Source: an uncultured Prevotellaceae bacterium (GTDB lineage: Bacteria; Bacteroidota; Bacteroidia; Bacteroidales; Bacteroidaceae). Taken from it: 64,000 nt of DNA. Positions within the stretch are counted from its first letter, which is position 1; each line of letters begins with the position of its first letter. Location of the stretch: the NCBI GenBank assembly GCA_947307015.1, contig CAMZHV010000004.1, positions 38,398-102,397 of the forward strand, in the 5' to 3' direction. The notes beneath the pieces were generated by a model, which did not search any database, was not told where the DNA came from, and saw nothing but the letters and a program-made list of their open reading frames with translations. The translations under genes and the position numbers were made by a program. Below are positions 1-64,000 of this stretch, piece by piece.

Positions 1-48
1 TTCACGTATAGGACAGGACCTTCTGCATAGGTCTCCTATATCTCTCCA

Positions 49-92
49 TAGTTCGGCGTTGGCAGAACGATTGTTCCGCCAGCGCCGAACTA
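49..92. repeat. Strong hairpin / inverted repeat (about 20-bp stem, 2 imperfect pairs, 4-nt loop)
   Basis: gttcggcgttggcagaac-gatt-gttccgccagcgccgaac with flanking ta/ta pairs; upstream of the first operon. Confidence 0.7.
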
Positions 93-190
93 CGTGCTAA
101 TATATGCTAATATTATTGATAAATATTGATGTTTCGTGTGCTCACTGTAACTTTTATAGGGTTTCGCGCGCGTGTAAAGAAAATTATTCG

Positions 191-198
191 TACCTTTG
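191..198 (+). promoter_or_regulatory. Bacteroidetes-type -7 box (TACCTTTG)
   Basis: TAnnTTTG consensus upstream of the 280 start. Confidence 0.5.
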
Positions 199-279
199 CG
201 GGCGTAATCCCAGAGGTGTTCGCAAACGCCCCCTCGGGTGTCAATCGTGAAGAATAAGGTTTTAAAACTTCAGGATATA

Positions 280-1296
280 ATGAAAGCATTACAGATTTCT
301 GACACAAAACAGCTTGATGTCATCGAGCTGTCAGCACCGTCGCCCGCTGCTGGTGAGGTGCTGCTACGCATCAATTACGTGGGCTTCTGCGGTTCCGACC
401 TCAACACCTATCGCGGTCGCAATGCCCTGGCTCTGAAGCCTGTCATCCCTGGCCATGAGATCAGCGCCATCGTGGAGAGGGTCGGGGAGGGCGTGCCCGC
501 TAAGTTTCAGACGGGACAGGTCGTGACCGTAGATCCTTATACCGCTTGTGGCAACTGTCCCAGCTGTCGTCGCCGTCGCTTCAACGCCTGCCAGCACAAC
601 GAGACTTTAGGTGTGCAGCGCCACGGCGCCATGCGCGAGTTCATCAGCGTGCCTTGGCAGAAGGTTATCCCTGCTGAGGGCTTAGCACCTCAGGATGTGG
701 CTTTGATCGAGCCCATGAGTGTCGGCTTCCATGCTGTGGATCGCGGACAGGTGACGGATGCTGACACCGTGTTGGTCATCGGCTGCGGCATGATTGGCGT
801 GGGTACTATCGTACGAGCCAGTCTGCGCGGCGCCACCGTTATCGCCATGGATCTCGACGACGAGAAACTCGCCTTAGCGCGAGAGTTGGGTGCTGCTGCC
901 ACAGTGAACAGTGGCACAGAGGATGTCCACGCACGCCTGCAGGAACTGACCGATGGCGCAGGTCCCGACGTGGTCATCGAAGCCGTGGGTGCAGTTCCCA
1001 CTTACAATACTGCTGTCAACGAGGTTGCCTTCACGGGTCGCATCGTCTGCATCGGCTACGCCCCTGGCGATGTGCCTCTGCCCACCCGCTTCTTCGTGCA
1101 GAAGGAGCTGGACATCCGAGGCTCGCGTAACGCTCTGCCTGATGATTTCCGCGCCGTCATCCGCTATCTGCGTCGCGGCCAGTGCCCCACTGAGAGATTG
1201 ATCTCTGGTATCGTGGCACCCGAGGATGCCGCTGAAGCCATGGCCGACTGGGATGCTGCTCCCGGTAAGGTCTTCAGAATCTTAGTGAAATTTTAA
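280..1296 (+). CDS. Zn-dependent medium-chain alcohol/sorbitol-type dehydrogenase (possible L-galactonate 5-dehydrogenase, LgoD-like)
   Basis: GHEISAIVE, CGNCPSCRRRRFNAC zinc motif, Rossmann VLVIGCGMIGVG; start M15 of the ORF; next to uxaB/uxaA. Confidence 0.85.
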   Translation: MKALQISDTKQLDVIELSAPSPAAGEVLLRINYVGFCGSDLNTYRGRNALALKPVIPGHEISAIVERVGEGVPAKFQTGQVVTVDPYTACGNCPSCRRRRFNACQHNETLGVQRHGAMREFISVPWQKVIPAEGLAPQDVALIEPMSVGFHAVDRGQVTDADTVLVIGCGMIGVGTIVRASLRGATVIAMDLDDEKLALARELGAAATVNSGTEDVHARLQELTDGAGPDVVIEAVGAVPTYNTAVNEVAFTGRIVCIGYAPGDVPLPTRFFVQKELDIRGSRNALPDDFRAVIRYLRRGQCPTERLISGIVAPEDAAEAMADWDAAPGKVFRILVKF

Positions 1297-1333
1297 TTGT
1301 CGCAATAACGTTATAACGTAATAACGAATAATC

Positions 1334-2812
1334 ATGCAACCCCTTAATTCTACCACCGCTCCCAAGACCCTCCGCCCCGAGCGCATCATACAGTTTGGCG
1401 AAGGGAACTTCCTTCGCGCATTCATCGACTGGATCGTGTGGCAGATGGACCAGCGCACCGACTTCGATGCTTCCGTCGTCATCGTACAGCCCATTGCACA
1501 GGGCATGGCCGACCGCCTGCAGGCACAGGACTGCCTTTACCACGTCAACTTGCAGGGACTCCTCGATGGCCAGTCCGTGAACTCCCTTGAACTCATCGAC
1601 AGCGTCAGCCGTACCGTCAATCCTTACAATGACCATGCCGCCTTCTTGGCGCTGGCTGAGCAAAAGGACATCCGCTTTGTCATCTCCAATACTACCGAAG
1701 CTGGCATCGCCTTCGATCCTGCCTGCCGTTTGAATGACGCGCCGCCCTCTTCCTATCCTGGCAAGCTCACGCAGCTGCTCTATCATCGCTTCCGTGCCTT
1801 CAACGGCGACCCGACAAAGGGCCTTATCATCTTCCCCTGCGAACTCATCTTCCAAAACGGTCATCACCTCGTGGATTGCATCCGTAAGTATATCGAGCTG
1901 TGGAAGGATGACTTCGGCGGTGACTATGAAGCTTTCCAACAATGGTTCGAGCAGGCATGTTTCGTATGCACCACGCTCGTCGACCGCATCGTGCCGGGCT
2001 TCCCGCGCAAGAATATTGATGCTATTCAGCAGAAGGTGGGGTATGCCGATCAGATGGTGGTACAGGCCGAGGCTTTTCACCTCTGGGTCATTGAGACGGC
2101 ACCTAATCTGTCGTTGGAGCAGCTTGCCCGCGAGTTCCCTGCTGATAAGGCTGGCTTACATGTGGTGCTTACGCACGACGAGTCGCCGTACCACGAGCGT
2201 AAAGTGACATTGCTCAATGGCCCTCACACGGTGCTTTCGCCCGTGGCTTTCCTCGCTGGACTGAATATCGTTCGCGATGCCTGTCAGCATGAGGTTATCG
2301 GCCCCTTCATCCGCCGTGTGATGTATGAAGAGCTGTTGCCGACCCTGAACCTCCCCGAGGACGAGCTGCGCCGTTTTGCTGATGATGTGTTGGAACGCTT
2401 CTGCAATCCCTTCGTCGATCACCAGCTCACGAGCATCATGCTCAACAGCCTGCCCAAGTTCCAGACACGCGACCTGCCTGGCTTGAAGACGTACCTCGAA
2501 CGGCGCGGCACACTGCCTAAGGGCATCGTCCTTGGCCTTGCCGCCATTTGCGTCTATTACCGAGGCGGACAGCGCGCCGACGGCACCCCCATCCAGCCCA
2601 ACGATGATCCCCGCATCATGCAGCTGCTCACGGATTTGTGGGCAACGGGCGACCCGAAGCAAGTTTCTGAAGGTGTCCTTGCCGCTCAGGACCTTATTTG
2701 GCACGAGCACGGCGACCTCAACACCATTCCTGGCCTCACCGACCTCCTTGCCGAGTGCATCGCCAGCATCCTCGGACAAGGCATGATGGAGACCGTCAGG
2801 ACTCTGAAATAA
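1334..2812 (+). CDS. uxaB: Tagaturonate reductase (altronate oxidoreductase)
   Basis: Mannitol dehydrogenase-like protein: RIIQFGEGNFLRAFIDWIV, TTLVDRIVPGFP; followed by uxaA. Confidence 0.92.
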   Translation: MQPLNSTTAPKTLRPERIIQFGEGNFLRAFIDWIVWQMDQRTDFDASVVIVQPIAQGMADRLQAQDCLYHVNLQGLLDGQSVNSLELIDSVSRTVNPYNDHAAFLALAEQKDIRFVISNTTEAGIAFDPACRLNDAPPSSYPGKLTQLLYHRFRAFNGDPTKGLIIFPCELIFQNGHHLVDCIRKYIELWKDDFGGDYEAFQQWFEQACFVCTTLVDRIVPGFPRKNIDAIQQKVGYADQMVVQAEAFHLWVIETAPNLSLEQLAREFPADKAGLHVVLTHDESPYHERKVTLLNGPHTVLSPVAFLAGLNIVRDACQHEVIGPFIRRVMYEELLPTLNLPEDELRRFADDVLERFCNPFVDHQLTSIMLNSLPKFQTRDLPGLKTYLERRGTLPKGIVLGLAAICVYYRGGQRADGTPIQPNDDPRIMQLLTDLWATGDPKQVSEGVLAAQDLIWHEHGDLNTIPGLTDLLAECIASILGQGMMETVRTLK

Positions 2813-2824
2813 AACCTTTTGTCC

Positions 2825-2923
2825 ATGGCTACTTGGTGCAATAATAAGCGCTGGTACATTACTCCCGAAGCGTTGGCACAGTATCTCGAAGAGCGAAGGA
2901 AAGCAAAACAACAGAAGTCATGA
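2825..2923 (+). CDS. Candidate 32-aa small protein between uxaB and uxaA
   Basis: ATG...TGA encodes MATWCNNKRWYITPEALAQYLEERRKAKQQKS; its stop overlaps the uxaA start as ATGA; not in the supplied ORF track (too short). Confidence 0.5.
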   Translation: MATWCNNKRWYITPEALAQYLEERRKAKQQKS

Positions 2924-4437
2924 AAGAAGTAATGCAGATTCATCCCGCCGACACCGTGGCGGTGGCCTTGCAAACGCGTCCGGGTATCCCCGCAGGTCAT
3001 AAGTTCGCCCTGCGTGACATCGCCGAAGGCGAGGATGTCATCAAATACGGCTACCCCATCGGTCATGCGCTGCGTCCCATCCGTAAAGGCGAGTTGGTGG
3101 ATCATCATAATCTCGCAACGAATCTCAGCGGGACGGTGGATTATAGTAGCATAAAGCCGGATGCTTCCTCCCTCGCTCGGCTCGAAGAGACGCTTGACCC
3201 TTCAAGAACAGAGAGAGCTGTGGAAGCGTCTCCTACCTTTTTGGGTTACCTCCGTTCCGATGGTCAGGTAGGCATCCGCAACGATATTTGGGTCATCCCT
3301 ACTGTCGGCTGCGTCAATGGGATATGTCGGCAGATTGTGGAAAGGGCCAAGGCAGGGGGAGTGTCTTCTGTTCTCTATTTCCCTCACAACTACGGCTGCT
3401 CACAGCTTGGCGATGACCATGAGAACACGCGAAAGATTCTGCGTGATATGGTACTGCATCCCAATGCGGGCGGCGTACTCGTTGTCGGTCTTGGTTGCGA
3501 GAACAACCAGCCGCGCGACTTTGAGGCTATGCTGGGCAACTACGACCGCCAGCGCATCCGCTTCCTCGTCTGTCAGGAGGTCGAGGGCGATGAGGTTGAG
3601 GCTGGTGTGCAGGTTGTCAAGGAACTCTACGAGCAGGCACAGACTTTTACGCGCGTGCCCGTACCGCTCTCCAAGCTTCGCGTAGGACTGAAGTGCGGTG
3701 GCTCGGATGGTTTCTCAGGTATCACGGCCAACCCGTTGCTTGGCGCCTTCACCGACTTTCTCTGCACGAAGGTTGGCGGTACAGCCATTCTTACTGAAGT
3801 GCCTGAAATGTTTGGTGCCGAGACCATCCTCATGCGCCGCGCTGTCTCTGACGAAGTGCTGCAGGACATCATCCGCCTCATCAACGACTTCAAGGAATAC
3901 TACATCAGCCACGGCCAGCCCGTAGGCGAGAACCCTTCGCCCGGCAACAAAGCCGGGGGTATCTCCACCCTTGAAGAGAAAGCGCTCGGATGTACGCAGA
4001 AAGCCGGCTCCGCACCAGTCGTCGGCGTATTGGGTTATGGAGACCGCCTCAATCCTCCAAAAGCAACCAACTCCTCCCCCTTGGGGGAGGCCGGGAGGGG
4101 GCTTTACCTCCTCTCCGCTCCTGGCAACGACCTTGTGGCCTCTACCGCCCTCGCTGCTGCCGGCTGCCAACTCGTCCTCTTCACCACTGGTCGCGGCACG
4201 CCTTTCTCCACTTTCGTGCCAACGCTGAAGGTCAGCACGAACAGCGACCTCGCCCGTCGCAAGCCGCAGTGGATAGACTTCGATGCTGGTGTCTTGCTCG
4301 AAGATTTGCCGATGGATGAGCTCCTTCAGCGTTTCATCGCCTACATCATCGAAGTCGCTTCGGGGCATCAACAGACCACCGCCGAGCACCACGGCAACGC
4401 TGAGTTTGCCATCTTCAAGACTGGGGTTACATTGTGA
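2920..4437 (+). CDS. uxaA: Altronate dehydratase
   Basis: SAF-like N-terminus, VGIRNDIWVIPTVGCVN, LKCGGSDGFSGITANP, NPSPGNKAGGISTLEEKALGC. Confidence 0.93.
   Translation: MKEVMQIHPADTVAVALQTRPGIPAGHKFALRDIAEGEDVIKYGYPIGHALRPIRKGELVDHHNLATNLSGTVDYSSIKPDASSLARLEETLDPSRTERAVEASPTFLGYLRSDGQVGIRNDIWVIPTVGCVNGICRQIVERAKAGGVSSVLYFPHNYGCSQLGDDHENTRKILRDMVLHPNAGGVLVVGLGCENNQPRDFEAMLGNYDRQRIRFLVCQEVEGDEVEAGVQVVKELYEQAQTFTRVPVPLSKLRVGLKCGGSDGFSGITANPLLGAFTDFLCTKVGGTAILTEVPEMFGAETILMRRAVSDEVLQDIIRLINDFKEYYISHGQPVGENPSPGNKAGGISTLEEKALGCTQKAGSAPVVGVLGYGDRLNPPKATNSSPLGEAGRGLYLLSAPGNDLVASTALAAAGCQLVLFTTGRGTPFSTFVPTLKVSTNSDLARRKPQWIDFDAGVLLEDLPMDELLQRFIAYIIEVASGHQQTTAEHHGNAEFAIFKTGVTL
4064..4106 (+). repeat. 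Dispersed palindromic element inserted in frame in uxaA
   Basis: ctcctcccccttgggggaggccgggagggggcttta, hairpin cctccccc-tt-gggggagg; adds about 14 aa (KATNSSPLGEAGRG) before the conserved LLSAPGNDLVAST. Confidence 0.75.
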
Positions 4438-4439
4438 TG

Positions 4440-4486
4440 AAGAGTGAAAAGTGAACAATGAAAAGTGAAAAATGAAAAGTGAACAA
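4440..4486 (+). repeat. A-rich tandem repeat (agtgaacaatgaaaagtgaaaaatgaaaagtgaacaatgg) before tex
   Basis: Imperfect direct repeats with several ATG/TGA micro-ORFs. Confidence 0.6.
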
Positions 4487-6687
4487 TGGAAAATACAGGA
4501 ACAAGCCTATTTGCTAAGCTCATAGCTGAGCGTCTCGGCCTGCGCGAACGTCAGGTGGAGGGCACGCTCACCCTTCTCGACGACGGCGCTACCATCCCCT
4601 TCATCGCCCGCTACCGCAAGGAACGCACGGGAGCCCTCGACGAGGTGCAGATAGCAGCCATCGCCGAACAGAACGACCGCCTCAAGGAGTTGGCTAAGCG
4701 CAAAGAGACCATCACCAAGACCATCACTGAACAGGAGAAGATGACACCCGAACTTGAGGCACGCATCGCTGCCTGCTGGGACGCTACCGAGCTCGAAGAT
4801 CTCTATCTGCCCTATAAACCCAAGCGTCGCACACGTGCGCAGGCGGCTCGCGAACAGGGTCTCGAACCGTTGGCGCTCATGCTCATACGAGGCGAACAGA
4901 ACCCTGAGCGTGCCGCACAGCGTTTCATCTCTGATGCTGTCGCCACCATCGAGGATGCCTTGCGTGGTGCTCAGGACATCATCGCCGAGATGGTCAGTGA
5001 GGATGAGCGCAGCCGACAGACCGTCCGTGGCACTTTCCGTCGCACAGCATATATCACGTCGAAGGTCGTCAAAGCCAAGGCCGACACCGATGAGGCGCAG
5101 AAGTTCTCCGACTATTTCGACTGGAGCGAGCCCCTCAAGCGTTGCTCCTCCCATCGTCTTCTGGCCATGCGTCGCGGCGAGGCTGAAGGTATTCTCCGCG
5201 TCAGCATCACCGTGGATGACGACGAATGTATAGAGAAGCTGCAAAGGCAGTGGAACACCCGCCCCCAGAGCTCTTCCGCCAGGGAGGGGAGAGGTTGCGC
5301 GATGTTGGTTGCTGAGGCTGTTGCCGACGGTTACAAGCGGTTGCTCTGCCCTTCCATTGAGAATGAGTTTGCGGCCTCCAGCAAAGAGTGCGCCGACGAG
5401 GAAGCCATCCGTGTTTTCGCCGAGAATCTGCGTCAGCTGCTCCTCGGAGCGCCTCTTGGTCAGAAGCGCGTCATGGGCATAGATCCTGGCTTCCGCACGG
5501 GCTGCAAGGTTGTATGCTTGGATGCACAGGGCAATCTCCTTCATCACGAAGCCATCTTCCCGCATCCCCCTGTGCGCAAGCCTGCCGAGGCCGCCGATGC
5601 CCTTGCCTCGATGATTCGTCGCTACAAGATAGAAGCCATTGCCATAGGCAACGGCACCGCCAGCCGCGAGACAAAAGGATTTGTGGAGATGGTCGTGAAG
5701 GAACTTAGCGCAGCCGCTTCCCCCGCTCACAAGGAGGAGCCGGGGGTTGGGCTTTATGTTGTTTCCGAGGACGGCGCATCCGTATATTCCGCCTCCAAGG
5801 TGGCGCGCGACGAGTTTCCCGATGAAGATGTCACCGTGCGTGGCGCCGTCAGCATCGGACGCCGTCTGATGGACCCGCTGGCCGAGCTTGTCAAAATAGA
5901 TCCCAAGAGCATTGGTGTAGGGCAGTACCAGCATGATGTTGATCAGACGAAGCTCAAGCGTAGCCTCGACCAGACCGTAGAGAGCTGTGTCAACAGCGTA
6001 GGCGTGAACCTCAACACCGCTTCCGTACATCTGCTTACCTATGTCAGCGGCCTTGGGCCGACATTGGCCAAGAACATCGTTGATTACCGCCGCGAAAACG
6101 GTGCCTTCACCTCACGTGCCCAGCTCAAGAAGGTGCCGCGCCTCGGGCCTGCCGCCTTCGAGCAATGTGCCGGCTTCCTGCGCATTGCCGATGCCAAGAA
6201 CCCGCTCGACAACAGCGCCGTACACCCCGAGCGCTATGCCCTCGTAGAGCAGATTGCTAAGGATCAAGGCTGCAAGGTCATCGATCTCATCCAACAGAAA
6301 GACATTCGCGCACGCGTAGATATAAAGAGGTATGTCAGTGCCGATGTTGGGCTTCCTACTTTAACCGACATCATGCAAGAATTAGAGAAGCCTGGTCGCG
6401 ACCCGCGTGAGGCGCTCGAGGAGTTTGAGTTCGACAGCCGTGTCACTTCCATCGACGACCTTGTGCCCGGCATGGAGCTCCCCGGCATTGTCACCAACAT
6501 CACCAACTTCGGTGCTTTCGTTGACATCGGCGTGCATCAGGATGGCCTCGTACACATCTCGCAACTTGCCGACAAATACGTCAGCCATCCTACTGACGTC
6601 GTTCATCTTCATCAGCATGTCCGCGTGCGGGTCACCGAAGTCGATCGCTGCCGTTCGCGTATTTCCCTCTCCATGCGTACCGCATGA
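4486..6687 (+). CDS. tex: Tex family S1 RNA-binding transcription accessory protein
   Basis: RYRKERTGALDEVQ, GIDPGFRTGCKVVCLD, SVGVNLNTAS, HhH region, C-terminal S1 domain GIVTNITNFGAFVDIGVHQDGLVHISQL. Confidence 0.95.
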   Translation: MENTGTSLFAKLIAERLGLRERQVEGTLTLLDDGATIPFIARYRKERTGALDEVQIAAIAEQNDRLKELAKRKETITKTITEQEKMTPELEARIAACWDATELEDLYLPYKPKRRTRAQAAREQGLEPLALMLIRGEQNPERAAQRFISDAVATIEDALRGAQDIIAEMVSEDERSRQTVRGTFRRTAYITSKVVKAKADTDEAQKFSDYFDWSEPLKRCSSHRLLAMRRGEAEGILRVSITVDDDECIEKLQRQWNTRPQSSSAREGRGCAMLVAEAVADGYKRLLCPSIENEFAASSKECADEEAIRVFAENLRQLLLGAPLGQKRVMGIDPGFRTGCKVVCLDAQGNLLHHEAIFPHPPVRKPAEAADALASMIRRYKIEAIAIGNGTASRETKGFVEMVVKELSAAASPAHKEEPGVGLYVVSEDGASVYSASKVARDEFPDEDVTVRGAVSIGRRLMDPLAELVKIDPKSIGVGQYQHDVDQTKLKRSLDQTVESCVNSVGVNLNTASVHLLTYVSGLGPTLAKNIVDYRRENGAFTSRAQLKKVPRLGPAAFEQCAGFLRIADAKNPLDNSAVHPERYALVEQIAKDQGCKVIDLIQQKDIRARVDIKRYVSADVGLPTLTDIMQELEKPGRDPREALEEFEFDSRVTSIDDLVPGMELPGIVTNITNFGAFVDIGVHQDGLVHISQLADKYVSHPTDVVHLHQHVRVRVTEVDRCRSRISLSMRTA
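5255..5297 (-). repeat. Dispersed palindromic element inserted in frame in tex (copy 1)
   Basis: acacccgcccccagagctcttccgccagggaggggagaggttg; encodes extra TRPQSSSAREGRGC before VAEAVADGYKRLL. Confidence 0.65.
5717..5756 (+). repeat. Dispersed palindromic element inserted in frame in tex (copy 2)
   Basis: cttcccccgctcacaaggaggagccgggggttgggcttta, diverged relative of the uxaA copy; extra AASPAHKEEPGVGL before VVSEDGASVYSASKVA. Confidence 0.6.
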
Positions 6688-6721
6688 CGCTGAGGCTCTG
6701 CGAGCTGTTCCCTTGCAAACA

Positions 6722-9700
6722 TCAGTCACCCATAGCCTTCTGGTATTCTTGCCAGAGGGCATCAATGGTATGACCAGGTCCGAGGGCGTAGGCGACAGCA
6801 CCGTCCCATGACCAAGGGATGACTTCGCGGCAGGAGCGGTTCATCTTGCGGATGAAGTCAGAATCTTTGTTCTCACGTACCCAGTTGAAGAAATAGCCGA
6901 TGTAGCGGTAGCCGTCATGGTAGCTGCCGCCCTTGGGACGGTCTTTCTCGCCATGGAAGCCGCCGCAGGCCACGCGCACGGCATCGGCAGTGCCTTCAAC
7001 CATCTCCCAAACCGCCTTGTTGGAGCCTCCGTAGGGGCCTATGCCCTGCGGTTCGAGCTGGAAGGCGTGTGTCAGCTCATGGAGCAGCACGCCGCGCGTT
7101 TCGAAGTCCACACGGGCGGTGTCGTTGTTCGCGAAGGAGCGCTCGATATGTCCTGTAGTGTAGGTGATGCTTACATTGCCGTCGTCGCCGTCCTTCCACG
7201 AGACACCATCTGCGTTGCGCAGCACATAGTCGAGGTGATGGAGCACGGGCATACTGTCTTCGGGCGTAAAATAGAGGCAACGCATGACTTCGCGCGCCAC
7301 GCTGCGGATGTAAGGATCGGGCTCGGGGATGAGGGCGTGATAGATGGCTGAACCCTTCGTGGAGGACGCTCGGTCGTGGAAGTCGATGGCCAGTAAATGC
7401 TTGTTCCATTGGCGATCCTCGTCGGTGAGATCGGTGCTCATACGTCGTGCGATGGAGGCGCTGGCTGACTGTATCTCGTCGGAGAGTGAGTAAGGCTTTT
7501 CGGCGGGCGCGAGGCCACGGCGCGTGTTGGGCTTCGAAGCCATGTCAAACTCTAACGTACATCCTTGCATGAGCTGGCTGTGGGTGATGTAAAGCTTGGA
7601 ATAGGGCTGTCCGTTGAGGCGTACGGACTTGACGTAACAGTTCTTGTCGCTGACCTTGGGCGCACGGATCTCGATGTTTTTTCCGTTTTCAAGCGTCACC
7701 TTCATGTAAGGAAGATAGGGCGCACCGAGGACGTACTGCTCGGAGCCGGGGCAGACGGGATAAAAGCCCATGGCGGTGAAGATGTACCACGCGGACATCT
7801 GACCACAGTCGTCGTTGCCTCCAAGGCCGCGGATGTGGTTGCGGTACATCTTGTTCATGATGGTGCGCAGCCATTGCTGCGTTTTCCATGGAGTAGATGT
7901 CCAGGCGTAGAGGTAGGGCACGTGGTGGCTGGGCTCGTTGCCGTGGACGTAGCCTCCGACGAGACATTCTGCGGTGATGTCCTCATTATCTTCGTAGTAC
8001 TTCGCAGGCAGGTTCATCTCGAAGAGCTGGTTGAGCTTGTCGAGGAAAGCGCCCTCGCCGCCCATACATTGTATCAATCCGCGTACGTCATGCGGTACAT
8101 GGAAAGAAAAGTTCCAGGCGTTGCCCTCGATGAAGCCCTCGCCGTAGGTCTGGTAGGGGTCGAGGTCGGCTTTGAACTGACCGTTGCGGTAGCGTGGCGA
8201 CGCGAAGCCGCGTGTGGGATCAAAGGTGTTGCGGTAGTTTTGTGCGCGCTCCATGAACTCGCGGGCAATATCGTCGCGATGCAGCTGGCGGGCTGCACGG
8301 TAGATGGTCCAGTCGTCGTAGGCGTATTCAAGGGTATTGGAGGCTGCCGTGCCGTCGTGGTCGTAGGTGCAATAGCCGAAGCGACGGTAGTCGGCAAGCG
8401 TCGGCAGGTAACGGTTGTTGGCTGTGGCCACCATGGCGTCCAGCGCTGCCTTTTCCCATTCTCCTCCCAGATGACCAGCTTCACCAGTCTTCCCCCCTTG
8501 GGGGGATAAGAGGGGGGCTTTAACGATTGCATCGGCCAGCACGCTGACGGCATGGTAGCCCGTCATGCACCATCCTTCGTTGCCCATCAGGCTCCACACA
8601 GGTAGCATACCAACGATATTCTGCTTCTGATGGGCAATCATCGACTGCACCATATTGGTGTTGCGCGAAGGCTTGAGCAGGCCCAACAAAGGATGCTCGG
8701 CGCGGTAGGTGTCCCAAATGGAGAAGACGGTGTAGTTGTCAAAGCCCTCGGCGATGTGTATGTTGCCGTCGAGGCCGCGATAGTGACGGTCCACATCCAT
8801 GTAGATGGAGGGATTGATCATCGTGTGGTAGAGCGAGGTGTAGAGCATAGCTTTCTGGTCGGCGGTGCCTTCGCAGTCGATGACGGCAAGCTCGCGCTCC
8901 CATTCCTGCCTTGTCTTTGCCGCGATTTCATCAAAGCTCTTTCCTGCTGCCTCAGCTGCGAGGTTCAGCTTCGCACCTTCTGTGGAGACGGCGGAGAGCG
9001 CGACTTTGACGGTTAAAGCCTCACCCCCGCTGAACTCGAAATAAGCGACGACATTACGGCCTGCGATGTCGGGGAAATTGTTGTGGATGTCAAACTTACC
9101 CCAGAAGCCACCGTAGGGCTCACGCTTGCGGTCGCGATAGCCATAGTTGGCGACGGGTTGGCTGAAAGAGATGGCGAAATAGGTGTAGTTGGAGCGCGCC
9201 CAACCATCGGTGATGCGATATCCAGTGATGAGCGTGTCGTTCTCCACCCGTAGCGATGACCATAGCACCTTGCCGTCGTAGTTGTATATGCCGTGCGTCA
9301 GGTCCACGATGATACGTTGGCAGTCGGCATCGGAAGGATAAGTATAACAATGTACGCCCACGCGCGGGGTAGCGGTGAGCTGTGCGCGCACGCCATTATC
9401 GGCCAATGTCACCTCATAGTAGCCCGGTCGCGCCTGCTCTGTGTCGTGCGAGAAACGCTGCCGGTAGCCGCCGTCGGGATTGTCGCTGGTGCCGGGGTTC
9501 AGCTGCAATGGCCCCGTCTGCGGCATGATCAGGACGTCTCCGAGATCGGAATGTCCCGTGCCGCTGAGGTGCGTGTGGCTGAAGCCCACAATGGTGTTGT
9601 CTGTGTGCTGGTAGCCGGCGCAGTACTCATAGACTTTCCCTTGATAGTGGCCGTCCACGTTGTGGGGTATGGTGTCGGTGTCGGGCGAGAGCTGCACGAG

Positions 9701-9838
9701 GCCGAAGGGTGCGCAGGCGCCGGGGAAGGTGTGCCCCATGCCTTCCGTGCCGATGAAGGGGTTGACATAGTCGGTTCGGTTGTTCTGTGCGTGGGCGCCC
9801 AATGTCAGCGCCGCCAGCATCACGAGTAGGTTTTTCAT
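6722..9838 (-). CDS. GH92 alpha-mannosidase-like protein fused to a C-terminal basic secretory protein (BSP)-type metalloprotease domain
   Basis: Signal peptide MKNLLVMLAALTLGAHAQ; GTEGMGHTFPGACAPFGLVQLSPDT, GGNDDCGQMSAWYIFTAMGFYPVCPG; C-terminal HELTHAFQLEP zinc motif. Confidence 0.9.
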   Translation of the reverse strand: MKNLLVMLAALTLGAHAQNNRTDYVNPFIGTEGMGHTFPGACAPFGLVQLSPDTDTIPHNVDGHYQGKVYEYCAGYQHTDNTIVGFSHTHLSGTGHSDLGDVLIMPQTGPLQLNPGTSDNPDGGYRQRFSHDTEQARPGYYEVTLADNGVRAQLTATPRVGVHCYTYPSDADCQRIIVDLTHGIYNYDGKVLWSSLRVENDTLITGYRITDGWARSNYTYFAISFSQPVANYGYRDRKREPYGGFWGKFDIHNNFPDIAGRNVVAYFEFSGGEALTVKVALSAVSTEGAKLNLAAEAAGKSFDEIAAKTRQEWERELAVIDCEGTADQKAMLYTSLYHTMINPSIYMDVDRHYRGLDGNIHIAEGFDNYTVFSIWDTYRAEHPLLGLLKPSRNTNMVQSMIAHQKQNIVGMLPVWSLMGNEGWCMTGYHAVSVLADAIVKAPLLSPQGGKTGEAGHLGGEWEKAALDAMVATANNRYLPTLADYRRFGYCTYDHDGTAASNTLEYAYDDWTIYRAARQLHRDDIAREFMERAQNYRNTFDPTRGFASPRYRNGQFKADLDPYQTYGEGFIEGNAWNFSFHVPHDVRGLIQCMGGEGAFLDKLNQLFEMNLPAKYYEDNEDITAECLVGGYVHGNEPSHHVPYLYAWTSTPWKTQQWLRTIMNKMYRNHIRGLGGNDDCGQMSAWYIFTAMGFYPVCPGSEQYVLGAPYLPYMKVTLENGKNIEIRAPKVSDKNCYVKSVRLNGQPYSKLYITHSQLMQGCTLEFDMASKPNTRRGLAPAEKPYSLSDEIQSASASIARRMSTDLTDEDRQWNKHLLAIDFHDRASSTKGSAIYHALIPEPDPYIRSVAREVMRCLYFTPEDSMPVLHHLDYVLRNADGVSWKDGDDGNVSITYTTGHIERSFANNDTARVDFETRGVLLHELTHAFQLEPQGIGPYGGSNKAVWEMVEGTADAVRVACGGFHGEKDRPKGGSYHDGYRYIGYFFNWVRENKDSDFIRKMNRSCREVIPWSWDGAVAYALGPGHTIDALWQEYQKAMGD
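8484..8522 (-). repeat. Dispersed palindromic element inserted in frame in the GH92 gene
   Basis: coding strand taaagcccccctcttatccccccaaggggggaagactgg; encodes KAPLLSPQGGKTG. Confidence 0.7.
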
Positions 9839-9905
9839 TAGCTGATGTGTATGGTTGTTTAGGCAGACGCCTCGTTCTTTCGGTATTATTGGCTCTTTCT
9901 TGCTG

Positions 9906-9913
9906 CAAAAGTA
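9906..9913 (-). promoter_or_regulatory. -7 box (TACTTTTG) for the GH92 gene
   Basis: caaaagta on + strand about 70 nt upstream of the start. Confidence 0.5.
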
Positions 9914-10103
9914 CATAAAAATAAACAACAAACCTTCGTTTTGATACGTTTTAGAACAGTATTGCGGGATAAAAAACTCTTTTTTCATGCCATTTATAGA
10001 TTTTTCACGCGCCCGAACCTTATTTAAAAGAGAATTATGTTTAAGTTTGTACTCAAATCGAACTAAAAAAGGTCTTTTAGACCATATTCAAATACCTACT
10101 TAT

Positions 10104-10685
10104 ATGAACTTCCTGGAACAAAAAATACTTAAGGACGGAGTAATCAAGCAAGGCAATGTGCTCAAAATTGATAATTTCCTGAACCATCAGATTGACATCA
10201 ACATCATTCGGCAAATAGCAAGTGAACTGAAGCGTCGTTTCCACGATGTAGAGGTGAACAAGATATTGACCATTGAGGCCAGTGGTATCGCCATCGCAAC
10301 CATGCTGGGCCATCTTTATGATGTGCCTGTGGTGTTCGCCAAGAAAGGACAAACGGCCAATAGCACCGACGACAAATACATGAGCCAAGCTTATTCGTTC
10401 ACGCACAAGCGGATGAACAATGTATTCGTATCTAAACCGTATCTACAGCCCACAGATAAGGTGCTGATTGTTGATGACTTCTTGGCTGATGGTCAGGCGG
10501 CTCTTGCGCTCATCGATATTGTCCATCAAGCAGGTGCCAAGGTGATGGGAATTGGTGTTGCTGTGGAGAAAGGTCAGCAGAAAGGAGGCCGAATCTTGCG
10601 CAACGACGGTTTCCATGTCGAATCCATTGCCATCATCGAGGAAATGAATTATGAGGAACAATCCATCCGTTTTCTCGAACAATAG
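10104..10685 (+). CDS. xpt: Xanthine phosphoribosyltransferase
   Basis: MNFLEQKILKDGVIKQGNVLKIDNFLNHQID, KILTIEASGIAIA, KVLIVDDFLADGQA PRPP motif. Confidence 0.95.
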   Translation: MNFLEQKILKDGVIKQGNVLKIDNFLNHQIDINIIRQIASELKRRFHDVEVNKILTIEASGIAIATMLGHLYDVPVVFAKKGQTANSTDDKYMSQAYSFTHKRMNNVFVSKPYLQPTDKVLIVDDFLADGQAALALIDIVHQAGAKVMGIGVAVEKGQQKGGRILRNDGFHVESIAIIEEMNYEEQSIRFLEQ

Positions 10686-10921
10686 CCCTCCGCTTCATTC
10701 ACCAGTTCCAACGAGTATCGCCGCAAGCAAAAATAATTTTTGTTTGAAATAGACTACAGACTACAGCCGCCTGCCTTTGTTATCTACCATATATTTATAA
10801 CGTTTCGTTGCTGTTGTTATTGTTCGTTAGTCGCTCGACCTTTTCAAAGATAAGGAATCAATTATTTCGGAATAATCAGTAGAACCGTCCCCATGGTTTC
10901 TGAACCATGTAGATTTCCTGC

Positions 10922-11986
10922 TCATATTTTCTTCTTATCTAATTCTGCTTCCAATTCCTCAATTGTAGGAAGTGACGATTTCCATTTATCTGCAATTTCC
11001 ACATCAATTGCAGCCTCCCACGATGCGACACCTATTGGTTTGTTGATACTCTCAAGGGAATATTTAACGATGGTCTCGTTTTTACTCTTGACTAAAAGCA
11101 GACCTATGGTCTTTCCATCCGACTCATGGCGTAAAGTATCATCAACAACAGACTGATAGAACGATAACTGTCCCATCATACCAGGGTCGAAAGGAACGGC
11201 TTTTAATTCTACTACGACAAAACACCGTAGCCGTAGATGGTAGAAAAGCATATCTATATAGTAATCATGTCCAGCCAGCTCCAAATGTACCTGACGACCT
11301 ACGAAAGAAAAACCTTGCCCCAATTCAAGCAGGAATTGTGTGATATGAGTGGTTAGGCCATCCTCAATCTCTTTTTCTCTGCTGTTCGCATCAGCACCTG
11401 TAAAATCTAACAAATAGGGGTCTTTGAACATCTGCTGAACCATGTCGGACTGAACATCAGGCAGCGTTTTGTTGAAGTTCGAAGGAATCTTACCCGACCG
11501 TTCCAATGTGTAGTTCTCCAACTGGAGTTCTAAAATGGTTTTGCTCCAACCATGTTCAATGGCGGCCATAGCGTATGCAAGCCGCCGATTGGGTTCCTTC
11601 ACCTTTTCCATTAAGCAGATGTTATGCCGCCAAGGTAATTGTGCAACGCACCGTTGCACAATTTGTTCTTCTGGCCACAACTCAGCAAAGCGGCGCATAT
11701 ACTTCAGATTACGAGGAGAGAAGCCTTGCATCTCAGGGAATGCATATTTCAAGTCAACCGAAAGACGATCTACGACTTTTGTACCCCATCCTTCAGCATC
11801 CTGTCTGCGAAGGATTTCCTTACCAATGCTATAGTACATCATTGACATTTGTACATTGGCGGTCCACATTACCTTTCGCCGTCCATCAGCAACAAGTCTG
11901 CTGATGATATCCAGCATCTCGCCATACCAATCGGGCATAGTAGATGATGCTGGTGGAGCGGGGAAGAACACCCCTCTTTTAAGCAA
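10922..11986 (-). CDS. YhcG/DUF1016 family PDDEXK nuclease
   Basis: FSPRNLKYMRRFAELWP, CVAQLPWRHNICLM, YYIDMLFYHLRLRCFVVVELKA. Confidence 0.92.
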   Translation of the reverse strand: MLKRGVFFPAPPASSTMPDWYGEMLDIISRLVADGRRKVMWTANVQMSMMYYSIGKEILRRQDAEGWGTKVVDRLSVDLKYAFPEMQGFSPRNLKYMRRFAELWPEEQIVQRCVAQLPWRHNICLMEKVKEPNRRLAYAMAAIEHGWSKTILELQLENYTLERSGKIPSNFNKTLPDVQSDMVQQMFKDPYLLDFTGADANSREKEIEDGLTTHITQFLLELGQGFSFVGRQVHLELAGHDYYIDMLFYHLRLRCFVVVELKAVPFDPGMMGQLSFYQSVVDDTLRHESDGKTIGLLLVKSKNETIVKYSLESINKPIGVASWEAAIDVEIADKWKSSLPTIEELEAELDKKKI

Positions 11987-12111
11987 AATAATTAAGGAAA
12001 TATATCATAATTCAATTGTACCGAATCCGATGCAATTGGATTTTGAGTAGTTATTTTCATTACAATAATATTTACTTCTTTGTAAAACTGTTTGCCAATT
12101 ATTCAGAAAAA

Positions 12112-12652
12112 CAGCCATTTACAAAAAAGGTTTCAGGTTTCAGATTTGCTTGTATCTTACTCACAATCAATGGCTTTCTGGCTGAACCTTTATCGGCGAG
12201 GTTTCAGCAGGTTTCAGCAAGCTTCAGCCTACCCACCCTTCGGGGCATCTCACAAACCAAAAGCGTCCCAAATTATAAGTAATCGAGCAAAAATATTTAA
12301 ATAGATTGACGATAAGATTGACGGAGATTGACGGAGAATATAAACACTTGAATAATTTTGTTTTATCCGTCAATTTCCGTCAATCAAGTCGTCAATCTTC
12401 GAAAATCAATAATGTAATCTAATTTTGAGTACTTACTTACCGATTTAAATTCCGATACATCAAGATTTAAGGTCAGATTTATGTCAGATTTAAGGTCTAT
12501 AAAAAATACATCCGAAACTTGAATATTACAATCATCTGAACCTTGCTGAAACCTGCTGAAACCTCAAACGCAAAGGTTCAGCTTGTATGGCTTTGATCAA
12601 CAGAAAGTTAAAACCCTAAGCTGAAACCTGAAACCTTTTTGATAAATGGCTG
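12112..12652. repeat. Nested imperfect inverted-repeat locus (arms A, B, C)
   Basis: Arm A 12112-12143/12621-12652; arm B 12181-12227/12536-12582; arm C 12303-12335/12366-12398; arms built of short direct repeats. Confidence 0.8.
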
Positions 12653-12692
12653 GATTTTTGGGATCTCGCGTCATCCATCATTCGTCATCGCC

Positions 12693-12780
12693 ACACATAT
12701 ATACGTGTGAGGCCATACGTCTATACGTATGTGCCAATACGTCTATACGTATCGCCGTGTCCCATTAATGGGACGCGCGA
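12693..12780. repeat. 22-bp-period units with internal dyads
   Basis: 12693-12714 acacatatatacgtgtgaggcc; 12715-12736 atacgtctatacgtatgtgcca; 12737-12758 atacgtctatacgtatcgccgt; 12759-12780 gtcccattaatgggacgcgcga. Confidence 0.7.
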
Positions 12781-12957
12781 ACCCTCCTAAGAGTCTACGC
12801 GAACCCTCCTAAGAGTCTACGCGAACCCTCCTAAGAGACCACGCAAACCCTCCTAAGAGTCTACGCGTAGACTCCTAAGGGTTTTTGCAAATTGCCTATA
12901 GGGTTTTGGCGAATTGTCTATAGTGTTTTGGCAGAAAGCCTAAGGGGTGTTGGCAGA
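12776..12957. repeat. 22-bp tandem repeat array that reverses orientation at its centre
   Basis: Four units cgcgaaccctcctaagagtcta (12776-12863), perfect palindrome gagtctacgcgtagactc at 12857-12874, then four degenerate inverted units (12868-12957). Confidence 0.85.
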
Positions 12958-12997
12958 AAAGAAAAACAGCCGATAATCTTTCGACTATCAGCTGTTC
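12955..12997 (-). terminator. Rho-independent terminator of tRNA-Pro
   Basis: Stem aacagc..gctgtt plus gata/tatc, followed on - strand by tttttctttt. Confidence 0.7.
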
Positions 12998-13006
12998 TTT
13001 TAAGTT

Positions 13007-13083
13007 GTCGGGATGACTAGATTCGAACTAGCGACCCCACGCCCCCCAGACGCGTACTCTAACCGGACTGAGCTACATCCCGA
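13007..13083 (-). tRNA. tRNA-Pro (GGG anticodon)
   Basis: TCGGGATGTAGCTCAGTCCGGTTAGAGTACGCGTCTGGGGGGCGTGGGGTCGCTAGTTCGAATCTAGTCATCCCGAC; acceptor TCGGGAT/ATCCCGA, TTCGAAT T-loop, anticodon loop CTGGGGG. Confidence 0.93.
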
Positions 13084-13134
13084 AAACTTGGGTGCAAACG
13101 AGCGAGATTTTGTTCTTTTTTCGTTTTGCGGGTG

Positions 13135-13142
13135 CAAAGGTA
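13135..13142 (-). promoter_or_regulatory. -7 box (TACCTTTG) for tRNA-Pro
   Basis: caaaggta on + strand about 50 nt upstream of the tRNA 5' end. Confidence 0.55.
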
Positions 13143-13174
13143 GGCGTTTTTTTTGATACGTGCAAACTTTTTGC

Positions 13175-13182
13175 TACTTTTG
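13175..13182 (+). promoter_or_regulatory. -7 box (TACTTTTG) for aroA
   Basis: TAnnTTTG 33 nt upstream of the aroA ATG; divergent from the tRNA promoter. Confidence 0.55.
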
Positions 13183-13214
13183 TGGCGTTTTTCGACGTAA
13201 TAACTGTTTTTTGT

Positions 13215-14528
13215 ATGAAATATTGTATCAAAACACCTCAGAAACTGAGCTTCGATGTTCGCCTGCCAGCCAGCAAGAGCATCAGCAATCGTGCCCTCAT
13301 GTTGAACGCCCTCAGCGGTGCGCCGATGGGTCTGGTAAGTAATATTTCGGACTGCGACGATACCAATGTGATGATGAGTGCATTGTTCCTGTTGGACACG
13401 GAACGTCGCGAGGGAGCCGCCTGTATGATGCCGCCCGTCGTCAACGTGAAGGCTGCCGGCACAGCCATGCGTTTTCTCACCGCCTTGCTGTCCGTGAGCC
13501 CCGGCACGCACACCATCACCGGCACGGAACGCATGTGTCACCGTCCTATCGGCATCCTTGTGGAGGCGCTACGCACGCTTGGCGCGCAGATCGAATACTT
13601 GGGCGAAGAGGGCTTCCCGCCCCTGAGCATAAAGGGTACACGTCTGGGGGGCGGTGAGCTGGAACTGAAAGGTGATGTGAGCTCGCAGTATATCTCTGCC
13701 CTCTTGATGATTGCCCCCCTGTTGGACAATGGGTTGACACTGAAGCTGAAAGGTGAGATTGTCAGCCGTCCTTATATCGACATGACGCTGGCGATGATGT
13801 GCGAGCACGGCGCTAAGGCACGATGGACCGCCAAGAACACGCTGCGCGTGGAACCCAAGGCATACGTACCGACGCCATACAGCGTGGAGGCCGACTGGAG
13901 CGCGGCATCATACTGGTATGAGATTATGCTTCTTCAAGATCAGCGTAACCTCGCCACATCGCTACGCGGGCTCTTCCCCAAGAGTATACAGGGTGACAGC
14001 GCCGTGCAGGAAATCTTCAGGAAGCTGTCTGTCTTCTCCGCGACACTCGCAATGGATGAGATGACGCCGAAGACTGTCCTCATCCGCAATGGTCGTGTGC
14101 CGAAGCACTTGGAACTTGACTTCACGAAGACGCCCGACCTGGCACAGACGCTCGTCGTTGCCTGTGCGCTGAAGGGTATAACATTCCGTTGCAGCGGTTT
14201 GCAGAGCCTACGCATCAAGGAGACCGACCGTATCGCTGCCCTTCAGAAGGAATTGGCCAAGATTGGTGTGCGTGTCACCATCGAGGGCGACAGCGTGATG
14301 AGCTGGGCAGGCCCCAAGAACCAGCCTGAAGGCGAAATTGCTTACCTGAAGCCACTGCCTGATACGGCCATCGACACCTACGACGACCACCGCATGGCGA
14401 TGGCCTTCGCACCTGCCGCCCTCGTGTTAGGCAGCATCGTCATCAATGACCCCGAAGTGGTCTCCAAGTCCTATCCCAACTTCTGGGAGGACTTGAAAGA
14501 GGCGGGATTCGAAGTGAGCCCCTTGTAG
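13215..14528 (+). CDS. aroA: 3-phosphoshikimate 1-carboxyvinyltransferase (EPSP synthase)
   Basis: LPASKSISNRALMLNAL, GTAMRFLTALL, LRIKETDRIAALQKEL, YDDHRMAMAFAPAAL; start M42 of the ORF. Confidence 0.95.
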   Translation: MKYCIKTPQKLSFDVRLPASKSISNRALMLNALSGAPMGLVSNISDCDDTNVMMSALFLLDTERREGAACMMPPVVNVKAAGTAMRFLTALLSVSPGTHTITGTERMCHRPIGILVEALRTLGAQIEYLGEEGFPPLSIKGTRLGGGELELKGDVSSQYISALLMIAPLLDNGLTLKLKGEIVSRPYIDMTLAMMCEHGAKARWTAKNTLRVEPKAYVPTPYSVEADWSAASYWYEIMLLQDQRNLATSLRGLFPKSIQGDSAVQEIFRKLSVFSATLAMDEMTPKTVLIRNGRVPKHLELDFTKTPDLAQTLVVACALKGITFRCSGLQSLRIKETDRIAALQKELAKIGVRVTIEGDSVMSWAGPKNQPEGEIAYLKPLPDTAIDTYDDHRMAMAFAPAALVLGSIVINDPEVVSKSYPNFWEDLKEAGFEVSPL

Positions 14529-14566
14529 CCCCTTTAGCCCCCTATAGCCCCCCAAGGGGGCGCTTG
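14527..14566 (-). repeat. Dispersed palindromic element at the aroA 3' end
   Basis: tagcccctttagccccctatagccccccaagggggcgcttgaa, related to the uxaA/GH92 copies. Confidence 0.55.
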
Positions 14567-14635
14567 AAACTTGAAATTTCATTAAGAACAACGAATTACA
14601 CAAATTACACGAATTTCAGAAACTTTCTGATGTTG

Positions 14636-14870
14636 AAAAAAACAAGAAAAACCCCTCTTCTAATGTCTGAGTCTTTCAGACTTACGTGCTGCAGTCATGG
14701 CGATGCGCCTGAAAGCAGGCTTTCGCGCACGCCCCGCCATCATCACTCGTTTCGTCCCGAAACACAGACATCAGCAGAGGCAAACGCTCGAACTTGTTCG
14801 CTTCTTCGAGTCTCTTCTATGAGACGAGTCTGAAGAACATCGCGCTTCGCGCTAAAAAACAGAGCTACTG
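14636..14870 (+). repeat. Structured dispersed element, copy A (about 235 bp)
   Basis: About 90% identical by eye to 57631-57873; final 85 nt before the poly-A identical; many short hairpins. Confidence 0.85.
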
Positions 14871-14939
14871 GCATTAGGACAAGCTTCAGAGGACAATTTT
14901 TTATGTTTTTTTCTTTATCAAATAACTTGCGAAAGTTGA

Positions 14940-15239
14940 ATGAATAATAAAACGACGATTGAAGACTTTGTTTGTTGTGGCCAACATGCTGTCTGCGAGA
15001 AGGAGCTGTTGATGAAGGCCGCTGCAGAGCCCATCGAGTACTTCGACGACGAGGAGCTCGACCGATTCCGTGGACGTGCTGCCGATGCCTACACGCCAGC
15101 GGAGGAAGAGGAGTTCCGTGAGGTGCTTTACACCACGCTGAAGCGTGAGGTCGGCGACTGGCTGCGCAGCCTGCAACTGCGTGGCATAGAGTTGCCGGAA
15201 GGCATCCGCGATGAGGCTTTGATGCTGATGGACGAGTGA
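14940..15239 (+). CDS. Conserved-looking acidic hypothetical protein, 99 aa
   Basis: MNNKTTIEDFVCCGQHAVCEKELL...; typical composition, co-directional with the next gene. Confidence 0.6.
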   Translation: MNNKTTIEDFVCCGQHAVCEKELLMKAAAEPIEYFDDEELDRFRGRAADAYTPAEEEEFREVLYTTLKREVGDWLRSLQLRGIELPEGIRDEALMLMDE

Positions 15240-15314
15240 AATAATGAGGGTCAAGAGAGAATAATGACGCGAGAAAAACAATAAAACGACGAAGGCAACG
15301 TTATATAATAAGGT

Positions 15315-18245
15315 ATGATGCGCGCGCGTACGATAATACGTCTGTTTCCGCTGCTGATAGCAGGGGTGGTGTTGCTGTCGTGTTCCTCGTTGAAGAACAC
15401 CTCGTTGACACGCTTCTACCATAGTGCCACTTCGCGTTTCAATACGTTGTACAATGGTCGCGTAGCTTTTGAAGAAGGTGTTGAGGCTCAGAACAAAGGA
15501 CATGTGGACAACTACACGGAGCTGCTGCCGATGTTCGTCGTCGCCGACAAGAAGACGGCGGGTTTGGGCAAGGGCAATTTCGAGACTGCTATCGAGAAGA
15601 GCCAGAAAGCCATCAAGAAGCACAGTATCAAGCGCAAGCCCAAGAAGCCTTCGGGCAAGATGACCGAGAAGCAGAAGGCTTTCTACGCCCGCCACGAGTT
15701 CAACCCCTACCTCCACCACGCATGGATGATGATGGCCGATGCGCAGTTCCAGAAGGGCGAGTTCATCGAGGCCGCTGCCAGTTACAACTACATTCTTCGC
15801 CTCTACGCAGACCAGCCCAATATCGCCAGCGTGGCACGTGCCAAGTTGGCTCGCTGCTACGTGCTGCTCGAATGGCCCTACGATGCTGAGGATGTGTTCA
15901 ATAAAATCCGTCGCGACAGCATCTCTCCGCAGGGACAGCGCGAGCTGGACGCCACCCGCGTAGCGTATTACATGGCTACGGGACAGCTCAAGGAAGCCGT
16001 GGCCCCCCTCGAGAACTGCGTGAAGTACACCAAAGGCAAGCTGCCTAAGGCGCGCCGCTACTACCTCCTCGGACAGCTGAACCAGCAGGTGGGCAACAAG
16101 GAAGCGGCGTATAAGGCTTTGAAGAAATGTGTACGCCTGAACCCGCCTTACGAACTGGCCTTCAACGCCCGCATCCTCCAGACGGAAGTCATGGCCGACG
16201 GTCAGGGCAAGGCGATGATCCGCAAGCTGCGCCGCATGGCCAAGAACCCCAACAATGCCAACTACCTCGACCGCATCTACTATGCCATCGGCAATATCTA
16301 TCTCGCCAGCCGCGACACGATGAACACTATCTACGCCTGGAAGAAAGGTATCGAGGAGAGCACGCAGAACGGCTTTGCCAAGGCGGTCGTGCTGCAGCAT
16401 CTCGGAGAACTCTATTGGGAACGCGAGAACTATATCGACGCCACCGACTGCTACGTGCAGCTCGCCGGACTCATGGACAAGGAGCACAACGGCTACGAAG
16501 AGGTGCAGCGGCGTAGCAAGATTCTCTCCGAACTCGAACCGCACCTCTCAACGGTGAAGCTGCAGGACAGCCTGCAGGTGCTGGCCAAACTGCCTGAGAA
16601 AGAATACTTAGCCGTGATCGACCGCGTCATCGACGAGCTGAAGAAGAAAGAGAAGGAGGAGGAGAAACGCTTGGAGAAGCAGGGCGCCAACGCCGCCCGC
16701 ACCAATGCCGCCACAGCAGCCACGGCGGCCAACAAGGGGCAGACGGGTGCCGTGCGTCGCGGCTCGCAGTCGACGACGTTCTATTTCTACAACGCGCAGA
16801 CCGTTAACCAAGGTAAACAGGACTTCCAGCGCAAGTGGGGCAACCGACCCAACGAGGACAACTGGCGCATCAGCAACAAGCAGTCGCTGGGCGGCACTTC
16901 GACTGAGGCCGGTAGTGTTGACATGGCCGCACTCGACAGCCTCGGCACGATGCCCGACCTCTTAGGTGAAGACGGTCAGCAGCTTAGCGAAGAGGAGCAG
17001 CGCCTGAAGGACTCCCTCGAGAACGATCCGCACCATCGCGAGTTCTACATCAAACAGCTGCCGCTGACCGAGGAAATGGTGGAGGCATCCAATGCGATGA
17101 TCCTCGACGGACTTTACAACGGCGGCATTCTCGAGATGGAGAAGTTAGGTAACTACCCGCTCTCAGAGAAAACGCTACTGCGACTCATCCGCGACTTCCC
17201 CGACTTCGATCAGATGGATAATGTCTACTACCATCTCTTCCTCTTGGCCATGCGCCGCGGTGACGAGGAGGATATGGCCCGCTACTTAGGGCTGCTGCAG
17301 GAGTCGTACGCCGAAAGCAAGCTCACGAAGACCATCTCCAACCCGCGCTTCGTGGAGCTGGCGCAGTTCGGTCGTCACCTCGAAGACTCTCTCTATGCCG
17401 AGACCTACGAGGCATACAAGGAAGGGCAATACTGGAAGATTGACGAGAACTGCCGTCAGAGTGCCGAGGACTTCGAAGAGGGCGCTCACCGCGCTAAGTT
17501 CCTGTTTATCCATGCGATGAAGCAGCTCTACACGGGCGAGCGCGATTCCTTCTTCGCCGAGCTCAAGGTGGTGGCGGAGAAATATGGCAGCAACGAGATT
17601 GCCGAGCTGGCCAAGGCTTACGTCAAGGGCATCCAGGAAGGTCGCTTGTTAGCGTCGGACAAATGGGATGTCAGCAATATCTGGGCACAGCACGCCATAG
17701 ATGTCAGCTCCGACAACACCACCGCGGCCGATACCCTCGTGGCCGACCCCGCCGTCCCTTACGTCTTTGTGCTGGCCTATCCGACCGGCGAACTCGACGA
17801 GGACCAGCTGCTCTTCGAGATGGCGCGTTTCAACTTCACCTCCTTCATGGCGCGTAATTTTGACATCGAGATAGTCAAGTCAGGTGCCATCTCACAGCTG
17901 CGTGTCACCGGCTTTGAGAGCTATGACGAGGTGCATGCCTACGCCCAGCAAGTCTATGCCGACCAACACATGCGCGAACGACTCGAAGGCATACGTGCCA
18001 TCCTCATCAGCGAGGCTAATCTCAAACTCCTCGGCACACGTTACAGCTACGATGAGTATGCTGAGTTCTATGATGCAGAGCTCTCGCCGCTTGAAGTGCC
18101 CGAAGACCTCATCCTCGACGAGCCCAAAGATGCCTTCCCCACAGACATCGACGATGTTCCAGAGAGTCAGGAAAAGTCCGATGAAACCGACGATTCTGAA
18201 GAGGAAGACGATGACAGCAATGACGATGAAGACTGGCTGTTCTGA
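15315..18245 (+). CDS. porW: TPR outer-membrane lipoprotein, PorW/SprE-like T9SS component
   Basis: Lipobox VVLLSCSS; TSLTRFYHSATSRFNTLYNGRVAFEEG; TPR-like repeats; acidic C-terminus. Confidence 0.75.
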   Translation: MMRARTIIRLFPLLIAGVVLLSCSSLKNTSLTRFYHSATSRFNTLYNGRVAFEEGVEAQNKGHVDNYTELLPMFVVADKKTAGLGKGNFETAIEKSQKAIKKHSIKRKPKKPSGKMTEKQKAFYARHEFNPYLHHAWMMMADAQFQKGEFIEAAASYNYILRLYADQPNIASVARAKLARCYVLLEWPYDAEDVFNKIRRDSISPQGQRELDATRVAYYMATGQLKEAVAPLENCVKYTKGKLPKARRYYLLGQLNQQVGNKEAAYKALKKCVRLNPPYELAFNARILQTEVMADGQGKAMIRKLRRMAKNPNNANYLDRIYYAIGNIYLASRDTMNTIYAWKKGIEESTQNGFAKAVVLQHLGELYWERENYIDATDCYVQLAGLMDKEHNGYEEVQRRSKILSELEPHLSTVKLQDSLQVLAKLPEKEYLAVIDRVIDELKKKEKEEEKRLEKQGANAARTNAATAATAANKGQTGAVRRGSQSTTFYFYNAQTVNQGKQDFQRKWGNRPNEDNWRISNKQSLGGTSTEAGSVDMAALDSLGTMPDLLGEDGQQLSEEEQRLKDSLENDPHHREFYIKQLPLTEEMVEASNAMILDGLYNGGILEMEKLGNYPLSEKTLLRLIRDFPDFDQMDNVYYHLFLLAMRRGDEEDMARYLGLLQESYAESKLTKTISNPRFVELAQFGRHLEDSLYAETYEAYKEGQYWKIDENCRQSAEDFEEGAHRAKFLFIHAMKQLYTGERDSFFAELKVVAEKYGSNEIAELAKAYVKGIQEGRLLASDKWDVSNIWAQHAIDVSSDNTTAADTLVADPAVPYVFVLAYPTGELDEDQLLFEMARFNFTSFMARNFDIEIVKSGAISQLRVTGFESYDEVHAYAQQVYADQHMRERLEGIRAILISEANLKLLGTRYSYDEYAEFYDAELSPLEVPEDLILDEPKDAFPTDIDDVPESQEKSDETDDSEEEDDDSNDDEDWLF

Positions 18246-18304
18246 CAGACACTCCCGGCATCGACGCTAACTATTCCAACCCCAAAACCCTAAATAACAG
18301 CTCT

Positions 18305-19159
18305 ATGAAGACCCTGAAACAGATGGCGGTGATTGCCGCCGCAGCGCTGACCGCCGTGTCGTGCGGTCAGAAAGGGGAGGCACAGAAGGTGCTCGTCCTC
18401 TACTATTCACAGACATCCAACACTAAAATCGTTGCCGAGAACATCGCAACACGCTTGGGCGCCGACATCGAAGAGATCGTGCCCGTGAAGCCATACGATG
18501 GTGACTTCCAGGCTACCATCGGACGCTGCATGGAGGAACGCCAACAGGGCATCGTGACAGAGATACAGCCTGTTGCTGCCGACCTCTCGCAGTATGACGT
18601 AATCTTCATCGGCTATCCCATCTGGTTCGGCACCTTCGCGCCGCCCATGGCTACTTTTCTTAGCACGGCCGACTTGAGCGGCAAGAAAATAGTGCCTTTC
18701 TGCACCTTCGGCAGCGGAGGCCTCGAATCCAGCATCAAGGATCTCCAGGCCAAGCAGCCCAATGCAGAGATACTTCCGGGCTACGGCGTGCGTGCCGCCC
18801 GTATGGCAGCTGCTCCCAAGGAAATAGAGACTTTCCTCATGGCTGGCGGCTTCATCGAGGGTGAGTATACGGCTCCCGCCGACTTCCCTGGGCAGCATGA
18901 GGTGAGCGCCGAGGAGGCAGCTATCTTCGATACAGCCGTGGGCGACTATCCGATGATCAACGCGCAGGCACAGACTGTTGCAGTCCGCACAGTTCCCGAA
19001 GGTGTGGAATATATGTTCACCGCCGTCGACAAGCCCCGCATGGAAGGGCATATAGCTGTCAGCGACGACAAGCCCAAACTTCCGCCCGCCGCTTCCATGA
19101 CCATCTACGTGCTGGTGGCTGATGGCGGAACTCCCGAATTCACACGCGTTGTTCGATGA
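18305..19159 (+). CDS. Flavodoxin-domain lipoprotein
   Basis: Lipobox LTAVSCGQ; KVLVLYYSQTSNTKIVAENIA; VIFIGYPIWFGTFAPPM. Confidence 0.85.
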   Translation: MKTLKQMAVIAAAALTAVSCGQKGEAQKVLVLYYSQTSNTKIVAENIATRLGADIEEIVPVKPYDGDFQATIGRCMEERQQGIVTEIQPVAADLSQYDVIFIGYPIWFGTFAPPMATFLSTADLSGKKIVPFCTFGSGGLESSIKDLQAKQPNAEILPGYGVRAARMAAAPKEIETFLMAGGFIEGEYTAPADFPGQHEVSAEEAAIFDTAVGDYPMINAQAQTVAVRTVPEGVEYMFTAVDKPRMEGHIAVSDDKPKLPPAASMTIYVLVADGGTPEFTRVVR

Positions 19160-20658
19160 TAAATAGTCTTCGCTATGCACCTGCTGGGCTACTCGCGTTA
19201 GCCGTTCTGCCCATGTCGGCTCGTCAGCGCCCTAACATCCTGTATATCATGTGCGATGACATGGGGTGGGGCGACCTGTCGTGCTATGGGCAGCAGCATT
19301 TCAGCACGCCAAACATCGACCGCCTGGCACAGCAGGGTATGCGCATGACGTCAGCCTACGCCGGCAGTCCCGTGTCGGCTCCCTCGCGTGCCTGCTTCAT
19401 GACGGGCCAACACTCGGGGCACACCCACGTGCGAGGGAATAAGGAATACTGGAGCGGGCGTGTGGAGTACGGGCAAAACGTGGACTACGCTGTCGTGGGA
19501 CAGGAACCCTACGACACCGCTTGTGTCATCCTGCCAGAGATCTTCAAGGCGGCCGGCTATCGCACGGGAATGTTCGGCAAGTGGGCTGGTGGTTATGAGG
19601 GCAGCCCCTCGACACCCGACAAACGCGGCGTAGATGAATTCTACGGCTACATCTGTCAGTTCCAGGCACATCTCTACTTCCCCAACTTCCTCAACCGCTA
19701 CAGCCGTGCGCTTGGCGACACCGCCGTCGTGCGTGAGGTGTTGGAACAGAACATCCAGCACGCCATGTACGGCGACGACTACAACAATCGCCGTCAGTAC
19801 AGCGCCGATCTCATCCACGAACGTGCCTTGTCGTGGCTGCGTCAGCAGGAAGTCGGTAAGCCCTTTTTTGGCATCTTCACCTATACCCTTCCCCACGCCG
19901 AGCTGCGTCAGCCTGACGACTCGCTGTTGCAGTCTTTCCGTGGCAAGCTGTTGCCTGAGCGCACCTATCATGGCGACAATCCTTCGCGCTACAACCCGAC
20001 ACCCGAGGCTCACGCGCAGTTTGCAGCGATGATCACGCGCCTCGATGCACAGGTGGGCGAAATCATGCAACTCCTCGAGGAACGCGGGTTGGCGGACAAT
20101 ACTGTGCTCATCTTCACCTCCGACAACGGGCCTCATGAAGAGGGTGGGGCAGACCCCGACTACTTCAACCACGACGGTAAGTTCCGCGGCTTGAAGCGCA
20201 GCACCTACGAAGGCGGCATCCGCATCCCCTTCATCGTGCGCTGGCCGGGGAAGATCCGTGCAGGCAGCGAGAGCGATCAGCCCTTCGCTTTCTACGATCT
20301 CATGCCGACATTCTGTGAGATGGCTGGGATCAAGAACCTGCGGAAGATAGGCATCACGCAGCTTCAGACCGACGGCATCAGCATTTTGCCCACGCTCACG
20401 GGCAAGGGGCGCCAACGTCAGCACGACCACCTCTATTGGGAGTTCCATGAGACGGATATGCTCGGCGTGCGGCGCGGCGACTGGAAGCTGGTCGTTCAGC
20501 GCGGCAAGCCTATGCTCTACAACCTGGCATCCGATCCCCACGAAGACAACGACCTTGCAGCCCAGCATCCTGACATTGTGCGCCTGCTCCTACGCAAAAT
20601 CCACGAAGACCACACCGACAGCCCCCTCTTCCCCGTCACGCTGCCCCCGTTGGAGTGA
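19156..20658 (+). CDS. Secreted sulfatase (S1 family, Ser-type maturation motif)
   Basis: RPNILYIMCDDMGWGDLSCYGQ; SAPSRACFMTGQHSGHTHVRGN; GMFGKWAGG; FTSDNGPHEEGG; 4-nt overlap with the flavodoxin gene. Confidence 0.92.
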   Translation: MINSLRYAPAGLLALAVLPMSARQRPNILYIMCDDMGWGDLSCYGQQHFSTPNIDRLAQQGMRMTSAYAGSPVSAPSRACFMTGQHSGHTHVRGNKEYWSGRVEYGQNVDYAVVGQEPYDTACVILPEIFKAAGYRTGMFGKWAGGYEGSPSTPDKRGVDEFYGYICQFQAHLYFPNFLNRYSRALGDTAVVREVLEQNIQHAMYGDDYNNRRQYSADLIHERALSWLRQQEVGKPFFGIFTYTLPHAELRQPDDSLLQSFRGKLLPERTYHGDNPSRYNPTPEAHAQFAAMITRLDAQVGEIMQLLEERGLADNTVLIFTSDNGPHEEGGADPDYFNHDGKFRGLKRSTYEGGIRIPFIVRWPGKIRAGSESDQPFAFYDLMPTFCEMAGIKNLRKIGITQLQTDGISILPTLTGKGRQRQHDHLYWEFHETDMLGVRRGDWKLVVQRGKPMLYNLASDPHEDNDLAAQHPDIVRLLLRKIHEDHTDSPLFPVTLPPLE

Positions 20659-20779
20659 GCGAACTCTTGCAGGTCTTCCAGACCCCGTGCCAACAGGTGT
20701 GAAGCGTGAAAAATGAGGAAATAGCGGTAATTTAACATATATTAGGTAGCAAAAGGCGGTTTATGTGTTCACCTTTTGC

Positions 20780-20787
20780 TACCTTTG
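20780..20787 (+). promoter_or_regulatory. -7 box (TACCTTTG) for the GH13 gene
   Basis: TAnnTTTG 31 nt upstream of the ATG at 20819. Confidence 0.55.
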
Positions 20788-20818
20788 TCACGTAATAACC
20801 CTTAATCAAGCGAAAACT

Positions 20819-22744
20819 ATGAAGAGAATGATTGTCCTCGCAATGGTGATGGCGGTGGCGACAAGCCTCATGGCAGCACGTCAGCCGATGGTCACACGCA
20901 TCGATCCCACGGATTGGTTCACGGGTCTCAAGGACGGCTCGCTGCAACTCATGGTGTACGGCACTGGCATACGCGACGCTGAGGTGTCGACGACACGCAA
21001 CGATGTGCGCATCGACTCGCTGGTGCGTCTGGACTCCCCTAACTACTTGCTCGTGTACCTTAATACTACGGGCGCGCAGGCGGGCGAGTTGCCGCTGACG
21101 TTCAGCCTCGGCAAGCGCAAGCAGGTGGTGAAGTACCAGCTGCGCGAGCGCGAGAAAGCAGGTGATGAGCGTGAGGGTTTCAGCATCGAGGATGTTCTCT
21201 ATTTGCTCATGCCCGACCGCTTTGCGCAGAGTCCTGACCACGCCCCTCAGATTGCGGGGATGAACACTTACGTTGAGAACCGTAATGAGCCGAGTCTGCG
21301 CCATGGTGGCGACCTCGAAGGTATACGCCAACATCTTGACTACTTCAACGAGCTCGGCGTCACGGCGTTGTGGTTCACGCCTATCCTCGAGAACAACTCG
21401 CCCGACGACCATGGTGCCAGCACCTATCACGGCTATGCCACTACGGACTACTATCGTGTGGATCCACGCTTCGGCACCAACGCCCAGTACCGCCAACTCA
21501 TCGACGATGCCCATGCCCACGGCCTGAAGGTCGTCATGGATATGATCTTTAACCACTGTGGCTTCGACCATCCCTGGGTTAGCGACTTGCCCACCAAGGA
21601 CTGGCTGAACACCGCCACCTGGCTGCCCGGCCATGACCGTCGAGGCGCACAGGGCGAAGTGGTTACAGCCGACGGCTTTCTGCAGACATCGTACAAGATC
21701 ACTCCTGTCTTCGACCCCTATGCCGCTGAGGTGGACTTGAAGGAAACCGTCGACGGATGGTTTGTCTCTTCCATGCCTGACCTTAACCACCGCAACCACC
21801 ACCTGATGACCTACCTTATCCAAAGTTCTATCTGGTGGATAGAGACGGCAGGCATCGATGGCATTCGCATGGACACCTATCCCTACGCCGACGCACGCGG
21901 TATGGCACGATGGATGAAGCGCTTGGACGAAGAATATCCCAACTTCAACGTGGTCGGCGAGACGTGGGTCACGGAGCCGGCTTACACAGCAGCCTGGCAG
22001 AAGGGTAGCCGCATGACACCTTACAACTCCTACCTGAAGACGGTCATGGATTTCAGCTTCTTCGACAAATTAGCCAAGGCCAAGAAGGAGGAGACCGATG
22101 CATGGTGGGACGGCTACAATCGCCTCTACAACAGTTTCCTATACGACTACCTCTATGAAGATCCTTCGCACGTGATGGCATTCGTGGACAACCACGACAC
22201 CGATCGCTTCCTCGAGAACACACAGGATGCCAACCGTCTCCAGTGTGCCCTCGCTCTGTTGCTGACGGCACCCCGCATCCCGCAGCTTTACTACGGCACG
22301 GAAATCCTCATGAACGGCACGAAGGAAATCACCGACGGCCATGTGCGCAAGGATTTCCCCGGCGGTTTCCCCGGCGATTCCCGCAGCGCCTTCACGAAGG
22401 AGGGACGCACCGAGCAGGAACAGGCCATGTTCACGTGGCTGAGCCGCCTGCTGCACTGGCGTCAGGGCAACGAGACTATCATTCGCGGTTATACCACGCA
22501 ATTCACACCGTGGAAGGGCGTTTACGTCATCGCGCGACGCTGGCATCGCGATACGGTCATCACCGTCATCAACGGCACTTCACATGACGCTGTCATGGAA
22601 GTGAGCCGCTTTGCCGAACTCCTTGACACGGAAGGGACTGCAATCAGCCGGCAGGCTGTGGACATCCCCACGGGCCGCCACTTCGATCTTAGCAGCGACG
22701 TGAAGCTCGCTCCTCACGAGGCGCTGGTACTGCAACTGGAATAG
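20819..22744 (+). CDS. GH13 neopullulanase / SusA-like alpha-amylase with N-terminal cyclomaltodextrinase-type domain
   Basis: LYLLMPDRF-like motif, VTALWFTPILENN, VVMDMIFNHCG, GIDGIRMDTYPY, VVGETW, FVDNHDTDRF. Confidence 0.93.
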   Translation: MKRMIVLAMVMAVATSLMAARQPMVTRIDPTDWFTGLKDGSLQLMVYGTGIRDAEVSTTRNDVRIDSLVRLDSPNYLLVYLNTTGAQAGELPLTFSLGKRKQVVKYQLREREKAGDEREGFSIEDVLYLLMPDRFAQSPDHAPQIAGMNTYVENRNEPSLRHGGDLEGIRQHLDYFNELGVTALWFTPILENNSPDDHGASTYHGYATTDYYRVDPRFGTNAQYRQLIDDAHAHGLKVVMDMIFNHCGFDHPWVSDLPTKDWLNTATWLPGHDRRGAQGEVVTADGFLQTSYKITPVFDPYAAEVDLKETVDGWFVSSMPDLNHRNHHLMTYLIQSSIWWIETAGIDGIRMDTYPYADARGMARWMKRLDEEYPNFNVVGETWVTEPAYTAAWQKGSRMTPYNSYLKTVMDFSFFDKLAKAKKEETDAWWDGYNRLYNSFLYDYLYEDPSHVMAFVDNHDTDRFLENTQDANRLQCALALLLTAPRIPQLYYGTEILMNGTKEITDGHVRKDFPGGFPGDSRSAFTKEGRTEQEQAMFTWLSRLLHWRQGNETIIRGYTTQFTPWKGVYVIARRWHRDTVITVINGTSHDAVMEVSRFAELLDTEGTAISRQAVDIPTGRHFDLSSDVKLAPHEALVLQLE

Positions 22745-22802
22745 GCCGGATGACAGCATCCAATAGTAATATTCACTTTAGAACCAAAAAGATATAGAAG
22801 AA

Positions 22803-23150
22803 ATGGCACTCAACTGGAACAAGGAGTTGAAGCAGTACTACTCCATCGCTGAAGTGGGTGAGATGTTCAATGTCCCCGTGACGATGCTGCGCTATTGGGA
22901 AAAGGAGTTCCCCACCATCAAACCCAAGAAGGGAGGCAATAATGTGCGCATGTATTCTGCCGCCGACATCGAAGAGATACGTCTCATCTACGACCTTGTG
23001 AAGGTGCGCAACATGAAGCTGGCGGCGGCACGCGAACTCATACACCGCAATCGCGAAGGCGCCAAGAATAGCAGCGATCTGCTGGACCGCCTGACGAACG
23101 TGCGGGAAGAGCTCGTGAGTATCAAGAAAGAGCTGGACGCGCTGGTTTAA
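22803..23150 (+). CDS. MerR family transcriptional regulator
   Basis: YYSIAEVGEMFNVPVTMLRYWEKEFPTIKPKKGGNNVRMYSAADIEEIRLI. Confidence 0.93.
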   Translation: MALNWNKELKQYYSIAEVGEMFNVPVTMLRYWEKEFPTIKPKKGGNNVRMYSAADIEEIRLIYDLVKVRNMKLAAARELIHRNREGAKNSSDLLDRLTNVREELVSIKKELDALV

Positions 23151-23347
23151 CCCAAATCGGTCATTAGGATTGATGGCAGATTGGTATTTGTTTCGAGCAG
23201 ATTGGCCATATTGTTATCGAAGGCGTAGCGGGCTACGGCGAGTTGGCAATGTGGACAAGATGCCGAAAGAAATGCTAAGATGACATCAATAGACCGTAAA
23301 AAAGAGCTGAATTATATTATATGTCGGCCTAATGACCGATTTGGGTT
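23149..23347. mobile_element. MITE-like element with perfect 20-bp terminal inverted repeats
   Basis: aacccaaatcggtcattagg (23149-23168) and its exact reverse complement (23328-23347); possible 3-bp TTA flank duplication; no transposase ORF. Confidence 0.55.
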
Positions 23348-25674
23348 TAAGATATGCGCTGCACCTCCTCGATGCCGTCGATCTTCTTGAGATTCTTGAT
23401 GATGGCGTTGAGGTTTTCGGTGTCGAAGACACTCAGCTTGATGTCGCCGTGGAAGAGGCCATCCTCGGTGTCGATGTACAGGCGGCGAACGTTGACATTC
23501 AGCTGTTGTGTGATGACATCGGTGAGGCTACGTAGGATGCCGATGCGATCTATGCCGTTGATGCGGATAGATGCAGGGAAGGTGAGGAGTTTGTGCGTGT
23601 CCCACACAGCTGAGAGAATGTGGTTGCCGTCGCTGGTCTTGAGCTTGTTGGCTACGGGGCACTGGCGCTTGTGGATGGTGATGCGGTTCTGACTGTCGTA
23701 GTAGCCGAGGACTTCATCGCCAGGAATGGGCTGACAATCAGGACAGATGAAGAGGCGCGAGAGGCTTTCTTCATTGAGTATTAAGGGCTTCTTACGGTCA
23801 ATAGGTGGTAGCGGCGGTGCGGCGGTGTCGATGACGGCCGGTGCTTCTGCGCTGTCCTTGGTAGCAGTCTTCAGGAAAGGCACGAAACGCTTCCAACCGT
23901 TCTTGCCAGCTCGTGCCGCAGGGCGTTCCTTGCGCTGTATGGCTTCCAGGTCGGCATCGCTGAGCACGACCTTCTGAGCGCCGATGTCCGCCAGCAGCTC
24001 CTCGCGAGGGATATTGCCGTGTATGCGGCAGAGGCGGTCGAGGAAGTTGCTGTTGTTGTTGAGCTCATGCTCGCGGAACCATTCGTCGAGGATTTCTTCG
24101 CCTTGCTTCTGCTGCTCACGGCGCTGCTTGCGCAGCACGGCTTCAATCTTGTTCTTGGCCTTCGCCGTCGTGGCGATTTCAATCCACGAGGGCTCCACGC
24201 GCACGCCCGTAGAAGTGAGGATCTCTACCTGGTCGCCGCTCTTGAGCTGATAGGTGATGGGGCAGAGCTGGTGGTTAACCTTCGCGCCCATGCAGTGCGT
24301 GCCCACGAAAGTGTGTATGCTGAAGGCGAAGTCGAGAACGGTGCAACCTGAAGGCATCGTCTTGAACTCACCCTTCGGCGTGATGACGAGGATTTCGGAG
24401 GAGTAGAGGTTGAGCTTGATGGTGGAGAGGAAGTCCATGGCCGACGGCTGCGGGTCGTCGAGCAGCTCCTTGATGGTGGCCAGCCACTTGTCCAGCTCAG
24501 TCTCGCTGGCTGTGGTGTCCTTATCGCCCTCCTTGTATTTCCAGTGTGCTGCGAAGCCGCGCTCAGCCATGTCATCCATGCGGCGCGAGCGGATCTGCAG
24601 CTCTATCCATCGTCCCTGGGGGCTCATGAGCGTCGTGTGCAATGCCTGATAGCCGTTGCTCTTTGGATTGGTGAGCCAGTCGCGGAAGCGCTCGGGGTGG
24701 GCGCGGTAGATGGTGGTACACGCTGCGAAGATCTGGAAGCAGTCGTTAATCTCCGTGTCATCGCCCTTGGGGTCGAAGATGATGCGCACGGCCAACAGGT
24801 CGTAGATCTCCTCGAACGTCACGTTCTTGTTCTGCATCTTCATCCAGATGGAGAAGGGACGCTTCACGCGCGCCTTGATGTCGTAATGGAAGCCGAGGGC
24901 GTCCAACTTCTGGCGGATGGGCATGATGAAGGATTTGAAGGCGGTGTCGAGCTCTGGTTGTATGGCTTCGAGCTGCTGGCAGATCTCGGCGTGCTTGTCG
25001 GGCTGCTCGTACTTGAAGCTGAGGTCTTCGAGCTCCTCCTTGATGAGGTTGAGCCCCAGGCGATTGGCTAACGGTGCGTAGATGTAGAGCGTCTCGCCCG
25101 CAATCTTATACTGCTTGTGTGGAGGCTGTGAGCCCAGCGTGCGCATGTTGTGCAGGCGGTCGCTGATCTTGATGAGGATGACGCGAATGTCGTCGCTCAT
25201 CGTCAGCAGCAGTTTCTTGAAGGACTCCGCTTGGGCAGAAGCCTTGTCGCCGAAGATGCCGCCAGAGATCTTCGTGAGGCCGTCCACAATCTGTGCAATC
25301 TTGTCACCGAAGATGTTGCGGATGTCCTCGACGGTGTATTCTGTGTCCTCGACGACATCATGGAGCAGGGCGGCGCAGATGCTCGTCGAGCCCAGACCAA
25401 TCTCGCCGCAGGCAATCTGTGCCACGGCTAAGGGATGCGTGATATAAGGTTCTCCGGAAAGACGGCGCACACCCTTGTGCGCCTGTTTGGCGAAGTTGAA
25501 GGCCTTGGTGATGAGATCTACCTTCTTGCGGTGCGGCGATGCCAGATAGGTCTTCAAGAGACGGTCGAACATACCTTGCACCATCTCTTCGTCGGCGGCC
25601 GAATCCCCGACCATCACCTCGGGCAGAGGCAGCGGAGCGGGATGGGGTTGATTGTTGATGATTTCGTTATCCAT
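23347..25674 (-). CDS. Bifunctional (p)ppGpp synthetase/hydrolase (RelA/SpoT homologue)
   Basis: HD domain LLHDVVEDTEYT, synthetase NGYQALHTTLMSPQG, TGS and ACT domains. Confidence 0.96.
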   Translation of the reverse strand: MDNEIINNQPHPAPLPLPEVMVGDSAADEEMVQGMFDRLLKTYLASPHRKKVDLITKAFNFAKQAHKGVRRLSGEPYITHPLAVAQIACGEIGLGSTSICAALLHDVVEDTEYTVEDIRNIFGDKIAQIVDGLTKISGGIFGDKASAQAESFKKLLLTMSDDIRVILIKISDRLHNMRTLGSQPPHKQYKIAGETLYIYAPLANRLGLNLIKEELEDLSFKYEQPDKHAEICQQLEAIQPELDTAFKSFIMPIRQKLDALGFHYDIKARVKRPFSIWMKMQNKNVTFEEIYDLLAVRIIFDPKGDDTEINDCFQIFAACTTIYRAHPERFRDWLTNPKSNGYQALHTTLMSPQGRWIELQIRSRRMDDMAERGFAAHWKYKEGDKDTTASETELDKWLATIKELLDDPQPSAMDFLSTIKLNLYSSEILVITPKGEFKTMPSGCTVLDFAFSIHTFVGTHCMGAKVNHQLCPITYQLKSGDQVEILTSTGVRVEPSWIEIATTAKAKNKIEAVLRKQRREQQKQGEEILDEWFREHELNNNSNFLDRLCRIHGNIPREELLADIGAQKVVLSDADLEAIQRKERPAARAGKNGWKRFVPFLKTATKDSAEAPAVIDTAAPPLPPIDRKKPLILNEESLSRLFICPDCQPIPGDEVLGYYDSQNRITIHKRQCPVANKLKTSDGNHILSAVWDTHKLLTFPASIRINGIDRIGILRSLTDVITQQLNVNVRRLYIDTEDGLFHGDIKLSVFDTENLNAIIKNLKKIDGIEEVQRIS

Positions 25675-25686
25675 AGCTTAGTCTTT

Positions 25687-27021
25687 TTATTTCACTCTCA
25701 GTTTCTGTCCGGCGCGGATGTTACTGCCGCTGATGCCGTTGAGCTTGCGCAGCTTGGCCACGGTGGTGCCGTTGCGGCGTGCGATGGCTCCTAAGTTGTC
25801 GCCGCGGCGCACGGTGACTGTCGTGCCTTTGCTGCTTGAACGCCCTCGGCGCCCTCGGCGTGCCTTGCTCTTGCGCGATGTCGGCTGGTCTTGTGCCACT
25901 TCAATCTCTTCACGGCTTGTTAGCAGTTCCGTGGCACGGTAGCTGTAGATGCTGTCGCCCTGCTCGATGAATGACGTCATGGCTGGCGTCGGCAGGCGCA
26001 GCGTGCAGGCGTGGCTGTCGCCGGGAATGAGCGGCGTGCGGTACTGCGGATTCAGCGCCTTCACTTCTTCGGCAGGCACATCGCAGCGCGCCACGATCTG
26101 GTCGAAATGCAAGTTGCGGCTCACGATGACGGTGTCCGTGGAGGCGGGCAGTTGTGTCGAAGCGGGGCAGATATTGTGGTCGCAGTAGTAGTTCATCACG
26201 TAGTTGGCAGCGATGAAGGCCGGCACATAGCCGCGCGTCTCACGGGGCAGATAGGGGTAGATTTTCCAATAGTCCTTCTCTCCGCCCGCACGTGTGATGG
26301 CTTTGCGCACGTTGTTGGGGCCGCAATTGTACGACGCGATGGCCAGCGTCCAGTCGCCGAAGATGGCGTAGAGGTCGCGCAGGTAGTGGGCAGCGGCAAA
26401 GCTCGACTTGATGGGGTCCTTGCGCTCGTCTATCAGGCTGGTGACCTCCAGACCGTACTGCTTGCCTGTAGTGATCATGAACTGCCAGAGACCTACGGCT
26501 CCCGCACGGCTGACGGCTGTCGGGTTCAGCGCCGATTCGATGACGGGCAGGTACTTCAGCTCCAAGGGCAGCTGATAAGCTTCGAGCGCTTCCTCGAAGA
26601 TGGGTGTATAGAAGTTGCTGGCGCCCAGCATGATGCTCACCGTTCGGCGAAGGCGGCCCGTGTAGTGGTCGATCATCGTACGCACTACGTCGTTGTAGGG
26701 CATCTCGATGACGTTGGGCAGGCGCTGTAGGCGGTGGATATAGGTTTCCTTGTCGAACTCGGGGTTATCGCCCGATGTGCAGTCGCCGTCGGGGATAATA
26801 TAGTTCCTGTTGTTCCACTCCATGAGCAGGCTGTCGAGCTCAGCGCTCATGCCTTCGGGTAGCGTGATATCTTCGTCTTCGCCGAGGTTGGAGTCGAAGA
26901 CTTCAATGTCATCTTCGTCGTCGAAGTCATCCTCGTCGTCGATTTCCACCTGTGCGGACAGGCTCAAGGGAGCGCAGGCGAGCAGCGCGGAGAGTATGGC
27001 AATGGATGTATGTTTCATCAA
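25687..27021 (-). CDS. mltD: Membrane-bound lytic murein transglycosylase D-like, C-terminal LysM
   Basis: ESALNPTAVSRAGAVGLWQFMITTGKQYGL; C-terminal VTVRRGDNLGAIARRNGTTVAKLRKLNG. Confidence 0.92.
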   Translation of the reverse strand: MMKHTSIAILSALLACAPLSLSAQVEIDDEDDFDDEDDIEVFDSNLGEDEDITLPEGMSAELDSLLMEWNNRNYIIPDGDCTSGDNPEFDKETYIHRLQRLPNVIEMPYNDVVRTMIDHYTGRLRRTVSIMLGASNFYTPIFEEALEAYQLPLELKYLPVIESALNPTAVSRAGAVGLWQFMITTGKQYGLEVTSLIDERKDPIKSSFAAAHYLRDLYAIFGDWTLAIASYNCGPNNVRKAITRAGGEKDYWKIYPYLPRETRGYVPAFIAANYVMNYYCDHNICPASTQLPASTDTVIVSRNLHFDQIVARCDVPAEEVKALNPQYRTPLIPGDSHACTLRLPTPAMTSFIEQGDSIYSYRATELLTSREEIEVAQDQPTSRKSKARRGRRGRSSSKGTTVTVRRGDNLGAIARRNGTTVAKLRKLNGISGSNIRAGQKLRVK

Positions 27022-27065
27022 TAAATCATTTTTGTTGTTTGCGTTTCATTCTTTATGTTTAGAAC

Positions 27066-27851
27066 TTAGAAGTTCAGGCTTAGGGTCATGCCGACACCGC
27101 TCTGGCGGGTAATGTCGGAAGTCTGCATCCGTGAGGTGGTGATGACGGCTGGCCGCACGCGCATCGAGAGATCCTCGGAGATGTCGAAGCTTGACAACTC
27201 GGCATCGACGTAGGCGTCGATGACCGACAACGCATAGACGGCGGCGAAAGCCATGATGCTCATATCCCGGTACTTGCGGTAGTAGTCCTTCTTGTTCTTG
27301 AAGATTTCCTTGAACTGATCTTCGCGACCAGCGATGCTGTAATTGAGCGGTAGCATTTTCTCGTAGGACTTCGTGTCGGGGTCGTTGTCCATGATGTCGA
27401 GGTAGGCTTGCGAGTAGTCGCTGAGCATCTGGTTGTTCCATGTCAGCGCATAGGCGCAACCAAGGAATCCTCCGTAGATGATGGGCAGCTTCCAGTACTT
27501 GTGGTTATAGATCTGACCGATGCCCGGGAGCACCAGAGCGAGCCACAGGGAACGCGTGGGGTCGGGACGGAAGGACGGCTTGAGCAGGTCGTCGATACGT
27601 GTGGCGAGGCTGTCGATGCCGGCCATCTGCGTCGAATCGAGCACGACGGGTATGTCTTCGAGCCGCTTCATTGCGCCGCCGGAGCCACCGGGGCGGGTCA
27701 TCTGTTTATCGAGTCGCGTGGTGAGGCTGTCTGATTGGATGCTGTCCTGTCGGATGCTGTCCGTAGCGGCGGCGCCATGGCAGGGCAAGGCTGCGAACGC
27801 TATCGCTGCCACCACCATCATCCGTCCTATGGCTCTCACCAGTGTGCTCAT
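27066..27851 (-). CDS. DUF5683-type membrane protein
   Basis: SLWLALVLPGIGQIYNHKYWKLPIIYGGFLGCAYALTWNN; adjacent to parB. Confidence 0.85.
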   Translation of the reverse strand: MSTLVRAIGRMMVVAAIAFAALPCHGAAATDSIRQDSIQSDSLTTRLDKQMTRPGGSGGAMKRLEDIPVVLDSTQMAGIDSLATRIDDLLKPSFRPDPTRSLWLALVLPGIGQIYNHKYWKLPIIYGGFLGCAYALTWNNQMLSDYSQAYLDIMDNDPDTKSYEKMLPLNYSIAGREDQFKEIFKNKKDYYRKYRDMSIMAFAAVYALSVIDAYVDAELSSFDISEDLSMRVRPAVITTSRMQTSDITRQSGVGMTLSLNF

Positions 27852-27861
27852 GTCTGCCTGT

Positions 27862-28755
27862 TCAGTGTTTGAGCTTGTCGAGCATCGTGACGATGCGTTC
27901 CAGCTCCTCCTCGTTGGCAAAAGGAATGGTGATCTTACCCTTGCCCTTGTCGGAACAAGTCACCTGCACCTTTGTCTTGAAGCAGTCGGCGAGGTTGTCG
28001 CGCAGCAGGGCGTACTCGCGGCTGAGCTGGGAGCGGCGCGGACGCAACTTCTGGCTGCCTACGCTGACGCTCTCGCCCTCGCTGAGGCGCTTCACCAGCT
28101 CCTCCACCTTACGCACGCTGAGGTGCTCGCTCTGCACTTGGGCGAAGACCTTCAGCTGTAGGGCGGGGTCGTCGAGGGCGAGGAGTGCGCGGGCGTGCCC
28201 CATCTCAATCTGGCGGTTCTGCAGCGCCATTTGCACGGGTGCAGGCAGCTTCAGCAGGCGCAGGTAGTTGGTCACGGTGGCGCGCTTCTTGCCCACACGC
28301 TCGCTTAGGCGATCCTGTGTCATGCCGTATTGTTCGAGCAGGCTTTGGTAGGCGAGGGCGATCTCTAAGGCGTTGAGGTCCTGGCGTTGGATGTTCTCGA
28401 TGAGCGCCATCTCCATCACGTTCTCGTCGTTGGCGGTGCGGATGTATGCAGGGATAGCCCTGAGACCTGCAATCTGCGAGGCACGCCAGCGACGCTCGCC
28501 TGCGATGATCTCATAGGTGCCGTCATCCTGCTTGCGCAGCGTGATGGGCTGCACAATGCCGATCTCCTTGATGCTGTCAGCCAGTTCCTGCAGCGCCTCG
28601 GGGTCAAACTCGTGGCGCGGCTGGTTGGGGTTGGGATGGATCGACGTGAGCTCAATCTCGTTGATGGTCGACGAGCCTTCCGTCTGCACCTCGTCGGTCT
28701 GGATGAGGGCGTCCAAGCCACGGCCTAAAGCGGGATATTTTTTATGCGGTGCCAT
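27862..28755 (-). CDS. parB: Chromosome partitioning protein ParB
   Basis: LGRGLDALI; IHPNPNQPRHEFDPEALQELADSIKEIGIVQPITLR; GERRWRASQIAGL. Confidence 0.96.
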   Translation of the reverse strand: MAPHKKYPALGRGLDALIQTDEVQTEGSSTINEIELTSIHPNPNQPRHEFDPEALQELADSIKEIGIVQPITLRKQDDGTYEIIAGERRWRASQIAGLRAIPAYIRTANDENVMEMALIENIQRQDLNALEIALAYQSLLEQYGMTQDRLSERVGKKRATVTNYLRLLKLPAPVQMALQNRQIEMGHARALLALDDPALQLKVFAQVQSEHLSVRKVEELVKRLSEGESVSVGSQKLRPRRSQLSREYALLRDNLADCFKTKVQVTCSDKGKGKITIPFANEEELERIVTMLDKLKH

Positions 28756-28859
28756 TATATTTAATGTGTTATTTTAGTGATAAGAGAAAGAGTGAAAAGT
28801 GAAAAATAGAAATTACCACTGATTATTGAGTTTCTTGCTATCCTTGAAAGGAAACTTAT

Positions 28860-28905
28860 ATTTTTCATTCTTTCATTTTTCATTCTTTCATTTTTCGTTC
28901 TTTCC
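28860..28905. repeat. Short tandem repeat (tttttcattctttca, about 2.5 units) at the parA 3' end
   Basis: Direct reading; overlaps the parA stop region. Confidence 0.7.
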
Positions 28906-29655
28906 CATGATCTCCTTGGCCAGCTCCAGGTGGTTGCGCGCGCCGGCGCTGTCGGCATCGTAAAGGATGGCGGGGAGGCCGTGACCGGGAGCTTCGGCCA
29001 GCTTCACATTGCGGTTGATGACCGTCGTGAATACCAGCTCCTGGAAGTGGCGCTGCACTTCGTCGCGCACCTGATTGGACAGGCGCAGGCGAGAGTCGAA
29101 CATCGTCAGCAGGAAGCCCTCGATCTCAAGCCGCGGATTGAGCTTCTGCTTGATGATGCGTATCGTGTTGAGCAGTTTGGAGATGCCCTCTAATGCAAAG
29201 TACTCGCACTGCACGGGGATGATCACCGAGTCCGCAGCAGTCAGCGCGTTCACCGTGATGAGCCCTAACGACGGCGAGCAGTCGATGAGGATATAGTCGT
29301 AGTCCTTCAGCAGGGGCTTAAGCAGCGAGGACATGATTTTCTCGCGTTCAGGAAGGTTTAGCATCTCTATCTCAGCACCGACGAGATCGATATGGCTCGG
29401 CACGATGTCCAAGCCCGGCACGTCGCTTTCGTAGATGGCGTCGCGAACGTCAGCCTGACCGATGAGACAATCGTAGATGCTCGTCTCTACCGCCTTCACG
29501 TCAATGCCCAATCCGCTGGAGGCATTCGCCTGAGGATCAGCGTCTACAAGCAGTACGCGCTTCTCCAGCGTAGCAAAGGACGAGGCCAGATTCATGGCTG
29601 TCGTCGTCTTGCCGACACCGCCTTTCTGATTAGCCAAAGCAATAATTTTACCCAT
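28888..29655 (-). CDS. parA: Chromosome partitioning ATPase ParA
   Basis: MGKIIALANQKGGVGKTTTAMNLA; DADPQANASSGLG. Confidence 0.97.
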   Translation of the reverse strand: MGKIIALANQKGGVGKTTTAMNLASSFATLEKRVLLVDADPQANASSGLGIDVKAVETSIYDCLIGQADVRDAIYESDVPGLDIVPSHIDLVGAEIEMLNLPEREKIMSSLLKPLLKDYDYILIDCSPSLGLITVNALTAADSVIIPVQCEYFALEGISKLLNTIRIIKQKLNPRLEIEGFLLTMFDSRLRLSNQVRDEVQRHFQELVFTTVINRNVKLAEAPGHGLPAILYDADSAGARNHLELAKEIMGKNEK

Positions 29656-29685
29656 AGAATATCTTTTATCTGCGTTTATAGAGTG

Positions 29686-29693
29686 CAAAGGTA
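29686..29693 (-). promoter_or_regulatory. -7 box (TACCTTTG) for parA
   Basis: caaaggta on + strand. Confidence 0.55.
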
Positions 29694-29808
29694 CGCATTT
29701 TTGGTCGAACAGATGGACTCTTTTAAGCCTTTTTCGCTTTTCGTGCCTTATTTTTCACTTTTCGAGCAAAAACTTTATGCGTTAAACTTTAAACATTAAA
29801 CTTTTCAC

Positions 29809-29816
29809 TATCTTTG
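29809..29816 (+). promoter_or_regulatory. -7 box (TATCTTTG) for tadA
   Basis: 12 nt upstream of the ATG at 29829. Confidence 0.55.
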
Positions 29817-29828
29817 TACACGAAAAAT

Positions 29829-30272
29829 ATGGAAGATTCGCTGAACGATATCACTTTTATGCGCCTCGCCCTCGCGGAGGCACGTCGTGCAGCCACCGAA
29901 GGTGAAATTCCCATCGGCGCTGTCATCGTCAGCCGCGGACGGGTTATTGCCAAAGCCCACAACCTCACTGAGCGCCTCACTGACGTCACGGCCCACGCGG
30001 AGATGCAAGCCATCACCGCCGCAGCCACTGCCCTCGGAGGCAAGTACCTCACCGACTGCACGCTTTACGTCACTGTAGAGCCTTGTGTGATGTGCGCCGG
30101 AGCTATCGCCTGGGCACAGCTCGCACGCCTCGTCTACGGCGCCACCGACGACAAGCGGGGCTACCACCGCTACGCCCCTGCAGCCCTGCATCCCAAAACC
30201 TCCGTCACCGTTGGTGTCCTTGCCGACGAATGTACGGCCCTCATGCAGGACTTCTTTCGGTGCAAGCGCTGA
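29829..30272 (+). CDS. tadA: tRNA(adenine34) deaminase
   Basis: TAHAEMQAI; LYVTVEPCVMCAGAI. Confidence 0.94.
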   Translation: MEDSLNDITFMRLALAEARRAATEGEIPIGAVIVSRGRVIAKAHNLTERLTDVTAHAEMQAITAAATALGGKYLTDCTLYVTVEPCVMCAGAIAWAQLARLVYGATDDKRGYHRYAPAALHPKTSVTVGVLADECTALMQDFFRCKR

Positions 30273-30274
30273 AT

Positions 30275-31984
30275 TTAGTGCTGGTAACGGACACGACCGG
30301 CGTCGATGCCGAGGAAGATGAAAAGGAGAAGGGTGAAGCCCCAAAGTGAGGAGCCGCCGTAGCTGAAGAAGGGTAGGGGTATGCCGATGACAGGCATCAG
30401 ACCGAGCACCATGCCTATGTTGATGAGGACATGGAAAAGGAAGATGGAGAATACACAGTAGCCATAGACGCGTCCGAAAGTGTACGGTTGTCGCTCAGCC
30501 AGATAGATGAGGCGGAGCAGGAGGGCAAGGAAAAGGAGAAGGACAATGGCTGAGCCTATGAAACCTTGCTCTTCGCCCATGGTGCAGAATATGAAGTCCG
30601 TCTCCTGCTCAGGGACATAACGGAGCTTGGTCTGCGTTCCTTGAAGAAAGCCTTTGCCTTCCAACCCACCGGAGCCGATGGCTATCTTGGCTTGTATGAC
30701 GTTGTAACCTACGCCATTGGGATCTTCGCGCAACCCTAAAAGTTCCTGTACACGGGCACGCTGGTGCTCCTTCAAATGGTCGAGCATATAGTTGGCGGAA
30801 TAGAAGATGCCGATGGAGCCGATGGCGAAGACGGCAATGAGGCAGTAGCGGTAGATATGCGACGTGAAGCCAAGCCACAGCAGGCGCAGAATGAGCAATA
30901 CGCAAATGGCAAGGAATAAGGGACCAATGTCGAAGGGCTGAAGGAGGGAGGTGGAAGAATCAGGGGTGATGTCCGCGGAATCAGCGGCGTCTGTCAATGC
31001 GTCTGTTGTGACGGTGGAGGGATCGGGTGTGATGGTGGAAGGATCTGCGGTGACCGTCGAGGGATCAGCGGTGAGGGCAGACAGTTCAGGAGTGATTATT
31101 GACGGGTCTGGTGTGGCAGGCGAGAAGGCAAAATGAGCGATGAGGAGGATGAGCACCATGGTGCCGAGGCCAATTACGGCCGTGCTGATGAGTGCACGGC
31201 GGTAGGTCTGCGAAGCATTGCGTATCTCGCCAATGGCGCTGGCTGCGAGCGTTGAGGGGCGTGTGTAAGAGATGATCATGCCGATGACAAAGACGACAAT
31301 CATTATCATGACGAGGATCAGGCCAAGGCTGGTGCTGCCACCTAAGACCATCTCATCGGCAAAACGTAAGCCCACGACAACGTAAGTGACCGCAGAGAGT
31401 CCGAGAAATAAGATGCTACCGGGCATACCCTCACGGTAGAGCATGAGGAAGAGGCTGAGGTAGACGAGCGCCGAGCCCGTCTCTTTCTGCATGACAATCA
31501 GCACTAAGGGCAAGAACATCAGTAGCATACAGAGACCCAGGTTCTTCCAAGAGCCTTCGAGCTTGAAACCATAGCTGCCCATGAACTTGGCGAGGGCAAG
31601 TGACGTGGCGAACTTGGCGAACTCAGCGCTCTGGAAGCTGAAGGGACCTATCTTGATCCAAGACATGGAGCCTTTGATGTCGTGCGCCAGAAAAGGGGTG
31701 ATGAAGAGCAGAACGACGAGAAGCGCATAGATGAGGTAGGCGAAGGTGTCGAAGAGGCGGTCGTCGAGGAGCAGCACGATGGTACCGAGTATGATAGATG
31801 AACCTATCCACACGAGCTGCATACCTGTGCGGGTGTCGAAGGAGGCCAAGGAAAGAATATCACGTGGCTGGCCATACTCATAGCATGCGCCGCAGATGCT
31901 CATCCAGCCGAGGGCGAGAAGGGCGAGGTAAATCAGGATGGTGAGCCAGTCGAGGCTGGCGAAGACGCTCTTTTGTTTTTCCAT
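30275..31984 (-). CDS. rodA: Rod shape-determining glycosyltransferase RodA (FtsW/RodA/SpoVE)
   Basis: KGSMSWIKIGPFSFQSAEFAKFATSLALA; IGSGGLEGKGFLQGTQTKLRYVPEQETDFIF; PVIGIPLPFFSYGGSSLW. Confidence 0.95.
   Translation of the reverse strand: MEKQKSVFASLDWLTILIYLALLALGWMSICGACYEYGQPRDILSLASFDTRTGMQLVWIGSSIILGTIVLLLDDRLFDTFAYLIYALLVVLLFITPFLAHDIKGSMSWIKIGPFSFQSAEFAKFATSLALAKFMGSYGFKLEGSWKNLGLCMLLMFLPLVLIVMQKETGSALVYLSLFLMLYREGMPGSILFLGLSAVTYVVVGLRFADEMVLGGSTSLGLILVMIMIVVFVIGMIISYTRPSTLAASAIGEIRNASQTYRRALISTAVIGLGTMVLILLIAHFAFSPATPDPSIITPELSALTADPSTVTADPSTITPDPSTVTTDALTDAADSADITPDSSTSLLQPFDIGPLFLAICVLLILRLLWLGFTSHIYRYCLIAVFAIGSIGIFYSANYMLDHLKEHQRARVQELLGLREDPNGVGYNVIQAKIAIGSGGLEGKGFLQGTQTKLRYVPEQETDFIFCTMGEEQGFIGSAIVLLLFLALLLRLIYLAERQPYTFGRVYGYCVFSIFLFHVLINIGMVLGLMPVIGIPLPFFSYGGSSLWGFTLLLFIFLGIDAGRVRYQH
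30945..31130 (-). repeat. Degenerate tandem repeat inside rodA encoding DPST(V/I)T(A/P)-like units
   Basis: PDPSIITPELSALTADPSTVTADPSTITPDPSTVTTDALTDAADSADITPDSSTS. Confidence 0.8.
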
Positions 31985-31985
31985 G

Positions 31986-33833
31986 CTATCTGGCGTAGCC
32001 GCTATAGTCTATGCGCCTGTTGGCGAACGTTTCAACCTTTTGTTTGCTGGCCTCGGAGAGATGGCCATTGATATATTGTTCCATGATGAGGGCACCGAAA
32101 GGCACGCCGTAGGTGGCTCCCCAGCCGCCGTTCTCGACATAGACGGCGACGGCAATCTTGGGATTCTCGCGGGGTGCGAAACCCATGAAGACGGAGTGGT
32201 CATGGCCGCGGTTCTGTGCCGTGCCTGTCTTGCCACAGATGACATACTGAGGCGTATAGGCCGATCGGCAGGTGCCGCCTCGGACTGCATTTTCCATGCC
32301 CTGGCAGATGGTCTCGTAGTGGACGGGTGAGACCATGGTGTAGTTCCGCTTATAGTATATAGAGGAGATGGTGTCATCTTGTACCTCCTTGACAATGTGG
32401 GGTTTGATGTACCATCCGCGGTTGGCAATGGTGGCACCGAGATTGGCAATCTGTAGGGGCGTCAGCGTCACCTCACCCTGTCCGATGGAGATGGAGATGA
32501 CGGTGAGTCCCTTCCATGCGCCTTTGTAGTGCTTGTCGTAGAACTCAGCATTGGGAATCATACCGCGTGCCTCGCTGGGGAGATCCACGCCGAGCTTGTA
32601 GCCGAAACCCATGGACACCATATAATCCCTCCATGTAGACATGGCGACGTGCGTGGACTTGTAGTGGGAGCGGCTGTTGAGCATGTTCAGGAGGCCCCAA
32701 CAGAAATAGCCGTTACACGAGGTGGCGATGGCGGGGACGAGCGGCAGCGGTGAACCATGACCGTGGCAGCCCACGGTGAGACCTCCATAATGAAATCCGC
32801 CAGTGCAGGGATAGGCGGTCTGCGGTGTGATGATTCCTTCTTGCAGGAAGGTCAGCGCCTGCGACGTTTTGAACGTGGAGCCGGGGGGATAGGTGCCCAT
32901 GATGGCACGATTGAGCAGCGGTTTCATGGGGTCGCGCGCCAGCTCCTTGTGCTTCTTGCCACGCTGGCGGCCCACCATCGTGCGGGGGTCATAGGTTGGT
33001 GACGTCACCATGCAGAGAATCTCGCCCGTGGAGGGCTCAATGGCCACAATGCTTCCAAGTTTGCCTTGCATGAGTTTCTCGCCAAGCTTCTGTAATTCAA
33101 GATCTAAGCTGAGCGTGAGGTTTTTGCCTGGGATGGGTTTGATATCATACTTGCCGTTGAGGTAGCGTCCCTTGATGCGTCCGTGTACGTCGCGAAGGAG
33201 AATCTCAGAGCCTTTGATGCCGCGCAACTGCTGCTCATAACTCTTCTCGATGCCCTGCTTGCCGATGTAATCACCGGGACGATAGTAGTCGTCGGCCTCG
33301 ATGTCCGAGGGATTCACTTCACCCACGTCGCCGAGGATATGGGCGGCGTAAGGGTAGGAGTACTGGCGTATGCTGCGCTTCTGGATGTAGAAACCGGGAT
33401 AGTGGAAGAGCTTTTCTTGAAAAACGCTGAACTCCTCGACGGAGAGCTGGCTCATGAAGAGCTGCTGCGTGTAAGGCGAATAGCCTGGGTTGCGATTGCG
33501 ATCCTTGATCTCGAGCATACGACGGCTATACCATGCGGTGTCAATGCCCAGGCTGTTGCAGAGGTCCAAGGTGTCCACACCCACCTGTTCCTGCATGATG
33601 ACCATGATGTCGTAGGCTGGCTGGTTGTAGACAAGCAGCTTGCCGTTGCGGTCGGTGATAGCGCCCCTGGCAGGGTACTGGATGCGACGCATGAGGGCGT
33701 TGGAGTCGGCACGTTGCTTGTAGTCGTCGGACATTAGCTGTAGGGTGAAGAGCCTGACGATGTAGACGACGATAATCAATACCGCCGAGAACCCCAGAAT
33801 GTATTTGCGGTTCGACAACGTGCTGTTAGCCAT
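31986..33833 (-). CDS. mrdA: Penicillin-binding protein 2
   Basis: YPPGSTFKTSQAL active site; CGKTGTAQN; LLRDVHGRIKGRYLNG. Confidence 0.96.
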   Translation of the reverse strand: MANSTLSNRKYILGFSAVLIIVVYIVRLFTLQLMSDDYKQRADSNALMRRIQYPARGAITDRNGKLLVYNQPAYDIMVIMQEQVGVDTLDLCNSLGIDTAWYSRRMLEIKDRNRNPGYSPYTQQLFMSQLSVEEFSVFQEKLFHYPGFYIQKRSIRQYSYPYAAHILGDVGEVNPSDIEADDYYRPGDYIGKQGIEKSYEQQLRGIKGSEILLRDVHGRIKGRYLNGKYDIKPIPGKNLTLSLDLELQKLGEKLMQGKLGSIVAIEPSTGEILCMVTSPTYDPRTMVGRQRGKKHKELARDPMKPLLNRAIMGTYPPGSTFKTSQALTFLQEGIITPQTAYPCTGGFHYGGLTVGCHGHGSPLPLVPAIATSCNGYFCWGLLNMLNSRSHYKSTHVAMSTWRDYMVSMGFGYKLGVDLPSEARGMIPNAEFYDKHYKGAWKGLTVISISIGQGEVTLTPLQIANLGATIANRGWYIKPHIVKEVQDDTISSIYYKRNYTMVSPVHYETICQGMENAVRGGTCRSAYTPQYVICGKTGTAQNRGHDHSVFMGFAPRENPKIAVAVYVENGGWGATYGVPFGALIMEQYINGHLSEASKQKVETFANRRIDYSGYAR

Positions 33834-33841
33834 AGGAGAAT

Positions 33842-34360
33842 TTAATGCTGTTCTTCGGTTTTATGATCGCGCAAGGCTTCGAAGACGAGGCAGATGATGA
33901 ATGTCAGCAGCCAACTGCTTCCACAGGCTATGCCGAGGTCTGCGATGTGGTTGAAGGTGAAGGACTGTAGGGCAAAATAGGCCAGCGCGAAGAGGGCGGT
34001 GAGGATAGCCGCATAGTTGCAATAGGACCAGAAGCCTAAGGTGGAAAAGGCCGGCCGCATATCCTCAGGCGCATCCTTCGGCGTCATGAGGCGGAGAAGG
34101 ACGGGCTGCACGAAGGCCACGAGAGCCATGGCTGCGGCACCGATGCCGAGGGTCAGCGATGTGATGTCGCAGAGAAGGCCGCATACGAAGGCCCACAAAA
34201 GGATACTCCAACGCGATGTGCCAAGGGGGAACAGCAAGACCAGGTAGACGAAGGGCAGTGGCGTGGCATAACCCAGGATGTGGATGTAATTGAATACCAT
34301 CATCTGTGCGGTGACAAGCACCACCAGCCAAAGCAGTCGTTGTAGGAATTGCGTGATCAT
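33842..34360 (-). CDS. mreD: Rod shape-determining protein MreD
   Basis: Small hydrophobic protein between mreC and mrdA. Confidence 0.88.
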   Translation of the reverse strand: MITQFLQRLLWLVVLVTAQMMVFNYIHILGYATPLPFVYLVLLFPLGTSRWSILLWAFVCGLLCDITSLTLGIGAAAMALVAFVQPVLLRLMTPKDAPEDMRPAFSTLGFWSYCNYAAILTALFALAYFALQSFTFNHIADLGIACGSSWLLTFIICLVFEALRDHKTEEQH

Positions 34361-34399
34361 TATTCTAAAGCCCTCGGGAGAACCCTCGGGAACGGTAAC

Positions 34400-35254
34400 T
34401 TATTGATTCATGAGGGAGTCGGCACGCTGTTCGAGGTCGCGGATCTCTGCTTGGAACTCCTGCGCTACGACACAGACATTCTGGAGGCGTGAGAAATCGA
34501 TGCTGAGATGTACGATCAATTTGTAGCTGAGGCCGTCGTCGCTGTTTTCGATGCTGTGGACCTTGCCCATGAAGAGGCCGGCGGGGAAGACGGCGCTGAA
34601 ACCGCTTGTCTCCACAATGTCTCCGACTTTGAAGCGGGCGTGACGAGGAATGTCGTCGAGGACGGCGTAGAGGGGACTGCGACCGTCCCACTTGAGATAG
34701 CCGAAGTACTGCGAGCCACGCAGGCGACAGCTGATGTTGGAATGGCTGTTGAGCAGGGGCATCACGATGGCGTAATGTGGCGCCGTCATGTAGACGATGC
34801 CTACAACGCCCGTACCGCTGACGACGCCCATCTCGGGACGCACGCCGTCGTCGTAGCCGGCATCGATGGTCATCAGGTTGTCGCGACGCATCACGCTATT
34901 TGTGGTGACGCGGGCAGGGATGAGCGTTATGCCTTCGAGGCGGTCGGCCTGCAGGAGCTCGGAGCGCGTGCTGTCGTGCGTCAGTGTCTCGATGTACTCT
35001 GCCAAGGCACGGTTGTTCTGCTCTAACAGCAGGTTGCGCTGTGTCAGCATCTCGTTGACGTCGCCGAGCGTGATGTAACGCAGCGCCCGCTGCTCCCATT
35101 CATTCACCGTACCAACGACGGTGTTGGCCGTGGTGAGCCACACACTGTTCTGATAATGATTGAACTGGAAGAGCAGTACGAAGCTAATCCCTTCCAGCAC
35201 AATAAATATCAGCCAGTGGTAGTACTTGGCGATAAAATCGAGCAGCGCACGCAT
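34400..35254 (-). CDS. mreC: Rod shape-determining protein MreC
   Basis: Coiled-coil then LIPARVTTNSVMRRDNLMTIDAGYDDGVRPEMGVVSGTGVVGIV. Confidence 0.93.
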   Translation of the reverse strand: MRALLDFIAKYYHWLIFIVLEGISFVLLFQFNHYQNSVWLTTANTVVGTVNEWEQRALRYITLGDVNEMLTQRNLLLEQNNRALAEYIETLTHDSTRSELLQADRLEGITLIPARVTTNSVMRRDNLMTIDAGYDDGVRPEMGVVSGTGVVGIVYMTAPHYAIVMPLLNSHSNISCRLRGSQYFGYLKWDGRSPLYAVLDDIPRHARFKVGDIVETSGFSAVFPAGLFMGKVHSIENSDDGLSYKLIVHLSIDFSRLQNVCVVAQEFQAEIRDLEQRADSLMNQ

Positions 35255-35259
35255 TTATG

Positions 35260-36279
35260 CTACATCAGGAACGAGAAGTTGTGGATGTTCTTCAATGCCA
35301 CTCCCGTACCCTTGGCGACGCTGTGCAGCGGGTCTTCGGCGATGTGGAAGGGAATATTGATCTTGTCCGTGAGGCGCTTGTCCAAACCGCGCAGCAGGGC
35401 ACCGCCGCCAGTGAGGTAAATGCCGTTCTTGACGATGTCGGCATAGAGCTCGGGCGGTGTTTCCTCAAGGGCAGCGAGGACGGCCGTCTCGATCTTGGCG
35501 ATGGTCTTTTCGAGGCAGTGTGCCACTTCCTGATAACATACGGGCACCTCCATAGGCAGCGCCGTGATGCGGTTAGGACCATGCACGATATAATCCTCGG
35601 GAGCCTGATCGCCAAGGTCGGTGAGGGCAGAACCCACATTGATCTTGATGCGCTCGGCCATACGTTCGCTGACTTTGACGTTGTGCTGACGGCTCATGTA
35701 GTCCTGAATGTCGCGGGTCAGCTCATCGCCAGCAATGCGGAGGCTCTGGTCTGCAACGATACCGCCAAGGTTGATGACGGCAATCTCGGTGGATCCGCCG
35801 CCTATGTCGACGATCATGTTGCCCTCGGAAGCCAACACGTCGAGGCCGATACCGATGGCCGCAGCCATGGGTTCGTAGATGAGGTACACCTCGCGTCCGC
35901 CAGCGTGCTCGGCAGAGTCACGCACAGCGCGCAGTTCCACTTCGGTTGAACCCGAAGGCACGCCGATGACCATACGCAGGGAGGGCGTAAAGAGGCGGCT
36001 GCCCGTGTGAACCATCTTGATGAGGCCGCGGATCATCTGCTCACAGGCGTTGAAGTCAGCGATGACACCGTCGCGCAACGGGCGGATAGTCTTGATGCCG
36101 GCGTGTACCTTCTCGTGCATGAGCTTGGCTTTCTCGCCGACGGCAATCATCTTCTCGCTGTGACGGTCGAGAGCGACCACGGAAGGCTCGTCCACCACAA
36201 TCTTGTCATCACTCATGATGATGGTGTTGGCGGTGCCGAGATCCATGGCTATTTCTTTAGTGAAAGAGAAGAATCCCAT
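35260..36279 (-). CDS. mreB: Rod shape-determining protein MreB
   Basis: EIAMDLGTANTIIM; VIGVPSGSTEVELRAVRDSAEHAG; IVDIGGGSTEIAV. Confidence 0.97.
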   Translation of the reverse strand: MGFFSFTKEIAMDLGTANTIIMSDDKIVVDEPSVVALDRHSEKMIAVGEKAKLMHEKVHAGIKTIRPLRDGVIADFNACEQMIRGLIKMVHTGSRLFTPSLRMVIGVPSGSTEVELRAVRDSAEHAGGREVYLIYEPMAAAIGIGLDVLASEGNMIVDIGGGSTEIAVINLGGIVADQSLRIAGDELTRDIQDYMSRQHNVKVSERMAERIKINVGSALTDLGDQAPEDYIVHGPNRITALPMEVPVCYQEVAHCLEKTIAKIETAVLAALEETPPELYADIVKNGIYLTGGGALLRGLDKRLTDKINIPFHIAEDPLHSVAKGTGVALKNIHNFSFLM

Positions 36280-36283
36280 AGTA

Positions 36284-36455
36284 AAAGACCCACCCCCAAC
36301 CCCTCCCGTAAGAGAGGAGAGTAGCTGGCGCTTGGAGGTCTATAGGGCCATTCTTTTAATGATTAAAATTTGAATAATGATGTAACTTAATAGTTGAAAT
36401 GATTTCCACCCCTTAGGCTCCCCTCCCTGACGGGAGGGGTTGGGGGTGGGTCTTT
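36284..36455. repeat. Pair of inverted copies of the dispersed palindromic element in the purH-mreB spacer
   Basis: aaagacccacccccaacccctcccgt (36284-36309) and its exact reverse complement (36430-36455), 26 nt. Confidence 0.85.
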
Positions 36456-36457
36456 CT

Positions 36458-37042
36458 TTACTTCTTGAACCACCCGTGAATGGCCGTGTCGTAATGGCTG
36501 CTGACGCCAAAGGCGGCGGTAGCGAACTGGCGGCGCTGTTCGAGTGTCGTGGCGGCACCTTGTGCGTTGAGGATGTCGAGGAGGGGCTTGTACTGCTCCT
36601 TGGAGGGGATGATGACGACATCGCGGAAGTTCTTGGCGCCGGCGCGGATGAGCGATATGCCGCCGATGTCAATCTTCTCGATGATGTCAGCCTCCGATGC
36701 ACCGCTGGCCACCGTCTGCTCGAAAGGATAGAGGTCCACGATAACAAGGTCGATCTCCGGAATTTCGTACTGTGCCATCTGCTGCTGGTCCTCTTCGAGT
36801 TCGCGACGTCCGAGGATGCCTCCGAAGATTTTGGGATGCAATGTCTTGACACGTCCACCGAGGATGCTGGGGTAAGTGGTCACGTCTTCAACCTTCTGGC
36901 AGGGGTAGCCGAGGCTTTCAATAAAGGCCTGCGTGCCGCCAGTAGAGAGGAACTTAACGCCTTCGGCATTGAGCTTGGCAAGAAGTTCGTCGAGGCCGTC
37001 CTTGTGGAAGACGGAGATGAGGGCGGTAGTTATCTTTTTCAT
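36458..37042 (-). CDS. purH: IMP cyclohydrolase domain (MGS-like) of PurH, stand-alone
   Basis: ALISVFHKDGLDELLAKLNAEGVKFLSTGGT; GGRVKTLHPKIFGGIL; ends after the MGS domain, no AICARFT domain. Confidence 0.9.
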   Translation of the reverse strand: MKKITTALISVFHKDGLDELLAKLNAEGVKFLSTGGTQAFIESLGYPCQKVEDVTTYPSILGGRVKTLHPKIFGGILGRRELEEDQQQMAQYEIPEIDLVIVDLYPFEQTVASGASEADIIEKIDIGGISLIRAGAKNFRDVVIIPSKEQYKPLLDILNAQGAATTLEQRRQFATAAFGVSSHYDTAIHGWFKK

Positions 37043-37043
37043 C

Positions 37044-38237
37044 TTATTTCAGTTTTGCTAAAGTTTCCTTGATTCTCTTCATTGCCTCAACAATATTCTC
37101 GTCGCTGGTGGCATAGCTCATGCGGAAACACTCGGGGGAGCCGAAGGCATCGCCGCCGACGGTGGCAACATGACCAACCTCCAAGAGGTACATGGCGAAA
37201 TCAGTGCTGTTGTTGATGACGCGGTCGCCGTCGCGTTTGCCGAAGTAGCTGCTGCACTTGGGGAAGAGGTAGAAGGCGCCCTGTGGATTGTTGACCTCGA
37301 GGCCAGGGATGTCCTTGGCTAACTTGACGATGAGGTTCTTGCGGCGCTCGAAAGCCTGACGCATATCCTCGACGCACTGCTGCGAACCGGTGTAGGCGGC
37401 CTCGGCAGCCTTCTGGCTCACGGAGCAGGGGCCGCTGGTGTACTGTCCCTGAAGCTTGTTGCAACCTTTGACTACCCATTCGGGAGCGGCTATGAAACCG
37501 ATGCGCCAGCCGGTCATGGCGTAAGCCTTCGACACGCCGTTGATGATGACCACGCGGTCGCGGATGGCCTCGAACTGGGCGATGCTCTCATGTTTGCCGA
37601 TATAGTTGATGTGCTCATAGATCTCGTCGGCCAGGACGATGACGCGCTCATGGCGGGCGATGACCTCAGCCAAGCCTTGCAGTTCCTCCTTGGAGTAAAC
37701 GGAGCCGGTGGGGTTCGAGGGCGAGCAGAGGATGAAGGCGCGTGTCTTGGGCGTGATGGCAGCCTCGAGCTGGGCAGGCGTAATCTTGAAGTCCTGCTCG
37801 ATGGGTGCATCGATATAGGCGGGAGTGCCCTCAGCCAGCAGCACCATCTGCGGATAGCTGACCCAATAGGGAGCGGGGATGATGACCTCGTCGCCAGCGT
37901 TGATCAGCGCCATGACGGCATTGCAAACGCTCTGTTTGGCACCATTGGAGCACAGAATCTGCGAGGAAGCGAACGTCAGGCCGTTCTCGTTCTTCAGCTT
38001 CTCCACGATGGCCTGCTTCAGCGAAGGATAGCCAGGCACGGGTGAGTAGCGGGAGTAGTTCTCCTCCACAGCCTTGATGGCAGCGGCTTTGATATGGTCT
38101 GGGGTATTGAAATCGGGCTCACCGACGCTCATGTTGATGACGTCAACGCCCTGTGCCTTCAGCTCGCTACTGCGCTGACTCATAGCCAGTGTAGCTGACG
38201 GAGCGAGGCGATTAAGTCGGTCGGATAATGTATTCAT
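37044..38237 (-). CDS. Class I aspartate aminotransferase
   Basis: NMSVGEPDFNTPDHIK; LCSPSNPTGSVYSKEEL; GVSKAYAMTGWRIGFIAAP. Confidence 0.95.
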   Translation of the reverse strand: MNTLSDRLNRLAPSATLAMSQRSSELKAQGVDVINMSVGEPDFNTPDHIKAAAIKAVEENYSRYSPVPGYPSLKQAIVEKLKNENGLTFASSQILCSNGAKQSVCNAVMALINAGDEVIIPAPYWVSYPQMVLLAEGTPAYIDAPIEQDFKITPAQLEAAITPKTRAFILCSPSNPTGSVYSKEELQGLAEVIARHERVIVLADEIYEHINYIGKHESIAQFEAIRDRVVIINGVSKAYAMTGWRIGFIAAPEWVVKGCNKLQGQYTSGPCSVSQKAAEAAYTGSQQCVEDMRQAFERRKNLIVKLAKDIPGLEVNNPQGAFYLFPKCSSYFGKRDGDRVINNSTDFAMYLLEVGHVATVGGDAFGSPECFRMSYATSDENIVEAMKRIKETLAKLK

Positions 38238-38263
38238 AGAGAAAGAATCAACGGATTTGGCTG

Positions 38264-38271
38264 CAAAGGTA
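38264..38271 (-). promoter_or_regulatory. -7 box (TACCTTTG) for the aminotransferase gene
   Basis: caaaggta on + strand. Confidence 0.55.
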
Positions 38272-38365
38272 GTACAAAAACTTCAAAACCCCACACGAAA
38301 CGCCCCACTATTTTCATCAAAGATGAAGATTTTTGATAAAGGGCAATTGGTTTGAGCGGACGGGT

Positions 38366-39574
38366 TCACTTGTTCAAGTGCAGGAGATGGCCCATGCGCT
38401 GCTGCTTCGTGCGCAGGTAACGCTCGTTGTAGGGATTGGGCTGAATCTCTATCGGCACATTTTCGACAATCTCCAAGCCGTAGGCTTCGAGGCCGACGCG
38501 CTTGACGGGATTGTTGGTCAGGAGGCGTATTTTATGTACGCCCAACTGCCGAAGGATCTGTGCGCCCACGCCATATTCGCGCTCGTCAGGACGGAAACCG
38601 AGGTGCACGTTGGCCTCTACGGTGTCTTCACCCTGCTCCTGTAGCTTGTAGGCTTTCATTTTGTTGAAGAGGCCTATTCCGCGCCCCTCCTGATTCATGT
38701 ATAGCAGTATGCCTTTTCCCTCAGCGTCAATCATCTGCATTGCCCTGTGCAACTGTTCGCCGCAATCGCAGCGCTGGCTGCCGAAGATGTCCCCTGTGGC
38801 GCAGGAACTGTGGACGCGCACAAGGATCGGCTCGTCGGGCTCCCATGAACCTTTGATCAAAGCTACATGTTCGAGGCCGTTGGAAAGCTGGCGGAACGTG
38901 ATGTCGCGGAAATGTCCGTAGGCCGTGGGCAGGTCCACTTCGGGTGCCGCCTCCACCATCTGCTCGCGCTGCAGGCGGTAGGCGATGAGGTCGCGGATGG
39001 TGATGATGCGTATGCCGAACTTTGCAGCCACTGCCTTGAGCTCAGTCATACGGGCCATAGTGCCGTCGGGATTGAGTATCTCGATGAGGGCGGCAGCAGG
39101 TTGCAGACCAGCCAGACGGGCGAGGTCGATGGCTGCCTCGGTGTGACCGGCACGGCGCAGCACGCCACGATCCTGAGCGTAGAGCGGGTTGATATGTCCG
39201 GGTCGACCGAAGTCGGCAGGCTTGGCATCGGGATTAGCGAGGTGAAGGATGGTGGCAGCGCGGTCGGCAGCGCTCACGCCGGTGGTGCAGCCTTCGAGCT
39301 TGTCCACGGTGATCGTGAAAGGTGTGCCCAACATCGAGGTGTTATCTTGCACTTGATGAGGCAGTTCGAGCTGCTCCGCACGGCTGATGGTGATGGGGGC
39401 ACAGAGCACGCCCCTGCCTTCGCGCAGCATGAAGTTAACTTTCTCCGGTGTGATCTTCTCTGCAGCGATGATGAAATCACCTTCGTTCTCGCGATCCTCG
39501 TCGTCGACAACGATGACAAACTTGCCTTCGCGAAAGTCGTTGATAGCGTCTTGTATGGATGATAGTTCTATCAT
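38366..39574 (-). CDS. ribBA: Bifunctional DHBP synthase / GTP cyclohydrolase II
   Basis: [76 protein letters not shown]. Confidence 0.96.
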
Positions 39575-39581
39575 AGTCAAG

Positions 39582-41531
39582 TTATTCTGATTGTTCTGTT
39601 TTGGGAATAGAGGCTTCTGCCGGCACCAGCCCTTCCTTGACGATGCGTTGGCAGATATATTTCACCTGTTTCTGCAACTGTTCCAAGTCATGCCACAGGC
39701 GCAGACGGTAGCGCCAGATGCGCAGCCAGAGCACCAATCCGACAGGGAAGAGGAGCCCGACAATCATGTTGCGACGGGCGTCATAGAAGGGTCGCGTATG
39801 GGCATCAGGCGCCACGATGGGCATAATGTTCAAAGTGGCAATGATATAGGCATCTCTCGAATTGCCGAGTTCGAGGACCATGGCTTCAAGGCGGTCGCAG
39901 AGGTTGATGACCACAGTGTCAGGTTCGTAGTGGAAGAAGACGCGGAAATAGTTTGGCATCTTATACAGATGGCGCTCCTGAACGTAGCGCGCGCAGTCGG
40001 CGCTGAACTCTCGGAGCTTGGGCAGCAGCGCAGCATAGTCGGGATCTTCCATGATGACTTCTTTCATGCTGATGTTGCGGTGCAGGCGCAGACCGAGGAA
40101 CCGACGGAAGAAACGCTGGTAGCCCTCCCAATTGAAGACGGCTGAGTCCTGATTGGACTTCCATGTCAGCCACACGCCAATGGGTGTCAGGGCAAACGTG
40201 CTGAGCCATGCACCAAAAGCCGGATCCCACGTGCTGCTCTTCACCATCATCTCACCGAAGTGGTTGACAATATAATAGAGGATGAAGATGATCACAGACA
40301 CCACGACGGGCAAGCCCAGACCACCCTTGCGGATGATGGCGCCCAAGGGGGCTCCGATGAAGAAGAAGATCAGGCAGGCCAGCGAGAGCGTGTACTTCTT
40401 GTGGCGCTCCATTTGATGTTCACGCAGAACATGGTTGTTGTAGGCACTGAAATCCATCATCATCGCGGTCTGCGACTCTCCGCTATGCACACGATCCAAG
40501 GCGGACTTCGTGACGGAGCCGAGTTCTACTTCAGTGAGGCGCTCATAAATCGTGTCTAAGTTCAGCGGTTTTTGGGCCACACGCGTCACGAGCTGCGCCG
40601 AATCCTTGCGCCCCGTCAATGCGGTGTGCGTCAGGAATCCGTAGCTATACTGGCGGTACTGATCGCGGCCGATGGAATCAAGCGACGTACGCAGGGAATC
40701 AATTCCATGATTGAGTTGCTTCAAGTCCTTCGTCCTGGCATTGTTTTCGAAGAGCGAAGCGTCCATGAGATCCAACGAGTTGTCGAAAGCTATCAGGTCC
40801 ACTTCTTCCTTGAAGGTTTCGCGCATATAGGGCACTGTGGTATGATCCATCGCACTGCCTGTGTTCTGCATATTGCGGAACCGCTGCCCGTCGTAGAGCG
40901 TCAGCTGCAAGTGCTTCTGCTCAGCCGTGCTTTGCAGGCGCCCAGAGTCGGCCAGGACAACTTGCGTGTCGTCAAAACTGCTGCCCTGGTTGTAGATCAT
41001 GATGCCATAGAGCATTCCCTTCTCCGTGTCCTTGCGCTCAACGAACAGGTTATAGCCCGTAATCTCGTTGTAGAAGATGCCCTCGGGAATCTCTAATTCG
41101 GGGGATTTCTGCCGCATCGAATACTGTAGTGCCGCCAGTTGCTTGCAGGACTCGGGCGAGACCACATTTTGGAAATAAAACGACCCGGCAGCTACGAGGA
41201 GCGAGAAGATGACCACGGGACGCAAGATGCGGAGTAGCGGGATGCCTGCCGACTTCATGGCAAGCAGCTCCAAACGCTCGCCCAAATTGCCGAAGCTGAT
41301 GAGCGAAGCCAAGAGCAAGGCCAGCGGGAGCGAACCGGGAACGAGGGTCAGGCCAGCATAGAAGAAGAAACGGGCTATCACATCAAAACTCAGGCCCTTG
41401 CCGATAAGTTCGTCGACCCATTTCCACAGAAACTGCATCATGAAGATGAACAGCACGATGAAAAAGGTGCCAGCGAACAACAGGCAGAACTGCTTCAGGA
41501 TAAATATGTCCAGTTTCTTGATGATTTTCAT
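39582..41531 (-). CDS. LptF/LptG family permease
   Basis: N-terminal [73 protein letters not shown]. Confidence 0.9.
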
Positions 41532-41553
41532 CGCTGAGGCCATAAAAGCGGCG

Positions 41554-41561
41554 CAAAGTTA
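41554..41561 (-). promoter_or_regulatory. -7 box (TAACTTTG) for the permease gene
   Basis: caaagtta on + strand. Confidence 0.45.
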
Positions 41562-41625
41562 CGCAAAAAATGGCTTAAACCGTGAACAAAGTGATAAAAA
41601 AGAGAATAAACTTCAAACTTTTCCG

Positions 41626-41633
41626 TATCTTTG
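41626..41633 (+). promoter_or_regulatory. -7 box (TATCTTTG) upstream of the leader ORF/5'-nucleotidase
   Basis: TAnnTTTG. Confidence 0.5.
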
Positions 41634-41652
41634 CGCACAAATTAACATATTA

Positions 41653-41790
41653 ATGACGCCTATGCAACGTTTCTTATCCCTTTTTCTGCTCGTCGCGACA
41701 ATGCCAGGACACCTTATTTATATCAGGCGGCCACGCGCGTGCATGAGAGAGATATGCCAGCGCCGTCACGACGTCTTTTCCATTAAATAA
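41653..41790 (+). CDS. Candidate leader peptide, about 45 aa
   Basis: MTPMQRFLSLFLLVATMPGHLIYIRRPRACMREICQRRHDVFSIK; starts about 20 nt after the -7 box and ends 9 nt before the next gene. Confidence 0.35.
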   Translation: MTPMQRFLSLFLLVATMPGHLIYIRRPRACMREICQRRHDVFSIK

Positions 41791-41799
41791 CTCTGCATC

Positions 41800-43425
41800 A
41801 TGAAACGCATCGCTTCCTTCCTCTTCCCCGCCTCCCTCACCCTCCTTGCCCTCTCGGCCTGCAAGAGCACACCCTACGGTCTCCTGAGCGTTACACCTCA
41901 CCGCATTGAGGTCACCAAAGCCCTCGACGCCAACCCTCTGCCGCAGGCCAAGGCTTTCCTTCTGCCCTACCGTGCAGGTGTCGATAGCCTCGAAGCGCCC
42001 TACATCGGACAGAGCGCCATCTATATGCCAGCCAAGCGTCCCGAGAGCCTGCTCAGCAACTGGGTGGCTGATGCCCTTGCCGATGCTGCCGAGAAGATGG
42101 GCTATCAGGCTGACTTCGGGCTCTGTAACATCGGTGGCCTGCGTGCCGCGATGCCTAAGGACACCGTACGTCGTGGCGACATCTTCGCCATCTCGCCTTT
42201 CGAGAACTTCTTTACCATCGTGAAGCTGAAGGGCAGCGATATGCTGGAACTGATGAATAACATTGCTGCCGTCAACGGCGAGGGCGTCAGCAGTACGGTG
42301 CGCATCGTCATCACCAAGGATCGCCAGCTCAAGAGCGCCACCATAGGCGGTGAGCCCATAGACCCCGAGCGCATCTACACCATTGCCACCCTCGACTACC
42401 TCTCCGAAGGCAACGACAAACTCTTTGCCCTCAAGAAATCTACCGAACGCATCGTCACCAAACAGACGATACGCGAGACGATGATGAAACGCCTGCAGGA
42501 GCTGGACGCACAGGGCAAGAAGGCGGAAGCTCAGATCGAAGGGCGCGTCGTCGTGGAAGGCTCTGAAACACAGGTTGCTCAAACAAAAGCTTCTACGCCT
42601 AAATCTGCGTCCAAGGCGCTGACGGTGAAGGCCACACCCGCGAAGAAGACCAAGGAGCTGCTGATCGTACACACCAACGACACACATTCCTGCATAGAGC
42701 CCCTAAGCCCCAACCTCGCAGATACCGCACAGGCCGACAAGGGCGGCTACATACGCCGTGCCACGCTGATGCGCGACCTCCGCTCCCGCGACCCAGAGCT
42801 GCTTCTGGTTGATGCTGGCGACTTTTCGCAGGGCTCCACCTTCTACAACCTCTACCACGGCGACGTGGAGATAGGCTTGATGAATGTGATGAAGTATGAC
42901 GCCGCCACCATCGGCAACCATGAGTTCGACTTTGGCCTCGACAATATGGCGCGCATCTTCCGCATGGCCAACTTCCCCATCGTCTGCTGCAACTACGACT
43001 TCACGGGCACACCCGTCGAAGGGCTCGTCAAGCCTTATGTCATCGTCAAGCGCAACGGATTGAAAATCGGTATCTTCGGCTTGTCGCCACAAACCGAGGG
43101 CCTCGTGGCAGCCCATAACTGCGAGGGCGTCCGTTTCATCGATCCCGTCAAGGCCGCACAGCCCGTAGCCGACTACCTGAAGAACGAGGCGAAATGCGAC
43201 CTCGTCGTCTGCCTCTCACATCTTGGCTGGAATATCGCTGGCCTCAGCGACGAGGAACTCATCCCCGCCACCCGCAACATTGACGTCGTCATCGGCGGCC
43301 ACTCCCACACCTATTTCGCCAACCCCGAACTCCTCCAGAATCTCGACGGCACAACCGTGCCCGACAACCAGATGGGTAAAAACGCCCGCTATGTCGGCAC
43401 GCTGCGCCTGCTGATGGGGAAATAA
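41800..43425 (+). CDS. 5'-nucleotidase/UDP-sugar hydrolase-type lipoprotein with swapped domain order
   Basis: N-terminal 5_nucleotid_C-like region (FGLCNIGGLRAAMPKDTVRRGDIFAISPFENF) followed by metallophosphatase (LLIVHTNDTHSCIEP, VDAGDFSQGSTFYN, IGNHEFDFG, IGGHSHTYF). Confidence 0.92.
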   Translation: MKRIASFLFPASLTLLALSACKSTPYGLLSVTPHRIEVTKALDANPLPQAKAFLLPYRAGVDSLEAPYIGQSAIYMPAKRPESLLSNWVADALADAAEKMGYQADFGLCNIGGLRAAMPKDTVRRGDIFAISPFENFFTIVKLKGSDMLELMNNIAAVNGEGVSSTVRIVITKDRQLKSATIGGEPIDPERIYTIATLDYLSEGNDKLFALKKSTERIVTKQTIRETMMKRLQELDAQGKKAEAQIEGRVVVEGSETQVAQTKASTPKSASKALTVKATPAKKTKELLIVHTNDTHSCIEPLSPNLADTAQADKGGYIRRATLMRDLRSRDPELLLVDAGDFSQGSTFYNLYHGDVEIGLMNVMKYDAATIGNHEFDFGLDNMARIFRMANFPIVCCNYDFTGTPVEGLVKPYVIVKRNGLKIGIFGLSPQTEGLVAAHNCEGVRFIDPVKAAQPVADYLKNEAKCDLVVCLSHLGWNIAGLSDEELIPATRNIDVVIGGHSHTYFANPELLQNLDGTTVPDNQMGKNARYVGTLRLLMGK

Positions 43426-43494
43426 GGAGGTCAACGATATGAATACAATGAGTTACAAAGGCTATTGTTTTCACCACGAATTACACCAATTCAT

Positions 43495-46026
43495 TTAGAA
43501 GGGATAGCCGACAGCGATATGGAAGCCGAGGGAATCCCAGAAGCGGCGCATATTGTAGTAGGAGGAGCGGCCGGTGTCGTACGGCGCGTGTATGCCTACA
43601 CCTATGTCAAAGCGCAGCACGAGGAAGTCGAGGTCGTAGCGGAGGCCAGCACCTGTGCCCAGCGCGATGTCCTCGCCAAAATGGCGCGCATCGATGGCTC
43701 CGCCCGGACGGTCCTCGTCGGGGTGCATGAGCCATACATTACCTGCATCGAGGAAGACGGCACCTTCGAGATTGCCGACAACGGGGAAGCGGTATTCGAC
43801 GTTAGCTTCTAATTTCAAGTCGCCGACCTGATCCACGTAGCTCCAGCTGGAATTAGCAGGATGGTAGCGACCGGGACCTATGCTACGCACAGCGAAAGCG
43901 CGTATACTGTTGGCACCTCCGACATTGAAGAGGTCGGCGTATGGTGCCATGGTGCTGTTGCCATAGCTCCAAACGGCACCCATGAAAAGACGGGCTGCAA
44001 TACATGAACGGGCTGTGATGGGGAAGGTCTCGCGCCACTCGCCGGAGAGCTTGACGAATTGTGCAAAGGGCACGCCGAGCAGCTTCTTGTTCTGCTCTGT
44101 GGTGCGGCGGCCAGCGAGCGCGTAGATGCCGTTGGTGATATTACCGGCTTCCTTGACCATAGCGATGAGGGTGCGCTGACGCTTGCTGTTGGGCCAGCGG
44201 CGACTGTAAGTGAGGTTGTAGCCCATGGAGGGCACGAGTTGGTTGCGCATCGACACGTTGAGCGCCTGGTTGGCATTGAGGATGGAGTCAAAACGCTCGG
44301 ATTTGGCCATGAGCATCGTGTAGTCCAAGCGCAGCGGCGTGAACTCATGTCGCAAGCGACGCTGACGGCGATAGGTGTACGTGAGCCTGGCTCCAAGATT
44401 CAGCATCCGGAAGTAGCCCGAACGATTCATCCAATCGATGTCGACGCGGTAGTTGGTGCTTCCCTCGGCGCGGCGGTTGAGCTTGCTGGCAAGTCCGAAG
44501 AAACGGATGCGTGGATAGGTGAGTGACATGGATGCTCCCAGCTCGAAGGAGTTGAGGAGGCTGCGGTTCGCGCTGCCTTCGGTGACGGACGAACCCGTCT
44601 GCCACTCATAGCTGCCATAGACCTTGAAGTTGACTGTCTCAGCGCCTCGGAAGGCATTGCGCTTGGTCATGCCCCAGGCCACACCGGGTCCCAACAGGCC
44701 GTTGCTCTTGTTGGTGACCTTGGCTTCGAACTCGCTGTCCCATGGTTTGTCGAGGATGGCGATGATGTTGACATCGAGGGTGTCGCAGGTGGCCGACGTG
44801 TCGCGCGGCGTGTAATTCACCTGGATATTCGAGAAGACACCCATGCCCGCGAGCTTGCTCTGAATGAGCTCATGGACGCGCTGACGATAGAGCGAGCCAG
44901 GCTCGTAGAAGAGGTAATGTCGGATGGCGCCGAAACGGATGGGCGGTTTCTCGGTGGCGCCTCCCCAACGCAGGTTGAAGGTGCGGTAGCCTATGCTGTC
45001 GGTGATGGCGCGGGCACCCGGAGGCAGCACGGTGATCTGTGTGCGCCCCATATAGAAGCGATTGGCAGCCTGCGGCGGCATATCGGCACGCGGTCGCACC
45101 TGCAGGTGTGCGATGTTAGGTGTCTGAAGCGTGTCGGCGCGATAGCTGATGTACTCGGGGCGGTAGTAGTAGAAACCGTTGTTGCGGAAGAGTTCGCTCA
45201 GGCGTGTACGCTCGGCATCGAGGTCAGGTGCGCTGAAGGGCGCTCCCTCACGCAGTAGGCTCTTGGAGGCCGTGGCGCGTATGAGGCTGTCGGTGATGGC
45301 ACCAAAGTTTTGATATTCAATCGTTCCGAAACGGGACAGCGGCCCAGGATAGACGCTGTAGGCGATCTTCGCCTTGCGACCGTCCTTGCCGTAGGGATAG
45401 ACGTCATAGTCCACGGAACCGTGGAAGAATCCATAGGCGCGCAAGGTCTGTCGTGCCACCTGTGAGCGCAGGTGCGGATTGGCCATCGTGATGGTGCGCG
45501 GCTGGGCGGCAAAGCTGTTGAAGAGCCATTTGCCGACAGCGGTCTTGGAGTCGACGAACTGATTGTAGAACCAGAGCCCCAAAGGTAAAGGCCAGCGCAC
45601 CGACGAGCTACCGAAGAGACTGCCGTTGGGAGCATAGGCGAGGGCTGCATTCACCTCCTCGCGGACGGTGGACGTGGCGCTGTCGACGACGGCAATCTCG
45701 CGCCGCAGGGAGTCACGCTCGGCAGGCGTGAAGAGGCTGTCGGCCGCCTGCAGGCGCTGCAACTTGGTGCGGGCGTCGACATTGCCGGACAGGAGGTCAT
45801 CGATGGTGTAGACGGCCGTGGCCACGGCGGTGATGACGCCCGTGGAGTCTTTCTTTGCCTTCCGCTCCTTCGGGTTCGCCGCCTTATGCCCGTAGGCAAT
45901 CTCCGAGATGCCCGTGTAGAGCAGCTCGTCCTCGGGGAGGTGGAGGGTAGCACACCCTTCCATCATCATTATCGAAATGATGATGAATGTACAATGTACA
46001 ATGTATAATGTATAATTGCTGCGCAT
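43495..46026 (-). CDS. tamA: BamA/TamA family outer membrane protein (lipidated TamA/TamL-like)
   Basis: POTRA-like N-terminus, Omp85 barrel, LFNVGGANSIRAFAVRSIGPG; signal peptide with MEGC lipobox; adjacent to tamB. Confidence 0.88.
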   Translation of the reverse strand: MRSNYTLYIVHCTFIIISIMMMEGCATLHLPEDELLYTGISEIAYGHKAANPKERKAKKDSTGVITAVATAVYTIDDLLSGNVDARTKLQRLQAADSLFTPAERDSLRREIAVVDSATSTVREEVNAALAYAPNGSLFGSSSVRWPLPLGLWFYNQFVDSKTAVGKWLFNSFAAQPRTITMANPHLRSQVARQTLRAYGFFHGSVDYDVYPYGKDGRKAKIAYSVYPGPLSRFGTIEYQNFGAITDSLIRATASKSLLREGAPFSAPDLDAERTRLSELFRNNGFYYYRPEYISYRADTLQTPNIAHLQVRPRADMPPQAANRFYMGRTQITVLPPGARAITDSIGYRTFNLRWGGATEKPPIRFGAIRHYLFYEPGSLYRQRVHELIQSKLAGMGVFSNIQVNYTPRDTSATCDTLDVNIIAILDKPWDSEFEAKVTNKSNGLLGPGVAWGMTKRNAFRGAETVNFKVYGSYEWQTGSSVTEGSANRSLLNSFELGASMSLTYPRIRFFGLASKLNRRAEGSTNYRVDIDWMNRSGYFRMLNLGARLTYTYRRQRRLRHEFTPLRLDYTMLMAKSERFDSILNANQALNVSMRNQLVPSMGYNLTYSRRWPNSKRQRTLIAMVKEAGNITNGIYALAGRRTTEQNKKLLGVPFAQFVKLSGEWRETFPITARSCIAARLFMGAVWSYGNSTMAPYADLFNVGGANSIRAFAVRSIGPGRYHPANSSWSYVDQVGDLKLEANVEYRFPVVGNLEGAVFLDAGNVWLMHPDEDRPGGAIDARHFGEDIALGTGAGLRYDLDFLVLRFDIGVGIHAPYDTGRSSYYNMRRFWDSLGFHIAVGYPF
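45986..46017. repeat. Short repeat (aatgtacaatgtacaatgtataatgtataatt) encoding the TamA N-terminus
   Basis: Direct reading of the 8-9 nt unit. Confidence 0.7.
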
Positions 46027-46035
46027 GGGAGGCGT

Positions 46036-46070
46036 GAGGAGGGGGTATTCGGGTTGGGGGTGGGTCTTTA
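46036..46070 (+). repeat. Dispersed palindromic element (partial) in the tamA-tamB spacer
   Basis: gaggagggggtattcgggttgggggtgggtcttta; matches the 36.43-kb copy. Confidence 0.6.
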
Positions 46071-49000
46071 TTCTTTTTTCCTGAACAGGAACAGTTCGCC
46101 AAGCTTGTTTGTTTTCCTTCGGAGCACGAGGCCAGCACCCATTTCGGTGACTTCGCCGTCGAGCAGGGACTCGTAGTTCTTGTCGTAGAAGAGGTTGACG
46201 TAGCGGGTGGCGCTGTTGTCGAGGCGATACTCAATGCTGACGTTGTCGATGAGCGACTGCCCCGTGTTCTCGGCATCGGAGCCCGTGCTGACCTTACCGC
46301 CCACGATGACGCTGATGCGGTTGCCCCAGAAGCGCTTGGCGAAGCGGAAACTATAGTCCGTCGTTGTGCCGCCCGTGGCCCCCGTACCCTGCTCCATGCC
46401 GACGGAGAGATCGATGCTCTTCAGCGCCTTGCTGGTGATGTTGGAAATCTGCCCTTGCAGGAAGGCGTTGAGGGCATTCTGTCCCGTCACGCCGCCGCTG
46501 GTGTTGGCACCGGCATCGTTGATATACATTCCCGTGGCGAGCATCGTGACGGCCAAACGTCCGCGCTGCTCAGTGCTCATCGTGCTGAGCTCATTTTGGA
46601 TAGTCATATCCTCAGGAGCCGCGAGGGTGAACTCAAGTCCCATATTCTCAAGCGTCTGCGTAACGTTCAGACCGACGTCGAAATTGACGCTGCGGGGATG
46701 GTCGTTCTCCGTGACGGTGGTGCGTACGCGCTCCGTGGCCGTGATGTCAAGCGTCGGGCTCATCAGCGGGCCGCGGAACTCCACGTAGCTGCCGCTCTTG
46801 ATATGGAACTCCTTGAGCGGAATCACCATCATCGTGTATTTGATCGTGCCGCTGTTCACGGTGTAACGTCCGTTGAGCTGCAAGTCTTTCTCGGGGGAAT
46901 AGGTCAGCATGAGGCTGCCACCGCCCTCGATATCCACATAGCTCGACCCGTCGGGGCTGAGCAGGCAGTGGACGAGTGCAGCATCATCAATCTCGATGCT
47001 CATGGTCAGGCTGATATGCTGCGGCTTGGCCCGCTCGACCGGTGCCACGTAGAGCGTGTCGGTGAAGTCCACGAACTCGACGAGATCGGCCAGCTGATCC
47101 TCGACGGTCAGCGGCGAGTCGGCGAGGACGTACGTCAGGTCTGTGTTGCCCAAGACATTCAGACGGCCGAACATACGCAGGTTGTCGAGTGTGCCCTGCA
47201 CACTGGCGTTGACATCCACGAAAGCCTTGCCGTAGGCGATGGCCTTGGATGTCTTCTTGGCATTGATGAGTTCGAAATTCTTGGCCGACATCTTCGCATC
47301 GAGGGTGATACGGTCGAGGTCTGCGAAATTGACATGTCCGTTGAGTACAAAGGGATTGGCACCCGTGGAGTAGACGCTGACGCTGTCGAGACGGAGGTCG
47401 CTGGCGTTGATGCGCAGAGCGTTGTCGGCAAAGCGGAAGTTGAGGCTGTAGGGGTCGGAGACGCATTTGAGGTCTATGGTGTTCACCGTGCCATCAACCA
47501 CAGGCTTCGCCGTTGTGCCGCCAACGTGGATATCCCCAACAGCGACACCCTCGAAGCGCGCCAAGCCGTTAGGGATGAAGCCATTGAGGAGCGTGAAGGG
47601 CAGGCGGTCGAGCGTAGCGATGACGTCAAGCAGCCCCTGTTCACCCTTCTGTGCATAGGAACCCGTGAACGTGGCCACGGGCATACCTGTGTGCAGGAGG
47701 CTGCCGTCGACGAAATGGCTGCCGTCGGCGTTAGGCAGGTAGACGGCCTGCAAGCCCACCTGTCCGAGACTGGCATTCTCGTACCAGAGGTCGTTGACCG
47801 CTATGTCGGCGGCCACGCTCAGGTGTTCGGCGCTCTGGATGAGATGCGCGTCGCCTTGGAGGAAGCCAGCCAAGCGCGGCGCGTAAGGGATGACATTAGT
47901 CAGCTCGCCGAGGTTCAAACGGTTGACGCTCACCGTGAGGTCTTGCAGTGCATCATCGTTGGGCGAGGAGTAGACGTGCAGCCCCGTGCCGTCGTCGGCA
48001 AGCAGGTCTACGTCGGCCTCGATGCGATTGCCCTTGCCGAGCATAACGTAGTTGTTCTCGTTGAGGTGGAATGTGCGGTAGGCAATCATCGGGGACAGCG
48101 GGTCGAGGTGGAGCCGGAAGCCCTCAGGCGTCATCGTGGTCGTCAGCCCCAGGTCTACGCCCTTTTTTCCACGGTCGTCATAATATAATAGGTTCGCGCC
48201 CGCGTAGCCTTCGGCATTGAGGAAGGCGTTCAAGCGCGCCTGGAAGGTGAACTGAGGGTTGCGGCGGTTGTTATGCACGCGGGCGTCGAGGCGCACGTCG
48301 GTGGAATCCTGATAGATGTGCAGGCCTATGGTGTCAAGAAGTATGGCTCCGGTGTTGAGGGCATAGACGCGTCCACCGCCGTTGATGCCCTTATGCGGGT
48401 CGAGGGTAAGTCCGATGCGCACCCCTTCGAAGTCATAACCCATCGAGGCCGCGATATCATGCAGGGGGTTGTGCTGCCCCGAAGTGACGCGCAGGTCTAC
48501 CTGCGGCAGGCGGCGCGTGAGGGCTTGCTGGTCAATGCGGCGATCCGCGAGCTGACGGCTCAGCTCGTCGATGAAATGCGTGAGCTGAGTGAGCAGCTTG
48601 TCATAGCCCACATGCCCCCGCAGACGCAGGTCGAGGTCGCCACTGGTGATGTGTGCATTGGTGGAATCGCGCTGCAAGAGAATGTTCATCGTCACGTCTT
48701 CGGGATAGAAGATGCTATCGTAGGGCATGAGCATGATATCGGCGATCGAACCTTCGAGGCGATGGTTGTGCTTCAGGTCTGTGGAGCCACGGACGTGCAG
48801 CTTCATCGCCGTCCTCAGCGGATGGTCCACGAGGCCGAGGCCGTGGAGATCGGCACGGCTGATGTCGGCGACGAAGGTCAGGTCTGTGATGCGGTTGAGC
48901 TGCGCCTCGACGTCGGCCTGCATCGTCAGCAGCGCATTGTCGGCAGTCAGATGAGCCTTGCCGCGACCGCGAGCCAGCTGCGCCGTGAGGGTTGTGCCGC

Positions 49001-50429
49001 GCAGGTCGAGGCTGTCGTAGGTCAGCGCCTGCACAGCCACACGAGCATCGAGGCGCGAGCTGTGGTCGAGGAAGTCGGTGCCTGCACCACGAACGGCGGC
49101 TGTGGCGGAGAACGGTCCCACAGGCAGCGAGGGCATGAAATGACGAGGGTTCAGATGGAGGACGGAGAGGTCGGCGGAGTAGGACAGCGCGCCGCGCGTG
49201 TCGACCGTGCCATCAAGCTTCACAAGGCCGTCAGCCTCGCGCAGCTCGGCCTTCGCGCTGTAGCGGCAGCCCTCGAAGGACGCTTTGCCGCCAAGCCGCA
49301 TCTTTGGCAGACGAATGTCGTCAAGAGCGCCATCAGCCAAGGGACGTATCCAATCTATGCTGGCCGTCTGGACGTTGAAATCAATAGAACCGCGCCGCGC
49401 CAAGGAATCTGTCAGCGCCGTCACGCGACCGCGGGCATCGCACGAGAAGCTGCCAGGCAGGGAGGCCTCGACACGCTGCAATGCCAGCGAATCGATATTG
49501 CCACTGAGCGTGAGGTGCAGGGCCAAGCGCCTGTCGGGATAAGCCTGTGCGAAGCCCTTGGGCAACCACGGCTGGGCGATGCCGACGATGTCAGCCTTGG
49601 ACAAAGATGTTCGGACGTCGATGTCGAGACCGCCACCAGCACCGGATTCCAACGCCTTGAAATCCATCGCCACTGCGGCATTAACCTCTGACGACGGCGT
49701 GCGCAGCCTCACGGAAGGCACTGTCAGGCGCTCCGTACCCAAGTCGAGTGCGATGCTGTCGGCGGCTAAGGCGAGGGAGTCGAGGCGGAAGCATGTGCTG
49801 TCGGCCATCGTCAGCCGCACATGGGCATCGTCGATGGCGGCACGATGGATGCAGATGGTCCAATCCAAGGGAGCCGATTCGGTGGTGTCCTCAACAACGG
49901 TGTCGCGCAGCAGGACGTCAGCATCAAGGCCGCGCGCTGCCACTTCATCCAACGTGAGGCGGTGGCGCAGGAGATCTATTTCGTCGTGTACCTTGATCTC
50001 ATCCAGCCGTCCCTGCACTACGACGGAGGCAATCATCTCCTTGGTGTTGACGGCGGCATCGGTGAGCGTCAGCCCTTCGAGACCTAAGCGCTGATCCATG
50101 ATGTCCGCGAAATCCAAGTCGAGAACTACGCTGCGGGCGGCTATGAGCGTGTCGCCATCGCCGTCGCATACCACAAGGCCCCGTACGTCGACATCCAACA
50201 GGGGTGTGATGCGCAGCCGACCCACGCCGATGTCATAGCCCGTCTGCTCAGAGGCATAAGCCGTCAGCCGCGGGACCACGAAGTCCTGCACCGGCGGTAG
50301 ATAGAAGAGAAGGATGAGCAGTGCGACCAACAAGAACGGTATCGACAGCACTATCATCACCCATTTCAGCAGACGTTTCATCAGGCCCTTATTCAAATTT
50401 CGGGGCAAAGTTAGCAATTTTTGCCGCAA
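46068..50429 (-). CDS. tamB: Translocation/assembly module protein TamB (DUF490)
   Basis: 1453 aa, N-terminal TM, AsmA/TamB-like repeats, conserved C-terminal domain; upstream of tamA. Confidence 0.92.
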   Translation of the reverse strand: MRQKLLTLPRNLNKGLMKRLLKWVMIVLSIPFLLVALLILLFYLPPVQDFVVPRLTAYASEQTGYDIGVGRLRITPLLDVDVRGLVVCDGDGDTLIAARSVVLDLDFADIMDQRLGLEGLTLTDAAVNTKEMIASVVVQGRLDEIKVHDEIDLLRHRLTLDEVAARGLDADVLLRDTVVEDTTESAPLDWTICIHRAAIDDAHVRLTMADSTCFRLDSLALAADSIALDLGTERLTVPSVRLRTPSSEVNAAVAMDFKALESGAGGGLDIDVRTSLSKADIVGIAQPWLPKGFAQAYPDRRLALHLTLSGNIDSLALQRVEASLPGSFSCDARGRVTALTDSLARRGSIDFNVQTASIDWIRPLADGALDDIRLPKMRLGGKASFEGCRYSAKAELREADGLVKLDGTVDTRGALSYSADLSVLHLNPRHFMPSLPVGPFSATAAVRGAGTDFLDHSSRLDARVAVQALTYDSLDLRGTTLTAQLARGRGKAHLTADNALLTMQADVEAQLNRITDLTFVADISRADLHGLGLVDHPLRTAMKLHVRGSTDLKHNHRLEGSIADIMLMPYDSIFYPEDVTMNILLQRDSTNAHITSGDLDLRLRGHVGYDKLLTQLTHFIDELSRQLADRRIDQQALTRRLPQVDLRVTSGQHNPLHDIAASMGYDFEGVRIGLTLDPHKGINGGGRVYALNTGAILLDTIGLHIYQDSTDVRLDARVHNNRRNPQFTFQARLNAFLNAEGYAGANLLYYDDRGKKGVDLGLTTTMTPEGFRLHLDPLSPMIAYRTFHLNENNYVMLGKGNRIEADVDLLADDGTGLHVYSSPNDDALQDLTVSVNRLNLGELTNVIPYAPRLAGFLQGDAHLIQSAEHLSVAADIAVNDLWYENASLGQVGLQAVYLPNADGSHFVDGSLLHTGMPVATFTGSYAQKGEQGLLDVIATLDRLPFTLLNGFIPNGLARFEGVAVGDIHVGGTTAKPVVDGTVNTIDLKCVSDPYSLNFRFADNALRINASDLRLDSVSVYSTGANPFVLNGHVNFADLDRITLDAKMSAKNFELINAKKTSKAIAYGKAFVDVNASVQGTLDNLRMFGRLNVLGNTDLTYVLADSPLTVEDQLADLVEFVDFTDTLYVAPVERAKPQHISLTMSIEIDDAALVHCLLSPDGSSYVDIEGGGSLMLTYSPEKDLQLNGRYTVNSGTIKYTMMVIPLKEFHIKSGSYVEFRGPLMSPTLDITATERVRTTVTENDHPRSVNFDVGLNVTQTLENMGLEFTLAAPEDMTIQNELSTMSTEQRGRLAVTMLATGMYINDAGANTSGGVTGQNALNAFLQGQISNITSKALKSIDLSVGMEQGTGATGGTTTDYSFRFAKRFWGNRISVIVGGKVSTGSDAENTGQSLIDNVSIEYRLDNSATRYVNLFYDKNYESLLDGEVTEMGAGLVLRRKTNKLGELFLFRKKE
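50406..50413 (-). promoter_or_regulatory. -7 box (TAACTTTG) for tamB
   Basis: caaagtta on + strand, very close to the predicted start; the start codon may be further downstream. Confidence 0.4.
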
Positions 50430-50487
50430 ACACGGCCACTCTCAATAAAAAAAAGAACTTTTCTGCACGTTTTTCACCAAAAAACAC

Positions 50488-50495
50488 TACCTTTG
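50488..50495 (+). promoter_or_regulatory. -7 box (TACCTTTG) for corA
   Basis: TAnnTTTG; about 160-nt leader before the ATG at 50653. Confidence 0.5.
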
Positions 50496-50652
50496 CGCCC
50501 GTTAAACCATCCTTTATCCCGTAAATGGACGATTATCATCAACGTAACAACGATTAAGGGACGGGGGTTCGCATAGCATGAGCGGCCTCTCGTGCCTGCC
50601 AAACGTGAATGGCTAAAAGCTCAACGTGTAACGCTAAACGATTTTTTCGACT

Positions 50653-51579
50653 ATGCGAACCTATTGGAACACACTTCACGGTCTGCACACACTGGAACAG
50701 TGGCAGCCCAATTGCTGGGTGCAGGTGACCTGCCCCACGAAAGACGACGCGGACTTTCTGCAAAAGACATTAGGCATCCCCGACTACTTCCTCGACGACA
50801 TCGCCGATACGGAAGAGCGCGCCCGCTATGACTACGACGACGGCTGGATCCTCATCATCCTGCGCATCCCGTATGTCAAGGAAGTCAAGTCGCGCACGCC
50901 TTACACCACGATTCCCTTAGGCATCATCCTCAAGGACAACGTCTGCATCACCGTCTGCAACTTCGAGACGAACCTGATGATCGATTTCGTGACCTATCAG
51001 CAGAAGCGAGGCATTGGTTTCACCGACTCGGTGGACATGGTTTTCCGCCTGTTCCTCTCAACGGCCGTCTGGTTCCTGAAGCGCCTGAAGCAGATCAACG
51101 CCCGCATCGAAGGCGCCAAGCAGCACCTTGACCGCAAGGTGGACAATGCGGATCTCATCGCCCTGTCCCGCCTGCAGGACTCGCTGACATACTTTGCCAC
51201 CTCCATCCGAGGCAACGAAACGCTGCTGTCGAAGCTGAAGTTCAAGTTGCCCATCGACGAACTCGACGCAGACCTCATCGAGGATGTCAGTATCGAGATG
51301 AACCAGGCGCGCGAGATGACAGGCATCTACTCCAACATCCTCGAATCGACGATGGACACCTACGCGAACATTATCAATAATAATATGTCCACGGTGATGA
51401 AGACGCTGACGCTCGTGTCAATGTTCCTCATGGTGCCGACCCTGGTCGCCAGCTTGTTCGGCATGAACCTCCTCAACGGCATGGAGACGCGTCCATGGGG
51501 TTTCCTCTTCGCCATCATCATTTCCATCATTCTGACCCTCTTCTTCTGGTGGTATGCCCACCGCAAGACGTGGATTTGA
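50653..51579 (+). CDS. corA: CorA-family Mg2+/Co2+ transporter
   Basis: Two C-terminal TM helices with GMNLLNGME. Confidence 0.93.
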   Translation: MRTYWNTLHGLHTLEQWQPNCWVQVTCPTKDDADFLQKTLGIPDYFLDDIADTEERARYDYDDGWILIILRIPYVKEVKSRTPYTTIPLGIILKDNVCITVCNFETNLMIDFVTYQQKRGIGFTDSVDMVFRLFLSTAVWFLKRLKQINARIEGAKQHLDRKVDNADLIALSRLQDSLTYFATSIRGNETLLSKLKFKLPIDELDADLIEDVSIEMNQAREMTGIYSNILESTMDTYANIINNNMSTVMKTLTLVSMFLMVPTLVASLFGMNLLNGMETRPWGFLFAIIISIILTLFFWWYAHRKTWI

Positions 51580-51723
51580 GGGCGTTTGAGGGCATTTGAG
51601 GCATATTTCGCACCTCAATCTCCTTTTTTCGGCCTCATTTTTTGGCCGTTCCGAATAAATTGCTTTAATTTGCAAGCCTTTTTGGCATTAACAACCAATA
51701 TTAGCTACTAAACCGTAAGCAAA

Positions 51724-53673
51724 ATGACTGAAACCAACGAGCTGCAGCCCACCCCCGAAGTGAACGCAGCAGAAGCACAAGTGACGCCGGCGCCCGCAGA
51801 AGAGACGCAGGCTGTAGAGAGTACCAACCAAGAAGAAATCGCAGAGGAGCCCGCAGCCGCCGAGGAACCCGCCCCCGCAGAAGAACCCGCCCCCGCTGAG
51901 GAGCACACCGCTCCCCTCTATGAGACCAAGGAGCAGGTCGTAGACCGCCTCAAGGAGATTGAGGAGGAGAACAACGGTGGCGACAAGAATGAGCTCGACC
52001 TCCTCAAGCAAGTGTTTTACAAGATTCACCGCGCCGCACAAGCTGCCGCCAGAGCTACGTTCATCGAGCAGGGCGGAGCACCCGAGAACTGGCGCGCAGA
52101 AATAGACAGCGCCGAGGAGAACTTCAAGGCCATCATGGCCAATATCCGTCAGCGCCGCGCTGAGATGGCCGAAGAGGTGGAGAAGCAGAAAGCCGACAAC
52201 CTCGCCCGTAAACTCGCCATCATCGAGCGCATCAAGGAGATGGCCACATCACCCGAAGAGGCCAACGCACACTTCGACGAGTTCAAGAAGCTGCAAGCCG
52301 AATGGCGCGAACTCGGAGCCGTGCCCGCTGAAAAGGCCACGGAGACATGGAAGAACTACCAGCTCTACGTGGAGCAGTTCTACGACCTCCTCAAGCTCAA
52401 CAGCGAAGCCCGCGAATATGACTTCAAGAAGAACCTCAGCGCCAAGGAGCGCCTCATCGAACTGGCAGAACAGTTGGCCGACGAAGAAGACGTGATTGTA
52501 GCCTTCAACAAGCTGCAGGGACTCCACGCTGAATACAAGGAGATAGGCCCCGTGGCCAAGGAACTCCGCGACCAGGTGTGGGAGCGCTTCAAGGCTGCCA
52601 GCACCGTCATCAACAAGCGCCATCAGGAGCACTTCGAGGCCATCAAGGCACGCGAGGAGGAGAACCTCCAGAAGAAGACTGCCCTCTGCGAGAAGATTGA
52701 GGACATCAAGCTCGACGAGATCAAGTCCTACAACGAGTGGGAGGAGAAGACGAAGGAAGTCATCGCCGTGCAGGCTGAATGGAAGACCATCGGCTACGCC
52801 AGCCACAAGCAGAACAACTTGATCTTCGACCGATTCCGCGCCGCCTGCGACCGCTTCTTCACCGCGAAAGCCGAATACTATCGTTCCGTCAAGGACGAGC
52901 AGAGCGAGAACCTCGAAAAGAAGCGTCACCTCGTCGAAGAGGCTGAAGCCCTGCAAGACAGCACCGAATGGCGCAAGACGTCCGACAAGCTCATCGAGCT
53001 GCAGAAGCAATGGAAGACCATCGGCGCCGTGCCACGCAAGTACAGCGAACAGCTCTGGAAACGTTTCACCTCTGCCTGCGACCATTTCTTCGAGGCCAAG
53101 AACGCCGCCACCGCCGACCAGCGCGCCGAAGAGAAAGAGAACCTCGCAGCCAAGAAGGATATCATCGAGCAGCTCAAGGTGCTTGCATCCGACACCGCCA
53201 ATGCCACCATTGACACCGTCCGCGACCTGCAGGCCAAATGGAACGAGATCGGCCACGTGCCTTTCCGCGACAAGGACAAGCTCTACAAAGAATACCGCGC
53301 CCTCGCCGACGAACTCTACAAGCAGTTCGGTGCCAGCCAGGCACGCCGCCGTCTCGAAGGTTTCCAGAAGAGCGTGCGCCAGGCCGTTGCCAAGGGCGAG
53401 AGCACACTCGCACGCGAGCGCGAACGCCTCCTCCGCATCTTCGAGACACGCAAGGCCGAGGTGCAGACTTATGAGAACAACCTCACCTTCCTCAACGCTA
53501 CATCCAAGAGCGGCAACACCCTCGTCGCTGAGATGAACAAGAAGGTGGAGAAACTCCGTGAAGAGCTCGACCTGCTGACCAGCAAGATTAAGACTATCGA
53601 GGCTGAGATGCGCGCACCCAAGAGCGAGGATGCCCCCGCAGCTGAGGAGTCCGCTCCCGAAAGCGAGGCATAA
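51724..53673 (+). CDS. DUF349 domain-containing protein
   Basis: Repeated units such as LQAEWRELGAVPAEKATETWKNY, WKTIGAVPRKYSEQLWKRF; EEPAPAEEPAPAEE N-terminal repeat. Confidence 0.92.
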   Translation: MTETNELQPTPEVNAAEAQVTPAPAEETQAVESTNQEEIAEEPAAAEEPAPAEEPAPAEEHTAPLYETKEQVVDRLKEIEEENNGGDKNELDLLKQVFYKIHRAAQAAARATFIEQGGAPENWRAEIDSAEENFKAIMANIRQRRAEMAEEVEKQKADNLARKLAIIERIKEMATSPEEANAHFDEFKKLQAEWRELGAVPAEKATETWKNYQLYVEQFYDLLKLNSEAREYDFKKNLSAKERLIELAEQLADEEDVIVAFNKLQGLHAEYKEIGPVAKELRDQVWERFKAASTVINKRHQEHFEAIKAREEENLQKKTALCEKIEDIKLDEIKSYNEWEEKTKEVIAVQAEWKTIGYASHKQNNLIFDRFRAACDRFFTAKAEYYRSVKDEQSENLEKKRHLVEEAEALQDSTEWRKTSDKLIELQKQWKTIGAVPRKYSEQLWKRFTSACDHFFEAKNAATADQRAEEKENLAAKKDIIEQLKVLASDTANATIDTVRDLQAKWNEIGHVPFRDKDKLYKEYRALADELYKQFGASQARRRLEGFQKSVRQAVAKGESTLARERERLLRIFETRKAEVQTYENNLTFLNATSKSGNTLVAEMNKKVEKLREELDLLTSKIKTIEAEMRAPKSEDAPAAEESAPESEA

Positions 53674-53689
53674 CAAACCGCTAACTCCT

Positions 53690-53754
53690 ACGTTTACCCC
53701 TTTTCACCTGCCGTCTGAACGCTATCACAGGCGACCGCTGAGAAGGGGTAACGT
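53690..53754. repeat. Long hairpin in the DUF349-porX spacer
   Basis: acgtttaccccttttca ... tgagaaggggtaacgt, about 16 bp with one wobble and one bulge; inner cctg/cagg. Confidence 0.75.
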
Positions 53755-53784
53755 CGTAAAAAACACGAAGCTTGCACAAAGACT

Positions 53785-55347
53785 ATGACGAATGGAAGAT
53801 TACTTTGGGTAGACGACGAGATCGAGCTGCTGAAGGCGCACATCATGTTCTTGGAGAACAAGGGCTACGAGGTGTTCACCGTCAGCAACGGCTACGATGC
53901 CCTCGACCGCTGCCGTGAGCAGACCTACGACCTCATCCTCTTAGACGAGAACATGCCTGGCCTGAATGGCCTCGAAACGCTGGCGCGCATCAAGGACATC
54001 TCGCCGACAACACCCGTGGTGATGGTCACGAAGAGCGAGGAAGAGAACATCATGGATCAGGCCATTGGAAGCAAGATTGCCGACTACCTCATCAAACCCG
54101 TCAACCCGACACAAATCCTGCTGACGCTGAAGAAAAACATTCACCAGCGCGAGATTGTCACCGAACACACACAGACAGCCTACCAGCAGGACTTCGGCAA
54201 GATGGGGCAGCTCATCGACGACGCCTCCACCATCGACGACTGGAAGGACGTGTACCGCCGCCTCGTCAGCTGGGAGCTGCAACTCTCCGAGACGGACAGC
54301 GCCATGAAGGAGATGCTGGCCATGCAGAAGAGCGAGGCCAACGCCCGCTTCGCCCGTTTCATCGAAAAGAACTACCTCACGTGGATCAACAACGCCGAGG
54401 CTCCGGGACGTCCGGACACGATGAGTCCCGACATCTTCAAGCGCCGCGTGTTCCCGCTGTTGGATGCTGGCGAGAAAGTCTTTCTCATTGTCATCGACAA
54501 CTTCCGCTTCGACCAGTGGCGCATCCTCATGGACGAGATTGCCGACCTGTTCCTCATCGACGAGCAGCTCTACTGTAGCATTCTGCCTACGGCGACACAA
54601 TATGCTCGCAATGCCATCTTTTCGGGTCTGATGCCCAACGTCATCGCGGAGATGTTTCCTGACCTGTGGGTCGACGAGGACTCAGAGGAGGGCAAGAACC
54701 TCAACGAGGCACCGCTCATTCAGACGCTCTTTCAGCGCTACCGCCGCCAGCACACCTTCACCTACAACAAGATCAACGACTCTGCCGCAGCAGAGCGCTT
54801 GGTGCAGAAGCTACCGCAGCTGACGAAAAACGATGTCAACGTCTGCGTGCTCAACTTCATCGACATGCTCAGCCACGCCCGCACCGAGAGCCGCATGGTA
54901 CGCGAGCTGGCTTCCAACGAAGCCGCCTACCGCAGCATCACGCTCAGCTGGTTCCGCCATTCGGCTGTCGGCGACCTCTTCCGTGCCCTGGCACAGAGCG
55001 ACTACCACATCATTCTCACCACCGACCACGGTAGCATCCGTTGCCAGAACCCCATCCGCGTGAAGGGCGACAAGAACACGAATACCAACCTGCGCTACAA
55101 GCTCGGCAAGAATCTGGACTACAACGCCAAAGAGGTCTACGAGATTGCCGACCCTCATCGCGCTATGCTTCCCTCCCCAAACCTCTCAACGCGCTACATC
55201 TTCGCCCGCAGCAACAGTTTCTTCGCCTATCCCAACAACTACAACTACTACGTCAGCTACTACCGCGACACCTTCCAGCACGGCGGCATCTCCATGGAAG
55301 AAATGCTCATCCCGCTCATCGGGCTGACGCCGAAGAAAAAGGGATAA
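53785..55347 (+). CDS. porX: PorX: T9SS response regulator with C-terminal PglZ domain
   Basis: LLWVDDEIELLKAHIMFLENKGYEV; LILLDENMPGLNGLETLARIKD; PglZ-type VFLIVIDNFRFDQWRIL ... ILTTDHGSIRC. Confidence 0.92.
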   Translation: MTNGRLLWVDDEIELLKAHIMFLENKGYEVFTVSNGYDALDRCREQTYDLILLDENMPGLNGLETLARIKDISPTTPVVMVTKSEEENIMDQAIGSKIADYLIKPVNPTQILLTLKKNIHQREIVTEHTQTAYQQDFGKMGQLIDDASTIDDWKDVYRRLVSWELQLSETDSAMKEMLAMQKSEANARFARFIEKNYLTWINNAEAPGRPDTMSPDIFKRRVFPLLDAGEKVFLIVIDNFRFDQWRILMDEIADLFLIDEQLYCSILPTATQYARNAIFSGLMPNVIAEMFPDLWVDEDSEEGKNLNEAPLIQTLFQRYRRQHTFTYNKINDSAAAERLVQKLPQLTKNDVNVCVLNFIDMLSHARTESRMVRELASNEAAYRSITLSWFRHSAVGDLFRALAQSDYHIILTTDHGSIRCQNPIRVKGDKNTNTNLRYKLGKNLDYNAKEVYEIADPHRAMLPSPNLSTRYIFARSNSFFAYPNNYNYYVSYYRDTFQHGGISMEEMLIPLIGLTPKKKG

Positions 55348-55365
55348 CAGATATACTACGATAAA

Positions 55366-55776
55366 ATGGAAATAGAAATTAAGAATATAGAAGAGATGGG
55401 CGCGAAGGCGCGAGAATTTGTCGAGGCTATCGGCGACCGCCGCGTCATTGCGTTCTATGGCCAAATGGGTGCCGGCAAGACAACCTTCATCCGCGCTATC
55501 TGCGAAGCCCTCGGCGTGCAGGAACCAGTCACATCGCCGACCTTCGCCATCGTGAACGAGTATGCAGGACGAGACGAGACCCGCATCTATCACTTTGATT
55601 TCTATCGTCTTCGCCGCATCGAAGAAGCCTACGACATTGGTTTTGAAGACTATCTCTACAGCGGCCACCTCTGCCTCATCGAATGGCCGGAGCTCATCGA
55701 AGACCTCCTGCCCGAAGACACCATCGCCGTACATATCACCGTCGCCGACGACGGCACCCGCACCTTCGCATGGTAG
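55366..55776 (+). CDS. tsaE: tRNA t6A biosynthesis ATPase TsaE
   Basis: FYGQMGAGKTTFIRAICEALGVQEPVTSPTFAIVNEY. Confidence 0.95.
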   Translation: MEIEIKNIEEMGAKAREFVEAIGDRRVIAFYGQMGAGKTTFIRAICEALGVQEPVTSPTFAIVNEYAGRDETRIYHFDFYRLRRIEEAYDIGFEDYLYSGHLCLIEWPELIEDLLPEDTIAVHITVADDGTRTFAW

Positions 55777-55805
55777 TAGCTCCCTCCCTCACAAAACAGC
55801 CCCCT

Positions 55806-55869
55806 AATCCAAAAAAGTCCTAACTATTTCGGATTATAATCCAAAAAAGTCAGGAATATTTTGGATTTA
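55806..55869. promoter_or_regulatory. Two tandem 32-bp dyad operators
   Basis: aatccaaaaaagtcctaactatttcggattat / aatccaaaaaagtcaggaatattttggattta; second dyad aatccaaaa...ttttggatt. Confidence 0.7.
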
Positions 55870-55891
55870 TATGTTTTTTGCACTACCTTTG
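55860..55891 (+). promoter_or_regulatory. Full Bacteroidetes-type promoter (-33 TTTG, 20-nt spacer, -7 TACCTTTG)
   Basis: TTTG 55860-55863 and TACCTTTG 55884-55891; ATG at 55921. Confidence 0.7.
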
Positions 55892-55920
55892 CGGCGTCAT
55901 TAACTGATTTACCCCATCAA

Positions 55921-57045
55921 ATGATTACCCGTAAGTTGCAAGCAAAGATAGAGCAAAAGCTCTTCAAGGGAAAGACCATTGTTGTCGTGGGAGCCCGTCA
56001 GGTGGGCAAAACCACGCTTTTCAATGAAATCCTCCGTGGACGCACGGAAAAGACGCTTCGCCTGAATTTAGACGAAGCGGAGGCCCGCGAGCTGCTCACG
56101 CATCCCACTATGGCCGACTTGCAGCAGCTGATAGCCGACAACGCCATTGTGATGATTGACGAGGCACAACGTGCTACGGACATTGGGCTGACCCTGAAGC
56201 GCATTCAAGATAACTTTCCCCATGTACAACTCATGGTGACCGGTTCTTCTTCCTTAGACCTGCGTGCACGAATCAACGAACCAATGACGGGCCGCAAGTG
56301 GGAATATATGCTCTATCCTTTGTCTACGGGTGAGATTCTTCATTCCAACGGTATTCTCTCGGTCAAGCAGTCCTTAGACAGTCGACTCATCTATGGTTCC
56401 TATCCTGATGTCCTCAACTATCAGACAGAGGCACGGGAAACGCTGACGAACCTGACTGGCAGTTATTTATACAAAGACCTACTTGAAATAGAAGGCATCC
56501 GTAAGCCTGCATTGTTGGAGAAACTGTTAGTGGCTTTGGCCTTGCAATTAGGCAGTGAAGTGTCATATAATGAGCTCGCACAAACCGTAGGCTCTGACAG
56601 CAAGACCGTGGAAAAGTACGTGGACCTATTAGAGAAGTGCTTTATTGTCTTCCGACTTCCGGCTTTCAGCCGCAACCTACGTAACGAGCTGAAGAAGAGC
56701 CGCAAGATCTATTTCTTCGACAACGGTGTGCGCAATGCGGTCCTGCAGAATTTCACTCCTTTGGCATTGCGCGGTGATCCAGGTGCGCTATGGGAGAACT
56801 TCTTCATTAGCGAGCGGCTGAAAGCGAACCATTACGCCGGGCATTACGCCAAGAGCTACTTCTGGCGCACCAAGTCGCAGCAGGAAATAGACTATATCGA
56901 GGAGTCCGACGGCACTTTCCATGCCTTTGAACTGAAATGGAATCCCAAACGTGCCACCACGACCCTTCCCGCCAGTTTCACCCAGACCTATCCTGTGACC
57001 GAGGCGACAGTCATCACTCCTGAGAACTACCTTGATTATTTGTAA
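55921..57045 (+). CDS. AAA ATPase with C-terminal DUF4143
   Basis: Walker A VVVGARQVGKTTLF; VMIDEAQRATDIGLTLK; C-terminal TKSQQEIDYIEESDGTFHAFELKW. Confidence 0.93.
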   Translation: MITRKLQAKIEQKLFKGKTIVVVGARQVGKTTLFNEILRGRTEKTLRLNLDEAEARELLTHPTMADLQQLIADNAIVMIDEAQRATDIGLTLKRIQDNFPHVQLMVTGSSSLDLRARINEPMTGRKWEYMLYPLSTGEILHSNGILSVKQSLDSRLIYGSYPDVLNYQTEARETLTNLTGSYLYKDLLEIEGIRKPALLEKLLVALALQLGSEVSYNELAQTVGSDSKTVEKYVDLLEKCFIVFRLPAFSRNLRNELKKSRKIYFFDNGVRNAVLQNFTPLALRGDPGALWENFFISERLKANHYAGHYAKSYFWRTKSQQEIDYIEESDGTFHAFELKWNPKRATTTLPASFTQTYPVTEATVITPENYLDYL

Positions 57046-57062
57046 GAAGAAACACTATTTCC

Positions 57063-57145
57063 CTATAGCAGCGTCTTTTCCACAATCATGCCATCGAGGA
57101 GGTTGATGGTGCGCTGCGATAGAGCGGCCTTCGGCACTATCCGCT
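57063..57145 (-). pseudogene. Possible remnant of an ABC transporter ATPase C-terminus
   Basis: - strand reads VPKAALSQRTINLLDGMIVEKTLL*. Confidence 0.3.
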
Positions 57146-57176
57146 TGTTTTGACCTCCTTCTCAACCGTTTCTTGA

Positions 57177-57338
57177 AGAGAGGCGCTGTATGCTCTACTT
57201 TTGAGAGAAGTTGATAAGGGTAACGTTATACACCTCAAAGCTGGTATGTATGTTATACCAGAGGAACTTGCCAAACCGATGGTGGATATAAACAGATTTG
57301 TCCCCATGGAGTGCAGGCTGATGCCTAACATTTGGTAG
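57177..57338 (+). pseudogene. Remnant of an AbiEi/DUF6088-like antitoxin
   Basis: REALYALLLREVDKGNVIHLKAGMYVIPEELAKPMVDINRFVPMECRLMPNIW*, preceded by TGA with no start codon. Confidence 0.45.
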
Positions 57339-57373
57339 ATAGTTGCCACCCAATCCTCTTATTGCGCGTATAC

Positions 57374-58197
57374 GCGCGCACGTGAAAGGCCTAAAAATCT
57401 CGTCACATCGTCACAGATTGACTTATCTGTCTGTTATACAGCTTGATATATCGTGACTTTTGGTGTGACAGAGCGTGACAAGGTGACGAAATCGAGGAAA
57501 ACGCGACGAAAAACATACTGAAATCAGGAAGAAAATAGGTTTAAACAGGACTCCTGTTGCGGATGTATGATTGTATTTCAGAACTTAAATCCAACATAAA
57601 TCTAAACCTAAATCATGAAGTTTCGGTATTAAAAAAACATTAAAAACACCTCTTCTGATGTCTGAGTCTTTCAGACTTGCGTGCTGCTGTCGTGACGATG
57701 CGCCTAAAAGCAAGCTTTTGCGCACGCTACGCCATCATCCCTCGTTTCGTCCCGAAACACAGACATCAACAGAGGCAAACGCTCGAACTTGTTCGCTTCT
57801 TCGAGTCTCTTCTATGAGACGAGTCTGAAGAACATCGCGCTTCGCGCTAAAAAAAAGAGCTACTGACGATCATTTTGATTTCATAATGTGGCATCAATGA
57901 AAAGATTGAATATCGTTTCAGCAGATGACTTCGCCGCGCTCAACGAATGCAATATAGACTTACCTAATCGCAAAAGTCACGGATTCTGTGCAAGAGGACA
58001 TGCTTTTTTATGTTCCAGAACCTAAAAATACATCATTTTGAATGTTAATATCATTTAATTTCAGGGTGAAAATGAGCCGTTTTGTCACCAAATCACGCCT
58101 CGTCACAGGCTTTGTCACGGCATAGTTACCTGTTTATCAGATATATAACCATACAATGTGACGATGTGACGACATTTTGATAGCCTCTCGTGCGCGC
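57374..58197. repeat. Second nested imperfect inverted-repeat locus
   Basis: Outer arms 57374-57415/58157-58197; second arms about 57420-57490/58079-58147; inner arms about 57562-57588/58008-58035. Confidence 0.75.
57631..57873 (+). repeat. Structured dispersed element, copy B
   Basis: See copy A (14636-14870); same orientation. Confidence 0.85.
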
Positions 58198-58256
58198 GCG
58201 TAGGTCGCGCCCATCATCTTTGCACAGCGTGACTTCATACTCGCATCAGTCAACAC

Positions 58257-58326
58257 GTCTATACGTTTTAGCCGATACGTATAGACAAATAGACTGTTCG
58301 ACACGTGTCGAACAGTCTATTCGTCT
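58257..58326. repeat. Adjacent hairpins including a 34-bp perfect palindrome
   Basis: gtctatacgt..acgtatagac (58257-58286); aatagactgttcgacac/gtgtcgaacagtctatt (58288-58321). Confidence 0.9.
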
Positions 58327-58378
58327 CTTCTGCCCAAAGGCATTTATATATTTGGTAACCAGAAAGTGATGTACTGAC

Positions 58379-58921
58379 TTATTTGATGTTGCCGTTGGCG
58401 TCGACAGTGAAGAAGAAGGTGTCAACGAACTTCTCGTTATCGGCAGCAACAGCTTTCACGTCAAGCTGCGGGTAATTCACGGTGCCGTTCTTGCCCAAAA
58501 CGTCGAGGTATTCGCCATCAGTGTTCGAGGGCTTACCATTGACAACGTATTCATAAACAATGTCGAACAATTCACCATCGCCGATAGCAGAGAGGTCAGC
58601 CTTGGGGGCTGCGGTGACGCGAACGCCGAACTTGCCGGGGAACTGGGTGATGTTGAAGCTGTTGTTCCACTCAGCATTGCCGTACTTCAGGGGTTCTACA
58701 CTGACGAGGTTGCCCGTCTGGTCGTAGTACTCGATGGTGAAGGTGAAAGCCTTCTGAATTGACGTCTTGGTGGCATCGCTAATCTTGATGCGGTAGTTCA
58801 CTTCCACCGTTTTGACCTTTGTGGCATCTTCGGATATCTTGTCGTCATCCTTGTTGCACGAAGTCATTACAGCGCCGCAGAATAGGATGGCGGCCATCAT
58901 CCATAAAAGATTCTTTTTCAT
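58379..58921 (-). CDS. Secreted lipoprotein of unknown function
   Basis: Lipobox GAVMTSCNK; 180 aa. Confidence 0.8.
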   Translation of the reverse strand: MKKNLLWMMAAILFCGAVMTSCNKDDDKISEDATKVKTVEVNYRIKISDATKTSIQKAFTFTIEYYDQTGNLVSVEPLKYGNAEWNNSFNITQFPGKFGVRVTAAPKADLSAIGDGELFDIVYEYVVNGKPSNTDGEYLDVLGKNGTVNYPQLDVKAVAADNEKFVDTFFFTVDANGNIK

Positions 58922-59025
58922 TGTTTTGATAAAATAAAATTAATAGATAGGGGTTGATATTAAGTAGGTATTCAAAATACATAAAACTAATTTTGAACAC
59001 TTACTTTAATTGTTGTTCGTTGGCA

Positions 59026-59637
59026 TCAATTACTTCTTGTTGTGCCTGTTGCGCCGTCGGTGGTGACTTCCGTGTTGCGGTTGGGGTCATCGTTGTCGGC
59101 ATTGCCGCCCCATGTGATGGTGGTGGCGGTGACGGTGCCGTCGGCAGCGATGGCCTTAGCCTCATACACACGGCTACTGATGCGCGTCATGAACTGACCC
59201 AGGAAGCCGGGGCCGAGCTGGCCCTGTGCCTGCTTCAATTCACTCTTGATGGGTTCGCCCAGTGTAGCGCCCTTCTGGTCGAGCACGGTGATGATCATCT
59301 GCCCCATTGCCTCGATGATGTATTTCTCTTGCGTGGGCTCGCCCTTCAAGGTTGGCTGCACACTGAAGCCCGCCTGTGTGGGCAGTTTGGCGAAGGCTAC
59401 GCTCTTCTTCCATGGGCTTGTGGTGACAACCTCTTGTGCCTGTTCTCCGTTACCATCTATATAATATATCGTAATGGTGGCGGCGTTGAGCAAGTCCTGG
59501 CTCAGGTTCACTACATACTCGGCCTTTGCACCCGTGGCCTTCAGCACCTCAGGCTCGTCCTTTCCACACGAAGAAAGGCAGCTGAGGGCCAGCAGGCCTC
59601 CAAGTAGCACGCTCATAATTTTTAAATTCTTCATCAT
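59026..59637 (-). CDS. Secreted lipoprotein, same architecture as the downstream gene
   Basis: Lipobox LSCLSSCGK; 203 aa. Confidence 0.8.
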   Translation of the reverse strand: MMKNLKIMSVLLGGLLALSCLSSCGKDEPEVLKATGAKAEYVVNLSQDLLNAATITIYYIDGNGEQAQEVVTTSPWKKSVAFAKLPTQAGFSVQPTLKGEPTQEKYIIEAMGQMIITVLDQKGATLGEPIKSELKQAQGQLGPGFLGQFMTRISSRVYEAKAIAADGTVTATTITWGGNADNDDPNRNTEVTTDGATGTTRSN

Positions 59638-59689
59638 AGTTATTTACAATTTGACAATTAGACAATTTACGATTTATTGAGCTATTGAA

Positions 59690-62600
59690 TTATTTGTGAA
59701 TGTATTTCTTTCCGTTTCTGATCACGACGCCCCTTGTGTGTTCGTTCACGCGGCGGCCGCTCAGGTCGTAGATGCGCTCGGTGCCGTCGGCATCGATGGT
59801 GCGCAGCTGTTCTATGCCGTTGGCGTCCTCCAGCGTCATGCCGATGTTGGAGCGTGTGCCACCTTGACGGCTTTGCAGCAGGTAGCAGCGGAAGGCAGGG
59901 ATGGTGACGGCTTTATGGGCCTCGGTGTCAGAGAGCACGGGGTGCCACTTGCTGTCGTCGTTCATCACGTAGGCACCCAGCTCCACAGCATCGTCGTTAT
60001 CGATGCCATTCAGTGTTCCGCGCATCACAAACCCTGGCGACTGCTGCTGGCGACCGTAGGTGGCGCCGCCGCAGGCGGGCAAAAGTACATCACCACTGGT
60101 ATTCAATAAGGCGTCTTCTTGTTCGGCCCATACCAGATAAGGCTGCATGGCCTCCATCCTGCCTGTGTGCTGGGCAAATATCAGCTCATTGTCGCTACGT
60201 CCGGACAGACGGTACACCTTCGCATTGACAGGAACGTCGAGTTCGTATGGCAGGCAGACGGTATAAGGCGCATTGCTCTTTGCCAGCGTACGGGTGTTCT
60301 CCACGTTGTCAGCCGTGATGGGCATAGGAACATAGTAGTCTTCGTTGTCGTAGAGGCGGAAATTCTTCGCGCGGAAGCCACCGGTGCTGTCGCCTACTGC
60401 CACGTTCACCTCGTCGGTCTCACCATACTCTTTAGGCATATAGCAAATTGCAACCTCTGAGAGTCCGATACGTCGCAGTCCGCCGTCCTTCAGGCTGTTC
60501 ATCAGCTCGAGCGAGTCGCTCAGCTGGAAATCGGCATAGTGCAGTTTCCACGCGTAGGTGAAGGCCGAATCGCCCACCATGACCAGTTTCATTGGCATGG
60601 CGATGCGCTCCAAATTGGTCAGTGGCTGCATGTCGGCGGTATGCAAGCTGTCAACGAGCGTGTAGCGCAGCGGTGTCAGGTCGGTGACGTCGGGATTCTC
60701 CTTGAACCATCCCTTCACGCTGGTCACGTCGGCAAGGTCGTCCTCGGTAGCAGCGGCGTGGGCGGCAAAGCTTGCAAACGTAGCATCGTCCGTGAACACA
60801 CCTGTCGATACGTTGTTGGTACGCTGCCAGCTGTTACCCACATAGGCGTTGTCGCTGATATAGTCGTCATATAGTGACGGACGCACATAGAAGGCATCGA
60901 ACGTCGGGTTGTAGTTGTTACACAGGTTGCGCCATACCCAGTTGTCGGCATCCATCTCGGGCTTTTTCTTAGCCAGCAAATACATGCGTGTGAGCGACAC
61001 GTCGTCGTCGAAGGCACTCCAGTTCAGCGTCTCGATGCTGTCGCCGATGACTACGGTCTCGAGGCTCTCACACTGCATGATGGCACGTGAACGGATTTCC
61101 TTCAGCGATTTCGGCAGGATGAGTGTCTTCAGCTGATAGCACTGTAGGAAGGCATAGGCCGGCAGTACATCGTTCGCCCAGACATAATCGTCACGGGTGG
61201 TCAGTTTGTCCTGGGCGAAGTGCCAATCGCTCGTCACCAGTTGGGCATCATAGAGGTCGATATATTCCAATTGTCCTGCCAGGTTGGGCTTGTCACTCCA
61301 TGCGCAGTAACCGGCCAAATAGCGCAGCAAGGCAAGGTCGCCACCCGAGATGGGGCCACTGACCTTCAGCTTCGTGATGTAATTGTAATCGCCCTTAACG
61401 CCTACAACTTTTGTGCCAGTACCAGTCAGACCATATGCTTTAGTATACACCGTCAGTCCCAGTGCGGCACCCAACGTGTTAGCAGCATCAACGTTCACCT
61501 TGATGATGTCGTCGGTGTTGAAGTCGTTGCCCGCGATGTGGTCGGCATACTCGGGCCATGCATCACGATAGCGCTTGGCATGGGTCTTGGGCACATAGAT
61601 GCGGAAGTCGGAGGGCAAGTCGCGGAAGGCTCCATCTTCCAGCGTGGGCACGCTGTCAACATTGATGGTGATGGAGCGCAGGCTCTTGCATCCTTGGAAG
61701 GCACTGTAGCCCATGTAGCGCAGTGAGTCAGGCAACGAGACACGCTCCAATGCCTCACAGCCATTGAAAGCCGAACCGAGATCAGTTACTCGTATGAAAC
61801 GCTCGAACTCGTCGAAGCTCTTGACACGGTCGTTCAGGATGCCGTCAATGTTAGTCAGTTGTCTGTATTCCGAGGGGAAGAAGTGTCCCTTGCGGGTGAA
61901 CGCGCTCATGGCCTCGTTGTCCTTGAAAGCTGCCACCACAAGCTGGCAACTGCTGGTAATCTCATTGCGGCCCAGGAATTGACCCACTTTGTCTCCTAAT
62001 ACATAGACGGTTTCAGCACCGGGCGACCAACACATCTTGTCGTAGCTGGTGCATACATTGCCGAGGAATACAAGTTCCTCGAGAGGCGCTTTGTTGTTCT
62101 CGAACAGCTCGTTGTCTGCTTCTACAGTCTCGTCGCCGACGGCCAAGTGTTTCAGGCCGTGGGCCTCTTCAAATACGTTTTCACCAATTTTCTTGGCGGT
62201 CTTCGGCAGGATAATGGTTTGGAGCTTGTCGCAGTAGGTGAACATGAAATCGCCCACCATGTTGTCCTCCTCCAGATAATCGTTGCTACCCCAGCATTGG
62301 TAGGGATGTTCGGTATCCTTCTTGAGTTCTGCACCGTAGAGGTTCAGGTATCGCAGACGTCCAGCCGTAGGTTCGCTGTTATTTACATCGGCGCCACCGA
62401 GGATACGGAGTACACCCACGTCGACACCGTTCAACGGACCTTCGACTACGAGGGAGTCAAACTGCTGGTACTGTCCGATGAGTCCCTTCAGATAGTTGCC
62501 GTCCATGATGGTCTGCAGGCCTAACTTCTCAGCAAGCTCGCCCACCTTGGTCGTCTTCACGTAGTGGATAACGGGTCTCTCAGTGTCGCTGACAATGTAC

Positions 62601-64000
62601 TGGGCATAGCTGGGCCATGCCTTCTTGTAGGCATCGACAGCCTCGGCAGGCACATAGATGCGGAAGCCGTCGTAGTTGCTGAGGTCGAACACGCTGTAGT
62701 CCAACTTGGCTGGCGTGGTGCCCTCGCAGCGTACGGTCTTCAGGCCGCTGTACTGGAAGGCGCAGGCATCAATGGTCTCTACGGCAGCAGGGATGGTGAT
62801 TTCCTTCAGGCTCCTACAGCCGTAGAAGGCCCAGCCACCGATGTGCTTCACGGTCGAGGGCAGCTCGATGTTGCGCAGGTTGCTGCAGCTCACGAACCAT
62901 GAGCCGCCGACATAGTCGAGGCCTGCCGTCTCGAATATCTTGAACTCGGGGAACTCCTCGATGCCGGTTTTCGCGAACTTACCGTTCAGCCAGCTGAATC
63001 CTTTCTCCTTCAGTCGCAAGGCATCGATGATGTCCCATGTATTGTTGTATTCGCTGCAGTGCAGCGTGTAGCGCAGGTCGCTCAGCAGGCTCTTCACCTT
63101 GCTGTCAACAGGTTTGAACAGGCAGGGCGCGAACTTGTCCTTGTAGCTGGCCCAAGTGGAGTCGGCCAAGAAAGCCTCCATCTGCTGGGGCATCATCTTT
63201 AGGATGAGCTTCGGCGTATCGTCGAAGACGCGATCACCTAAGCGCAGCGTGTTGGGCGTCAGCGGCTTCACAGAGCCACGCGTCGTGGTGGCGTGCGACA
63301 GATAGATAAGTCCCATGGATTCCAGGTTCTTGCAATTCATGAAGCTCTCGTCCTGCAGCGTGATGTCAATATCGGCATAGCTCTCACCGAAGATGTTGAA
63401 ACCGTTGACGTTCCAAAACGACACTTCCTTCAGTTTCTGATTGTTGCGGAAGGCACCCTTCTTCACATAGTCCAGATGGTAGTTGTTCCAATTACCAATG
63501 TCATTGAACAGGCCTATTGCACCGTCTTTCAAGCTGAGGATGTCGTCGTCAGCCTCGTAGGCATAGAGGTGTTCTACCTCATGCCCCATGCTGTAGGTAA
63601 TGTGTCGCGTTGAGTTCTTGTCGTAGGCGTAGGCATACTTTACACCATAGCCGCTGGTGGCTTCTTTCTCGGTCAGCTTGCCGGTGGTGAGATAGCGCTT
63701 GTACTTCGCCCATGAGTTATTGTCGAGGAAGTCCTGATAGCGGTCCTCGCCCACGATGATTCGCAGCTGAGTGGAGTCGCAACCTGCAAAGATGCTGTCG
63801 CCGCAGAGGATGAAGTTTTCGGGACCGAGGGCGGTTTCACTGCCGCGGGCAGTCTGGTAGCGCAGGTCGATCTCCTTCAGACCAGTACATCCGGCAAAGG
63901 CCGAGTCAGGGATGGTGAATAGCAGTGAGGCATAGCTGTCGAAGCTGCTGCTGCGGCTCTCGGCAAACTTGATGCGCTGCACCTTGGTATTGCCCTGGAA
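59690..64000 (-). CDS. BspA-like leucine-rich-repeat surface protein with T9SS-type C-terminus (partial, runs off the window)
   Basis: LRR_5-type repeats (LKEITIPAAVETIDACAFQYSGLKTV, LETVVIGDSIETLNWSAF); C-terminal RIYDLSGRRVNEHTRGVVIRNGKKYIHK; frame stays open to the window edge. Confidence 0.88.
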   Translation of the reverse strand, partial: FQGNTKVQRIKFAESRSSSFDSYASLLFTIPDSAFAGCTGLKEIDLRYQTARGSETALGPENFILCGDSIFAGCDSTQLRIIVGEDRYQDFLDNNSWAKYKRYLTTGKLTEKEATSGYGVKYAYAYDKNSTRHITYSMGHEVEHLYAYEADDDILSLKDGAIGLFNDIGNWNNYHLDYVKKGAFRNNQKLKEVSFWNVNGFNIFGESYADIDITLQDESFMNCKNLESMGLIYLSHATTTRGSVKPLTPNTLRLGDRVFDDTPKLILKMMPQQMEAFLADSTWASYKDKFAPCLFKPVDSKVKSLLSDLRYTLHCSEYNNTWDIIDALRLKEKGFSWLNGKFAKTGIEEFPEFKIFETAGLDYVGGSWFVSCSNLRNIELPSTVKHIGGWAFYGCRSLKEITIPAAVETIDACAFQYSGLKTVRCEGTTPAKLDYSVFDLSNYDGFRIYVPAEAVDAYKKAWPSYAQYIVSDTERPVIHYVKTTKVGELAEKLGLQTIMDGNYLKGLIGQYQQFDSLVVEGPLNGVDVGVLRILGGADVNNSEPTAGRLRYLNLYGAELKKDTEHPYQCWGSNDYLEEDNMVGDFMFTYCDKLQTIILPKTAKKIGENVFEEAHGLKHLAVGDETVEADNELFENNKAPLEELVFLGNVCTSYDKMCWSPGAETVYVLGDKVGQFLGRNEITSSCQLVVAAFKDNEAMSAFTRKGHFFPSEYRQLTNIDGILNDRVKSFDEFERFIRVTDLGSAFNGCEALERVSLPDSLRYMGYSAFQGCKSLRSITINVDSVPTLEDGAFRDLPSDFRIYVPKTHAKRYRDAWPEYADHIAGNDFNTDDIIKVNVDAANTLGAALGLTVYTKAYGLTGTGTKVVGVKGDYNYITKLKVSGPISGGDLALLRYLAGYCAWSDKPNLAGQLEYIDLYDAQLVTSDWHFAQDKLTTRDDYVWANDVLPAYAFLQCYQLKTLILPKSLKEIRSRAIMQCESLETVVIGDSIETLNWSAFDDDVSLTRMYLLAKKKPEMDADNWVWRNLCNNYNPTFDAFYVRPSLYDDYISDNAYVGNSWQRTNNVSTGVFTDDATFASFAAHAAATEDDLADVTSVKGWFKENPDVTDLTPLRYTLVDSLHTADMQPLTNLERIAMPMKLVMVGDSAFTYAWKLHYADFQLSDSLELMNSLKDGGLRRIGLSEVAICYMPKEYGETDEVNVAVGDSTGGFRAKNFRLYDNEDYYVPMPITADNVENTRTLAKSNAPYTVCLPYELDVPVNAKVYRLSGRSDNELIFAQHTGRMEAMQPYLVWAEQEDALLNTSGDVLLPACGGATYGRQQQSPGFVMRGTLNGIDNDDAVELGAYVMNDDSKWHPVLSDTEAHKAVTIPAFRCYLLQSRQGGTRSNIGMTLEDANGIEQLRTIDADGTERIYDLSGRRVNEHTRGVVIRNGKKYIHK

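Follow-up and report, generated by a model that had tools for sequence, protein, structure and literature searches.

A nested locus of gene-less inverted repeats in a rumen Bacteroidaceae genome and its probable kinship with BT4734/VapE elements

A long non-coding locus between a YhcG-type nuclease gene and tRNA-Pro in the draft genome of a rumen bacterium (2.99 Mb, 94 contigs) is made up of three or more dispersed repeats, set one inside another, rather than of a single element. We consider it probable that these are nested, MITE-like, gene-less derivatives of the BT4734/VapE element class, their short words and palindromes being putative VapE sites. The locus lies in a stretch of 64,000 nucleotides (G000:C4:38398-102397), hereafter the window, and positions given without a contig refer to it. 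Dispersal of the repeats, their nesting, element-free sites and the absence of RNA-type covariation are established. Among the genomes compared, the nearest congener is G019, an uncultured rumen Bacteroidaceae MAG (CAJORF01).

Architecture of the nested locus

When the locus was compared by BLAST with its own genome, it split into modules that have independent copies. The layers are element A, with GGTTTCAGC arms; element B, with TAAGTA ends and a ATTGACGG hairpin; module C, with AGATTTAAGGTC iterons; and then an array of 22-nt palindromes. The features of the window are as follows.

10729-10776, + strand: half-arm of family I (AGACTACAGACTACAGC), whose arm pair elsewhere encloses HU-HIG and VapE genes
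10925-11986, - strand: YhcG-type PD-(D/E)XK nuclease gene, adjoining the tip of A; another gene takes its place in the congener G019
12104-12275, + strand: left arm of element A (tip AAAAACAGCCATTTACAAAAAAGG, words GGTTTCAG) and left part of its centre, from own-genome BLAST and a MAFFT alignment of 15 A copies or half copies
12276-12439, + strand: element B, inserted within A/C, with ends TAAGTAATC...TACTTACTTA that are clean and common in the alignment of B copies
12303-12398, + strand: ATTGACGG hairpin within B, three words per arm, a separable layer in the same alignment
12441-12526, + strand: module C (AGATTTAAGGTCAGATTTATGTCAGATTTAAGGTC iterons), common to the second locus and found elsewhere as inverted pairs
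12527-12660, + strand: right arm of element A, tip AAATGGCTGGATTTTT, from own-genome BLAST and the MAFFT alignment of A copies
12690-12943, + strand: 22-nt array of palindromic units after element A, centres at 12701, 12723, 12745 and 12767
57373-57491, + strand: second locus, left arm of element D (GTCAC words, tip CGCGCGCACGTG)
57556-57634, - strand: module C within element D, an inverted match to C of the first locus
58080-58198, + strand: second locus, right arm of element D
58247-58330, + strand: array-like palindromes (ACGTCTATACGT..., GACTGTTCGACACGTGTCGAACAGTC) beside D, with a weak 22-nt register (19/36)

The original prediction, made from the DNA letters, described three nested pairs of inverted arms, and these were recovered at 12112-12143/12621-12652, 12181-12227/12536-12582 and 12303-12335/12366-12398 with 30/32, 40/47 and 29/33 matches, together with the direct word repeats inside the arms. 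The inverted design reaches slightly beyond these limits (12104-12146/12618-12660 and 12150-12227/12536-12613). Both the outer and the inner pair score well above dinucleotide-shuffled sequence: the local alignment score of the outer A arms is 65.5, against a maximum of 20 in 500 shuffles, and that of the inner B arms is 28, against a shuffle maximum of 17. No ORF longer than 88 aa overlaps the arms, in agreement with the earlier statement that the locus holds no credible ORF, and the neighbours are, as predicted, a YhcG-type gene (PF17761+PF06250) and tRNA-Pro. That description had left out the related half-arm at 10729-10776 and the 22-nt array, which is part of the design and keeps a strict register, with a lag-22 identity of 36/36. 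Arrays were scored by lag autocorrelation because a strict palindrome-spacing test was underpowered.

In the alignment of A copies the left tip is sharp (AAAAWCCAGCCATTTACAAAAAAGG) and the right tip matches it, and at least three unrelated types of centre occur between the same arms; complete copies carry a 22-nt array 3′ of the right tip. At G000:C1:114694-115026 the two halves of A are separated by only 7 bp, which makes this copy an A element free of B and C. The inner layers also separate: L053 is a B copy without the ATTGACGG hairpin, L031, L048 and L049 have the hairpin without B ends, and one B copy is placed exactly between the two arms of a C pair. Module C consists of three iterons and is found as inverted pairs, alone or within other elements.

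As predicted, the segment at 12.43-12.53 kb recurs in inverted orientation at 57556-57634 (77% over 79 bp). The second locus (57.37-58.20 kb) does again contain a long inverted repeat (57373-57491/58080-58198; local alignment score 45.5, shuffle maximum 19.5), but it had been taken for another locus of the same family, whereas it belongs to a different arm family, D, with C inside it as the only module in common. Element D has further copies in the genome. The notion of one family does not hold: several unrelated arm families (A, B, C and D here; F, with the word GGTGGCAGTTTT, G, H and I elsewhere) follow one nested design with different words, and the window repeats belong to a class. The idea that two D half-copies on contig C60 bound a 14-kb composite was considered and rejected, since the interior consists of housekeeping genes and the two halves are separate.

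Dispersal and element-free sites

In total, 70 merged loci of the genome carry A, B, C, D, I or array copies. Many of these copies stand at contig ends (C16, C24, C34, C43, C44, C51, C2, C10 and C32), so the repeats break the assembly and these copy numbers are underestimates. Element B is absent from the sites orthologous to copy L051 in two congeners, where the gap is 107 and 28 bp compared with 237 bp here, and the C pair is absent from the syntenic site in one congener (417 versus 89 bp). A copies without B or C, taken with syntenic sites without B or C, show that these modules were acquired. The repeats are thus non-coding, short and dispersed, with terminal inverted repeats and with both filled and empty sites, as MITEs are, and a putative autonomous parent with the same ends was found for family F (the VapE unit L211 and its deletion form L180, described below). 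Our comparisons revealed no gene-bearing unit whose arms are of type A, B, C or D, and no transposase or recombinase is consistently linked to the elements. The ends of B are bordered by TA/TTA-like sequence with no consistent duplication, exact target duplications being unreadable at the syntenic sites because the flanks have diverged too far. With dozens of copies and sites that lack the element, the predicted recurrence of a non-coding, possibly mobile family is borne out, and 'mobile remnant' proved the best of the functions that had been proposed.

A plasmid or phage origin of the locus was rejected, as DNA comparison with 72,556 plasmid records and 50,697 phage records gave no match to it and its pattern was not found in viral contigs. 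Cargo nucleases (YhcG, DUF4143, PDDEXK) were likewise rejected as mobilisers, the neighbours being accessory genes of many kinds with no consistent gene among them; beside A copies (L032, L033, L040, L041, L043, L044) we observed KilA-N, HEPN, ORF6N, T5orf172, DUF2971 and HTH genes.

In G019:C43 (L095), compared with window positions 8000-13080, the part corresponding to 8000-10825 is 97.7% identical, but a gene that by eye resembles the AlbA_2 type stands in place of the YhcG gene, the left arm of A and element B. After this gene come C, a right A arm that is shortened, the array and a tRNA-Pro that is truncated. L042 (C11) and L096 (G019:C130) have orthologous A elements with arrays, and in both species a tyrosine-recombinase gene adjoins the element. 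At L207 (C21:25000-36000), 242-bp inverted repeats that are 99.2% identical (3441-3682/5844-6085) lie around HU-HIG and amidase genes, and copies of about 235 bp that are 100% identical to this repeat occur at two other loci (L052 and L180), so at least one such family has moved recently. The L207-type repeats contain CCAGCCATTT palindromes, which resemble the A tip.

Units that carry VapE-type genes

VapE-family ATPases are predicted mobile-element helicases and BT4734 is an archaeo-eukaryotic primase family, as described in the passages of PMC5862659 on these proteins. The gene-bearing relatives of the repeats have the PF08800 and PF05272 domains of this family, and their VapE part matches PDB 7pds. 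Walker A/B residues are kept in the VapE proteins, while residues of primase motifs I and II are lost in nearly all copies; only L207 keeps both motifs, as judged by eye.

The unit of family F at L211 (contig C12, about 3.1 kb) consists of a hairpin, a promoter-like leader, DUF6078, a GTGTCCCATTAATGGGAC array, VapE (706 aa, with BT4734 N-terminal, VapE/AAA+ and DUF3874 domains) and an inverted hairpin. L180 (contig C13, 0.6 kb) aligns with L211 in three collinear blocks at 84%, 93% and 85% identity, retains the two hairpins, the array and the final 48 residues of VapE (77%, E=5e-18), and represents an internal deletion of the F unit at another locus. Single F hairpins with the array occur at further loci. 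The unit at 12756-12777 of the window array (CGTGTCCCATTAATGGGACGCG) recurs without a mismatch over its 22 nt in L211 and L180, and this is the best evidence for a putative kinship between gene-less hairpin-plus-array elements and VapE units; apart from the shared unit, the link between family A and VapE is architectural, and no VapE relic was found at the window locus.

VapE genes lie between two inverted hairpins of one private word at L211 (GGTGGCAGTTTT), L208 (TTTGCCTTCACTTTTGC) and L214 (TGCACTTTTGCACT) and, with further words, at L254 and L267 in congeners, where a word hairpin also stands just 3′ of the VapE gene at L251, L252, L256, L259, L264 and L268. Three pairs of VapE proteins with 66-87% identity (L211/L259, L214/L267 and L253/L268) have the same or nearly the same words, whereas other pairs at 67-71% identity have no words in common. 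On contig C2, a family-I arm pair encloses an HU-HIG gene and a VapE-like gene. Family I arms also border AAA+ ATPase genes in the congener (G019:C99, L202, at 3216, 6483 and 8518), which suggests that they may have cargo besides VapE.

A hairpin is present 5′ of 10/26 BT4734/VapE genes compared with 2/41 neighbouring genes (p=8e-4), inverted flanks with a score of at least 30 surround 4/26 VapE genes and 0/44 comparison genes, and the 3′ word occurs on both strands at 11/19 VapE genes not linked to lpxD versus 8/41 (p=0.004). Periodicity of 22 nt was detected 5′ of 11/32 BT4734/VapE genes and of none of 41 other genes (p=3.6e-5), in a set that takes in B. finegoldii, P. distasonis and one human faecal contig; the order in P. 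distasonis is DUF6078, 22-nt array, BT4734 and word hairpin. Since the comparison genes are neighbours of VapE genes and have some intergenic regions in common with them, these tests are conservative on that point. Helicase genes of the BT4734/VapE type are set in the same architecture, each with its own word, both in this genus and in Bacteroides and Parabacteroides, and class membership of the repeats with the VapE units is supported by these comparisons. Among the 13 HU-HIG/VapE loci of the genome, seven have an A, B, C, D, array or I copy less than 1 kb away, compared with 6% expected under uniform placement (P about 5e-6), a proximity for which shared residence in variable regions is a partial alternative. 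At L218 the VapE gene adjoins an A arm but sits outside its tip.

At seven loci in different species (L210, L255, L257, L258, L263, L265 and L266) a VapE/BT4734 gene is directly upstream of lpxD, a position that is apparently fixed in every species examined that has such genes. These genes are without the 3′ hairpin and can have a 22-nt array 5′ (L210, L266), and the array may accordingly serve the regulation of VapE genes in general instead of mobility. Our literature search on BF3469 and DUF6078 returned no papers.

Proposed explanation, known systems and alternatives

On the preferred reading, the locus would be a composite in which module C and element B, with its hairpin, sit inside a foldback-type element A that ends in the 22-nt array. 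In the gene-bearing members of the class, a BT4734/VapE AAA+ helicase gene, in many cases accompanied by DUF6078 or HU-HIG, is flanked by hairpins whose 7-12 bp word is specific to the gene, with a 22-nt palindrome array alongside. The words and palindromes are candidate sites, at the origin or the ends, for binding by the cognate VapE-type ATPase; this protein could serve as initiator, attach to the words and palindromes of its own unit and melt or replicate that unit. Gene-less copies arise through internal deletion, as family F shows, and would spread when a VapE-type protein acts in trans; insertions would pile up in the centres, since the element codes for nothing and has to preserve no more than its arms and array. 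The earlier suggestion of a replication site survives as a component of this mechanism, since the gene-bearing relatives encode a replication-type helicase, and overall the original prediction was partly supported. Several findings weigh against the VapE reading: a gene-bearing parent of family A itself was not found, nor was a transposase or target duplication identified, the array lies between the hairpins in F but outside the right arm in A (as in L214), and most BT4734 domains are without primase motifs.

A broader proposal, which we put forward tentatively as a possibility short of an even chance, is that these are minimal mobile elements of Bacteroidales whose sole initiator of mobility or replication would be a BT4734/VapE AAA+ helicase, its primase domain mostly dead, helped by DUF6078 or HU-HIG. 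This protein would read a private iteron code in the flanking hairpins together with a 22-bp palindrome array, the code diversifying with the protein and leaving gene-less clouds like the window locus. If VapE alone mobilises the units, this would be a mobility mechanism without a recognised transposase. BT4734/VapE, HU-HIG and DUF6078 genes are multi-copy in Bacteroidales and have no clear function, so that the link would give them a testable role; the association with private word hairpins, 22-nt arrays and gene-less derivatives would also explain a large unannotated repeat fraction that breaks assemblies.

Origins of SaPI/PICI carry iterons in inverted arrangement. The present units resemble these satellites in having a VapE-family initiator helicase (the 7pds match) and VapE genes with their own word hairpins, to which binding is putative; they differ in that no integrase, capsid-hijacking or other satellite genes were seen in the small units examined and that gene-less copies are dispersed in chromosomes. 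BT4734-like primases fused to VirE/VapE ATPases are likewise PF08800 and PF05272 proteins predicted to replicate mobile elements (PMC5862659), but primase motifs are degenerate in nearly all copies here, and the passages of that paper on these fusions make no mention of word hairpins or 22-nt arrays. Foldback/Galileo transposons (PMC3688188, PMC3573991) share long inverted arms of short direct repeats, possibly multiple binding sites, and many deletion derivatives; they are eukaryotic and have a P-element transposase, of which none was found here. REP/REPIN sequences with RAYT (PMC3116915) are also dispersed intergenic palindromes spread in trans, but their units are 20-40 bp. A RAYT/REP model was rejected here because the arms are about 120 bp and the sole Y1_Tnp match (C32:18081) is not near A copies. 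The element class appears to be undescribed.

We think it rather unlikely that the repeats are ordinary MITEs of DDE-type insertion sequences not yet discovered, nested by chance and close to VapE genes through shared variable regions. Such an origin would suit the intergenic, dispersed placement of the copies, their terminal inverted arms, the nesting and the tandem arrays, which resemble BrickBuilt of Porphyromonas gingivalis (a MITE that stands in this relation to IS5), and neighbours that are accessory genes generally (KilA-N, HEPN, ORF6N, T5orf172, DUF4143). Against it, the F deletion derivative connects the hairpins and the array with a VapE unit, other genera also have the 22-nt array 5′ of their VapE genes, and no clear target duplication was seen. 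BrickBuilt, like MITE464/PgRS (PMC4596501), shares with the window class a Bacteroidales host, 10-20 intergenic copies, MITE-in-MITE nesting, inverted ends and a short-period tandem array (23 or 41 nt there) with flanking leader and tail. It differs in its IS5-like 12-bp ends, with the TIR GAGACCTTTGCA and a 23-nt array, and has no long word-repeat arms, whereas A has AAAAWCCAGCCATTT ends, a period of 22 nt with palindromic units, long inverted short-word arms and relatives with VapE/BT4734 genes.

It is less likely still that arms and arrays are cis-regulatory or chromosome-organising sites, such as VapE/HU-HIG operators or nucleoid arrays, spread by recombination rather than as mobile ends. 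Phased 22-nt palindromes would fit a protein that binds DNA cooperatively, HU-HIG belongs to the HU-type DNA-binding proteins and arrays also lie 5′ of the lpxD-fixed VapE genes at L210 and L266; the sharp ends, nested insertion, element-free syntenic sites and a deletion derivative at a new locus argue for mobile ends instead. An integron-like tyrosine-recombinase integration or cassette site is highly improbable and was rejected: one A copy does adjoin such a gene in two species and species carry different genes next to the window copy, but only one of the four PF00589 genes in the genome is near any A copy, there is no common integrase, and the copies are not in cassette arrays, as an integron cassette or attC site would require.

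We give equally little credence to a long structured RNA family, another of the earlier suggestions, and rejected it. Its potential hairpins are strong, but Rfam gave no match at the gathering score (the weak matches being plant and animal miRNA hairpin models), and copies freely exchange their centres and sub-modules. Across 12 A copies we counted 16 double changes at positions that pair, against 14.4 +/- 3.0 when right arms were permuted among copies, and arm complementarity was 76.4% within copies and 76.1% between copies, so the arms do not covary as those of a conserved folded RNA would. Left arms resemble left arms and right arms resemble right arms, the two having drifted separately, as transposon ends do.

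Follow-up and report, generated by a model that had tools for sequence, protein, structure and literature searches.

REP/BIME repeats with their TnpA_REP transposase (RAYT) are intergenic, multicopy and palindromic, and are often arranged as inverted pairs or mosaics (PMC6006769, PMC2817692). The element described here likewise consists of intergenic multicopy units in inverted pairs. It differs in that its module is about 130 nt long, with three arms on a closing stem, whereas the REP hairpin measures 21-65 nt (PMC6006769); a small hairpin of that size with a GT[AG]G-type foot was not found in the module. Integron attC sites resemble the element in that structure is kept while sequence varies, the attC substrate being a bottom-strand DNA fold (PMC2727003). 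The marks of attC are RYYYAAC/GTTRRRY simple sites and the IntI integrase, and the module ends read AAAAACACC..GGCAAAAACACC by eye. Unlike attC, the modules lie outside cassette arrays and have a three-armed interior and A-rich ends. Bacterial MITEs are short, non-coding and multicopy, have inverted ends and are missing at the syntenic site of relatives. The element shares all of this, including terminal inverted repeats, and is set apart from MITEs by conserved internal branched folds; among the sampled drafts no parent insertion sequence with matching ends was found, and no target-site duplication was recognised at the fetched boundaries. BOX elements of Streptococcus pneumoniae are exchangeable structured modules in intergenic mosaics, like this element; they differ in module types and host phylum. 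Among these systems, the element works most like a BIME or MITE with a large branched DNA fold as its recognition unit. It is a real, widespread structural repeat, and in the literature searched we came across no account of anything like it.

The window, the whole 64,000-nt stretch of DNA that was analysed, holds two copies, A and B. Copy A (14635-14870) and copy B (57630-57865) align without gaps and are identical at 219 of 236 positions (92.8%), close to the roughly 90% given in an earlier note on this DNA. The longest block common to both without a difference is exactly 85 nt (14775-14859 in A coordinates), in agreement with the 85 identical nucleotides reported before. The features of the two copies are as follows.

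14621..14634, + strand: left outer palindrome-like end AACTTTCTGATGTT, with 2 mismatches to AACTTTCGGAAGTT, a sequence that also terminates other copies
14635..14651, + strand: left A-rich inverted end of copy A, GAAAAAAACAAGAAAAA, supported by GAAAAAAACANNAAAAA site counts
14652..14783, + strand: copy A, structured module (141 bits with model R1; single-stranded DNA fold z -4.6 and -5.3)
14654..14669, + strand: 5' arm of the closing stem of module A, from the fold; 12/14 helix pairs covary across copies
14663..14833, + strand: 56-aa ORF of copy A, judged not coding
14670..14682, + strand: hairpin 1 of module A, AGTCT-ttc-AGACT; 5/5 pairs covary
14686..14746, + strand: central arm of module A, with conserved core GCGCCTGAAAGCAGGCTTTCGCGC, CT bulge and CNNG-type loop; 9/10 apical pairs covary
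14749..14763, + strand: hairpin 3 of module A, GTTTCG-tcc-CGAAAC; 6/6 pairs covary
14765..14780, + strand: 3' arm of the closing stem of module A, from the fold and covariation across copies
14784..14855, + strand: 3' module of copy A, CGCTCGAACTTGTTCG...GCGCTTCGCGCTAAAAA, recurring after a different 5' module in L007/L008
14897..14913, - strand: right inverted end of copy A, reading GAAAAAAACATAAAAAA on the minus strand, from end-pattern site scans
14924..14937, - strand: right outer palindrome AACTTTCGCAAGTT
57630..57646, + strand: left inverted end of copy B, TAAAAAAACATTAAAAA, from the end-pattern scan of the window
57647..57778, + strand: copy B, structured module (137 bits with model R1)
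57658..57828, + strand: 56-aa ORF of copy B, judged not coding
57779..57850, + strand: 3' module of copy B, the same as that of A over the common 85-nt block

The module ends are CC..GG and lie within A-rich linkers. The end pattern GAAAAAAACANNAAAAA has 14 sites in the own genome, most of which bound elements, against 0 for the reversed control; with 1 mismatch allowed, the window holds 3 sites against 0 expected. Paired changes in the GTCTC/GAGAC stem of the 3' module were read by eye in L011 and L014. The module boundary at 14652-14783 and the mosaic, multicopy, inverted-repeat-bounded build are not visible from one window alone.

The 5' part of the element is a module of about 130 nt with a clover-leaf-like fold, in which a closing stem carries two short hairpins and one long arm whose bulge is conserved. 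Compared with dinucleotide shuffles, the single-stranded DNA fold of module A gave z scores of -4.6 (top strand) and -5.3 (bottom strand), and 0/200 shuffles were as good. The RNA fold of the top strand had a z score of -3.1. A consensus fold was derived from 10 diverged copies, from which the covariance model (R1) was also built, and for 26 of its 39 pairs at least one copy has both partners changed. Across 96 distinct copies, both partners had changed in 36/39 pairs; two-sided cells numbered 805, and 229 in shuffles. Covariation scored 0.547, compared with 0.160 when shuffled and at most 0.106 when the partners were slid. Under a tree-based null (our own script, R-scape style), 10 pairs were significant in the model-based alignment and 5 in a structure-blind alignment, all of them within the structure. 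Covariation among homologues, which the earlier note had proposed as a check, is significant even where the alignment ignores the fold. In the central arm, the bulge carries a strongly conserved T, and the CNNG-type loop reads CAAG in 40/57 and CGAG in 11/57 copies. The fold of the module is under selection.

Several stems had been described before from the two copies. The compensatory hairpin, gaaagc-ag-gctttc in A and aaaagc-aa-gctttt in B with a G:C to A:T change, is real. The stem gtctga/tcagac turned out to be an alternative pairing and not the conserved one: hairpin 1 pairs AGTCT with AGACT, and the partner of GTCTG is CAGAC in the closing stem.

Each copy has the 56-aa ORF, as had been reported. 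Its 11 substitutions had all been called non-synonymous. The number stood, and counting by codon gave 1 synonymous and 10 non-synonymous changes between A and B. Since about 29% silent changes are expected under neutrality, the replacement excess among 11 changes is not significant, and the silent-to-replacement count showed no excess of silent changes either. The codon changes therefore indicate nothing beyond the absence of protein constraint. The ORF is open in 4/6 full copies of the own genome, which would speak for a genuine small protein, but the frame is not conserved: L004 has a stop at 34 aa, and L006 has a different end and frame. Because of the 1:10 count and these broken frames, we judged the ORF to be non-coding and not a conserved gene, and a small protein encoded here is extremely improbable. 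Together with the covariation over 96 copies, the broken ORF strongly supports the earlier view of a structural element rather than a protein.

The earlier note had left the choice between an RNA and a DNA element open, and the frequencies of G·U and A·C pairs narrowed it towards DNA. RNase P RNA served as the wobble control; sequences from 30 genomes of the genus were aligned in MAFFT, and RNAalifold provided the fold. This control replaced tRNA, the tRNAs seen being the tRNA-Pro adjoining aroA. RNase P RNA pairs were 12.6% G·U and 0.9% A·C. Handled in the same way, the module gave 2.5% G·U and 3.7% A·C, and 5.6% and 2.7% when the opposite strand was folded; the larger model-based alignment gave 1.8% and 3.3%. 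Well-formed module pairs held 20 G·U against 42 A·C cells. Tested against the ratio in RNase P, this gives p = 5e-35, a value that is indicative only because related copies are not independent. Neither strand shows G·U at an RNA-like level. A selected RNA would accept wobble pairs on its own strand; since G·U is rare and no commoner than A·C, the constraint on the fold looks to act at the level of DNA and not RNA. Covariation is usually taken as proof of an RNA, and here it appears to be due to DNA structure. Comparing wobble with A·C frequencies, and using an RNA of the same genomes as control, provides a simple test that separates DNA from RNA folds. The bottom-strand fold was the more stable in 89/91 modules, exceeding a shuffled control that itself leans the same way. 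The weak A·C excess corresponds to G·T on the bottom strand, and both observations hint that the bottom strand is the folding strand.

To describe the distribution, we searched the own genome (a 3.0-Mb assembly of 94 contigs) and larger collections. The DNA search of the own genome gave 15 places, five of which cover most of the query. The covariance model gave 9 modules, the remaining weak matches being opposite-strand echoes at the same sites. These copy numbers are lower bounds, since several copies lie at contig ends. The build is a mosaic in which elements have exchanged modules: L007 and L008 pair the 3' module of A with a different 5' module, and the 5' module of L006 stands without that 3' module. 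Modules were detected by the covariance model in 27/121 sampled genomes of the genus, a single genome having at most 17 matches, and in 14/201 genomes (7/30 genera) of the family sample. The phylum sample gave 0/295 genomes besides the own one, the exact 30-mer scan of a genome-contig collection gave 0 matches, and neither the plasmid, phage and E. coli collections nor viral contigs scanned with one core sequence gave any. Four viral-contig matches to the spacing pattern were rejected as chance matches to repetitive, coding-like DNA without modules. The host belongs to an uncultured lineage of Bacteroidales: its aroA gene, beside copy A, is 64% identical to that of the Bacteroidales MAG RUG11694 and at most 58% to those of Prevotellaceae and others.

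A plus and a minus module are often paired, about 80-460 bp apart with a variable interior, and such inverted pairs sit between ACAAAAACNNNAAAAACACC-like ends on one side and the inverse of these on the other. Across the 121 genomes of the genus, the pattern AAAAACNNNAAAAACMCC outnumbers its reversed control. Furthermore, L251 and L277 (G006), L263 (G140) and L258 (G079) have the same A-rich ends around modules missed by model R1. Additional module families probably exist. We conclude that A and B are copies of a dispersed, multicopy, non-coding intergenic repeat of a Bacteroidales family. If mobile, such elements account for part of the intergenic mosaic, and probably for some contig breaks, in genomes of the family.

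We compared the site of copy A with that of relatives, where aroA and the following small gene are also adjacent. The gap between them ranges from a few to about 110 bp and is element-free in G019 (whose aroA is 82% identical to the own one), G064, G018, G065, G079, G067 and G072; in the own genome it exceeds 400 bp. Relatives lack copy A at the syntenic site, where their flanks have diverged too far to define an exact empty site. At the boundaries fetched, we recognised no target-site duplication. Near-identical blocks lie in unrelated flanks, one of 198 bp (G544) and one of 473 bp at 94% identity (G075). Syntenic absence and these blocks speak for insertion of the element. In L358/L359, the homology block holds a single module only, and spread by recombination or conversion is also possible because some blocks are of this kind.

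The search for a mobilising enzyme covered sampled draft genomes, in which we found no mobilising enzyme, no recurrent gene family adjoining modules and no autonomous relative. Pairs of end patterns lie hundreds of bases apart, and none among those read encloses a transposase. One candidate autonomous element, G031:C6 with 2.1 kb between modules, read as two separate elements around another gene. In G031, two elements (L091 1575-4823) flank a NusG/UpxY-like regulator ORF and adjoin a tyrosine-recombinase-like ORF, both likenesses being judged by eye. Y1 transposases above 60 bits occur in 22/121 genomes of the genus. The single Y1 transposase gene of the own genome (C32:18081; L223 1300-2040) lies among the short palindromes GCCATTTCAATGGC and TGCCCCATCGGGGCA, which are unrelated to the modules.

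We consider it reasonably likely that A and B are insertions of a non-autonomous, non-coding interspersed DNA element of mosaic, BIME/MITE-like build, mobilised in trans and recognised as folded DNA. A trans-acting enzyme would recognise the module as single-stranded DNA at the replication fork or as an extruded hairpin, with the bulged core GCCTnnnAGCNNGCTnnnGC as the probable recognition point, and would propagate copies with intact structure; most inserted copies are probably neutral, and the T-run ends could serve as bidirectional terminators. The mobilising enzyme and any host role are inferred. Alternatively, a structured RNA (sRNA, attenuator or bidirectional terminator) could have spread with mobile DNA, its fold acting after transcription. 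The strong covariation, the good top-strand RNA fold, the T runs that follow stems at either end and the small number of divergent contexts agree with this, but the scarcity of G·U on both strands compared with RNase P RNA, the presence of modules in both orientations inside one element and Rfam searches that returned nothing relevant at gathering and loose thresholds make it unlikely. It is also improbable that the element is a MITE of the classical type, derived by deletion from a DDE insertion sequence that recognises only the linear inverted ends, with folds that are incidental or otherwise used. Its A/T-rich inverted ends, small size, lack of genes and multiple copies would fit. Its ends are of low complexity and variable outside the A-rich core, no insertion sequence with such ends was found among the sampled drafts, and selection acts on the fold, a feature that DDE transposases can do without.

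The closest published lead is TnpA_REP subclass 2.6 of Bacteroidetes, whose genes are reported to be flanked by atypical structures that also occur at other places in the genome (PMC6006769); no match to it was found here. REP/BIME-type repeats moved by such a Y1 enzyme at an atypical site would explain the inverted module pairs, the intergenic mosaic and folding at the DNA level. This origin is quite unlikely, given modules far larger than REP hairpins, strong Y1 genes in 6/27 module genomes against 4.9 expected by chance, and 30 fetched Y1 loci that hold no module and no flanking repeats of this kind. The link between modules and Y1 transposases is therefore unsupported in the sample. G069 has 17 modules and no Y1 gene in its draft genome; absence from drafts is not complete absence. 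Template-switch repair perfects imperfect palindromes, and inverted repeats homogenised in this way, with no selection on the fold, would favour Watson-Crick pairs over wobble. Copy pairs above 95% identity had 37 base pairs changed on one side and 1 on both, and two-sided changes dominate below 70% identity. One-sided changes that are recent and two-sided changes at depth mean that single insertions decay freely while spreading lineages keep pairing, as expected for a mobile element and not for immediate template-switch repair; the conserved bulge also persists across copies, and homogenisation is very unlikely. Returning to the trans-mobilised folded element, we tentatively suggest a new class of mobile DNA in Bacteroidales, non-autonomous, with branched DNA ends of about 130 nt and wobble-free Watson-Crick covariation, whose enzyme would read fold and not sequence. 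If mobile, the elements imply an unknown enzyme working on large folded DNA.

Regarding gene context, 28 elements could be classified with simple ORF calls: the neighbouring genes are tandem for 17, convergent for 10 and divergent for 1, compared with 10, 4 and 4 such arrangements in the window. This suggests that the elements may avoid promoter regions. A 98-aa ORF with a conserved CCGQHAVCEKELL stretch (window 14943-15239) follows aroA in many relatives and has no Pfam match. Positions 53785-55347 encode a response-regulator receiver domain fused to a PglZ domain.

To the left of copy B, about 200 bp (approximately 57370-57600) with GTGACGA-like repeats recur near-unchanged beside other copies on contigs C1 (L013) and, in part, C17 (L004). 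TAAATC units at 11-base spacing occur at 57586-57602 and 12476-12492 (0.01 expected by chance), and similar stretches lie beside many element copies. They are helically phased A/T tracts and possibly represent curved DNA or another repeat.

Follow-up and report, generated by a model that had tools for sequence, protein, structure and literature searches.

Inverted iteron arms at a gene-less locus of an uncultured Prevotellaceae genome and their relatives around VapE helicase genes

A gene-less locus between two inverted arms

The window, meaning the whole 64-kb stretch of DNA analysed here, belongs to a Bacteroidales genome (G000), apparently Prevotella-like and from the rumen, of 2.99 Mb in 94 contigs, whose assembly is ~86% complete. 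The locus under study (57.37–58.33 kb; the 57-kb locus) is intergenic, with an AAA_14/DUF4143 gene on one side, ending at 57045, and a 180-aa ORF of the minus strand on the other, at 58379; no ORF of at least 100 aa was found within it. Its left outer arm (57371–57491, plus strand) carries GTCAC at 57402 and 57410, an AT-rich spacer, and GTGAC at 57453, 57465, 57475 and 57483. The right outer arm (58072–58202, minus strand) is an inverted copy, with GTCAC at 58084, 58102 and 58114, a spacer, and GTGAC at 58158 and 58166. GCGCGC tracts lie outside both arms, before the left one and after the right one. The resulting ruler, two GTCAC 8 bp apart, an AT-rich spacer of ~43 bp and four inverted GTGAC at intervals of 12, 10 and 8 bp, is exact in the left arm, and the right arm has one degenerate iteron, at 58092.

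Outer inverted arms had been placed here by the first-pass annotation, and the two segments do pair, with a local alignment score of 56 against a mean of 15.5 and a maximum of 28 in 200 dinucleotide shuffles. Allowing at most one mismatch, GTCACNNNGTCAC occurs at only four sites in the window (57402, 57475, 58084 and 58158), all of them in the outer arms; because four matches are the chance expectation for the whole window, the weight rests on their in-register clustering at one locus. The arm spacers average 70% AT, compared with 45% for the window and 57% for the intergenic stretch of the 57-kb locus.

Nested layers and modular cargo

Inside the arms lies the left half of a second iteron layer, built on AAATCT (57584–57615, plus strand), whose right half is lost here and kept in the copies on contigs C1 and C11. 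It is followed by a 235-bp structured module (copy B, 57631–57865, plus strand) that is 93% identical to copy A at 14636–14870 (plus strand), with an alignment score of 390 against a shuffle maximum of 29, and whose predicted RNA fold is better than that of shuffles (z −2.55). A second cargo module (57888–58014, plus strand) is common to contigs C52 (87%) and C26 (80%). Outside the right outer arm, a tail of ACACGTCTATACGT-type units and a palindrome with 22-bp arms (58253–58326, plus strand) is common to the C1, C7, C10, C11 and C60 copies. Several congeners also have parts of the 235-bp module, and on one contig (G107:C350) some of the adjoining cargo occurs as an inverted pair. Among Rfam models, only tRNA-Pro exceeded its gathering threshold in the window; MIR6297, mir-3149 and DUF3800-II scored far below theirs.

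The first-pass annotation had described the 57-kb locus as a second instance of a nested dyad near 12 kb, with modules shared beyond chance. A non-chance, modular structure is borne out: the outer arms, the 235-bp module and the segment homologous to 12.43–12.53 kb all exceeded dinucleotide-shuffled controls; in the last case, 57556–57634 aligned with the reverse strand of ~12.44–12.52 kb over 79 nt at 77% identity (score 64, shuffle maximum 40). The tail units were said to resemble 22-bp units at 12.7 kb, and here the direct-strand pairwise match is weak (34 against a maximum of 29), although the tail recurs in other copies of the family.

The kinship of the two loci is likewise partial. They agree in architecture, but their outer dyads belong to different families with different iterons. 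At the 12-kb locus, the left outer arm (12115–12240, plus strand; right arm ~12545–12660) is of GGTTTCAG type, unrelated to the GTGAC arms, and encloses a GATTGACGG inner dyad (12303–12400, plus strand) and an AAATCT arm (12463–12494, minus strand) that is inverted relative to the one at 57 kb; the loci therefore have just the inner AAATCT layer and the tail units in common. The GGTTTCAG dyad family has at least five other copies in this genome and some in two congeners. One of these, on C1, is uninterrupted and 92% identical to the 12-kb copy outside the gap, which shows that the 12-kb copy received its GATTGACGG/AAATCT material by insertion; this empty-site comparison bears on the inner layer only.

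No partner gene for GGTTTCAG was found among 139 genomes, nor any VapE partner for GGTTTCAG, GATTGACGG or AAATCT, and an origin-like reading of these layers is therefore by analogy. One candidate for an autonomous AAATCT partner, a gene between AAATCT dyads (L224), proved to encode a BACON/CHB_HEX surface protein, and no other was found. Arrays of ~22-bp palindromic units (AACCCTTAGG, TCCCATTAATGGGA, ACGTCTATACGT), at 12700–12960 in the window, 4900–5010 in L057 and 4150–4245 in L061, accompany VapE genes as well as gene-less dyads.

Dispersal of the arms in this genome and in congeners

Used as a query, the 57-kb locus gave 60 matches in its own genome, spread over more than 20 distinct sites. 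Sister copies keep the outer arms and vary in their interiors: the C1 copy has a complete AAATCT dyad, the C11 copy different cargo, the C17 copy the 235-bp module, and the C7 and C10 copies lack the AAATCT layer. Elsewhere a single arm stands by itself (L041, L049). For the outer element, neither a target duplication nor an empty site was found, the latter for the 57-kb locus and for the C17 copy downstream of nadD, and no relative with both flanks kept was found; since one genome per species was compared, no strain-level insertion sites can be read.

A scan of the genome collection for the exact ruler returned 28 stretches, nearly all from rumen Bacteroidaceae/Prevotellaceae, and the congeners with GTGAC arms are uncultured members of this group. 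Two of the 28 stretches (L126 and L116) contain a VapE gene. The genome with L126 (G115) also has gene-less GTGAC dyads (L125, L129, L130). Between these and two further gene-less dyads from a second species (L042, L043), the inter-arm spacing is almost the same, at 126–128 bp, and the interiors are unlike. In one congener, a GTGAC dyad (L124, 1352–2541) encloses a PDDEXK_3 nuclease-family gene as cargo. Exact matches to the ruler outside Bacteroidota were limited to one each in Azospirillum (L204) and Lentisphaerae (L207), for which chance, contamination or transfer is possible.

Some VapE helicase genes lie between such arms

The first-pass annotation gave no partner gene, and the link to VapE helicases is an addition of this study. 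In L126, GTGAC arms stand on both sides of the VapE gene, with rulers of 8-43-11-11-8 and 8-10-12-45-8, close to the 8-43-12-10-8 of the window arms; L116 has one GTGAC arm (8-45-12-11-8), 5′ of its VapE gene, so that among GTGAC elements only L126 has a VapE gene enclosed by two arms. The genome of the window has six BT4734-like (PF08800) genes, three of which are flanked by inverted arms with iterons of their own: TGCAC (L057), TTCAC (L060) and GGTGGCAG (L061). The GGTGGCAG arms recur at ~10 other sites of the same genome. No GTGAC-armed VapE gene, the would-be driver of the 57-kb element, was found in the ~86% complete assembly. DUF3987, another candidate partner, is absent from this genome.

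In a wider survey, ~21 of the 68 VapE loci with adequate flanks had inverted flank matches well above shuffles. With a score of at least 34 as the definition of an armed gene, 19 of the 21 testable genes in clades A and B were armed, with gene-specific iterons, compared with 0 of 24 in a monophyletic clade beside lpxD/lpxC (Fisher p = 9e-11), and arm similarity followed protein identity (Mantel r = 0.43, p = 5e-4); this single threshold was applied to the same data that suggested the pattern and was set after the scores had been seen, so the p-values are descriptive. Armed genes outside these clades were L060 and L184, and L138 scored high on apparently low-complexity sequence. Among control genes, the only one of 32 counted as armed was an arginine decarboxylase (L225), an artefact of simple tandem repeats in its flanks.

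Armed genes have varied neighbours and unarmed ones conserved synteny. In armed relatives, the 3′ arm starts 0–107 nt past the VapE stop codon. An HU-like gene often lies just beyond the 3′ arm in clade A, and a DUF6078 gene often inside the arms in clade B; at the loci examined, the arms enclosed just VapE, or DUF6078 and VapE. The clade beside lpxD/lpxC (L058, L143, L153, L171 and 20 others), in many cases with a pyrF-like gene on its other side, looks like a mobile-element helicase that has become fixed in the chromosome.

The helicase motifs (GPQGVGKS and LINIDEF in L126) are intact and lie where conservation among the armed proteins is highest. The primase motif I (DhD) of these proteins is degenerate: L126, L057, L061 and others have a different residue in place of the second acidic one, which the unarmed basal clade possesses, and their priming activity is therefore doubtful. 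The helicase and C-terminal part matches PriRep1 (7PDS), a staphylococcal island initiator (HMM E = 6e-15). In a predicted model of L126 (mean pLDDT 82.9, pTM 0.58), residues 342–752 match DNA-bound PriRep1 with Z = 22.9, the domain placement being uncertain (rmsd 7.2), and the SaPI5 primase-helicase (7OLA) is matched with Z = 11.2; a C-terminal helix-helix-strand-strand unit of the model is read as winged-helix-like. Beyond a generic PrimPol model and a weak one associated with DRT, defence annotation gave no match.

Comparison with known replication origins and dispersed repeats

PICI origins lie immediately downstream of rep and have an AT-rich region with a set of iterons on either side (PMC6092414), and the SaPI Rep protein uses its C-terminal domain to recognise its origin (PMC7581432). 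Each arm described here shows the same layout, with iterons on both sides of an AT-rich spacer, and the helicase and C-terminal region is homologous to that of PriRep1-type initiators; on these grounds, the arm-VapE-arm arrangement may be read as a pair of facing origins that enclose an initiator gene. The position just 3′ of the initiator gene is also shared, in the armed relatives; the 57-kb locus has no rep or VapE gene for an arm to follow. Unlike PICIs and SaPIs, the present elements have two inverted copies of the site flanking the gene, and gene-less copies are scattered through the chromosome. Integrase, repressor and packaging genes were not found between the arms, so that these are not whole PICIs. 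The putative origin of SCCmec Cch2 (PMC7581432) is similar in its short 5-nt iterons read by the C-terminal domain of a self-loading helicase, and differs in being a single origin in a cassette with recombinases.

REPIN/RAYT systems (PMC3116915) resemble the arms in their dispersed intergenic inverted doublets and singlets, a repeat-flanked cognate gene and co-diversification. Their units are short palindromes, however, as opposed to ~100-bp units with iterons, and their partner is a Y1 (IS200/IS605-like) transposase rather than a BT4734-VapE helicase. BrickBuilt and other MITEs of Porphyromonas gingivalis (PMC4596501) are likewise intergenic elements of Bacteroidota with inverted ends and tandem units of ~22–23 bp, but BrickBuilt ends resemble those of IS5-family ISPg elements, and no GAGACCTTTGCA-like end was found at the 57-kb locus within two mismatches. 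No description of these arms was found in the open-licence literature searched; one may exist elsewhere.

Interpretation and alternatives

We consider it probable that the 57-kb locus derives, as a gene-less and non-autonomous form, from an element composed of an arm, an initiator helicase gene and an inverted arm, with a second layer nested inside it. Each arm would be an origin-like site, with two opposed GTGAC iteron sets around an AT-rich spacer. Autonomous relatives would encode between their arms a BT4734-VapE protein, an SF3-type helicase with a winged-helix-like C-terminal region and a degenerate primase domain, which probably binds the arms by that region and melts the spacer. A cognate helicase would serve the gene-less copy in trans, and the AAATCT-iteron layer and its structured cargo sit nested in the outer element. 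Re-replication between two facing origins may yield DNA that re-inserts. Several observations count against this reading: no integrase or transposase that would account for insertion lies inside the arms, the search for a GTGAC-armed VapE gene in this genome and for an empty site or target duplication of the outer element gave nothing, L116 has a single arm, and the primase motif of the armed proteins is degenerate.

More tentatively, such loci may form a class of selfish chromosomal elements, facing origin pairs dispersed by their cognate initiator helicase in the absence of a transposase; their solo, nested and gene-less forms would then evolve like REPINs. If the origin reading of the arms is right, interspersed repeats of a major gut and rumen lineage would be origins of an island-type replication initiator, tying PICI replication modules to MITE- and REPIN-like repeats and offering a testable route for DNA to spread by replication instead of by transposase. 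This would also account for many nested dyads that stand unannotated in Prevotella-like genomes, and the widespread BT4734-VapE genes, of which one lineage is apparently fixed at the lpx locus, would gain a function.

A conventional MITE, with terminal inverted repeats moved by a transposase encoded elsewhere, iteron arms that hitch-hike and VapE elements moved in the same way, seems to us unlikely. The 57-kb element is short, non-coding, multi-copy, nested and bounded by inverted ends, as a MITE would be, and the inner AAATCT insert at 12 kb has TIR-like ends (TATTCAA..TTCGG and CCGAA..TTGAATA) inside a GGTTTCAG dyad of which the genome has an uninterrupted copy at another place. The shared ends of the outer elements, however, consist of iteron arrays and go with a helicase gene, and at the loci examined no transposase was seen between the arms. 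The parent found so far carries a helicase. The one target-duplication candidate, TTAC, is weak and confined to the inner layer.

It is improbable that these are decoys, that is, origin-like arrays kept in the chromosome to titrate the initiators of invading islands or phages, as in iteron incompatibility. Solo arms are indeed common and GTGAC copies persist here with no cognate helicase detected, but titration leaves unexplained the inverted arm pairs around a helicase gene, the cargo and the degenerate iterons (58092). Even less probable is a regulatory or RNA element, with arms as operators of VapE autoregulation and dyads as transcription terminators or structured RNAs: the fold of the 235-bp module would suit it, as would the closeness of the upstream arm to the VapE promoter at several loci, but arms also occur immediately 3′ of the gene and at numerous unrelated positions, and what is conserved is iteron spacing, not hairpin pairing.

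Apart from the GTGAC family, solo GGTGGCAG arms were noted at L245–L251 and L050, several of them with TTTCTTCAT/ATGAAGAAA inverted ends on the outside, in the manner of palindromic repeats of ~125 bp.
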